NCBI RefSeq assembly: GCF_021545845.1
Contig: NZ_CP088923.1
Coordinates: 2,542,001 to 2,606,000 of the forward strand
Direction of reading: 5' to 3'
From: Rhodanobacter thiooxydans
GTDB taxonomy: Bacteria > Pseudomonadota > Gammaproteobacteria > Xanthomonadales > Rhodanobacteraceae
Length of the DNA stretch: 64,000 nt
Shown here: positions 1 to 64,000 of the stretch, one piece after another
How positions within the stretch are numbered: position 1 is the stretch's first letter
Layout: every line of letters begins with the position of its first letter
Program-made: the position numbers and the translations under genes
The notes under the pieces: generated by a model
Seen by the model: the letters and a program-made list of their open reading frames with translations, nothing else
What the model was told of the DNA's origin: nothing
The model's database searches: none

Positions 1-2
1 CA

Positions 3-1553
3 CTGATGCTGCTGGCCGGCGCCCGCGCCGACAGCGGCATGGTACGCGCCGGCAGCGACCGCGCCGAACTGGCCGCCGAGTTCGACCTGGCCGAACTGCC
101 TGCCGCGCGCGACTGGCTGCAGCGCGAGGAACTGGACGAGGACGGCGGCTGCCAGCTGCGCCGGGTGATCCGTGCCGAGGGCAGTTCCAAGGCATGGATC
201 AACGGCCGTCCCGCCAACGCCCGCCAGCTCGGCGAACTGGCCGCGCTGCTGGTCGAGATCCACGGCCAGCACGAACATCAGGCATTGCTGTCGCGCCCGC
301 ACCAGCTTGCCTTGCTCGACGCCTACGCCGGCCACGACGAGCTGCTGGCGCAAGTGCGCGGCAACGCCGTGCGGTGGCGCGAACTCGGCACGCGCATGCG
401 CAAGCTCAGCGGCGGCGACGATCGCGACCAGCGCATCGAACTGCTGCGCCATGAAATCGGCGAGCTGGAGAAATGGGCGCTGCCTGCCGCCGAACTGGCC
501 GAACTCGAGACGCAGCACAAACGCCTCGCCAACGCTGGCCGGCTGGCCGAAGGCACCGCCGGCGTGGTCGAGCTGCTCGACGGCGACAGCGAATTCGCCT
601 TGCGTCGCGCCCTCGGCCGGGCGCAGGCCGAACTGGGCAAGCTGGCCGCGCTCGACGAGCGGCTGAACCCGCTGCTGGAACTGCTCGACAATGCCGGTAT
701 CCAGCTCGGCGAAGCCGCCGACGGCCTGGCGCGCTATGCACAGGACGTCGACCTCGACCCCGAGCGATTCACCGAGGTCGACAACCACCTGGCCCGCCTG
801 CACGAGCTGTCGCGCCGGCACCGCTTGCCCGCGGCCGAGCTGCACGACCGGCTCGCCGTCTTGCAGGCCGAACTGGCCGAGCTCGAAGGCGCCGGTGACG
901 TGCTGGAACAACTGATGGCGCAACGCGAGCGCCTGCGGGGCGACTACACCCACGCGGCGGCCAAACTCAGTGAGGCTCGCGCCGCGGCGGCGGCTCGGCT
1001 CGGCGACGAGGTCAGCGTGCTGATGGGCGAGCTGGGCATGGTGGGCGGCCTGTTGCGCGTCGAGCTGGAACCCTCCAGCGGCGACGAGCCGGATCCGCAG
1101 GGCGGTGAACGCTGCGAGCTGCTGGTGAGCGCCAACCCCGGCCAGCCGCCGCGACCGCTGCGCAAGGTCGCCTCCGGCGGCGAACTGGCGCGCATCAGCC
1201 TGGCGATCGAAGTGGTTACCCTGGGCAAGGACACCGTCGGCAGCATGATCTTCGACGAGGTCGACAGCGGCATCGGCGGCGCCGTTGCCGAGGTGGTCGG
1301 ACAGAAATTGCGCGCGCTGGGCGCCCAGCGCCAGGTGCTGTGCGTCACCCACCTGCCGCAGGTGGCCGCCCAGGGCCACGCGCACCTCAAGGTCAGCAAG
1401 CACAGCGACGGCGACTCCACCCACACGCAGATCGAGGCGCTCGACGCCGCCGGCCGGCGCGACGAGCTGGCGCGCATGCTGGGCGGCCTTGAGATCACCC
1501 GCGAGACGCGGGCCCATGCCAGGCAGATGCTGGAGCGGGCGCAGAGCGCCTGA
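3..1553 (+). CDS. recN: DNA repair ATPase RecN, 3' part
   Basis: RecN is an SMC-like cytoplasmic ATPase that helps repair DNA double-strand breaks by recombination. The gene enters the window already open, so the N-terminal Walker A part lies upstream. The visible part has the RecN run LLAGARADSGMVR, a long coiled-coil middle section, the ABC signature SGGELARISLA, the Walker B stretch MIFDEVDSGIGG and the H-loop region VTHLPQVAAQ. The C-terminus is complete. It converges with the response regulator downstream across a 13-bp gap. Family assignment is certain; only the true start is missing. Confidence 0.96.
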   Translation: MMLLAGARADSGMVRAGSDRAELAAEFDLAELPAARDWLQREELDEDGGCQLRRVIRAEGSSKAWINGRPANARQLGELAALLVEIHGQHEHQALLSRPHQLALLDAYAGHDELLAQVRGNAVRWRELGTRMRKLSGGDDRDQRIELLRHEIGELEKWALPAAELAELETQHKRLANAGRLAEGTAGVVELLDGDSEFALRRALGRAQAELGKLAALDERLNPLLELLDNAGIQLGEAADGLARYAQDVDLDPERFTEVDNHLARLHELSRRHRLPAAELHDRLAVLQAELAELEGAGDVLEQLMAQRERLRGDYTHAAAKLSEARAAAAARLGDEVSVLMGELGMVGGLLRVELEPSSGDEPDPQGGERCELLVSANPGQPPRPLRKVASGGELARISLAIEVVTLGKDTVGSMIFDEVDSGIGGAVAEVVGQKLRALGAQRQVLCVTHLPQVAAQGHAHLKVSKHSDGDSTHTQIEALDAAGRRDELARMLGGLEITRETRAHARQMLERAQSA

Positions 1554-1566
1554 TCCCTGCGGCCGC

Positions 1567-2202
1567 TCAGCTCGCCAGCGGCAACATGCCGCGCTCGGAG
1601 GCCATCCGGTACAAGTCCAGTTCCGAGCCAGCACCCAGCTTGCCCATCAGGCTGGCCCGATGGATGTAGACCGTCTTCTGGCCGATCCCCAGTTCCGCCG
1701 CCACCTGCTTCGGCGCGCGGCCACCGGCCAGCAGCAGGAATACCTCGCGCTCGCGCGCGGTCAGCCGGCTGATCGGGTCCAGCGCTGCATCCGGCCGATC
1801 GGCCCGGCGCTGGCGCAGGTCGGAGCTGAGGAAACATTCCCCCTGCATCACCGCGCGCAAGCCCGCCACCAGTTCCTCCGGCGCCACCCCCTTGGTGACG
1901 TAGCCGCTGGCACCGCGGCGCAGCGCCTCGGACACGTAGGGTTCGCCGTCGTGCATGCTCAGCACCACGACATGCGTTTGCGCATGCACGCTGAGCAGGT
2001 GTTCGATCAAGGGCAGCCCGCTGCCGTCCGGCAGCGAAAGATCGAGCGCGACCAGGTCGGGGTGCCAGTGGCCCACCGCCTCGACCGCGTCGTCGGCGCT
2101 GCGGCACTCGGCCACCACGTCGAGATCGGGCTCCATCTCGATCAGCCGCTTGAAGCCCTCGCGAACGATGGCATGGTCATCGACCAGAACGATGCTGTAC
2201 AT
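1567..2202 (-). CDS. NarL/UhpA-family response regulator
   Basis: A 211-residue two-domain regulator. The receiver domain carries the acidic pair D8-D9 and the likely phospho-acceptor D54 in LVALDLSLPDG, with the conserved K in GYVTKG. A LuxR-type helix-turn-helix follows at about residues 147-195 (LTAREREVFLLLAGG). It lies head-to-head, 92 bp apart, with a membrane histidine kinase of the UhpB/NarX class, so the two very likely form one two-component system. The sensed signal cannot be read from the sequence. Confidence 0.9.
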   Translation of the reverse strand: MYSIVLVDDHAIVREGFKRLIEMEPDLDVVAECRSADDAVEAVGHWHPDLVALDLSLPDGSGLPLIEHLLSVHAQTHVVVLSMHDGEPYVSEALRRGASGYVTKGVAPEELVAGLRAVMQGECFLSSDLRQRRADRPDAALDPISRLTAREREVFLLLAGGRAPKQVAAELGIGQKTVYIHRASLMGKLGAGSELDLYRMASERGMLPLAS

Positions 2203-2294
2203 CCCATTACTTTACACAGGGACTCCCCGCTCATGCACATCCGGCCCGCCGCGTGGCTGGCCACCGCGCCGCGGCGCACATGTAACATCCGCGC

Positions 2295-3887
2295 ATGCGC
2301 CTGAAGCCCCTACGCCTGCCCGACTCCGGCCCGCTGCTTGGCGCCGGCTACCTGTTGCTGTGGCTGCTGCTGTGGCTGACCGTGCAGCCATACTGGATGC
2401 TGCCGTATGGCCTGCGTTTCGGTGCGCTGCTGCTGGTGCCGGTGCGTTACTGGGGCTGGCTGCTGGGTGGCGAGCTGGTCGCCACCGCCGGCATCAGCCT
2501 GGTCCATGGCCTGCCCCGGGGCTGGCTTGGCTTCGCCATCGACGAACTGCCCGAACCACTGGTGATGGCCGCCAGCCTGTGGCTGCTACGACGGTTCAAT
2601 CTGCACGCCAGCCTGCACAGCCCACAGGAAGTGACCCGCCTGCTGCTCTCGGTGGTGCTGGTGGTGACCGCCACCACCGCGGTAGACGCAGCCTTGCTGG
2701 CGCTGGTCAGTACGCCGGGCTCGTCGGAACTGATCATCGGCGTACTCGGCGAGGAACTGCTCAGCCACTATCTGGGCATCCTGTTGATCGTGCCGCTGAT
2801 GATCATGCTGCTGCGGACCCGCATCGAGCGGCGCGCCCTGGCCAGCCTGTTCATGGATGGCCTGCTGGTGCTGCTGCCGTCCATGACGATCCTGCTGGTG
2901 CTGTCCGAACAGGCCGCTCCCCAGCCGCAATTTGCCCGCGTGCTGTCGCTGGCGCCGGTGCTGTTCTTCGCCTTTCGCCATGGCTGGCGCGGCGCCAGCC
3001 TGGCCATGCTGGTCACCAGCCTCGGCATGACCCTGGTCGACCAGCACCTGGGGCACGCTCCCTCGACCGCCGCGGCCTACCTGTTTCTGGCCGTGGCCGG
3101 AACCGGCGCGCTGATGTTGGGCTCGGCCACCGACGCCCTGCGCCGGAGCAGCGAGCGGGTGGCCGAGCAGAACGTCTACCTGGGCGCGGTCAACCGCCGA
3201 CTGGATCAGCTGGCCCATCAATTGCGCGACGCCGCGCGCGGCAACCTGCAGACGGACGAGAACCAGCGCCGGCACCTGGCCGCCGAGCTGCACGATGAGC
3301 TGGGGCAGAACATCACCGCAATCCAGACCCACGTGAAGCTGGCCCAGGCGCGGCTGCTGCAGGCCGGCATGGAGGACATCAGCACCTCGATCAACACCAT
3401 CCTGGCGCATATGCGACGCGCCCTGCACCGCCTGCTGGACGACCTGCGCCCAGCCGTACTGGATGAATTCGGTTTGCTGCGCGCGCTCGACGAGGGCCCG
3501 ATCCGTGATCTGATGGGCGCCGCCGGGATGGTTTACCGCACCGAACTGCACGGCGATCCGCGACTGCTCGACGACGACACCCGCACCGCGATCTACCGGC
3601 TGGTGCAGGAAAGCGCGACCAACGCCGTCAAGCACGCCAAGGCCAGCGAGTTCCGGCTGCGCCTGCGCATCGGAGAGCGCCAGGGCATCGCAGTGGCCGT
3701 GCTCGACCTGCGCGACGACGGCACCGGCCTGCCCAACCGCCTGCCCCGTGGTGGGCGCGGCCTGCAAGGGATGCGCGACCGGGTCACTTCGCTCGGCGGA
3801 CAGTTCCGCTTGCGTCCCGCCCCGGTCGGTGTCCACCTGCGGATTCTGCTGCGGGGCAGCAATCACCTCACCGAAAGCAGCCAGTGA
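2295..3887 (+). CDS. MASE1-type membrane sensor histidine kinase
   Basis: A 530-residue kinase. The first 280 or so residues hold about eight hydrophobic segments and resemble a MASE1 integral-membrane sensor. A short coiled linker follows, then a HisKA_3 dimerisation helix with the phospho-accepting H333 in LAAELHDELGQN. The C-terminal HATPase_c domain shows the N-box (ESATNAVKHA) and G-box (DDGTGL, GRGLQGMRDRV). HisKA_3 kinases pair with NarL/FixJ regulators, and one is divergent immediately upstream. The ligand is unknown. Confidence 0.9.
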   Translation: MRLKPLRLPDSGPLLGAGYLLLWLLLWLTVQPYWMLPYGLRFGALLLVPVRYWGWLLGGELVATAGISLVHGLPRGWLGFAIDELPEPLVMAASLWLLRRFNLHASLHSPQEVTRLLLSVVLVVTATTAVDAALLALVSTPGSSELIIGVLGEELLSHYLGILLIVPLMIMLLRTRIERRALASLFMDGLLVLLPSMTILLVLSEQAAPQPQFARVLSLAPVLFFAFRHGWRGASLAMLVTSLGMTLVDQHLGHAPSTAAAYLFLAVAGTGALMLGSATDALRRSSERVAEQNVYLGAVNRRLDQLAHQLRDAARGNLQTDENQRRHLAAELHDELGQNITAIQTHVKLAQARLLQAGMEDISTSINTILAHMRRALHRLLDDLRPAVLDEFGLLRALDEGPIRDLMGAAGMVYRTELHGDPRLLDDDTRTAIYRLVQESATNAVKHAKASEFRLRLRIGERQGIAVAVLDLRDDGTGLPNRLPRGGRGLQGMRDRVTSLGGQFRLRPAPVGVHLRILLRGSNHLTESSQ

Positions 3888-3947
3888 GCCTAGGAATTTT
3901 TCCGATACCGGAAACGTGAAGCCCTCGTTAGCATCCTTCTCATCGAT

Positions 3948-4135
3948 GTGGGGGAGCCGCCGTCGCAAGATGGCGGATCAAGGTCACCGTGGGGACGGGG
4001 GCCTTGAAACAACGGCAGGATGCCGTTTCGCCGCTACCTGGCGAGAGTCAAAGGCGACAGCGAGCCATTCGCGCCGCCGACCGACAGGTAGGGGAGCAGC
4101 CGCGGGTGGACAGGAGTCCTCCCCGCGGCTTTTTT
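3948..4135 (+). ncRNA. Candidate structured RNA with its own terminator
   Basis: No coding frame is convincing between the kinase and fur. The plus strand instead folds into several hairpins. An 8-bp stem at 3957-3976 is capped by a GCAA tetraloop. A GGGG-looped stem sits near 3990. A perfect stem at 4011-4027 has GGA at its tip. A UGGC-GAGA-GUCA hairpin near 4050 lies inside a long-range CTACCTG/CAGGTAG pairing. The element ends in a rho-independent terminator whose apical loop is AGGA. It matches no RNA family I can name. It could be a free small RNA, possibly CsrA/RsmA-binding given the GGA loops, which is inference. Confidence 0.5.
4098..4135 (+). terminator. Rho-independent terminator of the candidate RNA
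   Basis: A GC-rich stem AGCCGCGGG pairs with CCCGCGGCT, with an inner GGAC-AGGA-GTCC hairpin, followed by six T on the plus strand. It has a U-tract only in the plus direction, so it ends plus-strand transcription; fur on the other strand stops 48 bp further on. Confidence 0.8.
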
Positions 4136-4183
4136 ATGTCCGCCTGGGCACGGCTGTTCGCCCGGGGCTGGCGTTCGGGACGC

Positions 4184-4606
4184 TCAGCCTTTGTGCGCGC
4201 GCTGCTTCGGCCTCACATACAGCACCAGACTGTGATCCTCGATCACGTAGCCGTGCTTCGCGGCAATCTCGTGCTGCAGCCGTTCGATCTCCTCGCTGAT
4301 GAACTCGACTACTTTGCCGCTGTCCACATCGATCATGTGGTCGTGGTGCTTGCCGCGATCGAGTTCGTAGACTGCCTGGCCGCCTTCGAAGTTGTGCTTG
4401 ACGATGATGCCCGCTGCCTCGAACTGGGTCAGCACGCGATATACCGTCGCCAAGCCGATGTCTTCCTGGTGGGCCAGCAGTTTCTTGTAGACATCTTCGG
4501 CAGTGAGATGCTGCGTGCCCTCTTCGTCGAAGACCTGCAGGATACGCATGCGCGGATGGGTCACCTTGAGGCCGACCCGGCGCAGCTCTTTGGTTTCCTG
4601 TTCCAT
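4184..4606 (-). CDS. fur: Ferric uptake regulator Fur
   Basis: A 140-residue iron-responsive repressor that binds Fur boxes with Fe(II) as corepressor. The N-terminal winged helix is clear (GLKVTHPRMRILQVF, DIGLATVYRVLTQFE), as is the metal-binding HHDHMIDVDSGKVVEF segment. The two cysteines found at this place in E. coli Fur are absent, as in some other gammaproteobacterial Fur proteins. It is divergent from bamE (omlA) across 74 bp, an arrangement known in Xanthomonads, so both promoters lie in that gap. Confidence 0.96.
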   Translation of the reverse strand: MEQETKELRRVGLKVTHPRMRILQVFDEEGTQHLTAEDVYKKLLAHQEDIGLATVYRVLTQFEAAGIIVKHNFEGGQAVYELDRGKHHDHMIDVDSGKVVEFISEEIERLQHEIAAKHGYVIEDHSLVLYVRPKQRAHKG

Positions 4607-4680
4607 GACCCACCCCGCACACGGCGTTTCCGAGCCGGTAGTGTATCATCCGACACCTTCATGATCCGGACGCGAAACGC

Positions 4681-5151
4681 ATGCAAAAGCTGATCTCCCT
4701 GCTGGTTTTCGCCATGCTGGCGCTCTCCGTCGCCGGCTGCCATATCGTCTACAAGCCGGACGTGCAGCAAGGCAACCTGCTGGACAAGAAAACCGTGGAT
4801 CAGCTCAAGCCCGGCATGACCAAGCACCAGGTGCTGGTGCTACTGGGCACGCCCTCGGTGAATACGCCGTTCGACCAGGGCCGCTGGGATTACGTATCGA
4901 CCCTGTCGCACCGCGGCGGTGCGATGAAGGTGCGCACGCTCACACTGACCTTCAACAACGATACGTTGGTGCGTACAGAAGGCAATTTCTTCGCGCAGGA
5001 TGCCCAGCAGCTGATCAACGACAGCAAGAAATACAGCGCCGGCTACCCGGCCAACGAGACCCAGGGCGACAAGAGCACGTCTCCGAACGACAAGAAGAAC
5101 GACGGCGGCTTCGGCCAGGATGGCAACCCGGGCGGCCATGACGGGCACTGA
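4681..5151 (+). CDS. bamE: Outer-membrane assembly lipoprotein BamE (SmpA/OmlA)
   Basis: A 156-residue lipoprotein of the BAM complex, which inserts beta-barrels into the outer membrane. A signal peptide ends in the lipobox LSVAGC with the lipidated C20. The BamE fold follows (VDQLKPGMTKHQVLVLLGTP, GRWDYVSTL, LTLTFNNDTLV). The last 45 residues are a polar Asn/Gly/Lys tail longer than in E. coli BamE. It is divergent from fur and converges with rnfH 17 bp downstream. Confidence 0.95.
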   Translation: MQKLISLLVFAMLALSVAGCHIVYKPDVQQGNLLDKKTVDQLKPGMTKHQVLVLLGTPSVNTPFDQGRWDYVSTLSHRGGAMKVRTLTLTFNNDTLVRTEGNFFAQDAQQLINDSKKYSAGYPANETQGDKSTSPNDKKNDGGFGQDGNPGGHDGH

Positions 5152-5168
5152 CCGGGCGGCCTGATCCC

Positions 5169-5447
5169 TCAGCGGGCGCGCCGGCGGCGCGCTTCCATCG
5201 GGTCGAGCAGCAGCGGCCGGTAGATCTCGATACGGTCTCCTTCACGCAGCTGCCGCTCCGGCGCCACCTTTCGCGCAAACAGGCCGAGGCGAGCCGGATC
5301 GGCCGCAGCTGCCGGAAGCACAGCGGCGATCCCGGAGGCGCCGACCGCCTGCATCACCGTGCTGCCTTCCGCCAGCTCGACCCGGCGCCGGATCGGCCCT
5401 GCCGTCCCCGCGTAAACCACCTCGACGCGGATCGTGCGCTCAGCCAT
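5169..5447 (-). CDS. rnfH: RnfH family ubiquitin-like protein
   Basis: A 92-residue beta-grasp protein of the RnfH/YfjF family (VEVVYAG near the start, VMQAVGASGI, FARKVAPERQLREGDRIEI). The family's biochemical role is unclear. The ATG at 5447 is chosen because the family begins with this MAERTIRVEVVYA stretch; an upstream in-frame ATG would only add ten residues lying inside ratA. It overlaps the end of ratA by 8 bp, the usual ratA-rnfH arrangement, so translation is probably coupled. Confidence 0.88.
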   Translation of the reverse strand: MAERTIRVEVVYAGTAGPIRRRVELAEGSTVMQAVGASGIAAVLPAAAADPARLGLFARKVAPERQLREGDRIEIYRPLLLDPMEARRRRAR

Positions 5448-5871
5448 GGACTCGTTCCGCCTCGCGGCAAAAGTCATCCACCATGCGTCCGGCCAGCCCC
5501 TGGAAGCCCAGTTTCAGGGCGCCGCCACCGAGCCGGCCGGCGTAATCGAAATCCAGCGCGAACGCGACCTTGCATCCCGCATCGCCCAGCGCAATGAAAT
5601 CCCATACGCCCTCCAGGCTGCGGAACGGGCCATCGACCAGATCCATCTGCAGGCGCCGCGGCGGATCGACCGTGTTGCGCGTGGTGAAGCTCTGATGAAA
5701 CCCGGCAAACTTGAGATCCAGCCGCGCCACCAGCACGTTGCCGTTGCGCTCGAGGATCTCGGCCCCGGCACACCAGGAGAAGCGCTTTGGGTATGCTTCG
5801 ACCTCATTGACCAGGTCGAACATCTGCGCCGGCGAGTACTTCACCAGCGCGCTGCGACGAATTTCGATCAC
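5440..5871 (-). CDS. ratA: RatA-type START-domain protein
   Basis: A 143-residue START/Bet v1-like protein of the RatA/YfjG family. Motifs include SALVKYSPAQMFDLVNEVE, SFTTRNT, LVDGPFRSLEGVWDF and the C-terminal helix. E. coli RatA binds the 50S subunit as a putative toxin; members have also been linked to quinone function, so the role is uncertain. I prefer the GTG at 5871: AGAGG lies 5 bases upstream and the protein then starts at the usual family position. An ATG at 5898 is in frame but falls inside a palindromic repeat. Confidence 0.88.
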   Translation of the reverse strand: MIEIRRSALVKYSPAQMFDLVNEVEAYPKRFSWCAGAEILERNGNVLVARLDLKFAGFHQSFTTRNTVDPPRRLQMDLVDGPFRSLEGVWDFIALGDAGCKVAFALDFDYAGRLGGGALKLGFQGLAGRMVDDFCREAERVHG

Positions 5872-5890
5872 GGCAACCTCTTGAGCTTGT

Positions 5891-6002
5891 GCATTCATCC
5901 ATGAATGCGAAGATCAGGCAAGCGTCCTTCCATGGACGCACTCTGTAGTTTTTGCATTCGTCCATGAATGCGAAGATCAAACGGGCATCCATCCATGGAT
6001 GC
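5891..6002. repeat. Tandem 63-bp unit of paired palindromes
   Basis: Four short palindromes of the type GCATYCAT-CC-ATGRATGC start at 5891, 5922, 5954 and 5985. They form two copies of a 63-bp unit (5891-5953 and 5954-6002), with the spacer GAAGATCA retained in both. The block fills the space between the divergent ratA and smpB. It is REP-like in architecture but differs from the GTAGGAGC family elsewhere in the window. Confidence 0.8.
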
Positions 6003-6075
6003 ACTCTCAAAAGAAGCGCTGCCCCTGAAAGGCGCGCAGGCAGTGCGGCCGCCAGAGGCCCGAAGTTTAGCGGAC

Positions 6076-6567
6076 ATGGCCAAGAGCAAGAACAAGGACA
6101 ACAAGGGCAGCGGCACCATCGCGCTCAACAAGCGCGCACGCTTTGAGTACCACATCGACCAGCGCTTCGAGGCCGGCATCGCCCTGCAAGGCTGGGAACT
6201 GAAGGCCCTGCGCGCGGGCCGGATCAATTTTGGCGACGCCTACGCGGTCGTGCTGAAGAACGAGATTTTCCTGGTCGGCGCCTCGATCCCGCCGTTGATC
6301 AGTGCATCCACCCACGTCATCGCCGAGGACCGGCGCACCCGCAAGCTGCTGCTGCATCGCAAGGAGATCGACCAGCTGGTCGGCGCAGTCGAGCGCAAGG
6401 GCTACACCCTGGTGCCCACGGCGCTGTACTGGAAAGGCAACAAGGTGAAGGTCGAGATCGGGCTTGCCCGCGGCAAGCAGGAGCACGACAAGCGCGACAC
6501 CGAAAAGCAGCGCGACTGGCAGATCGAGAAACAGCGCACCATGCGCTCGCACAACCGCACGGCCTGA
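6076..6567 (+). CDS. smpB: tmRNA-binding protein SmpB
   Basis: A 163-residue partner of tmRNA in trans-translation; it loads tmRNA into the empty A site of stalled ribosomes. The family core is present: [44 protein letters not shown], and the basic C-terminal tail rich in K, R and Q. The ATG at 6076 gives the standard MAKSKNKD start; open sequence upstream is repeat. It faces its RNA partner ssrA across a shared bidirectional terminator. Confidence 0.97.
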
Positions 6568-6590
6568 AGCCGTCACAGGAAATACAAAAG

Positions 6591-6616
6591 AAAACCCCCG
6601 GCAAACCGGGGGTTTT
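6591..6616. terminator. Bidirectional terminator between smpB and ssrA
   Basis: An 11-bp perfect stem, AAAACCCCCGG pairing with CCGGGGGTTTT, closes a CAAA loop. It has A-tracts and T-tracts on both flanks, so it can end transcription of smpB (plus) and of ssrA (minus), which converge here. Confidence 0.9.
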
Positions 6617-6620
6617 GTGT

Positions 6621-6974
6621 TGGTGGAGGTGGGGGGAGTCGAACCCCCGTCCGAAGGCGTTAAATGCCCGGATCTACATGCGTAGCCCACCGTTCGATCT
6701 CGTTCCGCGACAAGCACGATGGGCAAGGCGCACCGCGGAACCAGCCTGATTGATTTAGCCTAGAACCGCCAGGCGGCAGCGTTCGGCGATCTCATGATAA
6801 TGACCCTACACCGACGAGCATGAGCACAAGTGGGTTCGGGGCTAGGCCTTAAGCGGCCAGAGCGTAGTTGTCGTCGTTGGCAACTATGAGTTTGCTGCTG
6901 GATTAACGAGGAAAGCTGCCCCCTCGGCATGCACCAAGTCATCTCACTGCCCCCGTCGAAGCCAGGACACCCCC
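6621..6974 (-). ncRNA. ssrA: Transfer-messenger RNA (tmRNA)
   Basis: A 354-nt tmRNA that rescues ribosomes on stop-less mRNAs by adding a degradation tag. The 5' end GGGGGTG pairs with CACCTCC before an encoded CCA, forming the tRNA-like acceptor stem. The T-arm GGTTCGACTCC is at the 3' end and the 5' GGCTTCGAC element is present. The tag frame at 6849-6881 on the minus strand encodes ANDDNYALAA and a TAA stop, close to E. coli ANDENYALAA. It is an intact one-piece tmRNA. Confidence 0.97.
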
Positions 6975-6997
6975 GGGGAAAACGATCCGACCGCAAC

Positions 6998-7027
6998 AGT
7001 ATATGGGGACGCCACTCGCGACAGCAA
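6998..7027 (-). promoter_or_regulatory. Likely ssrA promoter
   Basis: On the minus strand a TATACT -10 hexamer (6998-7003) lies 18 bp from a weak TTGCTG -35 (7022-7027). A start near 6991 would leave about 17 nt to be trimmed from the 5' end of tmRNA. Confidence 0.45.
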
Positions 7028-7095
7028 TGCCGCGTGGCCAAGCCGGCCCTATCGGATGTGTGCTGCGCAAACATTGACCAACGTCAAGCCGAGTG

Positions 7096-7125
7096 TTGTT
7101 AGGTCGTTAACGCAACGTCTATACT
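7096..7125 (+). promoter_or_regulatory. Likely promoter of the cytochrome c pair
   Basis: TTGTTA (7096-7101) and TATACT (7120-7125) are separated by 18 bp and lie about 50 bp upstream of the first cytochrome gene. The -10 is strong and the -35 matches four of six consensus bases. Confidence 0.4.
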
Positions 7126-7174
7126 CGGTGACTTGCGTACTTCCCTATCCGTCGTACTCGTGGGAATGATCTCG

Positions 7175-7498
7175 ATGACTCGATTGCCCTTGCTTGGCTT
7201 GGCCCTGGCCACAGCCCTCTTTGCCGCCACCAGCGTTCACGCCGAGGGCGACAAGGCTGCCGGACGCGCACTGATCTATACCTGTGCCGGTTGTCACGGC
7301 GTACCCGGCTACACCAACGCCTATCCGCAGTACCCGGTGCCGAAGATCGCCGGCCAGAACGAGCAATACATCATCAATGCCCTGCAGGGTTACCAAAGCG
7401 GCGGCCGCAAGCACCCGACCATGGACGCGCAGGCGCAGAGCATGTCGGCCACGGACATCCAGAACATTGCCGCCTATCTTTCCAGCCTCGCCAAGTAA
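7175..7498 (+). CDS. Periplasmic class I cytochrome c
   Basis: A 107-residue secreted monohaem cytochrome. A signal peptide (cleavage near VHA-EGD) is followed by the haem-binding CAGCH at residues 37-41, and a Met in the HPTMDAQAQSM segment could be the distal ligand. The ATG at 7175 is chosen because GGGA lies 9 bp upstream; an ATG at 7166 is also possible. It is a c4/c553-like single domain, transcribed with the next cytochrome 19 bp downstream, suggesting electron transfer to a terminal oxidase. Confidence 0.88.
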   Translation: MTRLPLLGLALATALFAATSVHAEGDKAAGRALIYTCAGCHGVPGYTNAYPQYPVPKIAGQNEQYIINALQGYQSGGRKHPTMDAQAQSMSATDIQNIAAYLSSLAK

Positions 7499-7517
7499 GT
7501 TGCCAAGGACTTCCCGC

Positions 7518-7871
7518 ATGAAACGTGCAATCACCCTGCTTTCATTCGGCGCCATCCTGGCGTTCGCTTCGTCCCAGTTGCTTGCTGCAGGCAACGCCGA
7601 AAACGGCAAGCAGAAAGCCGCCACCTGTTTCGCCTGTCACGGCACCGACGGCAACGCCGTGGATCCGCAGTATCCGCGCCTGGCTGGCCAGTACAACCTC
7701 TACCTGCAGCGCGTATTGCACGAGTACAAGGAAGGCCAGCGCGACAACCCGATCATGAAGGGCATGGTGGCCACCTTGTCCGACCAGGACATCGAAGACG
7801 TTTCGACGTACTTCTCCAGCCTGCCGAGCAAGCTCGACACCCTCAAGAACCACATCAGCGGCAGCAAGTAG
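7518..7871 (+). CDS. Periplasmic cytochrome c, c4-like single domain
   Basis: A 117-residue secreted cytochrome with an N-terminal signal peptide (cut after LLAAG or nearby) and one CFACH haem site at residues 37-41. The downstream motif NPIMKGMVATLSDQDIEDV is typical of cytochrome c4 domains, and M in NPIMKGM is the likely axial ligand. Its family resemblance to the gene upstream suggests a tandem duplication, or a split of a two-domain c4. A strong terminator follows. Confidence 0.9.
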   Translation: MKRAITLLSFGAILAFASSQLLAAGNAENGKQKAATCFACHGTDGNAVDPQYPRLAGQYNLYLQRVLHEYKEGQRDNPIMKGMVATLSDQDIEDVSTYFSSLPSKLDTLKNHISGSK

Positions 7872-7895
7872 GCGCCGTATCTTCACCCGAAGAAC

Positions 7896-7922
7896 AAAGG
7901 GCCCGCACTCGGCGGGCCCTTT
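7896..7922. terminator. Bidirectional terminator
   Basis: A perfect 11-bp stem AAAGGGCCCGC/GCGGGCCCTTT with a 5-nt loop and T-rich flanks, between the convergent cytochrome pair and nfuA. Confidence 0.85.
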
Positions 7923-7947
7923 GCTTTTGCACCGGCCATGTCGCTGT

Positions 7948-8556
7948 TCAGGCGAGCGCCGATTTGCCCCCCGCCTTGCTGTAGTAAGGCTTTGCCCCGG
8001 AGGCGTGATCGGTGGCGTCGCGCACGGCGGTGACTTCGGGCACCCGCTCGCGCAAGGTCTTTTCCACGCCCTGCTTCAGCGTCACGTCGACCATGCCGCA
8101 ACCATGGCAGCCTCCGCCGAACTGCAGCAGCACCGCACCGTCGGCGTCGATCTCCAGCAAGGTGACCCGGCCGCCATGCGAAGCCAGCTTCGGATTGATT
8201 TCCGCTTCCAGCACGTAACGCACGCGCTCGATCAGGCCCGCTTCCACGCCCGGCACATGGCCCTTGATCTTCGGTGCGCGGATATTGAGCTGGCCGCCGG
8301 TGGCGTTCGGCTCGAAGTCGATGCTGGCCTGGTCCAGCCAGCTGGCGCTGTCGCCGTCGATATGGAAGTCGAAGCCGGCGCATTCCACCGTCCACTCCCC
8401 GCCGACCAGGTCCACCGGCTCGCAGAACTCCAGCTCACAGTTCGCTGCCGGCGTGCCCGGCGAGGTCACCCGCAGGCGGATGCCCAGCCCCTCGATGCCC
8501 TGCTGCGAAAGAAGGCGCAGGAAATGCTGCTGCGCACGTTCCGAGATTTCGATCAT
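7948..8556 (-). CDS. nfuA: Fe-S biogenesis protein NfuA
   Basis: A 202-residue iron-sulphur carrier. The N-terminal half is an A-type-like (IscA-related) domain lacking the usual cysteine set. The C-terminal Nfu domain carries the cluster-binding CHGCGM motif in FGGGCHGCGMVDVTLKQGVE. It acts in the cytoplasm to deliver 4Fe-4S clusters to target enzymes, especially under oxidative stress. It is monocistronic and converges with the cytochrome pair. Confidence 0.95.
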   Translation of the reverse strand: MIEISERAQQHFLRLLSQQGIEGLGIRLRVTSPGTPAANCELEFCEPVDLVGGEWTVECAGFDFHIDGDSASWLDQASIDFEPNATGGQLNIRAPKIKGHVPGVEAGLIERVRYVLEAEINPKLASHGGRVTLLEIDADGAVLLQFGGGCHGCGMVDVTLKQGVEKTLRERVPEVTAVRDATDHASGAKPYYSKAGGKSALA

Positions 8557-8708
8557 GCCTGCTCCGGGGTATCCAATCGATGCCGGCAGCTGCGCCAGCG
8601 AAACAGCACTATTTTAGTCCAGTTTCGAGCCATACGCCCGCTTTGACTTTTGTGCGTGCAACTTCGACGCTTCACGTCCCGAGAATCTCAACTCCGATGG
8701 AGACCCTC

Positions 8709-9050
8709 ATGAACGCCAACGACCTGGCTAGCCGGCACTGCCAACCGCGCAAAGGCAAGGAATATGCACTGGACGCCGCGCAGGTGACTGAACTGCTGCA
8801 GCGGGTACCTGGCTGGCAGCTGCGCCGCGACGGTATGGCCATCGTCAAGGATTTCCGCTTCGCCGATTTCCACCACACCCTGGGTTTCATCAACGCGGTG
8901 GGTTTCATGGCCAACCAGGAAGACCATCACCCGGACCTCGAAGCCGGCTACGGCCACTGTCAGCTGCTATGGTCGACCCACGACGTGGGCGGCCTGTCGC
9001 TGAACGACTTCATCTGCGCGGCGCGGGTCGACGCCCTGCTGGGGCGCTGA
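8709..9050 (+). CDS. phhB: 4a-hydroxytetrahydrobiopterin dehydratase (PCD/DCoH)
   Basis: A 113-residue pterin-4a-carbinolamine dehydratase that regenerates the pterin cofactor after phenylalanine hydroxylation. The family signature is clear: VPGWQL, DFRFADFHHTLGFINAV, and the active-site block NQEDHHPDLEAGYGHCQLLWSTHDVGGLS. The ATG at 8709 has GGAG six bases upstream; the in-frame ATG at 8697 lacks this. It converges with rluC with no spare bases between the stops. Confidence 0.94.
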   Translation: MNANDLASRHCQPRKGKEYALDAAQVTELLQRVPGWQLRRDGMAIVKDFRFADFHHTLGFINAVGFMANQEDHHPDLEAGYGHCQLLWSTHDVGGLSLNDFICAARVDALLGR

Positions 9051-10049
9051 TCAGAAATCGGTGCGCGACTTTTCCTGCATCCACACCAGTCGCTTGCCCT
9101 TCACCGCCAGCACGTCGAGGAAATCCTTGAGGTCGTCGGGCAATGGCGCGGAAAAACTGTAGGAACGCCCGTCCAGGTCGAAGCTCATGTGCGAGGCATG
9201 CAGGAACATCCGGTTCAGGCCCATCTCGCGGTAGCGCTTGTTCATCTCGCGATCGCCGTACTTCGCGTCGCCGGCCAGCGGATGGCCGATGTGCGCCGCA
9301 TGCACGCGGATCTGGTGGGTGCGCCCGGTACCGAGTGTGGCCTGCATCAGCCGGGCGCTGGGGTATTGCTCCATCTCGCGGAAGAAGGTCAGCGACGGCT
9401 TGCCGTTGTCGGCGACCCGCACCATCCGTTCACCGCCCTGCAGCACGGACTTCAACAGCGGCGCATTCACGTCGAACTTCGCCTTGGCCGGATGACCAAG
9501 CATCAGGCACAGGTACTGCTTGGTGACCGCACCGGCACGGATCGCCGCCTGCAGGCCGGTCAGTCCGGCCCGGGTCCGGGCAAACACCAGCACGCCGCTG
9601 GTGTCGCGGTCCAGCCGGTGCACCAGCTCCAGGTGTTCCTGCGGACGGGCGGCGCGCAGCAGTTCGATCGCCCCGTGGCTGACCCCGCTGCCGCCATGGC
9701 TGGCCACGCCGGCCGGCTTGTCGATCACCAGGAAGTGCTTGTCCTCGAAAATGATCGCGTCGGCCACCGACGCCACCAGGCCACTGGCCGGGGCTCGCTC
9801 CTCCGGCCGCTCCGCCACCCGCACCGGGGGGATACGCAGCGTATCACCATCAGCGAGACGTGTATCCGGCTTGGCCCGCTTGCCGTTCACCCGCACCTGA
9901 CCGGTACGCAAAAGCCGATAAATCATACTCTTGGGCACGCCCTTGAGCAGGGTCACCAGCGCGTTGTCGATGCGTTGCCCATCGCGCTCGGGGCCAATCT
10001 CGACCTGACGTAACCCGTGAGGTGCGTCATGGGAAGTTGCCGTCTGCAT
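9051..10049 (-). CDS. rluC: 23S rRNA pseudouridine synthase RluC
   Basis: A 332-residue RluA-family enzyme that makes pseudouridines in 23S rRNA. An N-terminal S4 RNA-binding domain (SMIYRLLRTGQVRVNGKRAK) precedes the catalytic domain, which holds the invariant HRLDRDTSG with the nucleophilic Asp, then GTGRTHQIRVH. The ATG at 10049 starts the family-length protein; extra open sequence upstream is leader. It is divergent from rne, the order also seen in E. coli. Confidence 0.95.
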   Translation of the reverse strand: MQTATSHDAPHGLRQVEIGPERDGQRIDNALVTLLKGVPKSMIYRLLRTGQVRVNGKRAKPDTRLADGDTLRIPPVRVAERPEERAPASGLVASVADAIIFEDKHFLVIDKPAGVASHGGSGVSHGAIELLRAARPQEHLELVHRLDRDTSGVLVFARTRAGLTGLQAAIRAGAVTKQYLCLMLGHPAKAKFDVNAPLLKSVLQGGERMVRVADNGKPSLTFFREMEQYPSARLMQATLGTGRTHQIRVHAAHIGHPLAGDAKYGDREMNKRYREMGLNRMFLHASHMSFDLDGRSYSFSAPLPDDLKDFLDVLAVKGKRLVWMQEKSRTDF

Positions 10050-10384
10050 TGAAAAAAACCTGCTTAAATAGGATACTCGGCGGGCGCTACATTCAGCCCA
10101 CCGAAGTCCGGATCGGGCCGGGTGCCCGCCCGTAACGTCGGCGAGGATTGCTCCAGTTGCTTTCGGCGGCCGGTCGCGACTCCCTTTCATCGTAACGGTT
10201 TGGGCCGTCGTTTGTCCGATGCCATTGCGGTATCGGGGCGGCAGGCGCAGCTGACCGAATCATCCCGACGCCGGAAACGGTGCCGTTTTTTTTGCCGCTT
10301 AACCGCAGCGGCGCGATCCCCGGCAGGCCGCCATTGTGGCGCCACCGTGGCACGCGACGCGCGGCCAAGCCGAGGATTACCACC
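10050..10384 (+). promoter_or_regulatory. Long rluC-rne intergenic region and rne leader
   Basis: The 335 bp between the divergent rluC and rne must hold both promoters. By analogy with E. coli, where a long leader mediates RNase E autoregulation, this is probably a long 5' untranslated region. It contains an eight-T tract at about 10287-10294 just after a short CGG/CCG-rich inverted segment, which could act as an attenuator or an RNase E entry site. No reading frame here looks real. Confidence 0.5.
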
Positions 10385-13300
10385 ATGAAACGCATGTTGA
10401 TCAACGCGACTCAGCGTGAAGAGTTGCGCGTGGCCATTGTCGATGGCCAGAACCTCTACGACCTGGACATCGAAATCCCTTCGCGGGAGCAGAAAAAGTC
10501 CAATATTTACAAGGGTCGAATCACCAGGGTTGAGGCTTCACTCGAAGCCTGCTTCATCGAGTACGGCGCCGAGCGCCACGGTTTCCTGCCACTGAAGGAA
10601 ATCTCCCGCGAGTACTTCACCCCGGGCCTGGACCCGCACAAGGCGAACATCCGCGAGCTGATCAAGGAAGGTCAGGAAGTCGTCGTGCAGGTGGAGAAAG
10701 AGGAACGCGGCAACAAGGGCGCCGCCCTGACCACGTTCATCAGCCTGGCCGGCCGCTACATGGTGCTGATGCCGAACAATCCGAAGGCCGGCGGCGTCTC
10801 GCGCCGGATCGAGGGCGAGGACCGGCAGGCGCTGAAGGAGGCGCTGGATCACGTCACGGTGCCCGACGATGTCGGCCTGATCGTGCGCACCGCCGGCCTC
10901 GGCCGCGACGCCGAAGAGCTGCAATGGGACCTGGACTACCTGCTGACCTTGTGGAAGTCGATCTCCGAAGCGGCCAGCAAGCAGAAAGCGCCGTTCCTGA
11001 TCTACCAGGAATCGAAGCTGTTCATCCGCGCCCTGCGCGACTACCTGCGCAGCGACATTGGCGAGATCCTGATCGACGACGAGCCGCTGTACAACGACGC
11101 CCGCGATTTCATGCAGCAGGTGATGCCCAACGCCCTGCGCAAGCTCAAGCTGTACCGCGACGACACCCCGCTGTTCACTCGCTACCAGATCGAAACCCAG
11201 ATCGAGAGCGCGTTCGACCGCCAGGTACGCCTGCCGTCGGGTGGTTCGATCGTGATCGACCAGACCGAAGCGCTCACCGCGATCGACGTCAACTCATCCA
11301 AGGCGACCAAGGGCAGCGACATCGAGGAAACGGCGTTCAACACCAATTGCGAGGCCGCGGTGGAAATCGCCCGCCAGGCGCGCATCCGCGACGCCGGCGG
11401 CCTGCTGGTGATCGACTTCATCGACATGGACAGTCCGAAGCACCAGCGTGAGGTGGAGGATCGCCTGAAAGATGCTCTGAAACTGGACCGCGCCCGCGTG
11501 CAGATCGGTCGCATCTCGCGCTTCGGTCTGCTCGAGATGTCGCGTCAGCGGTTGCGTCCCAGCCTCGGCGAAGCCACCCAGATCACCTGCCCGCGCTGCG
11601 AAGGCCACGGCCATATCCGCGGCGTGGAGTCGCTGTCGCTGTCTACCCTGCGACTGATCGAAGAACACGCGATGAAAGACAACACCGGCCAGGTGCTGGT
11701 GCAGGCACCCACCAGTGTCGCCAACTTCCTGCTCAACGAAAAGCGCGCCAGCGTGGTCGAGATCGAGCTGCGCCACAAGGCGCACGTGGTGATCGTCGCC
11801 GACGAAAAGCTGGAGACGCCGCATATCGAGATCCAGCGCATCCGCGAGGCGGACATGGGCGAGCACAGCAAGCCCAGCTACGAGCGCCTCACCGCGGTGG
11901 ACGCCGTCGAACTGCCGAAGATGGGGCAGACCCTGGGCAGCGGCGAGCAGCCTGCGGTAAGCGGCATCGTGCCCGCCAGCCCGGCGCCAGTGCGCGAGGA
12001 AGTCGTTGCGCCGGTCGCCACGGCAGCGCCGGTTGTCCGCCGCCAGCCGGCGGCAGCCCCCGCCCCTGCCGCTGCACCCAGCGGCGGCATCATCTCGCGC
12101 CTGTTCGGCTGGTTCCACAGCACGGAGGTGGCGGCACCCGCACCGGCACCGAAACGCACCGACAACGCCAACGACGGCGGCGGCCGCAACCGTCGTGACG
12201 AGCGGGGTAACCGCTCCGGCACCGGTTCGAGTGCATCGTCGCCGCGCCAGCCGCGACGCGAGGCCGCCCAGCCAGGCTCGACGAAACCCGCTTCCGCGCA
12301 GCAGGCCCGCGGCAACCGCCAGCGCAGCAACGAGGCCCAGGCGCGCCCTGCGCAACAACCCCAGAGCCAGACCGCCAAGGCGGACCGCCAGCCCAAGCCG
12401 ACCGCGGCAGTCGAGGGCAACCCGGCGCGCGCAGAGCGCAAGCCGAATCCGGCGCAGCCGTCCAAGGTGGAACGCCAACCGCGTGTCGCCGCAGACGAGC
12501 TTCCCGCCGTCGCACCACCGGGTGATGCGGCGAACGAAGCCGAACTGCTGCTGACGCCGCCGGCGGCTTCATCCATGCCCGAAGCCGCCGACAACACCAC
12601 GGATGCCGAGGGCAACCAGTCGCGTCGCCGCCGCGGTCGTCGTGGCGGCCGCCGGCGCCGGCGTCACGATGAAGTCGCCGCTGACGGCACGGGTGTCGAC
12701 AGCACGCAGGCCCAGGCGCTCGACGACGAGGATCGCGACGAAACCACTGCGACCGCAGACGTCCCGATCGCGCGCACCGAACCGTCGTTGCATGAATCGT
12801 CGCCGGTGGTCGCCGCTGGCGAGGCAGCACCGACCATTCCGCCGGTGCGCCAACCGACGCCTGCTCAGCCGAACGAAACGCAAGCCGTGACGCCTGTCGC
12901 GACGGCAGCCAGCAGCGCGGTGCCGGTCGCCACGGCATTCAACCTGCCGCCGCTGCCGCCGATTCCGGAGTCGGTGAAGTCCGCCGCGACGATGGCCGCA
13001 GCTGACGAACACGAGCTTGTCAGGGTCGCCCCGGTAAGCACACCTGCGCCAATGTCGCCAGCCACCAGCGTCGCGGTGAACAGCGTGGATACACAGGTCG
13101 CCAAGGCCGATCCCGCTTCGGCGGCTGTCATCACCGCCGTGGCAACACCGACGACGCTCAGTCGAGCGGCCTCCGACACCACGTCATCAGCGGTCGTCGC
13201 AGTGTCGGGTGAAGAACCCGTTTCGACAGCGGTGACCCCGGCAAGCTCGACGATCGCCACGCCGGCCGCAACGGCGACAGCTCCGGCACCGACCGCTTCA

Positions 13301-13531
13301 CTTGTCCATGAGGCCAGCCCGTCGACGAGCGTGGTGTCTCCCGTTGCCGGCATGCCCGAAACGCCGGTTGCAGCCCAGCCTGCGGTTTCGCTGACGCCCC
13401 CCAAGCAGGGCGATCTGCTGGCGCAATCGGGGCCTCAGACCAGATTGCTTCCATCCACCGAGGAAAGCGAAGCTGCATCGCCACAGTCGCGCGGCGAGTC
13501 CGACGCCCACAAGAGCGACTCGAACGGCTGA
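10385..13531 (+). CDS. rne: Ribonuclease E
   Basis: A 1048-residue endoribonuclease and degradosome scaffold that starts mRNA decay and matures rRNA and tRNA. The catalytic half has the S1 domain (about residues 35-120, [20 protein letters not shown]) and the metal-binding aspartates D301 (TAIDVNSS) and D344 ([11 protein letters not shown]). It also has the zinc link C402PRC405. The C-terminal half is low-complexity: a Pro/Ala/Gln-rich stretch, then an Arg-rich RNA-binding block ([14 protein letters not shown], about residues 745-760), then a 240-residue Ala/Thr/Pro/Val-rich tail. The catalytic half is certain; scaffold partners cannot be read. Confidence 0.97.
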
Positions 13532-13554
13532 GCCGCCACGCCGTGGAGCACGAC

Positions 13555-13585
13555 AAAAAAACCGGACCTGGGTCCGGTTTTTTTT
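13555..13585. terminator. Terminator after rne
   Basis: CCGGACC pairs with GGTCCGG, flanked by seven A on one side and eight T on the other. It ends rne and probably also the convergent response regulator gene. Confidence 0.9.
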
Positions 13586-13611
13586 CGCTTCAAGCCACCG
13601 ACTGCGCGGCA

Positions 13612-14265
13612 TCACGTACCAACATGATGATTCGGCGTATCGATCAGCCCATGCACCGTCATCAGGTGGGCAAGGCTGAGCACATGGTCCACGTGCAGCT
13701 TCTCCATCAGGCGCTGCTTGTAGGTGGACACCGTCTTCGGACTCAGGTTGAGCTGTTCACCGATGATCGTCAGCGGTTTGCCGCGCACCAGCATCATCGC
13801 GACCTCGAGTTCGCGGCTGGACAATACGTCGAACGGCGAGGCACTGCCGTCGAGAGTGGCCAGCGCCAGCTGCTGCGCTACGGCCGGGGCAAGATAGCGG
13901 CGGCCATTGGCCACCTGGCGCACGGCGGACACCAGTTCGTCGGCGCCGCAACCCTTGGTCAGGTAACCGAGCGCGCCGGCGTCGAGCAGGCGTTTGGGGA
14001 AACGCGCGTCATCGACCACGGTCACGATGACGACGTGGGTGGACATCTTCGAGCGGCAGACGCGCTCGGTGAGCTCGATCCCGCTCATACCGGGCATATG
14101 TACATCGACCAGGGCGATGTCGGGCCTCAGGCTCCGGATCAGCTGCAGGCCCTCCTCGGCGCTGCCCGCCTCGCCACCAACACGGATGTCCGGTTGTTGC
14201 TGCAGGATCATTCGGAAGCCGGTGCGAACCAGCTCGTGATCGTCCACCAGGACCACATTGATCAC
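13612..14265 (-). CDS. GacA/UvrY-like response regulator
   Basis: A 217-residue regulator: receiver domain with D8-D9 and phospho-acceptor D54 (ALVDVHMPGMSG), then a LuxR-type helix-turn-helix (LSSRELEVAMMLVRGKPLTI, LSPKTVSTYKQRLMEKL). The GTG at 14265 is preceded by AAGGAGG seven bases upstream, a near-perfect ribosome site; the longer open frame upstream is not needed. It looks like a GacA/UvrY orthologue, which in other gammaproteobacteria activates CsrA-antagonising small RNAs. uvrC, its usual neighbour, is absent here. Confidence 0.87.
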   Translation of the reverse strand: MINVVLVDDHELVRTGFRMILQQQPDIRVGGEAGSAEEGLQLIRSLRPDIALVDVHMPGMSGIELTERVCRSKMSTHVVIVTVVDDARFPKRLLDAGALGYLTKGCGADELVSAVRQVANGRRYLAPAVAQQLALATLDGSASPFDVLSSRELEVAMMLVRGKPLTIIGEQLNLSPKTVSTYKQRLMEKLHVDHVLSLAHLMTVHGLIDTPNHHVGT

Positions 14266-14403
14266 TTGACGCCCTCCTTGGTTGGGCTGCATGAAATTAG
14301 GCTGCGCGAGGCACCTTTGCAAGTGGCTCGTCGCTCGACACTCACGGTGCGGGATGCCCTCCGGAAGCAGCTGCACCGGTGGGTTCCAACATCAGCGAAT
14401 GGC

Positions 14404-14649
14404 TTAGCTCGCCAGCGCCGCGACGGCATCACTGGTGTCGCCCCAGCCGTATTGCGCCAGCACGATCGCGCCGGTCGGCCCCGGCATTTCCACGCAAACC
14501 GGATGCCCGAGGCGCCCGTGCTCATCGCGAGCCATCTCGCGGGCAAGCTTGATTGCAGCCGCGAGCTGCAGGTTGCTGAACAACGTGACCTGGCCGCGAC
14601 GAACATTCCAGTCACCCGCAGCCGCCTGCCCCAGCGAAATCGTCACCAT
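14404..14649 (-). CDS. Small hypothetical protein, 81 residues
   Basis: No family is recognised with confidence. The product is a soluble alpha/beta-looking protein (MVTISLGQAAAGDWNVRRGQ at the start, an A/K/R-rich helix in the middle). Its layout, with a Trp-Val near the start and an Ala-rich helix, loosely recalls DUF2188-like small proteins. The ATG at 14649 has AAGGGGG about 9 bases upstream; an ATG three codons earlier is too close to that site. It lies upstream of the GacA-like gene on the same strand. Confidence 0.6.
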   Translation of the reverse strand: MVTISLGQAAAGDWNVRRGQVTLFSNLQLAAAIKLAREMARDEHGRLGHPVCVEMPGPTGAIVLAQYGWGDTSDAVAALAS

Positions 14650-14874
14650 GGACCCCATCCCCCTTGCCGCGAGGAGCCTGCAGCGGCGTGACAGCCGGCC
14701 TACCCTCGTGGTCGGCGCAATGTGTCACGGCGATGGCAGCGGATATGTCGGCCGGCGCCTACGCTCCCTGTACGGGAAGCGTGTTGCGATATCCGCACCT
14801 ATCCCCAGCATGCGTTCGTCGTGCCGACCTGCGCCCTTTGGTCAGGGCGTTTTCCCCTCCCGCTCGTCGCAAAC

Positions 14875-14902
14875 AAAAAAAACCGCCAAAGACGGTTTTT
14901 TT
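14875..14902. terminator. Terminator downstream of tRNA-Leu
   Basis: AAAACCG pairs with CGGTTTT around a 7-nt loop, with A- and T-tracts on the flanks. It ends the minus-strand tpiA-secG-tRNA-Leu transcript. Confidence 0.85.
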
Positions 14903-14935
14903 AAGCTCCTGCGACGTTCAGCGAAGCCATCAATA

Positions 14936-15020
14936 TGGTGCCCAAGAGGGGACTCGAACCCCTACGACTTGCGTCGCTACCACCTCAAGGTAGTGCGTCT
15001 ACCAGTTCCGCCACCTGGGC
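14936..15020 (-). tRNA. tRNA-Leu(GAG)
   Basis: An 85-nt class II tRNA with an encoded CCA. The acceptor stem GCCCAGG pairs with the 3' CTTGGGC. The anticodon arm CTACC-TTGAGGT-GGTAG gives anticodon GAG (leucine, CUC/CUU). The long variable arm and the T-arm GGTTCGAGTCC are present. It follows secG on the same strand, as leuU does in E. coli. Confidence 0.97.
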
Positions 15021-15031
15021 AGGTGTGTTGC

Positions 15032-15493
15032 TCAGTGTTTCGCCGGCGGCTCGGTGGCTGCCGGTACCTCGCCCTGACTCTTGGACGGGGCGGGAGTTGC
15101 CGTCGGCTGTGCGGCCGGAACGGCATTGTTGGTTGCCGCGGGAACCGCCGACGGCACTTCCGTGCCAGCCGCCGACTTGGCCGGCGTCGTCTTGCCGGCG
15201 GCAGGCTTGTCGGCGAGTGACCCCATCACACCCAGGTCTTGCGTGTTGGTGTGCGGCGCACCGTTGCTGTGCAGGTAGATGCCCATGCCGAGGCTAAGCA
15301 GGAAAAACAGGCCAGCCAGGACGCCGGTCGCACGGGTCAGGAACGTGGACGAGCCACGCGCACCGAACACCGTGGCCGAAGCGCCGCCGCCGAAACCCGA
15401 GCCGGCATCCGCACCGGCACCGTTCTGCAGCAGGATCAGCACGATCATCGCCGCGGCGATCAGGATGTAGAACACGCTGAAAATGACGAACAT
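15032..15493 (-). CDS. secG: Preprotein translocase subunit SecG
   Basis: A 153-residue inner-membrane subunit of SecYEG. Two transmembrane helices (about residues 3-21 and 50-72) flank the conserved cytoplasmic loop LLQNGAGADAGSGFGGGAS. The remaining 75 residues are a Pro/Ala/Thr/Lys-rich tail, longer than in E. coli. It lies 7 bp after tpiA and 12 bp before tRNA-Leu, so all three are likely one transcript. Confidence 0.95.
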   Translation of the reverse strand: MFVIFSVFYILIAAAMIVLILLQNGAGADAGSGFGGGASATVFGARGSSTFLTRATGVLAGLFFLLSLGMGIYLHSNGAPHTNTQDLGVMGSLADKPAAGKTTPAKSAAGTEVPSAVPAATNNAVPAAQPTATPAPSKSQGEVPAATEPPAKH

Positions 15494-15500
15494 AAGGTTT

Positions 15501-16268
15501 CTATTGAGCCTGTGGCGCCTGATGCGCCGCAGCGCAGATTCCAAGGAAATCCGATGCAGCCAGGGAGGCCCCGCCGATCAGCCCTCCATCCACGTCCGCC
15601 TGCGCGAACAGTTCCGCGGCATTGGCCGCCTTGACGCTGCCGCCGTAAATCAGTCGGGTCAGACGGGCAATCATAACATCTTCTTTTTCCAGTTGGCTAC
15701 GAATGAAGGCGTGCACCTGCTGCACCTGTTGCGGGCTGGCGGTACATCCGGTGCCGATCGCCCACACGGGTTCATAGGCGATTACCGCGGTGTCGAAGCT
15801 GGCCACGCCGTTGAGTGCCAGCACCGCCTGCAGCTGCCGCGTGATGACTGCCTCGGTTTCGCCGGCCTCGCGCTGCGCCAGGGTTTCGCCCACGCAAAGG
15901 ATCGGCGTCAGGCCGCCGGCGCGGGCCGCGGCGAACTTGCGCGCCACCAGCTCGTCGCTCTCGCCGTGGTACTGGCGCCGCTCGGAATGGCCGACCAGCA
16001 CCCATTGCACGCCAACGTCCGCCAGCATGGCGGCGGAGACTTCGCCGGTATACGCACCCTGCCCTTCGTGCTCGCTGACGTCCTGCGCGCCGATGCCCAC
16101 GCAGGAGCCGGCATGCTGCCTGGCCAGTTCGGCCACATAAGGAAACGGCGGAAGCACCACCACGTCGACGCCGTCGGGCGCGCAGGCGGCAATGTCGTCC
16201 ACCAGCGGCTTGGCCATCGAACGGCTGCAATGCATTTTCCAGTTGCCGGCGATGAGTTTCTTGCGCAT
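15501..16268 (-). CDS. tpiA: Triosephosphate isomerase
   Basis: A 255-residue glycolytic enzyme interconverting dihydroxyacetone phosphate and glyceraldehyde 3-phosphate. The catalytic Lys is in AGNWKMH, the His in VGHSERR, and the catalytic Glu in IAYEPVWAIGTG. The phosphate-binding loops LIYGGSVKAANA and DGGLIGGASL are complete. It heads the tpiA-secG-tRNA-Leu run. Confidence 0.97.
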   Translation of the reverse strand: MRKKLIAGNWKMHCSRSMAKPLVDDIAACAPDGVDVVVLPPFPYVAELARQHAGSCVGIGAQDVSEHEGQGAYTGEVSAAMLADVGVQWVLVGHSERRQYHGESDELVARKFAAARAGGLTPILCVGETLAQREAGETEAVITRQLQAVLALNGVASFDTAVIAYEPVWAIGTGCTASPQQVQQVHAFIRSQLEKEDVMIARLTRLIYGGSVKAANAAELFAQADVDGGLIGGASLAASDFLGICAAAHQAPQAQ

Positions 16269-16393
16269 GGGCTGCTTCCGCTGCGGTCAAACGGCAAGCT
16301 TACCGAGGGGCCCCGGGATCGGCAAATCGGCGGACCACTGGCGCCGGTTCGCCGGTGCGCTCAAGAATGACGGCCCATCCGAAGGAATTGCGC

Positions 16394-17203
16394 ATGACTG
16401 TCGCTCGCCCGCTCAGCCTGGTCACCGGCGCCTCCTCCGGCATCGGCGCCGCGTTTGCCCGGCAACTCGCCACACTCGGCCACCAGCTGGTGCTGACCGC
16501 GCGCCGCGTCGACCGGCTGGAAACTCTCGCTGCCGAGCTTCGCGAGCGGCATGCGGTCCAGGTCACCGTGCTGCCGCATGACCTGGCCGATCCAGCTTCG
16601 CCACGAACGCTGTGCGATGAACTCGACCAGCGTGGCCTGCCGGTGGACTGGCTGGTCAACAATGCCGGCTATGGTGTGCCCGGTACCTTCGTCGCGAACG
16701 ACTGGGCCACCCATGCGGATTTCCTGCAGGTGCTGCTGACCGCGCCGACCGAACTGGCCTGGCGGCTGCTGCCGGGCATGCGCCAGCGCGGCCATGGCCG
16801 CATCATCAATGTCGCCTCGCTGGCCGGGCACGTACCCGGCCCGGCCGGACACACCCTGTATGCAGCCAGCAAGGCTTACCTGATCAAATTCTCGCAGTCG
16901 CTGGCGCTGGAGAACCACGCGGCCGGAGTGCACGTGTGCGCGCTGTGCCCGGGCTTCACCTGGTCGGAATTCCACGACGTCACCGGTACCCGGGACAAGA
17001 TGAACCGGTTGCCCGGCTTCATGTGGCTGAGCGCGGAGGAAGTCGTGCGCCAGGGCATCGCGGCGGTCGAGCGCGGCGATGCCGTGCATATTCCCGGCAG
17101 GGTCAACCGCGCCATCAAGACGCTGGTGCAGCTGCTGCCGGACCGGCTGGCCCTGCGGCTTTCGGCGCGCGAATCGAAGCGCTACCGGAACACCCAGGTC
17201 TAG
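16394..17203 (+). CDS. Short-chain dehydrogenase/reductase (DltE/YqjQ-like)
   Basis: A 269-residue NAD(P)-dependent SDR with the cofactor motif TGASSGIGAAFA, the NNAGYG motif, catalytic Ser in INVASLAG and YAASK. The C-terminal extension with VNRAIKTLVQLLPDRLALRL is typical of the SDR group that acts on lipid-like substrates near membranes, but the substrate is unknown. AAGGA lies 8 bases before the ATG at 16394. It is the first of three genes placed between tpiA and glmM. Confidence 0.88.
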   Translation: MTVARPLSLVTGASSGIGAAFARQLATLGHQLVLTARRVDRLETLAAELRERHAVQVTVLPHDLADPASPRTLCDELDQRGLPVDWLVNNAGYGVPGTFVANDWATHADFLQVLLTAPTELAWRLLPGMRQRGHGRIINVASLAGHVPGPAGHTLYAASKAYLIKFSQSLALENHAAGVHVCALCPGFTWSEFHDVTGTRDKMNRLPGFMWLSAEEVVRQGIAAVERGDAVHIPGRVNRAIKTLVQLLPDRLALRLSARESKRYRNTQV

Positions 17204-17262
17204 GCGTGCCGTAAAAAAGCGTCCCGCCACCAGCCACGACCTCGCCACGGCCACCGATCCCC

Positions 17263-17937
17263 ATGTCCCTGTTTCCGACCCAGATGCGCCCATTGCCCTA
17301 CCGCAAGCCCGTCGAGGGTCGCGACTACTGGGTGGTAGACGACGTGCTGCCGAAGGTCGGCGACGTGCGCGCGCGTTGCCTGGCCCGGTCCGACTGGGAA
17401 ATGGGTTATCCGTACACCGGCGAAGTCTGGCCGGGAATGCGTGCCATGCCTGCGTTGCTGGATGTGGAACTGGCGGCGCTGGAAGCAAGGGTATGCCAGC
17501 TCACCGGCGCGAAGAAGCTGTGGGTCGAGCAGTCCGAAGCCGGCACCCGGCTCAATCACAATTGCGTGCAGGTGGTCGGCGCGGTGGAGGGGGCGGTCAA
17601 GCCGCACACCGATTCGTCGAATCTGTGCCGCTATGCCGCGGTGCTGTACCTCAACCCCGACGTGCCCGAACACTGCGGCACCAGCTTCTTCTGCCAGCGC
17701 ATGCCCGGCGGCCAGCTCGGCGGTAACATCGTGCTGCCGCCGTACCGCAACCTGGCCGAGGCGCTGGGCAATCGCTTCGTGCAGCCCAACGCCTTCGTCG
17801 AGGACGTGCGCGTGGGGCACCGCTGCCACCGCCTGCTGGTCTACAAGGCCAACCTGATTCACAGCGCCAGCGCGTACTGGGGTCTGGACGGGATCGACAG
17901 CAAGCGCATGACCGCGGTGTTCTTCTGGATGGCCTGA
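17263..17937 (+). CDS. DUF6445-like protein, putative Fe(II) oxygenase fold
   Basis: A 224-residue protein resembling the DUF6445 group. It has a facial-triad-like pattern: H115-T-D117 in VKPHTDSSN, H200 in ANLIHSASAYWG, and R215 after it, as expected for a 2-oxoglutarate/Fe(II) jelly-roll. The function is not established. It follows the SDR gene by 59 bp on the same strand and converges with a second, unrelated 2OG-Fe(II) oxygenase gene 45 bp downstream. Confidence 0.7.
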   Translation: MSLFPTQMRPLPYRKPVEGRDYWVVDDVLPKVGDVRARCLARSDWEMGYPYTGEVWPGMRAMPALLDVELAALEARVCQLTGAKKLWVEQSEAGTRLNHNCVQVVGAVEGAVKPHTDSSNLCRYAAVLYLNPDVPEHCGTSFFCQRMPGGQLGGNIVLPPYRNLAEALGNRFVQPNAFVEDVRVGHRCHRLLVYKANLIHSASAYWGLDGIDSKRMTAVFFWMA

Positions 17938-17982
17938 CCGTCGAACCAGCCCCGCCAGCTTCTCCGAATCTGGAATCCCGGC

Positions 17983-18918
17983 TCAGATCAGCTTGATCTC
18001 GCGCAAGCGCTGCAGCAGGTACTCGTGCGAGGTGATCGAGCTGTCGTAGCGGCGCGGGTTGTCCGCCGTGATGCATGAATCGAGCGGGTCCAGCACCACA
18101 TCCGGATTCGGATGCAGGAAGAACGGCACCGAATAGCGCGGCTTGCGCGCGTTCTCATTCTTCGGGTTGACCACGCGATGCGTGGTGGACGGGAACACGT
18201 GGTTGGAGAGCCGCTGCAGCATGTCGCCGATGTTCACCACGATGGCGTCGCCCTCGGTGGTGATCGGCAGCCACTCGCCCTCGCGGGTGAGCACTTCCAG
18301 CCCTTCGGCGCTGGCGCCGACCAGCAGGGTGATGAAGTTGATGTCCTCGTGCGCGCCAGCGCGCACGTTCGGCACGTTCTCGTCGGTGATCGGTGGGTAG
18401 TGGATCGGCCGCAGGATCGAGTTGCCAACGTCGGTCTTGTCCTCGAAGAAGTTCTCCGGTTCGCCGATGTGCAGCGCCAGCGCGCGCAGCACGCGGGTGC
18501 CGAGCTGGTCCAGTGCCTCGTACAGGCCGTAGCCGTATTGCCTGAAGTCGGGCACCTCGACAGGCCAGAGGTTCGGCGGCATCACGTCGGCGAATGTCGA
18601 GTCGCGCGGGATCTCGCGGCCGATGTGCCAGAACTCCTTGAGGTCGGCGTGCTGGCTGTCCTTGGCGGTTTCCACCTTGAACGGGGTGTAGCCGCGCGCG
18701 CCGCCACTGCCGGCGACGTGGTACTTCATCTTGGTTTCGGTGGTCAGCGCGAAGAAGCGCCGGAACGCGTCGTACGAGCCGTCGATCAGCTCGCGCGCGA
18801 TGCCGTGGCCGCTGATGCAGCAGAAACCGAATTCGCGGTAGGCCGCGCCGATCTCGGCGACGAAGGCATCGCGGTCGGTGTCGTAGCGGCGGATGTCGAG
18901 GGTGGGAACTTTCTTCAT
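17983..18918 (-). CDS. Isopenicillin N synthase-family 2OG-Fe(II) oxygenase
   Basis: A 311-residue non-haem iron dioxygenase. The DIOX_N region is at the start (AAYREFGFCCISGHGI). Iron ligands are H190-E-D192 (AHEDINFITLLV) and H247 (STTHRVVNP), and R261-Y-S263 binds 2-oxoglutarate. The family oxidises small metabolites; the substrate here is unknown. The ATG at 18918 gives the usual start. It lies 98 bp after glmM on the same strand and may be read from the orn-folP-glmM transcript. Confidence 0.9.
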   Translation of the reverse strand: MKKVPTLDIRRYDTDRDAFVAEIGAAYREFGFCCISGHGIARELIDGSYDAFRRFFALTTETKMKYHVAGSGGARGYTPFKVETAKDSQHADLKEFWHIGREIPRDSTFADVMPPNLWPVEVPDFRQYGYGLYEALDQLGTRVLRALALHIGEPENFFEDKTDVGNSILRPIHYPPITDENVPNVRAGAHEDINFITLLVGASAEGLEVLTREGEWLPITTEGDAIVVNIGDMLQRLSNHVFPSTTHRVVNPKNENARKPRYSVPFFLHPNPDVVLDPLDSCITADNPRRYDSSITSHEYLLQRLREIKLI

Positions 18919-19016
18919 GGCTGTAGTCACCAGGTTGGCGTGCGGTCGGTGCATCCGCCACCGCGGGAGGCGGGGCACGTCGGGCCAGTCCATGGCGACC
19001 CGGTACAACTACAGGT

Positions 19017-20369
19017 TCACGAGCGTTCGGCGGCGGATTTTACCGTTCCGGCGAGCTGTTCCGCCAACTGCTGCACTTCCGCCGGGTCGGCGCCCTCGAC
19101 GGTGACGCGCACCAACGGCTCGGTGCCGGAGGCCCTCAGCACCACCCGGCCGCGGCCGCGCAGCACCTGTTCCACTTCGGCCAGTGCCTGCTGCACCTGG
19201 TCGCTGGCCAGCGCCTCGCGGGCGCCGGCGGCGCGCACGTTCAGCATCACCTGCGGCATCTTCTGCAGGCCCTGCCGCGCGGTGGCCAGATCCTCGCCGG
19301 ATTGCGCCAGCGCTTCGAACACCGCAAGCGCAGCGATGATCCCATCGCCGGTGGTGGCGCGGTCCAGGCACAGGATGTGGCCGGAGGTCTCTCCGCCGAG
19401 CACGCCGCCCTGCTCCTTCAACTGCTGCAGCACGTAGCGGTCACCCACGTTGGCACGCAGCAGCGGTACGCCGAGTCCGGTCAGCGCCAGTTGCAGGCCA
19501 TAGTTGCTCATCAGGGTGCCGACCACCGGCCCGTGGAGTTTCGCCTGCCCGTGCCAGCTGCGCGCCAGCAGGTAGAGGATGTCGTCGCCGTCGGCGAGCA
19601 CGCCGTTCCGGTCAACCAGCTGCACGCGGTCGCCGTCGCCATCGAACGCGATGCCGATGTCGGCGCCATGCGCCAACACCGCCTGTTGCAGCGCCTGCGG
19701 ATGGGTCGAGCCGACCTCGCGGTTGATGTTGAAGCCGTCCGGCCGGTCGCCGATGGCGATCACCTCGGCACCCAGTTCGATAAACACCTTGGGCGCCACC
19801 TGATAGGTCGCGCCGTGGGCGCAGTCCACTACCAGCCGCCACCCCTGCAGGCTGAAATCCTCGGCCACGGTGGACTTGCAGTACTCCGCGTAACGGGCCA
19901 CCGCGTCGTCGATCCGGCGCGCCTTGCCGAGCCGCTCCGAGGCCACCGTGGCGAATGCGGCGTCGACCTCCTGCTCGATCGCCAGCTCGACCTCGTCGGA
20001 CAGCTTCTCGCCGTCGGCGGAGAAGAACTTGATGCCGTTGTCGTGGTGCGGGTTGTGCGAGGCGCTGATCACGATGCCGGTCTGCGCGCGCATCGAGCGG
20101 GTCAGGTAGGCCACCGCCGGCGTCGGCATCGGGCCGAGCAGGCCCACGTCGGCACCGGCCGCGACCAGGCCCGCCTCCAGCGCGGCCTCGAACATGTAGC
20201 CGGAGATGCGGGTGTCCTTGCCGATCAGCACCTTCGGCCGCTTGCTGCCGTCACGCGCCAGCACGCTGCCGACGGCGCGCCCCAGCTTGAGCATGAAATC
20301 CGCGCTGATCGGCCACTGCCCGACCAGCCCGCGGATACCGTCGGTGCCGAAATACTTGCGTTGGGTCAT
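19017..20369 (-). CDS. glmM: Phosphoglucosamine mutase
   Basis: A 450-residue enzyme converting glucosamine 6-phosphate to glucosamine 1-phosphate for UDP-GlcNAc, peptidoglycan and LPS synthesis. It has the N-terminal YFGTDGIRG, the active-site phosphoserine S104 in [15 protein letters not shown], the Mg-binding DGDGDR, the sugar loop GGETSGH and the phosphate-binding [11 protein letters not shown]. It follows folP by 44 bp, a conserved pair. It also connects functionally with glmS at 41.8 kb, which makes its substrate. Confidence 0.97.
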
Positions 20370-20413
20370 GGGCTGCCTGATGGGGTGGTCGATGGGGAAA
20401 GGGAAACGGCAGC

Positions 20414-21328
20414 TCAGTCGTCGTCCGGCCAGCGCGGCATGGCGGGTTTGTCGGCACGCCGCGGCACGGCATCGACCGCATGCACCGCCTGCCACACCGC
20501 CAGCGCGTCGACGGTTGCGGCCACGTCATGCACCCGCACCATGCGCGCACCGCGCTGAACGGCTACCAGCGCGGCTGCCACGGAACCGGCGGTGCGCTCG
20601 GCAGGCACCGCCCTGCCGGTCATCTCGCCGATCATCGTCTTGCGCGACAGCCCGATGTACGCACCGCTGCCGAGATCGGCGAAACGTTCCAGCGCGCACA
20701 GCAGCGCCAGGTTGTGCTGCAGCGTCTTGCCGAAGCCGAAGCCCGGGTCGACCATCACCTTGCGCCGGTCGATGCCGGCCAGCTCGCAGGCGAACAGCCG
20801 ATCGGTGAGGAAGCGGTGAACCTCACCCACCACGTCGTCGTAATGCGGCTCGGCCTGCATGCTGCGCGGCTCGCCCTGCATGTGCATCAGGCACACCGGC
20901 ACGCCCAGCTCGGCCGCCGCGGCCATCGCGCCGTCGCGGCGCAGCGCGTACACGTCATTGATCATGCCGGCACCGGCGGCTACCGCCGCGCGCATCACCT
21001 CGGGCTTGGAGGTGTCGATCGCGATCGGCAGCGTGGTGCGCGCAATCAGCTGCTCGATCACCGGCAGCACCCGGCGCAATTCTTCCTCGACCGGCACGTC
21101 GGCCGAGCCGGGACGGGTCGACTCGCCGCCGACGTCGATCATGTCGGCGCCCTGCTCCGCCAGCGCCAGGCCATGCGCCACGGCCGCTTCCAAGCTGTCG
21201 TGCGTGCCGCCGTCGGAAAACGAATCGGGGGTGACGTTGAGGATGCCCACCACCCGCGCGCGGTCGAGCCGCAACAGGCGCCCGGCGCAATCCAGCACCG
21301 GCGCCAACAAATCGTTCGACATACTCAT
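20414..21328 (-). CDS. folP: Dihydropteroate synthase
   Basis: A 304-residue TIM-barrel enzyme of folate synthesis that joins p-aminobenzoate to dihydropterin pyrophosphate; it is the target of sulphonamides. Signatures are [14 protein letters not shown], the loop [28 protein letters not shown], and [14 protein letters not shown]. It sits between orn (33 bp upstream) and glmM (44 bp downstream) in one minus-strand run. The start ATG is at 21328; a second in-frame ATG two codons later is equally possible. Confidence 0.96.
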
Positions 21329-21361
21329 GACCTCATCAAATGTTCGGAAGCGGTGCCGCGC

Positions 21362-21928
21362 TCAGGCTTCGACCCGGCCGCCCAGCTCGCCCATGTAGCG
21401 ACGATAATGGCGCAGCTCGGCGATCGAGTCGCGGATATCCGACAGCGCCGTATGCGCCGATTCCTTGCCGACGCTCTTGGCGATCTCCGGCGCCCAGCGC
21501 CGGGCCAGCTCCTTGAGCGTGGAGACGTCCAGGTTGCGGTAGTGGAAATAGCGCTCCAGCCGCGGCATCTGCCGATGCAGGAAGCGGCGGTCCTGGCAGA
21601 TCGAGTTGCCGCACATCGGCGACTTGCCCGGCGGCACCCACACGCGCAGGAAATCCACCGTGGCCTGCTCGGCCATCGCGTGGTCGGTCTCCGATATCAG
21701 CACCTGCCGCCACAGACCCGACTTGTGGTGCTGGTTGCAGTTCCAGCTGTCCATCGACTCCAGCCGGTCGATTTCGTGACGTATCGCGAAGGCCGGCCCG
21801 TCGGCCAGCACGTTCAGCTCCTTGTCGGTGACGATCGTGGCGATCTCCAGGATGGAGTCGTTGTCGGTGTCGAGGCCGGTCATCTCCAGATCGATCCAGA
21901 TCAGGTTGTCTTCGTGCGCTTGGCTCAT
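21362..21928 (-). CDS. orn: Oligoribonuclease
   Basis: A 188-residue DEDDh exoribonuclease that degrades 2-5 nt RNAs and linear pGpG from c-di-GMP turnover. The catalytic acidic residues are in [10 protein letters not shown], the middle Asp in [12 protein letters not shown], and the His/Asp pair in [14 protein letters not shown]. Its length is typical. It is divergent from sbcB across 71 bp, so two DEDD-family exonucleases sit back to back. Confidence 0.96.
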
Positions 21929-21999
21929 GGGCTCTCCTTGTGGGAGGAAGTTTATCAGCCCCATGCCGGCGTGGCTTTCGGCCATGCGATCATGGCCCG

Positions 22000-23454
22000 A
22001 TGCAGACCTTTTTCTGGCACGACTACGAGACCTCCGGCGCCGACCCGCGGCGCGACCGCCCGCTGCAGTTCGCCGGCATCCGCACCACGCCGGAGTTGGA
22101 GATCGTCGGCGAGCCGGTGATGTTCTACGGCCAGCCGTCGCGGGAGATGCCGCCGCATCCCGACGCCTGCCTGATCACCGGCATCACGCCGCAACAGGCC
22201 GAACGCGAAGGGCTCGGCGAGGCGGAGTTCGCCGCCCGCGTGCACGAACAGCTGGCGGCGCCGGGCACCTGCGGCGTGGGCTACAACTCGCTGCGCTTCG
22301 ACGACGAATTCACCCGGCAGATGCTGTACCGCAATTTCCACGAGCCGTACGGCCGCGAGTGGGAGAACGGCAATTCACGCTGGGACCTGATCGACCTGGT
22401 GCGTATGTGCCAGGCGCTGCGGCCCGAGGGCATCGTCTGGCCGACCCGCGAGGACGGCTCGCCCAGCTTCAAGCTGGAGCACCTGGCCAGCGCGAACGGG
22501 CTCACCCAGGAGCGCGCCCACGATGCGCTGTCGGACGTCCGCGCCCTGATCGAGCTGGCCCGGCTGATCCGCGTGCGCCAGCCGCGGCTGTGGGACTGGT
22601 ACTACGCCCTGCGCCGCAAGCAGAAGGTGTTCGAGCTGCTCGACGTGGTGAACATGACACCGCTGCTGCACGTTTCCTCGCGCTACCCGGCCAGCCGCCA
22701 CTGCCTGGCCGTGATCGCGCCGCTGGCGGCGCACCCGAGCCGGCCCGGCGAGGTGATCGTGTACGACCTGGCCACCGACCCCGCCGCCTGGCTGGCGCTG
22801 GACGAGGAGGAGATCGCCGACCGCATCTTCACCGCGCGCGCCGACCTGCCCGAGGACGTCGAACGCATCCCGCTGCGCACCGTGCGCGCCAACCACGCGC
22901 CGGCGCTGGCGCCGCTGTCGGTGCTGCAGGGCGTAGACCTGTCGCGCCTGCAGCTGGACCTGGCCCGTTGCCAGGCCCATCGCGACGTGCTGCACGCCGT
23001 CGACGGGCTCGCCGAAAAGCTGCGCCGCGTGTTCCAGCGTGCGGCCGAACTGCCGCCGCCGGAAGATCCCGAGCTGGCCCTGTACGGCGGCGGCTTCCTG
23101 CCCGATGCCGACAAGCGCCTGCTGGCGCAGGTACGCGCCACGCCACCCAGCGAGCTGGGCACGCGCAGCTTTCCGTTCCGCGACCCGCGCTATCCGGAGT
23201 TGCTGTTCCGCTACCGCGCGCGCAACTGGCCGGAAACGCTGGACACGGAGGAATACGCGCGCTGGGAGAACTTCCGCCGCGCACGCCTGACCACCCACAC
23301 GCCGCTGACCGGGCTCACCCTCGGCGACTATTTCGCCCGTCTCGCCGAACTGCGCCACGCCCCGCAGGCGCAGGACAAGCTGCCCCTGCTCGACCAGCTG
23401 CAGGCCTGGGGCGAACAGCTCGCCGCCAGCATTAACGATAATTCCTCCACGTAG
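22000..23454 (+). CDS. sbcB: Exodeoxyribonuclease I
   Basis: A 484-residue 3'-5' single-strand DNA exonuclease used in recombination and mismatch repair. The DEDDh core is near the start ([45 protein letters not shown]), followed by the SH3-like and helical ExoI C-terminal domains ([29 protein letters not shown]). The TAG stop codon is the one inside a REP palindrome, so the last codon joins the repeat directly. Confidence 0.95.
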
Positions 23455-23513
23455 GGCGGGCACCGCCCGCCTCTCCGGCATCCCGAAAATCCGGCGGGCA
23501 CTGCCCGCGCTAC
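23451..23513. repeat. Inverted pair of REP palindromes (GTAGGGCGGGCA type)
   Basis: Two 21-bp copies, at 23451-23471 (plus) and 23493-23513 (minus), face each other across 21 bp. Each is GTAG followed by a GCGGGCA-NN-TGCCCGC-like hairpin. The plus copy overlaps the sbcB stop codon. This is BIME-like architecture. Confidence 0.85.
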
Positions 23514-23534
23514 CGAGTCTTTCGACAACCCGCC

Positions 23535-24221
23535 ATGCCCCAACGCTATTTCACCCCCGCCACCTTCCGCTTCCTGCGCGCCGTCGAGCGCAACAACAAC
23601 CGCGACTGGTTCCACGCGCACAAGGACGACTACGAGCGCCACGTACGCGAGCCGTTCCTGCAGCTGATCGCCGACCTGCAGGCGCCGCTGGGGAAGATCA
23701 GCCCGCACTACCGCGCCGACCCGCGCAAGAACGGCGGCTCGCTGTACCGCATCTACCGTGACACCCGCTACTCCAACAACAAGCTGCCGTACAAGTCGTG
23801 GCAGGGTTCGCGCTTCTTCCACCAGCGTCGGCACGAGATCCAGGCGCCCGGTTTCTACCTGCACATCGAGCCCGGCGAGTGTTTCGCCGGCGGCGGCATG
23901 TGGCACCCCGAACCCGATGCGCTGAAACACATCCGCGAGTTCCTGGTCGACAACCCCGCCGCGTGGAAGCGCGCCACGCAGGGCAAGGCGTTCCGCGAGC
24001 ATTTGAAATTGGGCGGCGAATCGCTGGTACGCCCGCCGCGCGGCTACGACCCCGCCCACGAGCTGATCGAGGACCTCAAGCGCAAGGACTTCATCGCCAC
24101 CACCGCGTTCGATGAAGCGCTGGCCTGCTCGGAGGAACTGCTGCCGTGGACGGTGGCCACGTTCAAGCGCGTCGCGCCGCTGGTCGACTACCTCTGCGCG
24201 GCACAGGAGCTGGAGTTCTGA
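23535..24221 (+). CDS. DUF2461 (TIGR02453) family protein
   Basis: A 228-residue conserved protein of unknown function. It shows the family pattern: FTPATFRFLRAVERNNNRDW, FHAHKDDYE, the central DTRYSNNKLPYKSW and FYLHIEPGECFAGGGMWHPE. No catalytic residues are established for the family. It is flanked on both sides by REP repeats and is probably monocistronic. Confidence 0.87.
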   Translation: MPQRYFTPATFRFLRAVERNNNRDWFHAHKDDYERHVREPFLQLIADLQAPLGKISPHYRADPRKNGGSLYRIYRDTRYSNNKLPYKSWQGSRFFHQRRHEIQAPGFYLHIEPGECFAGGGMWHPEPDALKHIREFLVDNPAAWKRATQGKAFREHLKLGGESLVRPPRGYDPAHELIEDLKRKDFIATTAFDEALACSEELLPWTVATFKRVAPLVDYLCAAQELEF

Positions 24222-24232
24222 CCCATTCGACC

Positions 24233-24312
24233 GTAGGAGCCCGTTCGCGGGCGATGCCTTGAAAGCCGGGATTCGGGATTCGCAAGAGCATCGCCCGCGA
24301 GCGGGCTCCTAC
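24233..24312. repeat. Inverted pair of REP palindromes (GTAGGAGCCCGC type)
   Basis: Two 25-bp copies, 24233-24257 and 24288-24312, in opposite orientation across 30 bp. Each is GTAGGAGCCCG followed by CGGGCGATGC, with the inner CCCG/CGGG stem. The right copy contains the TAG stop of the adjacent MFS gene. Related copies occur near 37.6, 43.7 and 63.8 kb. Confidence 0.9.
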
Positions 24313-25601
24313 GCGTGGCGGCGACGAAGCTGTGTGTACGCCACGGCGATCCCGATGATAGCGGTGAGCGCCACGTAGTGCGCCGGCGCCAGCACGCCGA
24401 ATGGCTTCAGCAGCCAACCGATCAGCGGCGGCGTAAGCCCGCCGAACAGCGCATAGGCGATGTTGTACGAAAACGACAGGCCGGAAAAGCGCACCGGTGG
24501 CGGAAACGCCGCCACCATCAGCGCCGGCACCACGCCGACCACGCCCACGGCGAAGCCCGCCAGCGCGTACAGCGCGACGAAATGCACGGCACCGGCCTGC
24601 AGGTCGATGTACAGCGCGTAACCGCACGCCAACAACCCGATCGCACCGGCCAGCAGCGCACGCGCATGGCCGATGCGATCGGCCAGCCAGCCGTAGAAGA
24701 GGCAACCCAGCGCCAGCGCGAACGAAGCCACGCTGTTGCCGAGGAACGCACGCGCGGGCACCACATGGAACACCGACTGCGCCAGCGTCGGCGTCATCAG
24801 GATCAGCACCACGATCGCCGCGGTGAGCATCCAGGTCACCAGCACCGACAGCAGCACGCCGGGCAGGTGCCGTTCGAACACCAGCCGCAGCGGCAAGCCC
24901 GAAGCCAGCTCCTTGCGCGCATGCATTGCCTCGAACACCGGCGTCTCGCTGAGCCAGCGACGCAGCCACACCGCGACGAAGCCGAACACGCCGCCGGCCA
25001 GGAATGGCAGCCGCCAGCCATGGTCGAGCACCTCAGTCGGACTCATGCGGCCGTTGATCGCCGCGGCTACCAGCGAGCCGATCAGGATGCCCACGGTGAG
25101 CCCCGAGGTGAGGCTGGCGCAGGCAAAGCCGATCCGCTTCGGTGGCACATGTTCGGCCACGAACACCCACGCACCGGGCACCTCGCCACCCACCGCGATG
25201 CCCTGCACCACCCGCAGCAAAAGCAGCAATAGCGGCGCCAGCATGCCAATCTGGGCGTACACCGGCAGCAGGCCGATGGCCAGGGTCGGTACCGCCATCA
25301 GGAATACGCTGAGCGTGAACATCCGCTTGCGCCCCAGCGTGTCGCCGTAGTGCGCCATCACGATGCCGCCCAGCGGCCGCGCCAGGTAACCCGCGGCGAA
25401 GATGCCGAACACCTGCAACTGGGCCAGCCACGGTGTGGTGTCGGGCGGAAAAAACAGGTGGCTCAGCGGGATCGCGAAGAACACGAACACCACGAAGTCG
25501 TAGAACTCCAGCGCGCCGCCCAGTGCGGAGAGCAACAAGGTTTTCACGTCGCGCCGGCGCAGGCGGTCGGAGGGAAAATTGTCGACGGGTGCAGCCTGCA
25601 T
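24309..25601 (-). CDS. MFS permease, metabolite:H+ symporter type
   Basis: A 430-residue inner-membrane carrier with twelve predicted helices. The MHS-type signatures are ALGGALEFYDFVVF in helix 1, the loop YGDTLGRKRMF after helix 2, and RVVQGIAVGGEVPGAWVF in helix 4. Relatives carry dicarboxylates, proline/betaine or other organic acids; the substrate is not readable here. The stop codon is provided by the REP palindrome. The ATG at 25601 gives the standard short N-terminus before helix 1. Confidence 0.9.
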   Translation of the reverse strand: MQAAPVDNFPSDRLRRRDVKTLLLSALGGALEFYDFVVFVFFAIPLSHLFFPPDTTPWLAQLQVFGIFAAGYLARPLGGIVMAHYGDTLGRKRMFTLSVFLMAVPTLAIGLLPVYAQIGMLAPLLLLLLRVVQGIAVGGEVPGAWVFVAEHVPPKRIGFACASLTSGLTVGILIGSLVAAAINGRMSPTEVLDHGWRLPFLAGGVFGFVAVWLRRWLSETPVFEAMHARKELASGLPLRLVFERHLPGVLLSVLVTWMLTAAIVVLILMTPTLAQSVFHVVPARAFLGNSVASFALALGCLFYGWLADRIGHARALLAGAIGLLACGYALYIDLQAGAVHFVALYALAGFAVGVVGVVPALMVAAFPPPVRFSGLSFSYNIAYALFGGLTPPLIGWLLKPFGVLAPAHYVALTAIIGIAVAYTQLRRRHA

Positions 25602-25873
25602 CGCGTGTGCATTCCGGCCATGACCAGCGCGCAACCTTAGCAGCGGCGCCCGCCGCTGCCATTGTGCGGTTGCGTCAAGACGCAGTCGTATGGCGCTGCT
25701 AGAGTCCATACCGTGCCGCACGGTCCGGGGGGATCGGACGGCACGTCCCGACGATGCCTCGCTGGCATCACCCGTAGTCGATCTGCCTGCAGCACAGGTG
25801 GCTTGGCGCACCTGTGGCTGCATGCGGCCGGCTCCACCCGCGGCGCTTCGCCGCTTCAAGGGGAGAGACTCAA

Positions 25874-26731
25874 GTGCGACGCACAACGACGATATTGTCC
25901 ATGCTGCTGGCCTGCGCCACCGCGCAGGCCACCACCACCGGGGTAGCGCTGGTGCACGGCACCGGCAGCCAGACCGACGCCTACAACGACTACTGGCAGG
26001 CCGCCATGGTCGAGGGCGTGCGCAACGGCCTGACCGACCGCAGCAACCTGCTGGTGGTCAACTGCGACTTCAACCAGTACATGTGGGACGACCGCGCCGC
26101 CGGCTGCCTGGCCGGCCAGCTCACCAGCTTCATCCAGAACCGGCAAATTGACCGCCTGATCGTGATCACCCACTCCAACGGCGGCAACGTGATGCGCTGG
26201 ATCCTGTCCAACCCGACCTGGGACGCGCGCTACCCGGCCATCATCAGCCGCATCGCCAAGGTCGACGCGCTCGCCCCGTCCAGCGCCGGCACGCCGCTGG
26301 CCGACGCGGTGATCGCCGGCAACGTGTTCGAATCCGCACTGGGCTGGCTGCTCGGCTACAAGACCGACGCAGTGCGCCAGCAACAGGTCGGCTGGATGGC
26401 CGTCTACAACCAGCAATACCTGCTCGGCACCAGCGGGCGGCCGGCGCTGCCGGTGCCGTTCCGCGCGGTAGTCGGCACCGACGTGGTGTCCGGCTTCTGG
26501 AGCAGCCAGGCCTATTGCGGCGGCTATGCGCAAAGCGTGGGGCTGGAGCTCACCCAGAACTGGCTGAACAGCTGCTCGGATGGCTTCATCGAGTGCTCCA
26601 GCGCGTCCGCCGCCGGTACGGTGTGGTTCCGCGACACGCAGCAGACCGGCGGCTCCGTGCTGAACCACAACCAGAGCCGGCGCGCCTGCTTTGGCCTCGA
26701 ATCCATTCTCGCCAACGACGTCAGGGGATGA
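25874..26731 (+). CDS. Secreted alpha/beta-hydrolase, lipase-like
   Basis: A 285-residue exported protein. The N-terminus RRTTTILSMLLACATAQA is a signal peptide. The hydrolase fold is suggested by VALVHGTGS (oxyanion loop) and the nucleophile elbow ITHSNGGNVMRW, with S101 likely catalytic; the first glycine of GxSxG is replaced. Several Cys (C64, C78 and four more) suggest disulphides. GGGGAG lies 8 bases before the GTG start at 25874. Its stop nearly touches the next secreted gene, so they are co-expressed. Confidence 0.8.
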   Translation: MRRTTTILSMLLACATAQATTTGVALVHGTGSQTDAYNDYWQAAMVEGVRNGLTDRSNLLVVNCDFNQYMWDDRAAGCLAGQLTSFIQNRQIDRLIVITHSNGGNVMRWILSNPTWDARYPAIISRIAKVDALAPSSAGTPLADAVIAGNVFESALGWLLGYKTDAVRQQQVGWMAVYNQQYLLGTSGRPALPVPFRAVVGTDVVSGFWSSQAYCGGYAQSVGLELTQNWLNSCSDGFIECSSASAAGTVWFRDTQQTGGSVLNHNQSRRACFGLESILANDVRG

Positions 26732-26736
26732 TCGCC

Positions 26737-27990
26737 ATGAAGCCAAGCATTCTTGCCAGCGCCCTGCTGGCGATCTGCCTCGCCGCGCCGGCGACGGCCG
26801 GCACCCAGGCCCTGCTGCCACCGCAGCAAGGCGACATGGTGCCGACCGTGTTGCAGGCACGCGTTGCCATGCCCCAGTCCGTGCAGGCGATGGCGGCGAC
26901 GCCGCAGATGCATGTGGAACACGCCCCGCTCAGCGTGAACTGGCCGCTGCCGCACGACGTCGCGTTGCAACCACAGCCGCAACCATTCGCGCGCAGCAGC
27001 CGCGAGTACTGGCGCGACGTTTCGGCCAGCGAACTGCAGCAAGGTCTGCCGCTGCCACTGAGCGCACCTGGTGCCATCATCCGGCTCAGCCCCGGCGACG
27101 CCGCGGTCGGCAAGCTGGATCCGGCTGGCGTGCACCTGCAACTGGGACGCCAGTCGCTGAACGCAAATACCGCCAGCCGCCAGGTTGTCGATGCCATCGC
27201 CCTGCACGCCGCCGGCATGGACGTGCCGGCCGCGTCGATGGCCATGCAGCTCAGGCCCGAACTCGGCAGCGGCGTCGCCACCTTGCGGGTGCCGGCAGCC
27301 AGCGGCCGCTACGTGGTGCACGTGTACGAGCCGCAGAGCCCGTTCACCGTCACCGCGAAAGCCGACCGCGACGATCTGCTGCTGGGGCGCGGCGTGCAGG
27401 TGCGCGTGGCGCTGCACGATCAGGGCCGCGACATGCCGCTGGGTTCGGTCGGCGGCCTGTTGCGCGCGCCCGACGGCAGCAGCACGCCGCTGAACTTCCG
27501 CCGCCAGGCCGATGGAAGCTTCACCGTCGATGTCCGCCCGCGCAGCATCCCGACCACGCCGGGACTTTGGGAAGTACACAGCTTCACCACAGGCAGGGAC
27601 GCCGCCGGCAACGAGATCCGCCGCGATACCACCACCGTGTTCGCCGCGGCCGCACCGGTAGCCCGCCTCAGCGGGTTGGCCGACACCGCCCGCGCCGTCG
27701 ACCGGGGCATCGACATCACACTGGGTCTGACCGCGCAAACGGCCAGCCGCTACGCGGTCTCCGCCGTGCTGTACGGGCGCGGCGCCGATGGCTCGATGGT
27801 GCCGGCCGGGTTCGCGCAGTCGGCGGCGTGGCTGCCGGCCGGCGACGGCCGGCTCACCCTGCACTACGACCCGGCCAGCCTGCAGGGGGTTGGCGCGCCG
27901 TACGAACTGCACGACCTGCGCCTGCAGGACCAGCCTGCAGTGGGCCTGCTGGAGCGTCGCGCACTAGCGATGCGCTTCATCGCGCCGTAG
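26737..27990 (+). CDS. Secreted DUF4785-like protein
   Basis: A 417-residue exported protein with a clear signal peptide (MKPSILASALLAICLAAPA). The mature part looks beta-rich, with two or three Ig-like segments in the second half (YVVHVYEP, FTVDVRPRSIP, LTLHYDPASLQG), resembling DUF4785 proteins of Legionella and relatives. Its function is unknown. GGGG lies 9 bp before the ATG at 26737. It is coupled to the hydrolase gene 5 bp upstream and may assist, anchor or be processed with it. Confidence 0.7.
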   Translation: MKPSILASALLAICLAAPATAGTQALLPPQQGDMVPTVLQARVAMPQSVQAMAATPQMHVEHAPLSVNWPLPHDVALQPQPQPFARSSREYWRDVSASELQQGLPLPLSAPGAIIRLSPGDAAVGKLDPAGVHLQLGRQSLNANTASRQVVDAIALHAAGMDVPAASMAMQLRPELGSGVATLRVPAASGRYVVHVYEPQSPFTVTAKADRDDLLLGRGVQVRVALHDQGRDMPLGSVGGLLRAPDGSSTPLNFRRQADGSFTVDVRPRSIPTTPGLWEVHSFTTGRDAAGNEIRRDTTTVFAAAAPVARLSGLADTARAVDRGIDITLGLTAQTASRYAVSAVLYGRGADGSMVPAGFAQSAAWLPAGDGRLTLHYDPASLQGVGAPYELHDLRLQDQPAVGLLERRALAMRFIAP

Positions 27991-28020
27991 CCACCTTCCG
28001 GAAGATCGTCAGCGATCATG

Positions 28021-28050
28021 CCGCGGCCCCTCCCGACCTCGGGGCCGCGG
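28021..28050. terminator. Terminator-like hairpin
   Basis: A 10-bp perfect stem CCGCGGCCCC/GGGGCCGCGG with a 10-nt loop lies between the convergent DUF4785-like gene and epmA. The T-tract is short on both sides, so its strength is uncertain. Confidence 0.55.
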
Positions 28051-28066
28051 GTTTCGGGCAGCCGCA

Positions 28067-29022
28067 TCAGGCTTCGGAAAACGCGAACGCCAGCACGTCG
28101 GCGATCGCGTCGGTGTCGGCCAGGCACATCAGCAGGCGTTCCACACCCAGCGCCACGCCGGCGCAATCGGGCAGCGCGTCGAGCACGCCGAGCAGGCGCT
28201 CGTCCAGCGGGACCTCGCGCAGGCCGCGTGCGCGGCGGCGGGCGTTGTCGCGTTCGAAGCGCGCGCGCTGCTCGGCCGCGTCATTCAACTCGTGGTAGCC
28301 GTTGGCCAGTTCGTAGCGGCCCAGGTACAGCTCGAAGCGCTCGGCCAGCGGCGGTTCGCCGGGGCGGATCCTGGCCAGCGCGCACTGGCTGGCCGGGTAG
28401 TCGTGGATCACCGTGATGCGGTCGCGCGGAAACGCCGGCTGCAGCTTGTGCGTGATCAGCAGGTCCAGCCAGTCGTCGTGACCCAGGCCCGCCGGATCGA
28501 TGCCGGATTCGGCCAGCGGCGCGCGCAGCGTGTCGATGGCGGCGTGCGCCGGGTCGATGCCCAGCTCGTCGAGGAACAGCTGGCGGTAGCTCGTCACCAC
28601 CAGCTCGGCGCGCCGCCCCACCATCGCCAGCGCCGCCTCGACCAGCGCGACGGTTTCCTGCATCAGCTGGCGATGGTCCCAGCCGACGCGGTACCACTCC
28701 AGCATGGTGAACTCGGGATTGTGCCGCCCGCCCGCCTCGCCGTTGCGGAACACCCGGCCCAGCTCGTAGCAGTCGCCGATACCGGCGGCAAGCAGCCGCT
28801 TCAGCGGATGCTCCGGCGAGGTGCGCAGCCAGCGCTCGCGCGCGCCGGCGTCGACGTGGCCGCTGAACATCGTGCTGAAGCCCTCGATGTTCGGCTCGGT
28901 ATTGCCGGCGGCGGAAAGCATCGGCGTCTCCACCTCAAGCACGCGTTGCTCGGCAAAATACGCGCGCACCAGCGCGTACAGCCGTGCGCGCAGTTGCAGG
29001 GCGGCGAGCGGGACACGGCCCA

Positions 29023-29023
<1 letters not shown>
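28067..29023 (-). CDS. epmA: EF-P lysine ligase EpmA (GenX/PoxA)
   Basis: A 318-residue paralogue of class II lysyl-tRNA synthetase lacking the anticodon domain. It attaches beta-lysine to elongation factor P, which relieves ribosome stalling at polyproline. Class II motifs are seen: VLEVETPMLSAAGNTEPNIE, the motif 2 loop RVFRNGEAGGRHNPEFTMLEWY, and motif 3 GVALGVERLLMCLADT. Its ATG overlaps the ligA stop by one base (ATGA), indicating translational coupling. Confidence 0.95.
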
Positions 29024-31488
<2,465 letters not shown>

Positions 31489-31896
31489 TCAGCGGTGGAA
31501 GTGCCCCGCCGCTTCCGGCTGGTAGGCGATCTTCAGCACCTTCAGGCGACGCTTGCGGCCGTCCGGCGTGGGCCAGTCGATCTGCTGGCCCTGCGCCAGC
31601 CCGAGCAACGCGCTGCCCACCGGCGCCAGGATCGACACCGTGCCGGGCGTACCGGCGGCCGCCGGATACACCAGGGTCAGGGTCAGCTTTTCGCGATTGC
31701 TCTCGTCCTCGAAGGTGACGGTGGAGTTCATCGTCACGATGTGCTCCGGCATCGCTGCCGGCTCGACCACATCGGCACGGTCCAGTTCCGCGCGCAGCGC
31801 ATCGAGCTTGTCGGCCTCGACGGCCGGCAGGCGTTCCAGCAACGCTTCGATGCGTTCCATGTCGATGCGGGAAACAGTGATCGGTGGCTTGCTCAT
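31489..31896 (-). CDS. rnk: Rnk-type nucleoside diphosphate kinase regulator (GreA-like)
   Basis: A 135-residue protein with an N-terminal helical Rnk domain and a C-terminal GreA/GreB FKBP-like domain (TVSILAPVGSALLGLAQGQQ). Such proteins bind RNA polymerase and affect nucleotide and alginate metabolism in Pseudomonas, but lack the cleavage-stimulating coiled coil of GreA. It lies upstream of ligA on the same strand. Confidence 0.85.
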   Translation of the reverse strand: MSKPPITVSRIDMERIEALLERLPAVEADKLDALRAELDRADVVEPAAMPEHIVTMNSTVTFEDESNREKLTLTLVYPAAAGTPGTVSILAPVGSALLGLAQGQQIDWPTPDGRKRRLKVLKIAYQPEAAGHFHR

Positions 31897-32069
31897 GACT
31901 TTTCCTGATACTCGCGGCTCCTGCCGCACAAAAGCACACGCCGGAACGAAGCCGCCCCGGCGCGTGTGGTTGTCAATGGCCGTCATGCCTATCTGGGCAT
32001 GACTGGCAGTAAAACAAGACTCACTGTGCGGATACCGCCGACGAAAAGCAAGCTGTCGTAGCAGCTACT

Positions 32070-33566
32070 ATGCCGGAAATGGCTCCCCACACCGCCGCGG
32101 ACCCCCACGCCGTCGCCTCTGGCGCCCCCGTGCCAACGACGGAGGCGGCTGGTCTGCGCGAGATTTCCACCCGCGAGCGTTTCCGCGGCCTGCTGTGGCT
32201 GGTCGCCGCCGCGTTCTTCATGCAGGCGCTGGATTCCACCGTGGTCAACACCGCGGTGCCGGCGATGGCCGAGGCGCTCGGGGTGACTCCGCTGGGCATG
32301 CGCACCGCGCTGACCAGCTACGTGCTGACCCTGGCGATCCTGATTCCGGCCAGTCCGTGGCTGTGCGACCGTTTCGGCACGCGGCGGGTGTTCGGCGCGG
32401 CGATCATGGTGTTCGGCCTGGGCTCGCTGCTGTGCGGCATCGCGCAGACGCTGCCACAGCTGGTCGCCGCACGCGTGGTGCAAGGGGTCGGCGGCGCCGC
32501 GCTGATGCCGGTGGGGCGCTACGTGCTGGTGCGCAGCATCGACAAGCGCGAGTTCGTGCGGGCGATGAGCACGGTGGCCACGTTCGGCCTGCTCGGCTCG
32601 GTGCTGGGGCCGCTGCTGGGCGGCGTGATCGTGGAGTTCACCTCGTGGCGGCTGATCTTCCTGATCAACGTGCCGGTGGCGCTTGCCGGCGTGTGGATGA
32701 ACCAGCGCGACATGCCCGACTACCGGCTCGACCGCGCGAACCGCTTCGACCTGCCCGGCTTCCTGCTGTTCGGTGCCGCCTCGGCCTTGCTGCTCACCGC
32801 CTCGGAGCTGGCCGGCAGCACACCGGCACCGTGGCTGTGGATGGGTCTGTGCGCGCTGCTCGCCGTGCTGCTCGGCGCAGTCTACGTATGGCACAGCCGG
32901 CACACCGAGCATCCGGTGGCGGACCTGACCTTGCTGAAAGTGCGCAGCGTATGGGTGTCGCTGGCCGGCGGGCTGTTCACTCGGCTCGGCATCTCCGGCA
33001 TGTTCCTGCTGCTGGTGCTGTTCCTGCAGGTCGGTTGCGGCTGGTCGCCGCTGATGGCCGGTCTGATGATGGTGCCGCAGGCGCTGGGCTCGATCATCGC
33101 GAAGTGGGCAGTGAACCGGGCGCTGGTGCACTACGGCTACCGCCGCCTGCTGCTCGGCAACACGCTGATCGTGGCCGCGCTGCTGGCCGCGTTCGCCCTG
33201 CTCGGCCCGAGCTCACCGGTGTGGGTGATCGCATTGCTGACCTTCGCCTACGGCGGCTTCGCCGGCCTGCAGTACACCACCATGAACACGCTGATCTACA
33301 CCGACCTGGACATCCGGCATGCCTCGATGGCCTCGTCGATGGCCTCGACCGTGCAGTACCTGGCGATGAGCTTCGGCATCGCGCTGTCTACCTTGCTAAT
33401 GGAAGCGATGCTGCAGGGACATGCCCACGAGGACTACGTGGTGGCGTTCCGCTGGACCATGGTGTTGCTGGCGGCGATCACCGCAGCGGCCAGCAGCGTG
33501 TTCAGCCGGCTGCGTCACGACCGTCCGTTGCCCGATGCCACCGCACGCACCAGCGGCGCTGCCTGA
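32070..33566 (+). CDS. DHA2-family multidrug MFS transporter (MdtD-like)
   Basis: A 498-residue, 13-14-helix drug:H+ antiporter. Signatures are LDSTVVNTAVPAMAEALG in helix 1, the loop DRFGTRRVFG, RVVQGVGGAALMPVGR in helix 4, and motif C GLLGSVLGPLLGG in helix 5, typical of exporters. It resembles YegB/MdtD. Substrate range is unknown. The start could also be the ATG three codons downstream; neither has a strong ribosome site. Confidence 0.88.
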   Translation: MPEMAPHTAADPHAVASGAPVPTTEAAGLREISTRERFRGLLWLVAAAFFMQALDSTVVNTAVPAMAEALGVTPLGMRTALTSYVLTLAILIPASPWLCDRFGTRRVFGAAIMVFGLGSLLCGIAQTLPQLVAARVVQGVGGAALMPVGRYVLVRSIDKREFVRAMSTVATFGLLGSVLGPLLGGVIVEFTSWRLIFLINVPVALAGVWMNQRDMPDYRLDRANRFDLPGFLLFGAASALLLTASELAGSTPAPWLWMGLCALLAVLLGAVYVWHSRHTEHPVADLTLLKVRSVWVSLAGGLFTRLGISGMFLLLVLFLQVGCGWSPLMAGLMMVPQALGSIIAKWAVNRALVHYGYRRLLLGNTLIVAALLAAFALLGPSSPVWVIALLTFAYGGFAGLQYTTMNTLIYTDLDIRHASMASSMASTVQYLAMSFGIALSTLLMEAMLQGHAHEDYVVAFRWTMVLLAAITAAASSVFSRLRHDRPLPDATARTSGAA

Positions 33567-33621
33567 TGCGGGAACCTGCATGTAGCATGCAGTCTTTGTC
33601 GAAGGCCCAGGCACGCGCCGC

Positions 33622-34827
33622 ATGCACCACGCCAGCGAGATCCTGTTCACCCTGTTCGTCGTGTTCGTCGCCGCCCAGGTCGGTGGCGAGATCGCGCAGC
33701 GGCTGAAGCTGCCCGGCGTGGTCGGCGAGATCGCCGCCGGCTGCGCGATCGGCCCCTCGCTGCTGGGCTGGATCACGCCCGAACAGATCGCCACCGGCAC
33801 CCCGCTCGACGTGCTGGCCGAGCTCGGCGTGATCCTGCTGCTGTTCGCGGTGGGCCTGGAAACGCGGCTGGAGGACCTGAAGAAGGTCGGCAAGGTGGCG
33901 TTTACGGTCGGCGTGGTCGGCGTGCTGGTGCCGTTCGGCATGGGCAGCGTGTGGGCGCACGGCAACGGCCTCGACTGGGACCGCTCGCTGTTCGTCGCGG
34001 CCGCGTTCGTGGCCACCTCGGCCGGCATCACCGCGCGCGTGCTGCAGGAGCTGAACGCGCTGCAGCGCATCGAGAGCAAGGTGATCCTCGGCGCGGCGGT
34101 AATCGACGATGTCCTGGCCATGCTGCTGCTCGGCGTGGTGGTGTCGCTGCAGGGCGGCGGCAGCATCGACGCCGCGCACCTGCTGGTGGTGCTGGCCGGC
34201 GCGGTCGGCTTCATCGCGGTGATCGGCTGGGGCGGCGCGCGGGTGATGCGCTGGAACTCCGCCTGGCTGGACAAGCCGCTCGGCCCGCATTCGCCGCTGA
34301 TGATCGTGCTGGCGCTGTGCCTGGGTCTGGCCTGGCTGTCCACCCGCTTCGGCCTGGCCGCGATCATCGGCGCGTTTCTGGCCGGCATGATCGCCTCGGA
34401 AACCCGCCAGCAGCACACCCTGGAAAAGCAGACCCAGCCGCTGCTGGCCCTGCTCACCCCATTCTTCTTCGTGGTCACCGGCAGCAAGGTCGACCTGCAC
34501 GAGCTGGCCAGTGCCGAGGCGTTGTGGATGCTGGCCGTGGTCACCGCAATCGCCATCGTCTCCAAGTTGGTCGGCGGCTGGCTCGGCTCGCTCACGCTGG
34601 GCACGCGCAGCGCCACCATCATCGGCTTCGGCATGGTGCCGCGCGGCGAAGTCGGCATCGTGGTCGCCACGCTGGGCCTCGCCGCCGGCGTGTTCGACAA
34701 CCGCATCTACGCGATCATCGTGGCGATGTCGCTGCTCACCGCGATGGTGACGCCGCCGGTGCTGGCGTGGCTGCTGAAACGCAGCGCCGGCGCCGGCCCG
34801 GTCGAGGTTCCCGACGTGCGCGGCTGA
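33622..34827 (+). CDS. Kef/CPA2-type cation:proton antiporter
   Basis: A 401-residue inner-membrane antiporter of the CPA2 family without a TrkA-N regulatory domain. Motifs: LKLPGVVGEIAAGCAIGPS, ELGVILLLFAVGLETRLEDL, the paired acidic site VILGAAVIDDVLAMLLLG in the core helix, and GMVPRGEVGIVVATLGL. It probably exchanges Na+ or K+ for H+. It is followed by the acetyl-phosphate genes on the same strand after 86 bp. Confidence 0.88.
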   Translation: MHHASEILFTLFVVFVAAQVGGEIAQRLKLPGVVGEIAAGCAIGPSLLGWITPEQIATGTPLDVLAELGVILLLFAVGLETRLEDLKKVGKVAFTVGVVGVLVPFGMGSVWAHGNGLDWDRSLFVAAAFVATSAGITARVLQELNALQRIESKVILGAAVIDDVLAMLLLGVVVSLQGGGSIDAAHLLVVLAGAVGFIAVIGWGGARVMRWNSAWLDKPLGPHSPLMIVLALCLGLAWLSTRFGLAAIIGAFLAGMIASETRQQHTLEKQTQPLLALLTPFFFVVTGSKVDLHELASAEALWMLAVVTAIAIVSKLVGGWLGSLTLGTRSATIIGFGMVPRGEVGIVVATLGLAAGVFDNRIYAIIVAMSLLTAMVTPPVLAWLLKRSAGAGPVEVPDVRG

Positions 34828-34913
34828 ATGCCGCTTCGACGCGCCGGAGCCGACGGCGCTACGCTGTCCGCACCGGCGCCGCCGGACCCGCCGACACCGA
34901 CCGGAACCGAAGC

Positions 34914-36329
34914 ATGGACGAGACCACGCCCGACACTGCCGCGCCGCTGATCCGCAACCGCACCTTCGACGAGATCGCCCTCGGCGACAGCGCGACGGTC
35001 GAGCGCGTGCTGACCGCCGCCGACGTGCAGCTGCTGGCGACCCTGTACGGCGACGGCGATCCGCAGCGGCTGGATCCGGCATGCGCCGCCTCGCCCGCTT
35101 TCCACGACATGATCGGCCACGGCATGTGGGGCGTGGCGCTGATTGCCACCGCGCTGGGCACGCGCCTGCCGGGCGCCGGCACCACCTGCCTGGAACAGGC
35201 GCTGCGTTTCCATGCGCCGCTGCACATCGGTGACACGCTGGCGGTGCAGGTGCAGGCGATCGCGCGGGATGCCGCCACCCGGCAGATCCGCTTCGCCTGC
35301 CGCGGCGTCAACCAGCATGGCGTGCTGGCGATCGACGGCACGGTGGAGGTGCTCGCGCCCGCCGAGCACATCGAATACGCTGCCACCCGCCTGCCGGCAG
35401 TGCGGCTGCCCGACGGCGACGGCCGCCCGCTGGTGGCCCGCGCGCTGGCACTGGGTGCGATCCGCGTCGCGGTGGTGCATCCCTGCGACGAAACCAGCCT
35501 CGGCGCCGCACTGGACGCGCGCGCGGCCGGCTTGATCGAACCGGTGCTGGTGGCGCCGCAGGCGAAACTCGCGGAGGTGGCGCGCCAGGCCAGGCTCGAT
35601 CTTGCCGGCATCGCCATCGAGGACGTGCCGCACAGCCACGCCGCCGCTGCGCGCGCGGTCGAGCTGGCCGCCGGCGGTCGCGTCGATGCGCTGATGAAGG
35701 GCAGCCTGCACACCGACGAGCTGATGGCCGCCGTGGTGGCTTCCGCGACCGGCCTGCGCACGGCGCGGCGCATCTCGCACTGCTACCTGATGCACAGCCC
35801 GGCGTATCCGCGCCCGTTCATCATCACCGACGGCGCGGTCAACATCGCGCCCACACTGGAGGAGAAGGCCGACATCGTGCGCAACGCGATCGACCTGGCG
35901 CACATCCTCGGCGTGACCACGCCGCGAGTGGCGATCCTTGCCGCGGTGGAGACGGTCAACCCGCGCATGCAGACCACGCTCGACGCCGCCGCGCTGTGCA
36001 AGATGGCCGACCGCGGCCAGATCACCGGCGCGGTGCTGGACGGGCCGCTGGCGTTCGACAACGCGATCTCCGCCGCGGCCGCGCGGATCAAGGGCATCGA
36101 ATCGAACGTGGCCGGCCTGGCCGACATCCTGCTGGTACCCGACCTGGAAAGCGGCAACATGCTGGCCAAGCAACTGGAATACCTGGGCGGCGCGAGCAGC
36201 GCGGCAGTGGTGATGGGTGCGCGCGTGCCGATCGTGCTGACCAGCCGCGCCGATTCGCGCGAATCACGCATCGCCTCGTGTGCGCTCGCCGCGCTGGTGG
36301 CCCACCGTTACCGGCTCAGCCCGCCATGA
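34914..36329 (+). CDS. MaoC-phosphotransacetylase fusion (PtaX-like)
   Basis: A 471-residue two-domain enzyme. Residues 1-150 form a MaoC-like hot-dog domain (LYGDGDPQRLDP, MIGHGMWGVALIAT). Residues 170-471 form a PTA/PTB acyl-phosphotransferase (ALMKGSLHTDELMAAV, FIITDGAVNIAPTLEEK, LVPDLESGNMLAKQLEY). Such fusions interconvert acetyl-CoA and acetyl phosphate. The stop overlaps the ackA start (ATGA), so the two are coupled. The role of the MaoC part is unknown. Confidence 0.9.
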   Translation: MDETTPDTAAPLIRNRTFDEIALGDSATVERVLTAADVQLLATLYGDGDPQRLDPACAASPAFHDMIGHGMWGVALIATALGTRLPGAGTTCLEQALRFHAPLHIGDTLAVQVQAIARDAATRQIRFACRGVNQHGVLAIDGTVEVLAPAEHIEYAATRLPAVRLPDGDGRPLVARALALGAIRVAVVHPCDETSLGAALDARAAGLIEPVLVAPQAKLAEVARQARLDLAGIAIEDVPHSHAAAARAVELAAGGRVDALMKGSLHTDELMAAVVASATGLRTARRISHCYLMHSPAYPRPFIITDGAVNIAPTLEEKADIVRNAIDLAHILGVTTPRVAILAAVETVNPRMQTTLDAAALCKMADRGQITGAVLDGPLAFDNAISAAAARIKGIESNVAGLADILLVPDLESGNMLAKQLEYLGGASSAAVVMGARVPIVLTSRADSRESRIASCALAALVAHRYRLSPP

Positions 36330-37519
36330 ACGACAGCAGTGCAGGCTCACTCATCCTGGTACTGAACTGCGGTTCGTCCAGCATCAAGTTCGCGCTGTTC
36401 GACGCGGACGCGACGCCGCTGGCGCGCGTGCCGACATGGGGCGGCAAGGTCGAGGGCATCACCGGCAATACCCCGGTGTTCAGCGAAAGCGGCGCCGCAG
36501 CCGAGACGCTGACGCTGGACTGCGAGCACCCCTACCATGCCGCGCTGACCTACCTGCGCCAGCGCATCGTGGCGCGGCTGCACGGCCGCCGCATCGTGGC
36601 GATCGCGCACCGCGTGGTGCACGGTGGCAGCAAGTACTTCGAGCCGGTGCAGGTCGATGCCGCGGTGCTGGCCGACCTGAAAAGCTATATCCCGCTGGCG
36701 CCGCTGCACCAGCCGTTCGCGCTGGAGGCGATCGACGCGCTGCTGACCGAACTACCGCAGCTGCCGCAGGTGGCCTGCTTCGACACCGCCTTCCACCAGA
36801 GCATGCCGACGGTGGAGAAGATGCTGCCGCTGCCGCGCTCGGCGTGGGACCAGGGCCTGCGCCGCTACGGTTTCCACGGCCTGTCCTACGCGTACCAGGC
36901 GCAGGTGCTGGGCGAGCGCTACGGCGACGCCGCGCGCGGCCGCACCATCGTGGCGCACCTGGGCAGCGGCGCCAGCCTGTGCGCCATGCGCAACCTGCAA
37001 AGCGTCGCCACCACCATGGGTTTCTCGGCGCTGGACGGGCTGATGATGGGCACGCGCTGCGGCGCGCTGGACCCCGGCGCGGTGATCTACCTGATGGAGA
37101 TCGGCAAGCTGTCGCTCGAACGGGTGGGCCGCATGCTGTACCACGAGTCGGGCCTGCTCGGCGTTTCCGGGGTGTCCTCCGACCCGCGCGAGTTGCTGCC
37201 GCGCGAAGGCGAAGCGCCGGTGCGCGAAGCGCTGGCGTTGTACGTGCGCAGCATCGTGCGCCAGGTGGGCGCGCTGGCGGCCACGCTGGACGGGATGGAC
37301 ATGCTGGCCTTCACCGCCGGCATCGGCGAGCACCTAGCGGTGATCCGCGAGCGCATCTGCGCCGGCCTGGGCTTCCTCGGCGTGGCGATCGACCCGGCCG
37401 CGAATGTCGCCCACGCGCCGGTCATCTCCAGCGCCGCCAGCCGGGTCAAGGTGGTGGTGGAAGCCGCCAACGAGGAATGGGTGGCCGCGACGGCCGCTGC
37501 GGCGCTCGTGCGCTGCTGA
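36326..37519 (+). CDS. ackA: Acetate kinase
   Basis: A 397-residue enzyme making acetate and ATP from acetyl phosphate and ADP. Signatures: LNCGSSSIKFALFD (phosphate loop), AHRVVHGGSKYFEP, YGFHGLSYAY, AHLGSGASLCAM, MGTRCGALDPG and AFTAGIGEH. With the upstream PtaX-like enzyme and the downstream phosphoketolase it forms an acetyl-phosphate module that yields ATP without respiration. Confidence 0.96.
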   Translation: MNDSSAGSLILVLNCGSSSIKFALFDADATPLARVPTWGGKVEGITGNTPVFSESGAAAETLTLDCEHPYHAALTYLRQRIVARLHGRRIVAIAHRVVHGGSKYFEPVQVDAAVLADLKSYIPLAPLHQPFALEAIDALLTELPQLPQVACFDTAFHQSMPTVEKMLPLPRSAWDQGLRRYGFHGLSYAYQAQVLGERYGDAARGRTIVAHLGSGASLCAMRNLQSVATTMGFSALDGLMMGTRCGALDPGAVIYLMEIGKLSLERVGRMLYHESGLLGVSGVSSDPRELLPREGEAPVREALALYVRSIVRQVGALAATLDGMDMLAFTAGIGEHLAVIRERICAGLGFLGVAIDPAANVAHAPVISSAASRVKVVVEAANEEWVAATAAAALVRC

Positions 37520-37553
37520 ACGGCACTTCGACTCGAATTTTCTGCCTGTTTTT

Positions 37554-37641
37554 GTAGGAGCCCGCTGGCGGGCGATGCTGTTGCCCTGATGCTCCGGATG
37601 AAGATCCCAAACAACAGCATCGCCCGCCAGCGGGCTCTTAC
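37554..37641. repeat. Inverted pair of REP palindromes
   Basis: Two 25-bp copies of the GTAGGAGCCCGC family, 37554-37578 (plus) and 37617-37641 (minus), separated by 38 bp, between the convergent ackA and phosphoketolase genes. The minus copy reads GTAAGAGCCC, so that the phosphoketolase ends in TAA instead of TAG, still inside the repeat. Confidence 0.9.
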
Positions 37642-40040
37642 GAGAGCACGCCGGCGTCCTGCGCGCCCCATACCCAGTTGCGGATCTCCGGCAGGTCCTC
37701 GCCGTTGTCGTCGATGTACTGCTTGTGCTCGAGCAGCTTGTCCAGCAGCTTCTGCTTGAGGTAGATGCCCCGCTCGCCCGCCTGCGGCACGCGGTCGATC
37801 ACGTCGATCACCAGGTGGAAGCGGTCCAGCGCGTTCAGCACAGTCATGTCGAACGCGGTGGTGATGGTGCCCTCCTCCTGGTAGCCGTGCACGTGCAGGT
37901 TGTCGTGGTTGGTACGCCGGTAGGTGAGCCGGTGGATCAGGCTCGGGTAGCCGTGGTAGGCGAAGATCACCGGCTTGTCGCGGGTGAACAGCTGGTCGAA
38001 ATCGTCGTCGCCCAGGCCGTGCGGGTGCTCGCTGGGCGACTGCAGCTTCATCAGGTCGACCACGTTGACCACGCGCAGCTTCAGCTCCGGCAGGTAGCGC
38101 CGCAGGATCGTCACCGCCGCCAGCGTCTCCAGCGTGGGCACGTCGCCGGCGCAGGCCATCACCACGTCCGGCTCGCCGTGCTGGTCGCTGCTGGCCCACG
38201 GCCAGACGCCGATGCCCAGGCTGCAGTGACGCTGCGCCGCGTCCATCGCCAGCCATTGCGGCGCCGGGTGCTTGCCGGCGATCACCACGTTGACGTAATG
38301 CCGGCTGCGCAGGCAGTGGTCCATCACCGACAGCAGGCAGTTCGCGTCCGGCGGCAGGTACACCCGCACGATGCTGGCCTTCTTGTTGACCACGTGGTCG
38401 ATGAAACCCGGATCCTGGTGGGTGAAGCCGTTGTGGTCCTGCCGCCACACGTGCGAGGCCAGCAGGTAGTTCAGCGAGGCCAGCGGGCGCCGCCACGGGA
38501 TCGCCGCGGTCATCTTCAGCCACTTGGCGTGCTGGTTGAACATCGAATCGACGATGTGGATGAACGCCTCGTAGCAGTTGAACAAGCCATGCCGCCCGGT
38601 CAGCAGGTAGCCTTCCAGCCAGCCTTCGCACTGGTGCTCGCTGAGCATCTCCACCACCCGCCCCTGCGTGGCGAGGAACTCGTCGTTCGGCTTCAGCGGG
38701 GCCTCCCACTGGCGGTTGGTGGCCTCGAACACCGCATTGAGGCCGTTCGATACCGTCTCGTCCGGGCCGAACACGCGGAAGTTGCGCGACGACTCGTTCA
38801 GGCGGATCACGTCGCGCAGGAACGGCCCCAGCGCGCGGGTGTCGCCGCTGCCGCGCACGCCGGGCTGCGGCACCGCGAGCGCGTAGTCGCGGAAGTCCGG
38901 CAGGCGCAGGTCGCGCAGCAGCAGGCCGCCGTTGGTGTGCGGGTTCGCGCTCATCCGGCGCGTGCCCGCGGGCGCCAGCGCGGCGATTTCCGGCCGCAGC
39001 CGGCCGTGTGCGTCGAACAGCTCCTCCGGCCGGTAGCTGCGCAGCCATGCCTCGAGCTGCTGCAGGTGCTCCGGCGGGCTGCTGGCGGAGATCGACAGCG
39101 GCACCTGGTGCGAGCGGAAGGTGCCCTCGTTCGGCTTGCCGTCCACCAGCTTCGGCCCGGTCCAGCCCTTGGGCGAGTCGAGCACGATCACCGGCCAGCG
39201 CGGCCGCGCGGTGACGCCGTGTTCGCGCGCATCGCGCTGGATCTGCCGGATCTGCGCCACCACCGCGTCCAGCGCCGCCGCCATCGCCTGGTGCATCGCC
39301 GCCGGTTCGCTGCCCGACACGAAAAACGGCGTCCAGCCGTAGCCGCGCAGCAATGGCTCCAGCTCGTCGCGGCCGATCCGCGCCAGCACCGCGGGGTTGG
39401 CGATCTTGTAGCCGTTCAGATGCAGGATCGGCAGCACCGCGCCGTCGCCCACCGGGTCGAGGAACTTGTTCGAATGCCAGGCGGTAGCCAGCGGCCCGGT
39501 TTCCGCCTCGCCGTCGCCGACCACGCAGGCCGCGATCAGCCCGGGGTTGTCGAACACCGCGCCGAACGCATGGCTCAGCGAGTAGCCGAGTTCGCCGCCC
39601 TCGTGCAGCGAACCGGGGCATTCCGGCGAGGCGTGGCTGGGTATCCCGCCCGGAAAGGAAAACTGCTTGAACAAGCGCTGCAGCCCCGCCTCGTCCTGGC
39701 TGATGTCCGGGTACACCTCGCTGTAGGTGCCGTCCAGGTATGCGTTCGCCACCACCGCGGGGCCGCCGTGGCCGGGGCCGGAGATGTAGAACATGTCCAG
39801 GTCGTACTGCCGGATCGCCCGGTTCAGGTGCGCATATATGAAGTTCTGCCCCGGCGTGGTGCCCCAGTGCCCAAGCAACATGTGCTTGATGTGTGCCAGC
39901 GCCAGCGGCTCCTTCAGCAGCGGATTGGCGCGCAGGTAGATCTGCCCGACCGAAAGGTAGTTCGCGGCGCGCCACCAGGCGTCGATGCCGTACAGCTGGT
40001 CGGAGTCGAGCGGCGGATGGGCAAAGGCATCGGTAGTCAT
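37638..40040 (-). CDS. xfp: Xylulose-5-P/fructose-6-P phosphoketolase
   Basis: An 800-residue thiamine-diphosphate enzyme that cleaves xylulose 5-phosphate (or fructose 6-phosphate) with phosphate to acetyl phosphate and a smaller sugar phosphate. Motifs: [39 protein letters not shown], ThDP-binding [20 protein letters not shown], and [18 protein letters not shown]. Length and sequence are typical. It is opposite to ptaX-ackA but converges with them; acetyl phosphate links the three. Confidence 0.95.
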
Positions 40041-40180
40041 GGTCAGGCAACCCCGCGCATGCAAAGAATCCGGTTCGGTGCACTATGTACACCGCGGCTT
40101 GTGAATTTCGCTGCGACACCTCGTCACACCCAGGGTTCGACTGTTCCATCATCCGGGCGGGTACCCTTGCGCGGCGCCGG

Positions 40181-40206
40181 GCGGGACCACACAGCGGGAC
40201 CACACA
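40181..40206. repeat. Tandem 13-bp duplication upstream of the Nramp gene
   Basis: The 13-mer GCGGGACCACACA is present twice in perfect tandem, with a further partial GCGG, ending 14 bp before the Nramp start codon. It looks like replication slippage and might alter promoter or leader spacing. Confidence 0.75.
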
Positions 40207-40220
40207 GCGGAACCAGCAGC

Positions 40221-41507
40221 ATGGCCGTACGCGAAAACACCGAAGACGGCGGTCCGGAAGCCTCGCCCTGGAAAGACCTCGGCGCCGGCCTGATCACCGG
40301 CGCGGCCGACGACGACCCCAGCGGCATCGCCACCTACTCGCAGGTCGGCGCGGCGTTCGGCTACGGCATGCTGTGGTGCGTGTTCCTGACCATGCCGCTG
40401 ATGATCGCGATCCAGGCGATCAGCGCCGGCATCGGCCGCGTCACCGGCCACGGCCTGGTGGACGGCATGCGCCTGCACTACCCGCGCAAGCTGGTGTATG
40501 CGCTGCTGGTGCTGATCTTCGTTGCCAACGTGATCAACCTGGCGGCCGACATCGGCGCCATGGGCGCGGCGCTGCAGCTGCTGATCGGCGGCCCGGCCCT
40601 GCTCTACGCTGCGCTGTTCGCCGTGCTGTCGCTGCTGCTGCAGGTGTTCATTCCGTTCACCCGCTACGCGCCGATCCTCAAGCTGCTCACCCTGAGCCTG
40701 TTCGCCTACGTAGTCACCGTGCTGGTGATCGACGTGCCCTGGCGCGCCGTGCTGAGGAGCATCGTGCTGCCGCCGATCCGCTGGGACGCCGCCTACGCCG
40801 TGGGTCTGGTCGCCCTGCTCGGCACCACCATCAGCCCTTATCTGTTCTGCTGGCAGGCCTCCGAGGAAGTGGAGGAGATCGAAACGAGCAAACAGCGCAA
40901 GCCACTGCAGGACGCGCCGCAACAGGCGCCAAGCGCGCTGCGCCGGATCGGCATCGACACCACGGTGGGGATGATCTTCTCCAACCTGATCGCGTTCTTC
41001 ATCATCCTCACCGCCGCCGTGGTGCTGCACGCGCACGGCAAGACCGACATCCAGTCCTCGGCCCAGGCCGCCGAAGCGCTGCGTCCGCTGGCCGGCGAGC
41101 TGGCGTTCGCGCTGTTCGCCGCCGGCATCATCGGCACCGGCCTGCTCGCCGTGCCGGTGCTCGCCGGCGCCACCGCCTACGCCGCCGCCGGCGCGTTCGG
41201 CCAGCGCAGCGGGCTCGAACACAAGCCGCACGAGGCCAGGTTCTTCTACGGCGTGCTGATCGGCTCCGCCCTGCTCGGCATCGCGCTCAACCTCACCCCG
41301 CTCGACCCGATCAAGGCGCTGTACTGGAGTGCGGTGGTCAACGGCGTCGCCGCCGTGCCGCTGATGGTCGCGATGATGCTGATGGGCTCCAGCAACAAGG
41401 TCATGGGCGAATTCACCATGCCGTGGCCGCTGAAACTGTTCGGCTGGCTGGCCACGGCGGCAATGGCAGCGGCCGTGGCGGTGATGTTCGCCACCTGGGG
41501 AAACTAG
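40221..41507 (+). CDS. Nramp-family divalent metal transporter
   Basis: A 428-residue protein with about eleven membrane helices. The Nramp-like DPG region appears as GAADDDPSGIATYSQVGAAF, and helix 6 as LLGTTISPYLFCWQASEE. This belongs to the Nramp-related group whose metal specificity is less certain than that of MntH; Mn, Mg or other divalent ions are possible. The C-terminal 40 residues have a decayed second copy at 55.9-56.1 kb. Confidence 0.87.
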   Translation: MAVRENTEDGGPEASPWKDLGAGLITGAADDDPSGIATYSQVGAAFGYGMLWCVFLTMPLMIAIQAISAGIGRVTGHGLVDGMRLHYPRKLVYALLVLIFVANVINLAADIGAMGAALQLLIGGPALLYAALFAVLSLLLQVFIPFTRYAPILKLLTLSLFAYVVTVLVIDVPWRAVLRSIVLPPIRWDAAYAVGLVALLGTTISPYLFCWQASEEVEEIETSKQRKPLQDAPQQAPSALRRIGIDTTVGMIFSNLIAFFIILTAAVVLHAHGKTDIQSSAQAAEALRPLAGELAFALFAAGIIGTGLLAVPVLAGATAYAAAGAFGQRSGLEHKPHEARFFYGVLIGSALLGIALNLTPLDPIKALYWSAVVNGVAAVPLMVAMMLMGSSNKVMGEFTMPWPLKLFGWLATAAMAAAVAVMFATWGN

Positions 41508-41837
41508 ACTCCGCCAGAGCAGTCGATCACTACTTGTACATATCGGCGGCAGTATCACGGCTGCCGGCGATGGACGGCCAAATGCGTGCCGACCTGCACC
41601 AGCCGGGCCGGGAAGCACAACCGGAAGTGTGTGCATCCATGCCGCTACGGCCCGGCGCAAGGCGGCATGCAGTCCCGCTACCCGCAGCGGCTTCACGGAA
41701 CGGCTGGGCCGAACCATTCGGCGACACAACGGTCATTGGGTCGAGCGGCCCGCGAAAGCCTGCGTTCATGTCGGCCACGCGCAACCGCCCGCCCGTGGCG
41801 AAGCCATGGTTCTGTCCCACCCAAGGAAACTGCCCCG
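41508..41837. other. Non-coding gap upstream of glmS
   Basis: 330 bp between the Nramp gene and glmS. I see no credible gene, no glmS-ribozyme core and no strong hairpin. AAGGAAA before 41838 is the glmS ribosome site. Confidence 0.5.
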
Positions 41838-43667
<1,830 letters not shown>

Positions 43668-43677
43668 CTGCCGGGTC

Positions 43678-43730
43678 GTAGGAGCCCGCTGGCGGGCGAG
43701 GCCTTTCAAAAGCATCGCCCGCTGGGCAGG
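43678..43730. repeat. REP palindrome with a damaged inverted partner
   Basis: One full 25-bp copy (43678-43702) of the GTAGGAGCCCGC family follows glmS by 10 bp. The facing copy (43712-43730) keeps GCATCGCCCGCT but has lost the CGGGCTCCTAC end. It shows the family decaying. Confidence 0.8.
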
Positions 43731-43775
43731 TCAATCACCGTGGAGCAGGCGCGCAGCGAGAGGCTGCGCCGGGAT

Positions 43776-44783
43776 TCACACCCCGGAGGCCAGCGTCACC
43801 GGCTGCCGCGCGAGCTTCTGCTCCCACAGCAGCGCCGTGCGCACGATGAAATCCAGGTCGTCGTACTGCGGCCGCCAGTCGAGCCGCTGCTTGAGGCGGT
43901 CGCTGCGCGCCACCAGCATCGGCGTGTCGCCGGCACGACGCGGCTGCTCGATCACCGCCAACGGGTGGCCGCCGACGCGTTGCACGGCGTCGATGACCTC
44001 GCGCACGCTGTAGCCGTGGCCGTAGCCGCAGTTGAGGGTCAATGACTCGCCGCCATCGCGCAGGTGGTCGAGTGCCCGCAGGTGGGCTGCGGCCAGATCC
44101 TCGACGTGGATGTAGTCGCGGATACCGGTGCCGTCCGGCGTGTCGTAGTCGCTGCCGAAGATCGACACGCTGGCGCGCTTGCCTACCGCATGCTCGCAGG
44201 CCACCTTGATCAGCAGCGTCGAATGCAGCGTCGAATGCCCGATGCGGCCCTGCGGATCGCAGCCGGCCACGTTGAAGTAGCGCAGCGTGGCGTGCTGCAT
44301 GCACCCGGTGGCGCAGATGTCGCGCAGCATGGTCTCGGACATCAGCTTGGACATGCCGTAGGGATTGATCGGCCGGGTCGGCGTGTCCTCGTCGGCCATG
44401 CCGCTTTCGGTGACGCCATAGACCGCGGCGGTGGAGGAAAAGATGAAGTGCCCCACGCCGGCTTCCGCGCAGCAGGCGAGCAGGCTTTGCGTGTTGCAGG
44501 TGTTGTTGCCGTAGTACTTGAGCGGATCGCTCAGCGATTCGGGCACCACCGTATGCGCGGCGAAATGCAGCACCGCATCGACGCGATGCCCGGCCAGCAC
44601 GCGCGCGAGCAGCGCGCGGTCGCCGACATTGCCAACCACCAGTTCGGCGCCCCGCACCGCATCGCGGAATCCGGTGCTCAGGTTGTCCACGACGACCACG
44701 GGTTCGCCACGTGCGACCAGCTGCTGCACGACATGGCTGCCGATGTATCCGGCGCCGCCGGTGACGAGGACGCTGTGGTTCAT
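43776..44783 (-). CDS. galE: UDP-glucose 4-epimerase
   Basis: A 335-residue extended SDR interconverting UDP-glucose and UDP-galactose. It has the NAD-binding VTGGAGYIGSHVV, VDNLSTG, HFAAHTVVPES, the catalytic YGMSK (Tyr/Lys) after SSTAAVYG, and LRYFNVAGCDPQGRIG. AAGGAG lies six bases before the ATG at 44783. It is divergent from the exopolysaccharide remnant and probably served it, supplying UDP-Gal for polysaccharide. Confidence 0.95.
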   Translation of the reverse strand: MNHSVLVTGGAGYIGSHVVQQLVARGEPVVVVDNLSTGFRDAVRGAELVVGNVGDRALLARVLAGHRVDAVLHFAAHTVVPESLSDPLKYYGNNTCNTQSLLACCAEAGVGHFIFSSTAAVYGVTESGMADEDTPTRPINPYGMSKLMSETMLRDICATGCMQHATLRYFNVAGCDPQGRIGHSTLHSTLLIKVACEHAVGKRASVSIFGSDYDTPDGTGIRDYIHVEDLAAAHLRALDHLRDGGESLTLNCGYGHGYSVREVIDAVQRVGGHPLAVIEQPRRAGDTPMLVARSDRLKQRLDWRPQYDDLDFIVRTALLWEQKLARQPVTLASGV

Positions 44784-45407
44784 GAGGGACTCCTTCATGG
44801 ACGGCGAAGACGGCATGGCCACCTCACGACGCGGCGCCCACTGCCGGATGTGTCCCGCCGCGGCGAGCCATCGGGGCATCAGGAGCGACGGACGCAGGAG
44901 TTCCCCAAACGGGCCGCCAAGCGCGCGGCAGCTCCCGGACGACTTCGCCGCACGCAGTTCCCACCTCGGCAGCGGAAACAAACTCGCTCCACCTTCGTGC
45001 GCTCGACTTCACGATCAGGACAAACTGGCGTGAAAATTGAATTCACATTTGCATTCACATTTTCATTACTTGCGCAGATTGAATGCCCGTTTGGTCAATA
45101 TTCACTGTCAGGCAATTCGTACGTACAATGATCCAAAGCCGCGTTACGGTCCCTGCCGCTGGCAGTTACCAATATCCCAAGGGCAACTAGACGAACTTTT
45201 TCACGACTGCAGGCATTGGATAATCAAAAGCAGACAACAGGCTTCTTTGCCTGACTATCGACCCCATTACCTTGGCCCGCGTCAGACAGCGGTTTTCGGC
45301 GCTTCCGGCGCAGGCCTTCGGTAAAACGGGACAGGAAGAACCCGCCCGCCATTTTCTTGCGTTCTAACCGACGTCGGCTGGCCTGGCTCCGGGAGCAAGT
45401 CGGCACT
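44784..45407. promoter_or_regulatory. AT-rich regulatory gap between galE and the Wzb-type gene
   Basis: A 624-bp region without a credible gene. From about 45030 to 45260 it becomes clearly AT-richer than the surroundings, with the near-direct repeat ATTCACATTT/ATTCACATTTT (about 45050-45065) and a GTACGTAC palindrome (about 45118-45126). Divergent promoters for galE and the polysaccharide genes probably lie here; no single promoter is certain. Confidence 0.45.
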
Positions 45408-45842
45408 GTGTTCAAACGGATACTGATCGTCTGCACGGGCAATATCTGCCGCAGCCCCGTGGCCGAGTACCTGTTTCGACAGCGCATGGCAGGGCGCGAC
45501 ATCGAGTTCGCCAGTGCCGGGCTCGGCGCGCTCGTCGGCAGTCCCATGGACGCGACGGCCCTGCAATTGCTTGCCGAGAACGGTATCGACGGCAGCATGC
45601 ACCGCGCGCACCAGCTGACACCCTCCACTCTGCGCGGCGCCGATTTGGTGCTGGGCATGGAAAAAGGCCATGTGGCGGCAATGGTACGGCTTGCACCCGA
45701 GGTTCACGGCAAGGTTTATCTGTTCGACAAATGGCTGCACGATAAAGATATTCCCGACCCTTATCGCCAACAACGGAAAGTATTCGAGCATGTTCACCAG
45801 ATAATCACGCAGGGCATCAGTAGCTGGGAACCCTATCTGTGA
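45408..45842 (+). CDS. wzb: Low-molecular-weight protein tyrosine phosphatase (Wzb-type)
   Basis: A 144-residue phosphatase that, in capsule and exopolysaccharide loci, dephosphorylates the tyrosine kinase Wzc to allow polymer cycling. The P-loop C9TGNICRS (Cys nucleophile, R15) is at the N-terminus, and the general acid is D117 in DIPDPYRQ. It starts at the GTG at 45408. Its proper partner, the kinase gene immediately downstream, is only a broken fragment, so this may be a functional orphan. Confidence 0.9.
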   Translation: MFKRILIVCTGNICRSPVAEYLFRQRMAGRDIEFASAGLGALVGSPMDATALQLLAENGIDGSMHRAHQLTPSTLRGADLVLGMEKGHVAAMVRLAPEVHGKVYLFDKWLHDKDIPDPYRQQRKVFEHVHQIITQGISSWEPYL

Positions 45843-45897
45843 TTTCCGAACTTTCACGCCAGGGGTCGAACGCCCCGATGTGTCAGGTTCCGTGTGA

Positions 45898-46446
45898 GCA
45901 TATCTTGCAGCCGATGTGCTCAGGCAGGTGGGCGAACACTACGTGCGCCAGGACGTGGGCCGCAATTCGGCGGAAGCGGCGAACAGCCCGAAGTTCGTTC
46001 GCGATCAGTTGCCCAACATGCGCTGCGACCTGGAGCGGGCCACAGCGGCGCTCAACCCCTGCCAGATCCGGACGCATCCGGTCGACATCAGCATGCAGAC
46101 CCAGAGTCTGCTGGACCAGGAAGTGGCGATCGAGGCCAACATCCAGAAGCTGCGCCTGCAACAGGCGGACATGCAGCGCCAGGTCACTCCCGAACACCCG
46201 GCCTACAAGGCGCTGATCCAGCAGATCGGCCAGCTGGAAGGGCAGAAGGCCGGGATCGACAAGCGGGTGAACAACCTGCCCCCAGCAGCAGCTGAAGCTT
46301 ACGCGCGACATGCAGGCGAGCAACGACACCCATACCGGCCGGCTCAACCAGGCCCGGCGGCTGGACATTGCCCGTGCGGGCACGGTCGGCAATGTGCGCA
46401 TTATCCTTCGCTTGGCACGATACTGGCTTTCCCAGCCCCATCCATA
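45898..46446 (+). pseudogene. wzc: Remnant of a Wzc-type tyrosine autokinase
   Basis: Two frames together read as the periplasmic coiled-coil of a Wzc/BY-kinase. Frame one (45898 to about 46281) gives RQDVGRNSAEAANSPKFVRD, LLDQEVAIEANIQKLRLQQ and EHPAYKALIQQIGQLEGQ. After a frameshift in the C-run at 46279-46283 it continues as QQQLKLTRDMQASNDTHTG and LDIARAGTVGNVRII to about 46413. The N-terminal membrane part, the second transmembrane helix and the whole kinase domain with its Tyr cluster are missing. It cannot make a working kinase. Confidence 0.85.
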
Positions 46447-46479
46447 GAACCGCCTGCCTTGCCACGAATGCTCAAGACC

Positions 46480-46605
46480 ATGGAAAACGACGAGAACAAG
46501 CCGCGGATGTGGGGGGAAAACTCCAGAGGGTTCTGGCTTACCTTTTGTCTGGCGCTGAGCGCAATCGCCGGCTGGCTGATGTTCCAGCTGAACGTCCTGC
46601 GCTGA
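46480..46605 (+). CDS. Possible 41-residue single-span membrane protein
   Basis: A short open frame with a charged N-terminus (MENDENKPRMWGENSRGF) and one strongly hydrophobic helix (WLTFCLALSAIAGWLMFQL) followed by a short tail. That is a plausible small inner-membrane protein topology. No strong ribosome site precedes it (an ATG four codons earlier is also possible). It lies just past the broken kinase and could be a real small protein or a leftover of a deleted gene. Confidence 0.4.
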   Translation: MENDENKPRMWGENSRGFWLTFCLALSAIAGWLMFQLNVLR

Positions 46606-47067
46606 CGCCGCGCGCTTCGGCGCCTGACCGTACGGATCGCCGCCCTGGCGACGCCACCCGGCCCGCCGGGCTCCTGCCCTCATCCCATTCGTGGCTCCTC
46701 ACCGGTTCGCGGACGCCGGCGTGCACGATTCATGCACAGTCCACCTTGGCATAGTCGGCGCCATGTCAGTGCCAGCGCAGCGTGAACCTCCGTCGCGCCA
46801 CGTACGCAGACCTTCTGCGAGTGGCCATGATGGTGCGTGAATGCAGGATTGCCAGGGGACCAAACGTTGGGATCTCCGTCGCCCGGCACGCAGCCGCCGT
46901 GTTCCAATGGCTGCGGTCCGTTTGCGTGCAACGTGTGCCTCCACGATTCCGCGGTCGCTGGCACCTTACCTGAACGCTGATCCACAAGCATGCTCGGTCG
47001 TGGCTGCAACTGCCGGATCGACGCGCGCATCAGCGCCGCGTCCCACCCAAGCATCCGAGGTGACCGT
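46606..47067. other. Non-coding gap before the sugar-nucleotide genes
   Basis: 462 bp with no convincing gene. A short frame near 46782 starts NLRRATYADLLRVAMMVREC, which weakly recalls the beginning of GNAT acetyltransferases but stops after about 60 residues. The stretch may be scar sequence left by a deletion in the polysaccharide locus. Confidence 0.4.
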
Positions 47068-48345
47068 ATGCGGAACATCCAGAACACCAAGCTCGCCATC
47101 GTGGGCCTGGGTTATGTCGGCCTGCCGCTCGCCGTGGAATTCGGCAAGCACTACGACACCGTCGGCTTCGACATCAACCAGGCCCGCATCGACGAGCTGG
47201 TTTCCGGCCACGACAAGACGCTGGAAGTCGATGCGGCGGAACTGGCCGCAGCCAGGCAGCTGCGCTTCACTGCCGAGCTGGATGATCTGCGCGACCGCAA
47301 CACCTACATCGTCACCGTGCCCACGCCGATCGACCTCGCCAAGCGCCCGGACCTGACACCGCTGATCAAGGCCAGCGAAACCCTGGCCAAGGTGCTCAAG
47401 CCCGGCGACGTGGTGGTGTACGAATCAACCGTGTATCCCGGCTGCACGGAAGAGGTGTGCGTGCCGATCCTGGAGAAAGGCTCGGGCCTGGTCTACAACC
47501 GCGATTTCTTCGCCGGCTACAGCCCCGAACGCATCAACCCCGGCGACAAGCAGCATCGCGTCACCAGCATTCGCAAGGTCACCTCGGGCTCCACGCCTGA
47601 GACGGCCGATTTCGTCGATCGCCTGTACGGCTCGGTGATCACCGCCGGTACGTACCAGGCCAGTTCGCTGAAGGTGGCCGAAGCAGCCAAGGTGATCGAA
47701 AACACCCAGCGCGACCTGAACATCGCGCTGGTCAACGACCTGGCCATGCTGTTCAACAAGCTCGGCATCGACACCCTGGAGGTGCTGCAGGCGGCGGGCA
47801 CCAAGTGGAACTTCCTGCCGTTCCGTCCGGGTCTGGTCGGCGGCCATTGCATCAGCGTGGACCCGTATTACCTCACCCACAAGGCGCAGGAGGTGGGCCA
47901 CCATTCCGACGTGATCCTCGCCGGCCGCCGCACCAACGACGGCATGGGTCCGTACATCGCCGGCGAAGTGATCAAACTGATGGTGTGCAAGGGCATCAAC
48001 CCGGTGCACGCGCGCGTGCTGATCCTTGGCCTGGCATTCAAGGAGAATTGCCCGGACCTGCGCAATACCCGGGTGGTCGACATCGTGCTGGCGCTGCGCG
48101 GCTACAACGCCCAGGTCGATGTCCACGACCCGTGGATCAACGCCGCCGAAGCGGAGCATGAGTACGCCATCACGCCCCTGACCCAACCACAAACCGGTAG
48201 TTACGACGCCGTGATCATCGCGGTTGGCCACCAGCAATTCGTCGGCATGGGCCCGGCCGGCATCCGCGCGTTCGGCAAGGCCGCCTCGGTGCTGTACGAC
48301 GTGAAATGCCTGCTGCCGCGCGAAGCGGTCGACGGCCGCCTCTGA
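47068..48345 (+). CDS. UDP-sugar 6-dehydrogenase, TviB/WbpO type
   Basis: A 425-residue nucleotide-sugar dehydrogenase oxidising a UDP-sugar at C6, probably UDP-GlcNAc or UDP-GalNAc by similarity to TviB/WbpO. It has the NAD fold (AIVGLGYVGLPLAVEFGK), VTVPTPID, ESTVYPGCTEE, the catalytic Cys in GLVGGHCISVDPYYL, and GLAFKENCPDLRNT. GAGGTG precedes the ATG at 47068. It is followed after 15 bp by a UDP-sugar epimerase, so the pair makes an acidic sugar nucleotide for surface polysaccharide. Confidence 0.92.
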   Translation: MRNIQNTKLAIVGLGYVGLPLAVEFGKHYDTVGFDINQARIDELVSGHDKTLEVDAAELAAARQLRFTAELDDLRDRNTYIVTVPTPIDLAKRPDLTPLIKASETLAKVLKPGDVVVYESTVYPGCTEEVCVPILEKGSGLVYNRDFFAGYSPERINPGDKQHRVTSIRKVTSGSTPETADFVDRLYGSVITAGTYQASSLKVAEAAKVIENTQRDLNIALVNDLAMLFNKLGIDTLEVLQAAGTKWNFLPFRPGLVGGHCISVDPYYLTHKAQEVGHHSDVILAGRRTNDGMGPYIAGEVIKLMVCKGINPVHARVLILGLAFKENCPDLRNTRVVDIVLALRGYNAQVDVHDPWINAAEAEHEYAITPLTQPQTGSYDAVIIAVGHQQFVGMGPAGIRAFGKAASVLYDVKCLLPREAVDGRL

Positions 48346-48360
48346 ACGGGACTTCATGCC

Positions 48361-49371
48361 ATGAAAGTACTGGTCACCGGCACCGCCGGCTTCATCGGCT
48401 CGCACGTCGCCTTGCAATTGCTCGAACGTGGCGACGAAGTCATCGGCCTCGACAACCTCAACGACTACTACGACGTCAACCTGAAGAAGGCGCGACTGGC
48501 GCGCTTCATCGCGCACCCCGGCTATGCGCACGTGCATGCCGATCTTGCCGACCGCGCGGCGGTGGAAAATGCCTTCGCCGCGCACAAGCCGCAGCGCGTG
48601 ATCAACCTCGCGGCGCAGGCTGGCGTGCGCTATGCGGCCGAGAACCCGCACGCGTACGTGGCCAGCAACGTCACCGGTTTTCTGCACGTGCTGGAAGGTT
48701 GCCGTCGGCACGGGGTGGAGCACCTGGTGTTCGCCTCCACCAGTTCGGTGTATGGCGCCGACACCGCCATGCCGTTCTCGGAGCATCAGCCCACCGAACA
48801 TCCGCTGACCCTCTACGCCGCCACCAAGAAGGCCAACGAGCAGATGGCGCACAGCTATGCGCACCTGTACGGCCTGCCGTGCACGGGCCTGCGCTTCTTC
48901 ACGGTCTACGGGCCATGGGGACGCCCGGACATGGCGCTGTTCCTGTTCACCAGGGCGATCCTGGCCGGGGAGCCGATCAAGGTGTTCAACCATGGCCGGC
49001 ACAAGCGCAGCTTCACCTACGTGGACGACATCGTCGAAGGCGTGATCCGCACGCTGGACACACTGCCGGCCAGGGACAGCCACTGGAACGGCAACGCACC
49101 CGACCCGGCCAGCAGCGGGGTCGCGCCGTACCGCCTGTACAACATCGGCAACGCGGAAACGGTGGAGCTGATGCGCTACATCGCGGTGCTGGAGCAGTGC
49201 CTGGGGCGCAAGGCGCAGATGGAGATGCTGCCCATGCAGGCCGGCGACGTTCCTGACACCGAGGCGGACGTGTCGGAACTGATCCGCGCGGTTGGCTACG
49301 CGCCGCAGGTGTCGATAGACACCGGCATCGCCAACTTCGTGAGCTGGTATCGCGACTACTACCGCGTGTAG
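48361..49371 (+). CDS. UDP-glucuronate 4-epimerase family protein
   Basis: A 336-residue extended SDR. It has [36 protein letters not shown] (a hallmark of the UDP-GlcA 4-epimerase group), [15 protein letters not shown], the catalytic YAATKKANE and [15 protein letters not shown]. With the upstream dehydrogenase it would yield a UDP-uronic acid epimer (for example UDP-GalA or UDP-GalNAcA). The exact sugar is not readable. Confidence 0.9.
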
Positions 49372-49464
49372 TCGCTCCCTGCCGAGCGCGGGCCGGCGCA
49401 TTGCCGATGCCGGGCAGTTTTGTGATTATCCGGGGCATCGAAAGAAATCACGCAAAGGACTGCC

Positions 49465-52400
49465 ATGGCGCAATATCGGGTGAAACTCTCCGGACACCCC
49501 CTGCCCGGCCATACCACTGAAAGCATTGCCGAGGCGCTCAAGCAGCAGATGGGACTCGGCCCCGCCCAGGTGCGGGCGTTGTTGCCGCCAGCGAAGCGCG
49601 TGGTCAAGGCCGGGCTGGATGCGCAGGACGCGGAGCGCTGGCACCAGGTGCTGACCCGGGCGGGGTTGGCCGCCAGCAAGGAGACGCAAGCGGCCCCCGC
49701 GGCTGCTCCCGCCCAACCCGCCGACCCGCTGGAAAGCTTGCGACCATGCCTCGCCCAAGGATTCTCCAGGCGTCGGCCGAGCCCGCTCTACCGCATGCAT
49801 CTGAGCGTGGTGACGATTTGCTGCGTGCTCATGCCGCTGCTCTATCTGGCTCTGGTGACCGGGCTGGGGTATGCCTTGTACTGGTATCTCGGCCACGCTC
49901 ACCTGCTCATCGGCCGACGGGTGCACGGTATCTGGCCACTGCTCCTCGTCTATGGCGTACCCGGCGTGAGTGGCGGCATCCCGCTGCTGTTGCTGGCTCG
50001 CCCCATCCTGTCTGGAGGCAGCGGCAGGGACCGTTCCCTGACACTCGACCCGGCCGACGAGCCGCGCTTGACCGAAGCCGTCCAGGCACTCACTGGCGCC
50101 ATCGGCATCCGCCCGCCGGTGGCGCTGAAAATGTCCAACCAGGTCAATGCCAGTGTGCACTTCGAAGGTGGCTGGCCCGGATTCTTCAGCGGCCGCAAGG
50201 TACTGACCATCGGCTTGCCGCTGGTGGCAGGGCTGACCAGCCAGCAGTTCCTCGGCGTGCTGGCCCACGAGTTCGGCCATTTCGCCCAGCGCTTCGGCAT
50301 GCGCTGCAGCTTCCTGGTCAATCACGTCAATGCATGGCTGGACGCGCGTGCGCACCAGCCCGATCCCTGGGATGAACGCCTGCAGCGCTGGGCCGAGGAA
50401 AGCGGCGACACCGTGATCCGGATCGTGGTCTTCATCACCCAGCTCGGCATCAAGGCCTCGCGCCTGCTGTTGCACGGGCTGTTTCTGCTGAGCTTCCGCC
50501 TGTCGCGCTCGCTGTCGCGGCAGATGGAATTCGACGCCGACCGCTACGAGGTGATGCTTGCCGGCAGCGAGAACTTCCGCGAAACCGCACTGCGCCTGCG
50601 CGCGCTGAGCCAGGCCTTCGGCGAGATCGACGAACAGAACGCCCGCACCTGGCGCGAGCACAAGCTGCTGCGGAACATTCCGCAAGCCGCGGCCGCCCAC
50701 GTCGCCACGTTCGACCCGCAAACCTGGGCAAGACTGAAACGCAGCCTCGGCTACGGCACCACGCGTTCCTGGGATACCCACCCGGCCGACCTGGAACGCA
50801 TCCGCAGCGCGCAGGACCTGCAGGCGGCCGGCCTGTTCCACGACGACCGACCCGCAGCCATCCTGTTCGAGCGCTTCGCCGAGCACTGCGAAAACGCCAC
50901 CCGTGCGTACTACCGACAACTGGGGGTCGACTACCAGACCGCCGAACTCTGCGACAGCCAGACCGTGACCGACATCCATTCGCAGCGCACCACCGCCGTG
51001 GACGACCTGCGCCGATGGAGTGGACGGCAGTGGCGCAGCCTCCCCTGGCTTCCGCTGCAACTGGCGTTGTCGGATGCACAGGCGCCGTTGTCCTGGCAGG
51101 CTTGCGTCGACGAACTGCGCCAGGATTCGCCCGCGATCGCACGGGACTGGGAGGCCGCGGAACAGGAGAACAAACGGCGCATGCGCCTGGCCTTCTCCGG
51201 CACGCTGGACCGGCATGACATACCGAGCCACCTGAATCGCGTGGAAGCCTTCGACGAAGAGCGTCATCTGCCCGAGTACCAGCGGATCGCCGAATGGAAA
51301 ACCCCAGCGCGCCAGTCACTGATCCGCGTGGCGGGCCTCTACCGCCGCCGCATCGAACACGCCCTCGGCAGGGAGCGCGTGGCGACCGAGTTGGTGTTCG
51401 CCCTCAGCCCCTTGTACAACGATATCGAATGTCTGCAGGAAGCCTGGTTCGTGGCGAGCCGGTTTCCGGACAGCAAGGATCCCGCACAGCATGCCTGGCT
51501 GAGCCGCTTTCGCCACGATGCGGACGTGGCCTGCCAGGACTACGCCATGCGCCTGCTGCGCAAATGCGACGGCATCCCCCAGACGCTGCTCGAAGGTGGC
51601 AGCGTGGGTGGCTACCTGCGCAAGCGCTGCCCGCGCCTGGACCATCTATCCGCCAGCCCCAGGGACTTCGCCGGATCCGCCGGACTGCTGCTCGATGGGC
51701 TGAATTACGCCTACCAGGCGGCATTCGCGGAGCTGGCGCAGCGATGCGCGGAAGCGGAGCGATCGCAGGGATCGACGGGTAAGCCCGAGGCTGCGCCAAA
51801 TACCGCAGCGGTCCGGCGCGTGGACCGTCTCCCCGGACACGCCCGGGGAGACGGTGCTGCAAGGCGACGACGGTCAGAAGCTGGCCGTCACTCGCGCGTA
51901 CCAGAAGGCGCCGTTGAAGCCGAACGGCGAGGTGAGCGCGTACCTGACGCCGAGGAATTGCAGCGTGGCGTTCTGCTCCTTGCCGGGGTAGGTGTCGAAG
52001 ACATTGTTGCCGCCGACGGCCACCGAGAAGGTGTCGTTGAACTTGTAGCGCGCCTCCAGGTCCACCAGCGTCTTGCCGCTGTAGTGGCTCACGTCGTCCG
52101 GCGGGTTGTTGCTGCCGAACAGGCCCACCGTGGTGCTCCAGCCGCCGTAGCGGTTGATCCGCGCGATAAAGTCGAACTGGCTCAGGCCGTAGTCGAAGCT
52201 CAGCACCGCGCGACTCTTCGGCACCTGGTGCTCGAGGTCGTACACGAAGTCGTTGTTGAGCGTGTTCGGCTTCACCTTGACCACGTCCTGCGTGTTGCGG
52301 TTGTAGCGGAAGTCGATGTTGAGCTTGCCGTTGCCCAGCTGGTGCCGCGTGTCGAGCACGAAGTCGATGCCATGGATGTCGGATCCGAACGCATTGCCGA

Positions 52401-53067
52401 AATAGCTGGCGTCGCTGCCGAGCAGCAGCTGCGCGTTCGGGTAGCCGCCGGCAGCGAGCTGGTCGACGGTGGACTGGGTCACGCTCTTGCTGACCAGGCC
52501 GATGCGGTCGCGGATCTTGATCCGGTAGTAGTCCAGGGAGGTCGTGACGCTGTCGGTCGGCGTCCACACCGCGCCGACAGACAGGCTCTTCGACGTTTCG
52601 GTCCGCAGCGGCGTCGAACCCAGCGCGCGCGCCACCGGGTTGTTCACCGGATAGGTGCCGCTGGGAACCAGGCCGCCCTGGGCGGTCGCCGTGGTGGTGA
52701 CGTTGAGCGTGTTCGCCTGGCCGGGGGTCGGCGTGCGGAAGCCGGTGTTGAACGTGCCGCGCAGCGCGAACGTGTCGGTGAACGCGTAGCGGCTGGAAAG
52801 TTTATACACCACCTTGGAGCCGTAGCCGTTCGCATGCTCGTAGCGCACTGCCGCCGCGCCCGACCACTTGTCGGTGAGGTTCGTTTCGGCGTCGAAGTAG
52901 GCCGAGTCGCTGTTCTGCGTGAAGCGCCCTGCCGCATTGGCCGGAAAGCCCTGGAAGGCATCCGAGCCCACGCCGAACACCGAGGCGGTCGGCCCCACCT
53001 CGGTCGAGCCGGCGTCGCCCCGATGGATAATGTAGGTTTCCTGGCGCCACTGCGCGCCGAAGGCTAG
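49465..53067 (+). CDS. M48-family membrane metalloprotease with run-on 3' end
   Basis: Residues 1 to about 770 look genuine. They comprise an N-terminal soluble domain (MAQYRVKLSGHPLPGH), two transmembrane segments at about 115-175, a zinc site H268EFGH272 in LAHEFGHFAQRF, and a third ligand in QMEFDADRYEVM (about 355). The frame then passes its expected end: a TAA at 51780-51782 is one frame off. It stays open to 53067, running antisense through the TonB-receptor gene. The last ~430 residues are low-complexity Arg/Ala/Val-rich and unlikely to be real protein. The genuine coding part probably ends near 51.78 kb. Confidence 0.7.
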   Translation: MAQYRVKLSGHPLPGHTTESIAEALKQQMGLGPAQVRALLPPAKRVVKAGLDAQDAERWHQVLTRAGLAASKETQAAPAAAPAQPADPLESLRPCLAQGFSRRRPSPLYRMHLSVVTICCVLMPLLYLALVTGLGYALYWYLGHAHLLIGRRVHGIWPLLLVYGVPGVSGGIPLLLLARPILSGGSGRDRSLTLDPADEPRLTEAVQALTGAIGIRPPVALKMSNQVNASVHFEGGWPGFFSGRKVLTIGLPLVAGLTSQQFLGVLAHEFGHFAQRFGMRCSFLVNHVNAWLDARAHQPDPWDERLQRWAEESGDTVIRIVVFITQLGIKASRLLLHGLFLLSFRLSRSLSRQMEFDADRYEVMLAGSENFRETALRLRALSQAFGEIDEQNARTWREHKLLRNIPQAAAAHVATFDPQTWARLKRSLGYGTTRSWDTHPADLERIRSAQDLQAAGLFHDDRPAAILFERFAEHCENATRAYYRQLGVDYQTAELCDSQTVTDIHSQRTTAVDDLRRWSGRQWRSLPWLPLQLALSDAQAPLSWQACVDELRQDSPAIARDWEAAEQENKRRMRLAFSGTLDRHDIPSHLNRVEAFDEERHLPEYQRIAEWKTPARQSLIRVAGLYRRRIEHALGRERVATELVFALSPLYNDIECLQEAWFVASRFPDSKDPAQHAWLSRFRHDADVACQDYAMRLLRKCDGIPQTLLEGGSVGGYLRKRCPRLDHLSASPRDFAGSAGLLLDGLNYAYQAAFAELAQRCAEAERSQGSTGKPEAAPNTAAVRRVDRLPGHARGDGAARRRRSEAGRHSRVPEGAVEAERRGERVPDAEELQRGVLLLAGVGVEDIVAADGHREGVVELVARLQVHQRLAAVVAHVVRRVVAAEQAHRGAPAAVAVDPRDKVELAQAVVEAQHRATLRHLVLEVVHEVVVERVRLHLDHVLRVAVVAEVDVELAVAQLVPRVEHEVDAMDVGSERIAEIAGVAAEQQLRVRVAAGSELVDGGLGHALADQADAVADLDPVVVQGGRDAVGRRPHRADRQALRRFGPQRRRTQRARHRVVHRIGAAGNQAALGGRRGGDVERVRLAGGRRAEAGVERAAQRERVGERVAAGKFIHHLGAVAVRMLVAHCRRARPLVGEVRFGVEVGRVAVLREAPCRIGRKALEGIRAHAEHRGGRPHLGRAGVAPMDNVGFLAPLRAEG
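51824..51855. terminator. Strong hairpin between the protease and TonB-receptor genes
   Basis: A perfect 13-bp stem ACCGTCTCCCCGG/CCGGGGAGACGGT with a 6-nt loop, 18 bp past the TonB-receptor stop on the minus strand. There is no T-tract on either side, so it may be a processing or pausing hairpin instead of an intrinsic terminator. Confidence 0.55.
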
Positions 53068-54537
53068 CGTGAGCGGCGAGTCGTCGAACGAACGGACGAA
53101 ATCCGCGCCGGCGCCCTGCTCGCGCTGGGTCAGCTTGCCGGGACGAAAGGTGGTGGGCGACAGGTTGCCCAGGCTCGGGTTGATCGAACCCTGCAGGCGG
53201 TAGTCGACCTCATTGCTGCCGTTGCGGTAATGCACGTCCCACTGCAGGTTGCCCTGGGCGCCGCCACGCACGCCGCCGACCACTTGGTGATCGGCGATGT
53301 CGGCGCCGAACAGCGGGCTGTAGCCGCCGGGGAACTGCGTGTAGATCGGATTGAGCAGCATCCAGCCGCTTGGGCTGGCGGCGTTGGCCGTCAGGTAGTT
53401 CGCCGGGTTGCCGCCACCGGCCACGATGTTGTCCACCAGCGACTGCGGCGCGTTGGCCGGCGTCAAGCTGCCGTTGGCGTAGCTGACCAGGGTGGAGCGG
53501 CCGGCGATGCCGTACTGCGGCGCCAGCACCGGGGTGCGGTAGAAGAAGCTGGACAGCACCTTCTTGTCCATGAAGTTGCCGTAGCCGTACAGCTGGATGT
53601 CGCTGGTCAGCGGCAGACCGGCGTTGACGAACAGCTTGTTCGTCTTCGTCTCGGGGTCGCCCCAGCGCTGACCCAGGCCGTTGTACGGCACCAAGTTAGC
53701 GCCCACCACCGCCGCCACCGCCGCCGCGCGCGCCTGCGGCACGCCGCGCGAAGTGGGGTCGGTGGTTTCGCGCTCGGCGCTCACGTGCACGAAGCCGTCG
53801 GTGCCGAGCCGGAACCCCGCATCGGCGTCGTAGCGCCGCAGCTCGCCGTCGCCCTTGCCGTACTTGCCCAGCTCCGCGCTGACCGTCACGCCCTTGGGCT
53901 CCTTCTTCAGGATCACGTTGACCACGCCGGCGATCGCGTCCGACCCGTACAGCACCGAGGCGCCGTCGCGCAGCACCTCCACGCGCTCGACCGCGTTGGA
54001 CGGGAACACCGAGAAGTCGACCGCCTGCGCGCCCTGGTTGAAGGTGCCGAGCGGGTCGATCTGCAGGTTGACCAGCGCCGAACGGTGGAAGCGCACGCCG
54101 TCGACCAGCACCAGGGTCTGGTCGGGCGACAGGTTGCGCAGCGACACCGGCCGCACGAACGCCGTGCCGTCGGCGATCGGAAAGCGCTGGGTGGTCAGCG
54201 ACGGCACGATGTTGGTCAGCGTGTCGGTGAGATCCGCCGATGGCTGGTTCGCGATCTGGCTGCCGCTGAACGCGTCGATCGGCGAAAGGGATGCAGTCGG
54301 CGACAAGCCGGCGCGATGCGTGCCGGTCACCACGACTTCCTGCAGGGTAGTGGTCGACTTGGCCTTTGCCGCGTTGTTGCGCCCCTGCGTCGTGGTCGCC
54401 TGGCTGGCCGCGGCCTGCCCGCTGTCCGACGCCCCCGGATCCTGCGCCTGCGCCGCGCACGCTACCAGCGCTGCTGCAGCAAGCGCCGCGCGCACGGCGC
54501 GCAAGAGCACCACGTTGAGCCCTGCATGGTTATGCAT
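51874..54537 (-). CDS. TonB-dependent outer-membrane receptor
   Basis: An 887-residue receptor importing an iron complex, vitamin or sugar with energy from TonB. A signal peptide (ALAAAALVACAAQAQ) and a Gln/Thr linker precede the TonB box-like LQEVVVTGTH. The plug domain follows (LVLVDGVRFHRSALVNL, RVEVLRDGASVLYGSDAIAG), then a long beta-barrel ending in Phe (WYARVTASF). GGAGGGGAG precedes the ATG. Ligand unknown; no Fur box was identified by eye. Confidence 0.93.
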   Translation of the reverse strand: MHNHAGLNVVLLRAVRAALAAAALVACAAQAQDPGASDSGQAAASQATTTQGRNNAAKAKSTTTLQEVVVTGTHRAGLSPTASLSPIDAFSGSQIANQPSADLTDTLTNIVPSLTTQRFPIADGTAFVRPVSLRNLSPDQTLVLVDGVRFHRSALVNLQIDPLGTFNQGAQAVDFSVFPSNAVERVEVLRDGASVLYGSDAIAGVVNVILKKEPKGVTVSAELGKYGKGDGELRRYDADAGFRLGTDGFVHVSAERETTDPTSRGVPQARAAAVAAVVGANLVPYNGLGQRWGDPETKTNKLFVNAGLPLTSDIQLYGYGNFMDKKVLSSFFYRTPVLAPQYGIAGRSTLVSYANGSLTPANAPQSLVDNIVAGGGNPANYLTANAASPSGWMLLNPIYTQFPGGYSPLFGADIADHQVVGGVRGGAQGNLQWDVHYRNGSNEVDYRLQGSINPSLGNLSPTTFRPGKLTQREQGAGADFVRSFDDSPLTLAFGAQWRQETYIIHRGDAGSTEVGPTASVFGVGSDAFQGFPANAAGRFTQNSDSAYFDAETNLTDKWSGAAAVRYEHANGYGSKVVYKLSSRYAFTDTFALRGTFNTGFRTPTPGQANTLNVTTTATAQGGLVPSGTYPVNNPVARALGSTPLRTETSKSLSVGAVWTPTDSVTTSLDYYRIKIRDRIGLVSKSVTQSTVDQLAAGGYPNAQLLLGSDASYFGNAFGSDIHGIDFVLDTRHQLGNGKLNIDFRYNRNTQDVVKVKPNTLNNDFVYDLEHQVPKSRAVLSFDYGLSQFDFIARINRYGGWSTTVGLFGSNNPPDDVSHYSGKTLVDLEARYKFNDTFSVAVGGNNVFDTYPGKEQNATLQFLGVRYALTSPFGFNGAFWYARVTASF

Positions 54538-54908
54538 TTTGTCTCCCCTCCGGATGGCCGTTGAAATTCCCCTTCACGGAAACTACTCCGACCCCTTGCA
54601 TCGAAAAAGCCCTGCAAGAACTTGCAATGGTGGAATGGTTCAATTGGACGGCCATAACGGCAACGCACTCCGTTCTGAAGCAGTGCTGGAAGGCTGCATT
54701 GGCGCGCGCGTGATGCGGAGAAGATCGCATGCATGCCAGCTCATCGAAGACGATCGGCAACGCGGCGAAAAAAATCACGCAACAAAAAAGCCCATGGGGT
54801 TCATGGGCTCTCTGCACTTCCGGTGGAAGTAATGACGAGCAGGAAGCCGATGGGTCAGGCCTTCCCGAAACCGGCCAGATGACTCCGGTTGCGACAAACC
54901 GCAGCCGG
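54538..54908. other. Gap between the TonB receptor and racemase genes
   Basis: 371 bp containing the TonB-receptor promoter region (right of 54537, locally less GC-rich) and the terminator of the racemase-family gene at 54784-54808. No gene is seen. Confidence 0.5.
54784..54808 (-). terminator. Rho-independent terminator after the racemase-family gene
   Basis: On the minus strand GCCCATG-AACCC-CATGGGC is followed by six T. It lies about 100 bp after the stop of the racemase-family gene, which is read on this strand. Confidence 0.85.
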
Positions 54909-55610
54909 CTAGATCGGCCCGCCTTCGAGCGACCAGCGCACGGCATCCGCCGCGTGGATCGCCGTGGTATCGAACAGCGGCACGCGGGTGTCGGTCGGCC
55001 GAATCAGCAGGGAGATCTCGGTACACCCGAGGATGATCGCCTGTGCGCCGTTGCCGACCAGGCGGTCGATGATGCCCAGGTATTTCTTGCGCGACTCTTC
55101 GCGCACGATGCCCAGGCAAAGTTCGTCGTAGATCACTGCGTGCACCACGGCGCGATCCTCCTCGCCGGGAATCAGTACCTCGAGCCCATGGCTCTCCAGG
55201 CGCTTCCGATAGAAGTCCTGCTCCATGGTGAAGCGGGTTCCCAGCAGGCCGATGCGGGTCAACCCGGCGGCCTTGATCGCTGCGGCCGTGGGATCGGCGA
55301 TATGCAGCAAGGGAATCGAGACGGCCGACTGCACCTGTGCCGCCACCTTGTGCATGGTGTTGGTGCAGATCACCAGGCCTTCGGCTCCCGCCCGCTCCAG
55401 TGCAGATGCGGCTTGCGCCAGGACCTCGCCAGCCTTCTCCCACTCGCCGGCGTGCTGCAATTGCTCGATCTCGTGGAAGTCCACGCTGAAGAGCAGCAGC
55501 CTGGCCGAGTGCAACCCGCCGAGCTGCTGTTTGACCCCCTCGTTGATCTCCCGGTAGTAGGAGACGGTGGACTCCCAGCTCATGCCGCCAATCAATCCGA
55601 GTGTTCTCAC
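54909..55610 (-). CDS. Aspartate/glutamate racemase family protein
   Basis: A 233-residue cofactor-independent racemase of the Asp/Glu/hydantoin family. LGLIGGMSWESTVSYYREIN opens the protein. The two catalytic cysteines are in VICTNTMHK and IILGCTEISLLI. Specificity (Asp, Glu or a broad YgeA-like range) cannot be told. The GTG at 55610 has GAGGAGA 8 bases upstream and fits the family start. Confidence 0.92.
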   Translation of the reverse strand: MRTLGLIGGMSWESTVSYYREINEGVKQQLGGLHSARLLLFSVDFHEIEQLQHAGEWEKAGEVLAQAASALERAGAEGLVICTNTMHKVAAQVQSAVSIPLLHIADPTAAAIKAAGLTRIGLLGTRFTMEQDFYRKRLESHGLEVLIPGEEDRAVVHAVIYDELCLGIVREESRKKYLGIIDRLVGNGAQAIILGCTEISLLIRPTDTRVPLFDTTAIHAADAVRWSLEGGPI

Positions 55611-55927
55611 TTGTGCGGTCTCCTCGCTGATCGGTGGTGCCTGGCGCCGTGATGAGAGGCAGGTATCCAACGATCGAATGCGCTCAGGCAGCCTGCCGCG
55701 AGCGGAGCTGCTGCCTCGATGCAGTCGGCCATGTCTTTCGGGAACATAGCATGGCGACCCTGGAGGCCGGCGGCCCGCAGGTGCTGGTCATGCCGCTGGT
55801 TTGCCAGCGCGCTGGATGTCAGCGCAACCGGCAACCCGATGCCCTACACGTTCCAAGGTGATGACGCCCGACAAGCCGTTCGGCGCGGCCGTCGTGTACC
55901 TGCTGACCGGCATTTTCCAGGCGTTCC

Positions 55928-56096
55928 CCCAGGCGCGGTACGGGAGCACCGTGATCAACGGCCTGGCCACGTGATGCCGATGGGCTCGCAGCGCAAGGTC
56001 ATGGGTGGATTCACCACGCCGTGGCCGCTGAAACGGTTCGGCTGGCTGGCCACCGCCGCGATGGCGGCGGGGATGTTGGTGATGCAAAGGAAATGA
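55928..56096 (+). pseudogene. Decayed 3' end of an Nramp-like transporter
   Basis: Translated in pieces this reads RYGSTVINGLA, then after a deletion and frame change PMGSQRKVMGGFTTPWPLKR and FGWLATAAMAAG. The intact Nramp gene at 40-41.5 kb ends LYWSAVVNGVA and SSNKVMGEFTMPWPLKLFGW. A stretch of about 20-25 bp found in the intact gene is missing. Only the last 55 or so codons remain, so this is a relic of a duplicated or related gene. Confidence 0.8.
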
Positions 56097-56188
56097 GGCC
56101 TGCCCCGGCGCGGCCCGGGTGGCGACCGGTCGACCCTCGCCGGAACCGGCCGCCTCCCTTCAATCCGCGGTTCGCCGGCACCCGGCGC

Positions 56189-56626
56189 TCAACGGCACAC
56201 CAGTACCGGAACCTCGCTTTCCAGCAGCGTCTTGTGCGTCTCGCTTCCGAGCAGCAAGCGGGTCATGCCGCGCCAGCCATGCGATGCCATGACCACCAGG
56301 TCGCAATGCTGGGTCCGTGCGGTCTGCACGATCGCCTCATGCGGATGGTCGTTGAAGAGATAGCTGCTGCCGCATTCGATGCCGGCCGCCTTGGCCAACT
56401 GCTGCACCTCGGCCAGATAACGTTCGGCACGCGCAACGGCGTCCCGCGAGTAGCTGGCCTCGGTGGCTGTCACCATCTCGGCCATATAGGCGATGGTGTG
56501 GAATGGCGGCACCACATGCAGCGCATAAACCTTTGCCTTGCACGTTTGCGCCAGTTCGAGACCGAGCTTGACCGCGCGCAACGAAAGCTCCGAACCGTCG
56601 ATGGGAAGAAGGATGTGCTTGAACAT
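56189..56626 (-). CDS. Universal stress protein, UspA family
   Basis: A 145-residue single-domain Usp. The N-terminus FKHILLPIDGSELSLRAV and the nucleotide-binding ASHGWRGMTRLLLGSETHK (G-x2-G-x9-G(S/T) type) suggest an ATP-binding member. Such proteins respond to starvation, hypoxia or oxidative stress. The ATG at 56626 gives the family start. Confidence 0.93.
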   Translation of the reverse strand: MFKHILLPIDGSELSLRAVKLGLELAQTCKAKVYALHVVPPFHTIAYMAEMVTATEASYSRDAVARAERYLAEVQQLAKAAGIECGSSYLFNDHPHEAIVQTARTQHCDLVVMASHGWRGMTRLLLGSETHKTLLESEVPVLVCR

Positions 56627-57594
56627 GGCTGACTCCTCGAGTGGATTACCCCCGGTGGCGGGTACCGTCATCACCCGTGGCCGGTTCGCGGCCGGTCACG
56701 GGTTCTGATTCGTCAATGGCAAGGCCGGCCGGCCCGCCAGATGGCCGGCGGATGCGCGGCGTTGACCTTGCGTCGGCGTGGCAGCGGATCGCCGCCCCTG
56801 CGGCGACGTAACCTTCAGCCATCCCCGCCCGGATGAAACCGGGGCGAACCGGGCTGATCGGCATGCAGCCAACCATGCAACCCGACGCCCTGCTCATGCG
56901 CATCGGCCGCGCCGCCTTTCGGGAAGCGCGCCAACGTGCCAAGCCGGCCGTGCCAGCGAGGCCGCAGGGGGATGACAGGGGGACGCCGCCGAGGTCATCG
57001 GCGGCACGCCGTCGTGCCATCGCCTGCCCGGCGCAGAAGGAGCACATGTTCTTCACCTTGACACCCCCAACGCGCCCTTCCCCACCCGCCGAGCCGCGCA
57101 GGCACCCCGATGCCCCATGCGCCGCCGGCTGCCCCGGCTTTCCAGCCTGCCCATGTCCGTGCCTTCCATACCGACCGCTGCAGTATGTGCACGCCCGCCG
57201 AGGCGATGTTGACCGCGATCAAGTGGAAACCACGTCGCACCGGGTTGGGTTCGGTCAAGTGGGCGCATCCTGGCAGGCTCACCGGGATTCGACGACCGTG
57301 CCCCGCCCAGCCGCCAGGCACGTGGCATCGCTACCGTCGGGCGGACACCGGATCGCCGTTCGTCGCCATCCTCATCGCGCGGCTTGGCGGTGTCTGTCCG
57401 CCGGGGGGCAACACGACGGAATGATCGGGCCGGCAGGGAATGGCGTGGGCAAACAGCCCGAAACGCAGGACGGGCTGGAAAGCGGATCCGAGTCCATCAT
57501 GGTTCCCGACGTCCGCCGCCTTGCGTCCCGGATGCCCGCGGGCCGACCACTCAGTCCACCGGCGCACTCAATCACCTGTCAGGTCATGCCCGCA
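56627..57594. other. Long gap, probably decayed sequence
   Basis: 968 bp with open frames in several registers but no recognisable protein. The only homology I see is internal: 57350-57470 matches 58710-58846. A frame ending SPFVAILIARLGGVCPPGG (stop at 57424) looks like the hydrophobic tail of a membrane protein whose body is gone. Confidence 0.5.
57350..57470. repeat. Diverged direct repeat, copy 1
   Basis: It aligns with 58710-58846 in the same orientation. The best-conserved part is CGTCGCCATCCTCATCGCGC, followed by GGGGGCAACA and a shared GGAATGAT. Both copies encode a similar tail (VAILIARLGGV here) and a nearby stop. The copies flank the broken XRE regulator gene. Confidence 0.7.
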
Positions 57595-58419
57595 TCAGGC
57601 CGATGCCGCCAGCCCGGCACAGACCGCTGCGGTGTGATCGTCGGCGGGAAACGCGCATTCGATGCGCAGTTCGTCCAGCGTCACGTCGCGCGGCATCGAG
57701 AACGTCGTGATGGTCTCGAAGAAACGCAGCTCGCCCAGCCGGCTGCGGAATACCAGCGTGAGCACCGGCGCCGGCATGCCCTGCAGATCGCGGAAGCGCC
57801 AGTGCGCGGGTACGTCGCGATAGGCCAGCACGTCGGCCAGCAGATCCTGCAGCGTGCGATCGCTTGGCACGGCAGCGAGCTGCTCATGGACGTGGCGAAT
57901 GAACTTTTCCGCCACCTCCGGCCAGTTGACGATCACCGAACGGAAGTCGTCCGGATCGAACACCTGGTGTAGCAGGTTGGCATGCCGGCTCTCGCGACCG
58001 TCCATCAGCAGGCGATTGACCCGCGTCGCCGCCCCGTTGGCCATCAGCACGTTCCATTGCCGGTCGATGACGAAGGCGGGGTAAGGCTCCTGGTGCGCGA
58101 TGATCAACTCGATCGCCTGCCGCATCCGCTCCAGCGCCGGCGCCGCCAGTGCGTTCTCCTGATACTGCGGCGCGTAGCCAGCGGCCAGCAGCAGCGTGTT
58201 GCGCTCGCGCAGCGGCATGGCGAACACATCCGCCAGCCGGCCGATCAAGTCGCGGCTGGCGCGCGCCTTCCCCGTTTAGACATAGCTCAGGTGCCGGGCA
58301 GAGATGCCCGCTTCCAGCGCCAGCTCGAGCTGGCTCATGCGCCGAGTGGTGCGCCACTCGCGCAGCAACGCGCCAATCGGCGGATGCGGCTGCGCAGAGC
58401 CCGCGTACGTCGACACCAT
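57595..58419 (-). pseudogene. XRE/MmyB-type regulator interrupted by one TAA codon
   Basis: Read from the ATG at 58419 this is a 274-residue regulator: helix-turn-helix (LLREWRTTRRMSQLELALEA, GISARHLSYV) then a MmyB-like ligand-binding domain (LLAAGYAPQYQE, YPAFVIDRQWNVLMANGAA, FRSRLGELRFFETI). A TAA at 58276-58278 falls exactly where relatives have Glu (SYV-E-TGKARASRDL), consistent with one GAA-to-TAA change. No frameshift is seen. The second part could be restarted at 58248 but would lack DNA binding. Confidence 0.85.
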
Positions 58420-58580
58420 GCTTCCACCTGCTGCAGGAAAGTCCGCCGCATGTTAGCGGGCGTGAAACGGGGGGAAGCATGGGCCGGAATGCACGTCGAG
58501 GAACCCGGCGTGCGCGACGCGGCTGCCGGAGCGAGGGATTCATCTGCGATGGTCCCGGTGGTGGCGTTCGCCACAAATGA

Positions 58581-58604
58581 AGAGGCCCCGCAAGCGGGGC
58601 CTCT
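58581..58604. terminator. Terminator-like hairpin
   Basis: AGAGGCCCCG pairs with CGGGGCCTCT around CAAG. Flanking T-runs are short. It is a common form of intrinsic terminator stem in high-GC genomes, but no intact gene obviously uses it. Confidence 0.55.
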
Positions 58605-58709
58605 TCGGTCGACACTGGAGGAGTCGCGTGTGGCACTTCGAAGCCAAAACTGCCCCTGACGCCCGGGTTTGACAGACACCTTTTCTGGCAGGTGGGCGGC
58701 ATCTGTACG

Positions 58710-58846
58710 GTAGAGCAGATCGCCGAATCGCTATTCGTCGTCGCCATCCTCATCGCGCGACTCGCCGGCGTCTATCCACCGGGGGCAACAAAAGCAGAAT
58801 GATTAGGCTGGCGGAAACGGCGCAGGGAAACAATTCAAAGCGAGGC
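58710..58846. repeat. Diverged direct repeat, copy 2
   Basis: The counterpart of 57350-57470. The frame reads SLFVVAILIARLAGVYPPG and stops at 58799-58801. The hydrophobic run would suit the last membrane helix of a small channel or carrier, but the N-terminal part is not present. Confidence 0.7.
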
Positions 58847-58896
58847 GGGTTCGGGAAAGTGAACCTGACCCCGTTTGTGGAAAGGGAGCTTTGAGA

Positions 58897-59289
58897 TTAA
58901 GCCTTACCCTTGATAGCCTCAGATCGAATTCGCGCACCAACCGTCGCCTCAATGATCTTGTCTCGGAGAGTTTCAACTTTATCCTGTTTAAGGATGGGTA
59001 TATCCAAAGATCTAGCCAGTTGTTCGACGGGCTTCTTGGTCTCAAAGGTTCGCAATAGAAAATCTGAGGCTTCATCGCGACTACTAAATGAAGTTAGTTT
59101 TTCAACAAGTGCTTTAAAATCTTCAAACGGAACTTGCTCCACCTCATCCTTAGTGCGTTTGCGCACAACCCTGAGATCTATGTCATAGCCCTTGTCAGAT
59201 AACTTATCGATATCTTCGCTCGATAGGTTCATCACTCCTGAAAGAACTTTATTAAGGATAAGGGCCAATGCTTTCTGCGACTTGTCCAT
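58897..59289 (-). CDS. 130-residue ParA-partner protein with SAP/Rho-N-like tail
   Basis: No named family is recognised. The N-terminal two-thirds are helical and charged (KALALILNKVLSGVMNLSSE, FEDFKALVEKLTSFSSRDEA). The C-terminus KKPVEQLARSLDIPILKQDK then VETLRDKIIEATVGARIRSE follows the L-x2-LA-x-L-x-I-...-K-x2-L-x2-I pattern of SAP/Rho-N-type helix-extended-loop-helix modules, which often bind nucleic acid. It starts 9 bp after the ParA-like gene and is surely its operon partner. By analogy it could be a ParB-like adaptor or cargo; this is inference. Confidence 0.75.
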   Translation of the reverse strand: MDKSQKALALILNKVLSGVMNLSSEDIDKLSDKGYDIDLRVVRKRTKDEVEQVPFEDFKALVEKLTSFSSRDEASDFLLRTFETKKPVEQLARSLDIPILKQDKVETLRDKIIEATVGARIRSEAIKGKA

Positions 59290-59298
59290 TCTTATACC

Positions 59299-60225
59299 TC
59301 AGAGTAGCGACTGGAATTCACGAACCACACCCTCAATCTCCTTCACTACATCTGAATGCGTGTTGTTTGAATAAGCATTCAGGACAACTGGAATGAGCTC
59401 CTGAGGCGCGCTGGCAAATATGGTCTTATTCTCCCTGAAGTACGTATTCATAACATGAACACCAAGCCGCTTAGTTTGCGCAATAAATTGCCGCTGCGCC
59501 GAAATGGGCTGGCCACTCGTGATCTGAATCATTGTAAACAGGACACCAAGGATAGAAGGATCAATTTCATCCTCATCCTCGTCAAGCGCCGCGTATTCGT
59601 TAAATTCCTTCACGAGATCATTAACACTTCGCTGCAAATAATCGATGCCCAGCGTAGACAGGTAGTCAGGCTTTGCGGGAATCAGAATTTTTTCGCTGGC
59701 AATAATTGCATTTTTAGTAACGATATTGAAGTTGGGAGGACAATCAATAAGAACAATGTCATAGTCCGCCTCATCGATCAGATCCCTAATCGCCCTTCTG
59801 AGCTTTCCGTGCACTTTGATGTAATTGCGCTTTGATTGTTGCAGATTGGCCCCACCAAGCAGGGTCGCCAACTCAAGGTCAACATTGATTAGACCAAGAT
59901 GAGAGCAAATCAAATCTATCCGACCACCCGTATCCTTTCTTGAGAGATATCCATTTACCTTGGCAGGCGAGATAATGAACTCCTTCAAATCCCTCGGATT
60001 GTGACCGCCACTTATGGCATCAAACCAAGTCTTGATTGTCTTGTGGGATTTGTAATCCTCGTCCCATTCGTCAGGAGTGATAAAAGAGAAAGTCAAGCTT
60101 GCCTGAGCATCAGTATCGATCAACAGGACTTTTTTGCCACGAAAGGCAAGCTCTCCTGCGATATTTGAGGTTACGGTGGTTTTGCCAACCCCACCCTTAT
60201 AGTTAATGACAGCAACAATATCCAT
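59299..60225 (-). CDS. ParA/Soj-family P-loop ATPase
   Basis: A 308-residue deviant-Walker ATPase. The N-terminus MDIVAVINYKGGVGKTT holds both lysines (K10 and K15) of the ParA/MinD class. The A' motif is LLIDTDAQASL (D37, D39) and Walker B is DYDIVLIDCPPNFNI. The family dimerises with ATP and positions DNA, protein arrays or membranes. It lacks an N-terminal DNA-binding extension, so it is a small ParA. AAGGTGGGG precedes the ATG at 60225. It is coupled with the 130-residue gene and lies 58 bp after the integrase gene. Confidence 0.92.
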   Translation of the reverse strand: MDIVAVINYKGGVGKTTVTSNIAGELAFRGKKVLLIDTDAQASLTFSFITPDEWDEDYKSHKTIKTWFDAISGGHNPRDLKEFIISPAKVNGYLSRKDTGGRIDLICSHLGLINVDLELATLLGGANLQQSKRNYIKVHGKLRRAIRDLIDEADYDIVLIDCPPNFNIVTKNAIIASEKILIPAKPDYLSTLGIDYLQRSVNDLVKEFNEYAALDEDEDEIDPSILGVLFTMIQITSGQPISAQRQFIAQTKRLGVHVMNTYFRENKTIFASAPQELIPVVLNAYSNNTHSDVVKEIEGVVREFQSLL

Positions 60226-60283
60226 TTGCCCCACCTTAATTGTCAAAATTGAACACGAGCCACGAGTTCAGCAGCTCCACCTA

Positions 60284-61699
60284 TTACCTCACGCCCCAAT
60301 CCAATTTCTCAACCGCATCCAGCAGTTCCCGCATAGTCGGAGCCCTGCTGTAAGCACCATGGTGCTCATCATCCAGCTCATGCCCTACATACGCAGCACG
60401 AAGCTCAGCGGTCACCCCAGCACTCTGTAACCCCTGCACCACGGTCTTGCGCAACGAGTGGAAGCCAAGCTTGCCCTTCTCCGGCTTACCAACTGTCGCC
60501 AGCACATGACGACTGAAAGCTTTGCTGAGCCAGTTCCCAGGCCCGTTGACTCCATCGACCTTCACCTTCGGGAACAGTCGCTTCTCCTCTGCCTTGCGCA
60601 GATCAGACACGCGCTTCAATAGACCCAGCTCAATCAGCTTCGGGTGAACCGGAATCGTTCGGATGCTGACTTCGGACTTCACCGACTGGCATTCCCCTTC
60701 GTTGGTGATGCGAATGCATGGAATCCCATCGACCTCTACGAAGTCAGCCAAGGTCAGTTGCCCAACTTCGGCCACACGGGCACCCGTATACAGACCTACC
60801 CAAGCACCCCACCGTGCCGCCTCACTGAGACCCTCTAGGGCGGTCGGTGAATACAAGGCCTGGATCTGTTCGTTGGTGAAAGGCTTGAACCCAAGGGCAC
60901 GACGCTTGCGCTTCTCACGTGGGCCATAGACGACTTGGCCTGCCGCAGGGTTCTCATCCTTGGCAAAGGGCGGGTAATACCCACGGGCCTTGGCCCAGTC
61001 GAAGAAACCGCGCAAGTAGCTGCACTTGTTCACGATGGTTGGGGTTTCGAGCTTGCCGGCCCGAAGTGCCATGACCCAAGCACCAACATCAATGCGACCC
61101 GCATCCTTCAAGGGATTCTTCTCACCATAGTGCTTGGCGAATCCCTCGACCGCTGTTGTTTTTATTTTGAAAGTCTTGGCCTTGGTCGAAGGTTTGATCT
61201 CCGCCAGCCACAGGGCCACAGCCTTGCCAATGGCAACGCTTGGAATCTTCGATGCAGGGTCGGGGGTAGGAGCAGAAGATGCAGCAACACGAGCTGCCTG
61301 CATGAATTCTTGGTGGTACGGCTCTTGATCCAGCCGTCCGATATGGTCGACCGCATCCATGGCAAAACCATGGTCTGTTTTGCCGTTGGCCTCAATTTCG
61401 ACCCTGCCATCCAGGTGACGGATGACCTTGTACCCCAAGGCAATCGCCCTGGCGATTTCCTCAACAGAAGGTACGCCATCCATAGCTACGGACACACTCA
61501 GTCCCCCAACCTGTGTGAAGGTCCGAGCATACGCCTGGACAAGGTTCAACGCACGTTGCTGCGCGGTCAGGAGGTCACGTGTTCCAAGACTCTTGGTGAT
61601 TTCAGTCTTATCCGTCTTGCGGGTCTGACGTGATGGAATTCTTTGGCGAAAATGCCAGATGCCTGAGGGTGCAAGGCGCAAGTAGTTCGGGATGCGCAT
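60284..61699 (-). CDS. Tyrosine-family site-specific integrase
   Basis: A 471-residue recombinase with an N-terminal DUF6538-like segment (MRIPNYLRLAPSGIWHFRQR), a SAM-like core-binding domain, and a catalytic domain. The catalytic set is complete: R308 (YTGARVAEV), K341, H414-x2-R417 (FHSLRKT), H440 (VGHELDD) and nucleophile Y450 (GAYSR). The ATG at 61699 is used; a longer frame would run through the tRNA gene. It adjoins tRNA-Ser, so that gene is its probable attachment site. Confidence 0.94.
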   Translation of the reverse strand: MRIPNYLRLAPSGIWHFRQRIPSRQTRKTDKTEITKSLGTRDLLTAQQRALNLVQAYARTFTQVGGLSVSVAMDGVPSVEEIARAIALGYKVIRHLDGRVEIEANGKTDHGFAMDAVDHIGRLDQEPYHQEFMQAARVAASSAPTPDPASKIPSVAIGKAVALWLAEIKPSTKAKTFKIKTTAVEGFAKHYGEKNPLKDAGRIDVGAWVMALRAGKLETPTIVNKCSYLRGFFDWAKARGYYPPFAKDENPAAGQVVYGPREKRKRRALGFKPFTNEQIQALYSPTALEGLSEAARWGAWVGLYTGARVAEVGQLTLADFVEVDGIPCIRITNEGECQSVKSEVSIRTIPVHPKLIELGLLKRVSDLRKAEEKRLFPKVKVDGVNGPGNWLSKAFSRHVLATVGKPEKGKLGFHSLRKTVVQGLQSAGVTAELRAAYVGHELDDEHHGAYSRAPTMRELLDAVEKLDWGVR

Positions 61700-61751
61700 A
61701 TCGGCTCGCTGTGGAGCGATATGTGGAGCGACAAGCCCATCCTCAGAAAAG

Positions 61752-61779
61752 CAAAAACCCCTGTAAGAACAGGGGCTTT
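61752..61779 (-). terminator. Terminator after tRNA-Ser
   Basis: On the minus strand CCCCTG-TTCTTA-CAGGGG is followed by TTTTTG. It lies 8 bp beyond the tRNA 3' end and separates the tRNA from the integrase gene. Confidence 0.85.
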
Positions 61780-61786
61780 GCAGTAC

Positions 61787-61876
61787 TGGCGGAGAGAGTG
61801 GGATTCGAACCCACGGAAGGTTTGACCCTTCGCCGGTTTTCAAGACCGGTGCCTTAAACCGCTCGGCCATCTCTCC
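61787..61876 (-). tRNA. tRNA-Ser(UGA)
   Basis: A 90-nt class II tRNA with encoded CCA. Acceptor GGAGAGA pairs with TCTCTCC, the anticodon loop CTTGAAA between CCGGT and ACCGG gives UGA, a long variable arm is present, and the T-arm is GGTTCGAATCC. All stems are intact, so integration at its 3' side restored the gene. Confidence 0.97.
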
Positions 61877-61925
61877 GTAGAACCTTGCATGGCAGCCTTG
61901 CACTGCCGACGACGCGATGAGTCTA

Positions 61926-63837
<1,912 letters not shown>

Positions 63838-64000
63838 CTACGCTTTGCGGACTTTCTTGCGGGCGGCGCGCAGGGCCAGCAGCTTTTCGCGCAGCTGCAG
63901 CTCCAGGCCGCGCTCGACCGGTTCGTAGAAGATGCTGCCGGCCAGCGCGTCGGGCAGGCATTGCTGGTCCAGCGCGATGCCGCCTTCGGCGTCGTGGTCG
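63838..64000 (-). CDS. rarA: Replication-associated recombination protein RarA, C-terminal end
   Basis: Only the last 54 codons are inside the window: GGIALDQQCLPDALAGSIFY, then EPVERGLELQLREKLLALR and a basic tail ARKKVRKA. This is the C-terminus of the RarA/MgsA clamp-loader-like AAA+ ATPase that acts at stalled forks. The order rarA-serS is common in gammaproteobacteria. The TAG stop lies inside a REP palindrome (GCG-TAG-GAGCCC). Confidence 0.88.
   Translation of the reverse strand, partial: DHDAEGGIALDQQCLPDALAGSIFYEPVERGLELQLREKLLALRAARKKVRKA

What the first reader, a model, noticed from the sequence alone, without database searches (positions are those of the whole stretch)
58870..61876. 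Compact tRNA-Ser island carrying only integrase, a ParA-like ATPase and an unknown partner
Seen: an AT-richer ~2.9-kb block at the 3' side of tRNA-Ser(UGA) with three minus-strand genes. The integrase has an intact R-K-H-R-H-Y set. The ParA-like ATPase has both signature lysines. The 130-residue partner starts 9 bp after the ATPase gene. Nothing else is on board. Known: ParA ATPases position DNA or protein assemblies, and small integrative elements often carry defence or maintenance genes. Inference: the pair is the cargo and may be a stability module for an excised circle or an anti-phage or competition system. The minimal make-up argues that the two genes act as a unit.
Basis: partly seen in the sequence, partly recalled or inferred. 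Interest (0 to 1): 0.7.

Follow-up and report, generated by a model that had tools for sequence, protein, structure and literature searches.

The report
Paired ParA-like ATPase and helical partner
A small DNA insertion beside a tRNA gene carries a two-gene unit, a ParA-type ATPase and an uncharacterised small helical protein, that recurs as a fixed pair in distant bacteria and sits in known anti-phage hotspots in some of them, so it may be an unrecognised bacterial immune system.

Summary
At 58880-61786, beside tRNA-Ser(UGA), a low-GC block holds only an integrase, a ParA-type ATPase (308 aa) and a 130-aa partner. The partner had no significant hit in Pfam, NCBIfam, PADLOC, PHROGs or PDB sequences.

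The two genes are a true unit. I found 14 distinct pairs (Gammaproteobacteria, other Pseudomonadota, two distant prophage-like contigs); in each the partner follows the ATPase directly. In a 398-genome sample the same 4 genomes held both. Between two unrelated E. coli carriers DNA similarity stops at the edges of the two genes, and no shared flanking site was found. The pair is almost absent from the plasmid and phage collections searched, and often stands without a recombinase. This speaks against a partition locus or a stabiliser of an excised circle.

Where it is mobile, the sites point to immunity: the gpA-gpQ hotspot of P2-like prophages (6 of 8 E. coli carriers, 4 beside PADLOC Hp1-Hp2-Hp3), a remnant beside qatABCD in Vibrio, and a tRNA-Ser site that holds restriction or Hhe genes in 3 of 6 relatives.

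Best reading: an undescribed ParA-based anti-phage or anti-invader module (0.5). No activity has been shown, and stand-alone copies have no convincing defence neighbour.

The parts
61787..61876 (-). tRNA-Ser(UGA), integration site, intact
   Evidence: ARAGORN; integrase relatives in G053, G015, G024 and G080 also lie beside tRNA-Ser genes
60284..61699 (-). tyrosine integrase, 471 aa: DUF6538, SAM-like and catalytic domains
   Evidence: Pfam PF20172 1.5e-11, PF00589 5.1e-06 (PF00589 just under its cut-off); PHROG 1 integrase 5.7e-28; catalytic R-K-HxxR-H-Y read by eye
60226..60283 (-). 58-bp gap between integrase stop and ATPase start; little room for a centromere array; one promoter-like match (60246-60217), not above chance
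59299..60225 (-). ParA-type ATPase, 308 aa, with family hallmark CSHLGLINVDLELATLLGG
   Evidence: PF13614 AAA_31 1.5e-38; PHROG 164 ParA-like 2.3e-47; 4393 homologues at E<=1e-3, best 120 listed
58897..59289 (-). partner, 130 aa: variable acidic N part, conserved basic C third (LDIPI-K-DK-LR-KIIE-TVGARIRS-AI)
   Evidence: no significant family hit; 88 homologues with one query, 377 with a profile; pI and entropy; all-helical model, mean pLDDT 85.4
58880..61786 (.). whole low-GC insertion; left edge 17 bp beyond the partner stop
   Evidence: GC 0.507 against 0.672; homology to relative G006 ends at 58879

Best explanation
The pair is a stand-alone two-protein immunity module, against phage or other invading DNA, carried as cargo by this tRNA-Ser insertion. 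Shown: fixed operon, co-inheritance, intact ParA ATP-binding motifs, a dedicated helical (predicted) partner whose basic C-terminal third is conserved, and recurrence in prophage and island defence hotspots. Inferred mechanism: ATP-bound ATPase dimers coat DNA without sequence preference, as ParA proteins do. The partner's variable acidic N-terminal part contacts the ATPase and whatever is sensed. Its conserved basic C-terminal element binds nucleic acid or a shared host factor. When the partner meets invader DNA or a phage protein it switches ATP hydrolysis, and the ATPase gathers on and silences, mis-segregates or blocks replication or packaging of that DNA. No nuclease or toxin domain was recognised in either protein, so the effect is more likely occlusion or mis-positioning than cutting.
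For: Unit: the partner lies directly downstream of the ATPase in 5 of 5 loci found by partner, 3 of 3 other genomes with a hit in a 398-genome phylum sample, 4 of 4 viral contigs with the ATPase hallmark and 8 of 8 E. coli carriers among 5426 genomes. The reverse search with the ATPase returned the same 4 of 398 genomes, own included. Six of 13 measured pairs overlap by 4 bp with the starts I chose; ATPase and partner distances correlate, r = 0.91 over 20 pairs, maximum 0.555 in 2000 permutations. Defence sites: 6 of 8 E. coli copies lie between gpA and the portal gene of P2-like prophages, a reported anti-phage hotspot (PMC9122126 section 10; PMC9519451 passages). In 4 of these 6 the three preceding genes are those that in the one copy scanned match PADLOC Hp1-Hp2-Hp3 at 1.5e-245 to 5.3e-144. 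The only plasmid match is an ATPase remnant whose annotated start is 61 bp after qatD (QatA 6.6e-211, QatB 1.4e-61). At tRNA-Ser(UGA) in 6 relatives, 3 carry type I restriction or Hhe genes. Mobility: in two E. coli strains with the same island, tRNA-Asn, integrase, ATPase and partner occur in the window's order with an unrelated integrase.
Against: No activity has been measured. Seven of the 14 pairs (L006-L009, L081-L083) show no convincing defence system nearby. I scanned 8 neighbours from 5 of these loci against PADLOC: five had no match; two in L008 matched a candidate model (PDC-S12, 3.1e-27) and a protease domain (2.5e-19); one in L081 matched GajB and DRT helicase models strongly (1.1e-109), which I read as a housekeeping UvrD-type helicase (inference). 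L007 has PIN and BrnT toxin genes near; neighbours of L082 were not scanned. PADLOC and NCBIfam hold no model that fits the partner, and give the ATPase only generic or weak matches. Rousset et al. cloned eight further P2-hotspot systems and saw defence for three, so location alone does not prove defence; they also mention a putative partition system at the site. The 6 E. coli P2 copies are near-identical and not independent.
Confidence: 0.5

Rival explanations
1. A type I DNA partition or stability module: ATPase as ParA, partner as centromere-binding protein, keeping an excised island or a plasmid-like prophage in the cell.
For: ParA-type ATPase with small downstream partner; present in mobile elements. 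Rousset et al. mention a putative plasmid partitioning system in about a fourth of P2-like phages. Perfect palindromes follow the partner in two prophage copies.
Against: Partner 0 of 72,556 plasmid records. Only 17, 9, 58 and 87 bp of non-coding DNA in the insertion. E. coli carriers share no DNA beyond 15 bp before and 6 bp after the two ORFs. No 9-mer shared more often than in shuffles in 200-bp flanks of 14 loci. Seven pairs have no recombinase in the fetched flanks. At 6 of 5426 E. coli genomes ours is far too rare to be the system that Rousset et al. mention. A site inside the ORFs is not excluded.
Confidence: 0.15
2. A cargo-positioning pair of the McdAB kind: the ATPase on the nucleoid and the partner as adaptor on a cellular protein cargo, spread by gene transfer and not an immune system.
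For: McdA-McdB and other ParA/MinD pairs work this way (abstract openings in the listing). Copies without a mobile context exist.
Against: No third gene is constant in the ORF lists read, so no cargo is encoded nearby. Patchy distribution: partner 0 of 99 other relatives; ATPase 0 of 368 other genomes of the class at E<=1e-40. Recruitment into phage hotspots.
Confidence: 0.17
3. A toxin-antitoxin-like or post-segregational killing unit that keeps its carrier island or prophage in the population.
For: Two small, coupled genes on mobile elements; PIN and BrnT toxin genes flank one copy.
Against: No toxin domain recognised in either protein by Pfam, NCBIfam, PADLOC or PHROGs. The more conserved component is the ATPase, not a small toxin.
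Confidence: 0.1
4. A mobile-element helper acting on the element's own life cycle (integration, excision, superinfection exclusion or lysogeny control).
For: Directly behind the integrase in the window and in E. coli XH988 and EC77; a serine recombinase precedes the L056 copy.
Against: The carriers use unrelated recombinases; four relatives of the integrase that I read lack the pair; half of the pairs have no recombinase in the fetched flanks.
Confidence: 0.08

Closest known systems
Type I plasmid/chromosome partition systems (ParA-ParB, ParF-ParG, Soj-Spo0J)
   Same: ParA-type ATPase (PF13614, PHROG 164) with a smaller downstream partner; the nearest solved sequences include Soj/ParA chains
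   Different: No centromere found, not on plasmids in the collection, no replication genes, partner of unknown family
McdA-McdB and other ParA/MinD cargo-positioning pairs
   Same: Nucleoid-type ATPase plus a dedicated small partner (papers seen only as search listing with the start of the abstract)
   Different: No cargo gene at the locus; patchy and in part mobile; a conserved basic C-terminal element
P2-like prophage gpA-gpQ (old-tin) hotspot systems
   Same: Six of 8 E. coli copies occupy this site, 4 of 6 beside PADLOC Hp1-Hp2-Hp3
   Different: This pair is not named in the section of PMC9122126 that I read, and it has no measured activity
QatABCD
   Same: An ATPase remnant lies directly after qatD in a Vibrio plasmid
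   Different: A separate ATPase family; no partner was detected there

Membership tests
ParA/MinD ATPase superfamily | deviant Walker A KGGxGKT with signature lysine, and the AAA_31/ParA family match | tested here: met
   PF13614 1.5e-38; K10 and K15 invariant in 20 of 20
Type I DNA partition system | cis-acting centromere repeats or palindromes beside the operon | tested here: not met
   No shared flanking DNA between E. coli carriers and no 9-mer shared above shuffles over 14 loci; a site inside the ORFs is not excluded
Type I DNA partition system | partner is a sequence-specific DNA-binding protein (ParB HTH or RHH type) | tested here: inconclusive
   No HTH or RHH family hit; helical monomer model with a low-confidence stretch 41-60; no clear PDB fold match
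Type I DNA partition system | serves a self-replicating element with replication genes | tested here: not met
   Partner 0 of 72,556 plasmid records; copies in flanks with housekeeping genes and no recombinase
Anti-phage defence system | recurs in defence hotspots or beside known defence genes | tested here: met
   P2 gpA-gpQ site in 6 of 8 E. coli carriers, 4 of 6 with Hp1-3; Qat neighbour of a remnant; but no convincing defence neighbour at the stand-alone copies scanned
Anti-phage defence system | protects cells against phage when expressed | not testable with these tools
   needs plaque assays
McdAB-like positioning system | encoded with, or shown to bind, a cargo | tested here: inconclusive
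   No constant third gene in the ORF lists of the loci read; a cargo encoded elsewhere is not testable
tRNA-integrated genomic island | integrase next to a tRNA 3' end | tested here: met
tRNA-integrated genomic island | direct repeat of the tRNA 3' end at the far edge | tested here: not met
Toxin-antitoxin module | one gene toxic, the other neutralising | not testable with these tools
   no toxin family hit

The most novel reading that the evidence does not exclude
A widespread but rare, undescribed immune system in which a ParA-type ATPase and a dedicated helical partner recognise and silence, mis-position or block invading DNA without cutting it: the DNA-segregation machinery turned into a weapon.
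Probability: 0.33. Interest if true: 0.82.

Novelty: new variant of a known kind. Interest (0 to 1): 0.62.

Why it matters
ParA-type ATPases are known for moving DNA and organelles. A conserved ATPase-partner unit without a detectable centromere, exchanged among tRNA islands, prophage hotspots and chromosomes, would be a new use of that machine. The E. coli P2-prophage copies make it testable at once with standard laboratory phages.

Tried and rejected
att sites: the tRNA 3' end was searched in the window with up to 3 mismatches and by repeat finding; no second copy.

Empty site: no relative was found with the left flank joined directly to tRNA-Ser. G002 and G025 have part of the left flank 6.3 and 13.2 kb from the tRNA with other inserts between. 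In G006 the two sides are on separate contigs.

Integrase relatives: 8 other genomes of the 100 have one at E<=1e-60; I read the surroundings of four (L040-L043), not of G054, G056, G058 and G027.

Conserved cis site: none found; palindromes after the partner in L049 and L052 look like terminators and are not shared.

SAP/Rho_N lead: E 0.052 in L056, and 0.072 and 0.036 in L057 and L058, which are not counted as family members. Unrelated Pfam families did as well or better in other partners of the same scan (Utp11 0.0096, DUF5675 0.012), so this is only a hint.

Viral relatives: of 16 loci, four (48-65% ATPase identity) have the partner; two at 31-32% (L057, L058) have a longer ORF instead. 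Of the ten weaker ones I read L059-L062, with no recognisable partner by eye; L063-L068 were not examined.

Contig-length matching of ATPase and partner lists gave 45 of 120 against a shifted control of mean 3.2, maximum 7; the partner list was truncated, so this is a lower bound, and matching lengths only suggest the same contig.

Literature: searches listed no paper that by title or abstract opening describes the pair; where many papers matched (400, 83) only the top rows were seen. Six E. coli protein accessions gave 0 papers. Supplementary tables were not searched.
Full report
What is there. The window lies in a 4.2-Mb genome (G000). A 2.9-kb block at 58880-61786 has GC 0.507 against 0.672 for the rest of the window, and the lowest other block of that length has 0.612. 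It abuts the 3' end of an intact tRNA-Ser(UGA), 61787-61876. It holds three minus-strand genes: an integrase (60284-61699), a ParA-type ATPase (59299-60225, starting at ATG 60225) and a 130-aa partner (58897-59289). Non-coding DNA is 17, 9, 58 and 87 bp. The left edge is placed at about 58880 because a same-genus relative matches to 58879 and then differs; that match ends inside a dispersed repeat, so the edge is good to some tens of bases. No copy of the tRNA end marks the far edge.

The proteins. The ATPase hits AAA_31 at 1.5e-38 and the ParA-like PHROG at 2.3e-47. Both signature lysines are invariant in 20 of 20 aligned ATPases. The partner has no significant hit in Pfam, NCBIfam, PADLOC or PHROGs or among PDB sequences (best E 0.087 with a profile), but belongs to a family of at least 377 sequences. 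Its N part (residues 1-84) is acidic (median pI 5.0 over 110 sequences). Its C third is basic (median 9.9) and far more conserved: mean column entropy 0.87 against 1.5-2.1. AlphaFold2 gives six helices, mean pLDDT 85.4 and pTM 0.57, with residues 47-54 below pLDDT 50. No fold match is convincing. Weak SAP or Rho_N matches in distant proteins are no better than matches to unrelated families in the same scan.

The two genes are one unit. Searching by partner, the ATPase was directly upstream in 5 of 5 loci from genome contigs and in 3 of 3 non-self hits of a 398-genome sample of the phylum. Searching a 398-genome phylum sample by ATPase returned the same 4 genomes, own included. In viral contigs all 4 with the ATPase hallmark have the partner. 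In E. coli all 8 carriers among 5426 genomes hold both, at 99-100% coverage of a two-gene query. Counting near-identical copies once, this gives 14 distinct pairs: window, L005-L009, L049, L050, E. coli P2 type, E. coli tRNA-Asn type, L056, L081-L083. In six of the 13 measured the genes overlap by 4 bp, with the starts I chose. ATPase and partner distances correlate at r = 0.91 over 20 pairs, with a maximum of 0.555 in 2000 permutations; shared descent of the carriers adds to this. The one exception seen is a degraded ATPase without a detectable partner on a Vibrio plasmid.

It is not tied to this integrase. Four relatives of the integrase whose surroundings I read sit at tRNA-Ser genes with other cargo. 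In two E. coli strains with the same island the order tRNA-Asn, integrase, ATPase, partner recurs, but that integrase shares no significant similarity with the window's. In seven of the 14 pairs (L006-L009, L081-L083) no recombinase was found in the fetched flanks with six recombinase queries at E<=1e-4; some of these contigs are short or end nearby (L007, L009, L082). The unit is thus a module that unrelated elements pick up.

It does not look like a partition locus. The partner is absent from 72,556 plasmid and 50,697 phage records at E<=0.01. The ATPase has one plasmid match at E<=1e-30, the Vibrio remnant, and one phage match at 28.9% identity. Between the E. coli prophage and tRNA-Asn copies, DNA similarity runs from 15 bp before the ATPase start to 6 bp after the partner stop, and no further. 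Across 200-bp flanks of 14 loci no 9-mer is shared more often than in shuffles. Rousset et al. [quoted passage not shown] With 6 carriers in 5426 E. coli genomes, ours is too rare to be that one.

Where it sits when mobile. In 6 of 8 E. coli carriers the pair lies just before the portal gene of a P2-like prophage, downstream of the replication endonuclease. This is the site of old and tin and of other tested defence systems (also passages of PMC9519451). In 4 of the 6 the three preceding genes are of one kind. I scanned one copy (L055): its proteins match PADLOC Hp1, Hp2 and Hp3 at 3.6e-234, 1.5e-245 and 5.3e-144. The other three copies carry the same accessions for two of the three and a different accession for the third. 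That these are the three-gene anti-P1 system of Rousset et al., known as 3HP, is recalled and not checked. In the other two prophages the preceding genes are hypothetical: in L052 one matches a PADLOC candidate (PDC-S42, 8.8e-44) that NCBIfam names a putative phage structural protein; in L069 the one scanned has no PADLOC match. On Vibrio plasmid pMBL287 the annotated ATPase remnant begins 61 bp after qatD; QatA and QatB were matched here, qatC and qatD are so named in the record. In Pelomonas (L005) a type II-like methyltransferase and a large ATPase with weak restriction-enzyme matches lie about 2-6 kb upstream.

The tRNA-Ser(UGA) site in the window's genus. I fetched it in six relatives, the best same-genus hits of a search with the left flank. 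G002 has type I HsdM and HsdR, G006 HsdM and an HsdS piece, G014 a protein matching PDC-S37 (E 0) and Hhe (1.2e-237). G025 has prophage-like genes, judged by eye. In G026 and G035 the one gene tested beside the tRNA had no PADLOC match. So 3 of 6 carry known defence genes there.

Rarity. Partner in 0 of 99 other relatives; ATPase at E<=1e-40 in 0 of 368 other genomes of the class; both in 3 of 397 other genomes of the phylum; 8 of 5426 E. coli genomes. These genome searches score only a few candidates per genome. Patchy presence with 65-77% ATPase identity to the window among eight of the distinct pairs (L005-L009, L049 and both E. coli types) fits horizontal spread.

Reading. A defence role fits the fixed pair, patchy spread, choice of sites and faster-changing partner N part. 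It is not proven: stand-alone copies show no convincing defence neighbour among the eight neighbours scanned, and the hotspot also hosts non-defence genes. The proposed mechanism (ATP-dependent DNA coating, partner as sensor-adaptor, occlusion or mis-positioning of invader DNA) is inferred from what is known of ParA proteins. No nuclease or toxin domain was recognised in either protein.

Verdict. The pair is a real, conserved unit that my literature searches did not find described (top rows only, supplementary files not searched), with immunity as the leading but untested function.

Noticed in passing
window 58698-58832 and 57324-57455: A dispersed repeat of about 130 bp (75% identical) ends near the left edge of the insertion; two matching stretches also lie in relative G006 (L045). 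It may be a small mobile repeat.
   Followed up: partly
window 57595-58419: A minus-strand helix-turn-helix regulator gene (by eye) next to the insertion is interrupted by a stop codon near 58276-58278; relative G006 has a closely related copy.
   Followed up: no
L073 5879-6393 (Vibrio alginolyticus plasmid pMBL287): A broken ATPase of this family, in separate frames and without a detectable partner, lies directly after qatD.
   Followed up: partly
L053 15088-21090: The E. coli XH988 tRNA-Asn island that carries the pair also encodes a MobQ relaxase, pilus genes, TcpC, a TIR-domain protein and a macro-domain protein.
   Followed up: no
L057 8840-9493, L058 7271-7840: Distant ParA genes (31-32% identical) in viral contigs are followed by a 189-217 aa protein with a weak Rho_N-like C-terminus, perhaps an outer branch of the same pair.
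   Followed up: no
L046 5470-11124: A 1884-aa protein matching PADLOC PDC-S37 (E 0) and Hhe (1.2e-237) sits at the tRNA-Ser(UGA) gene in a relative.
   Followed up: no
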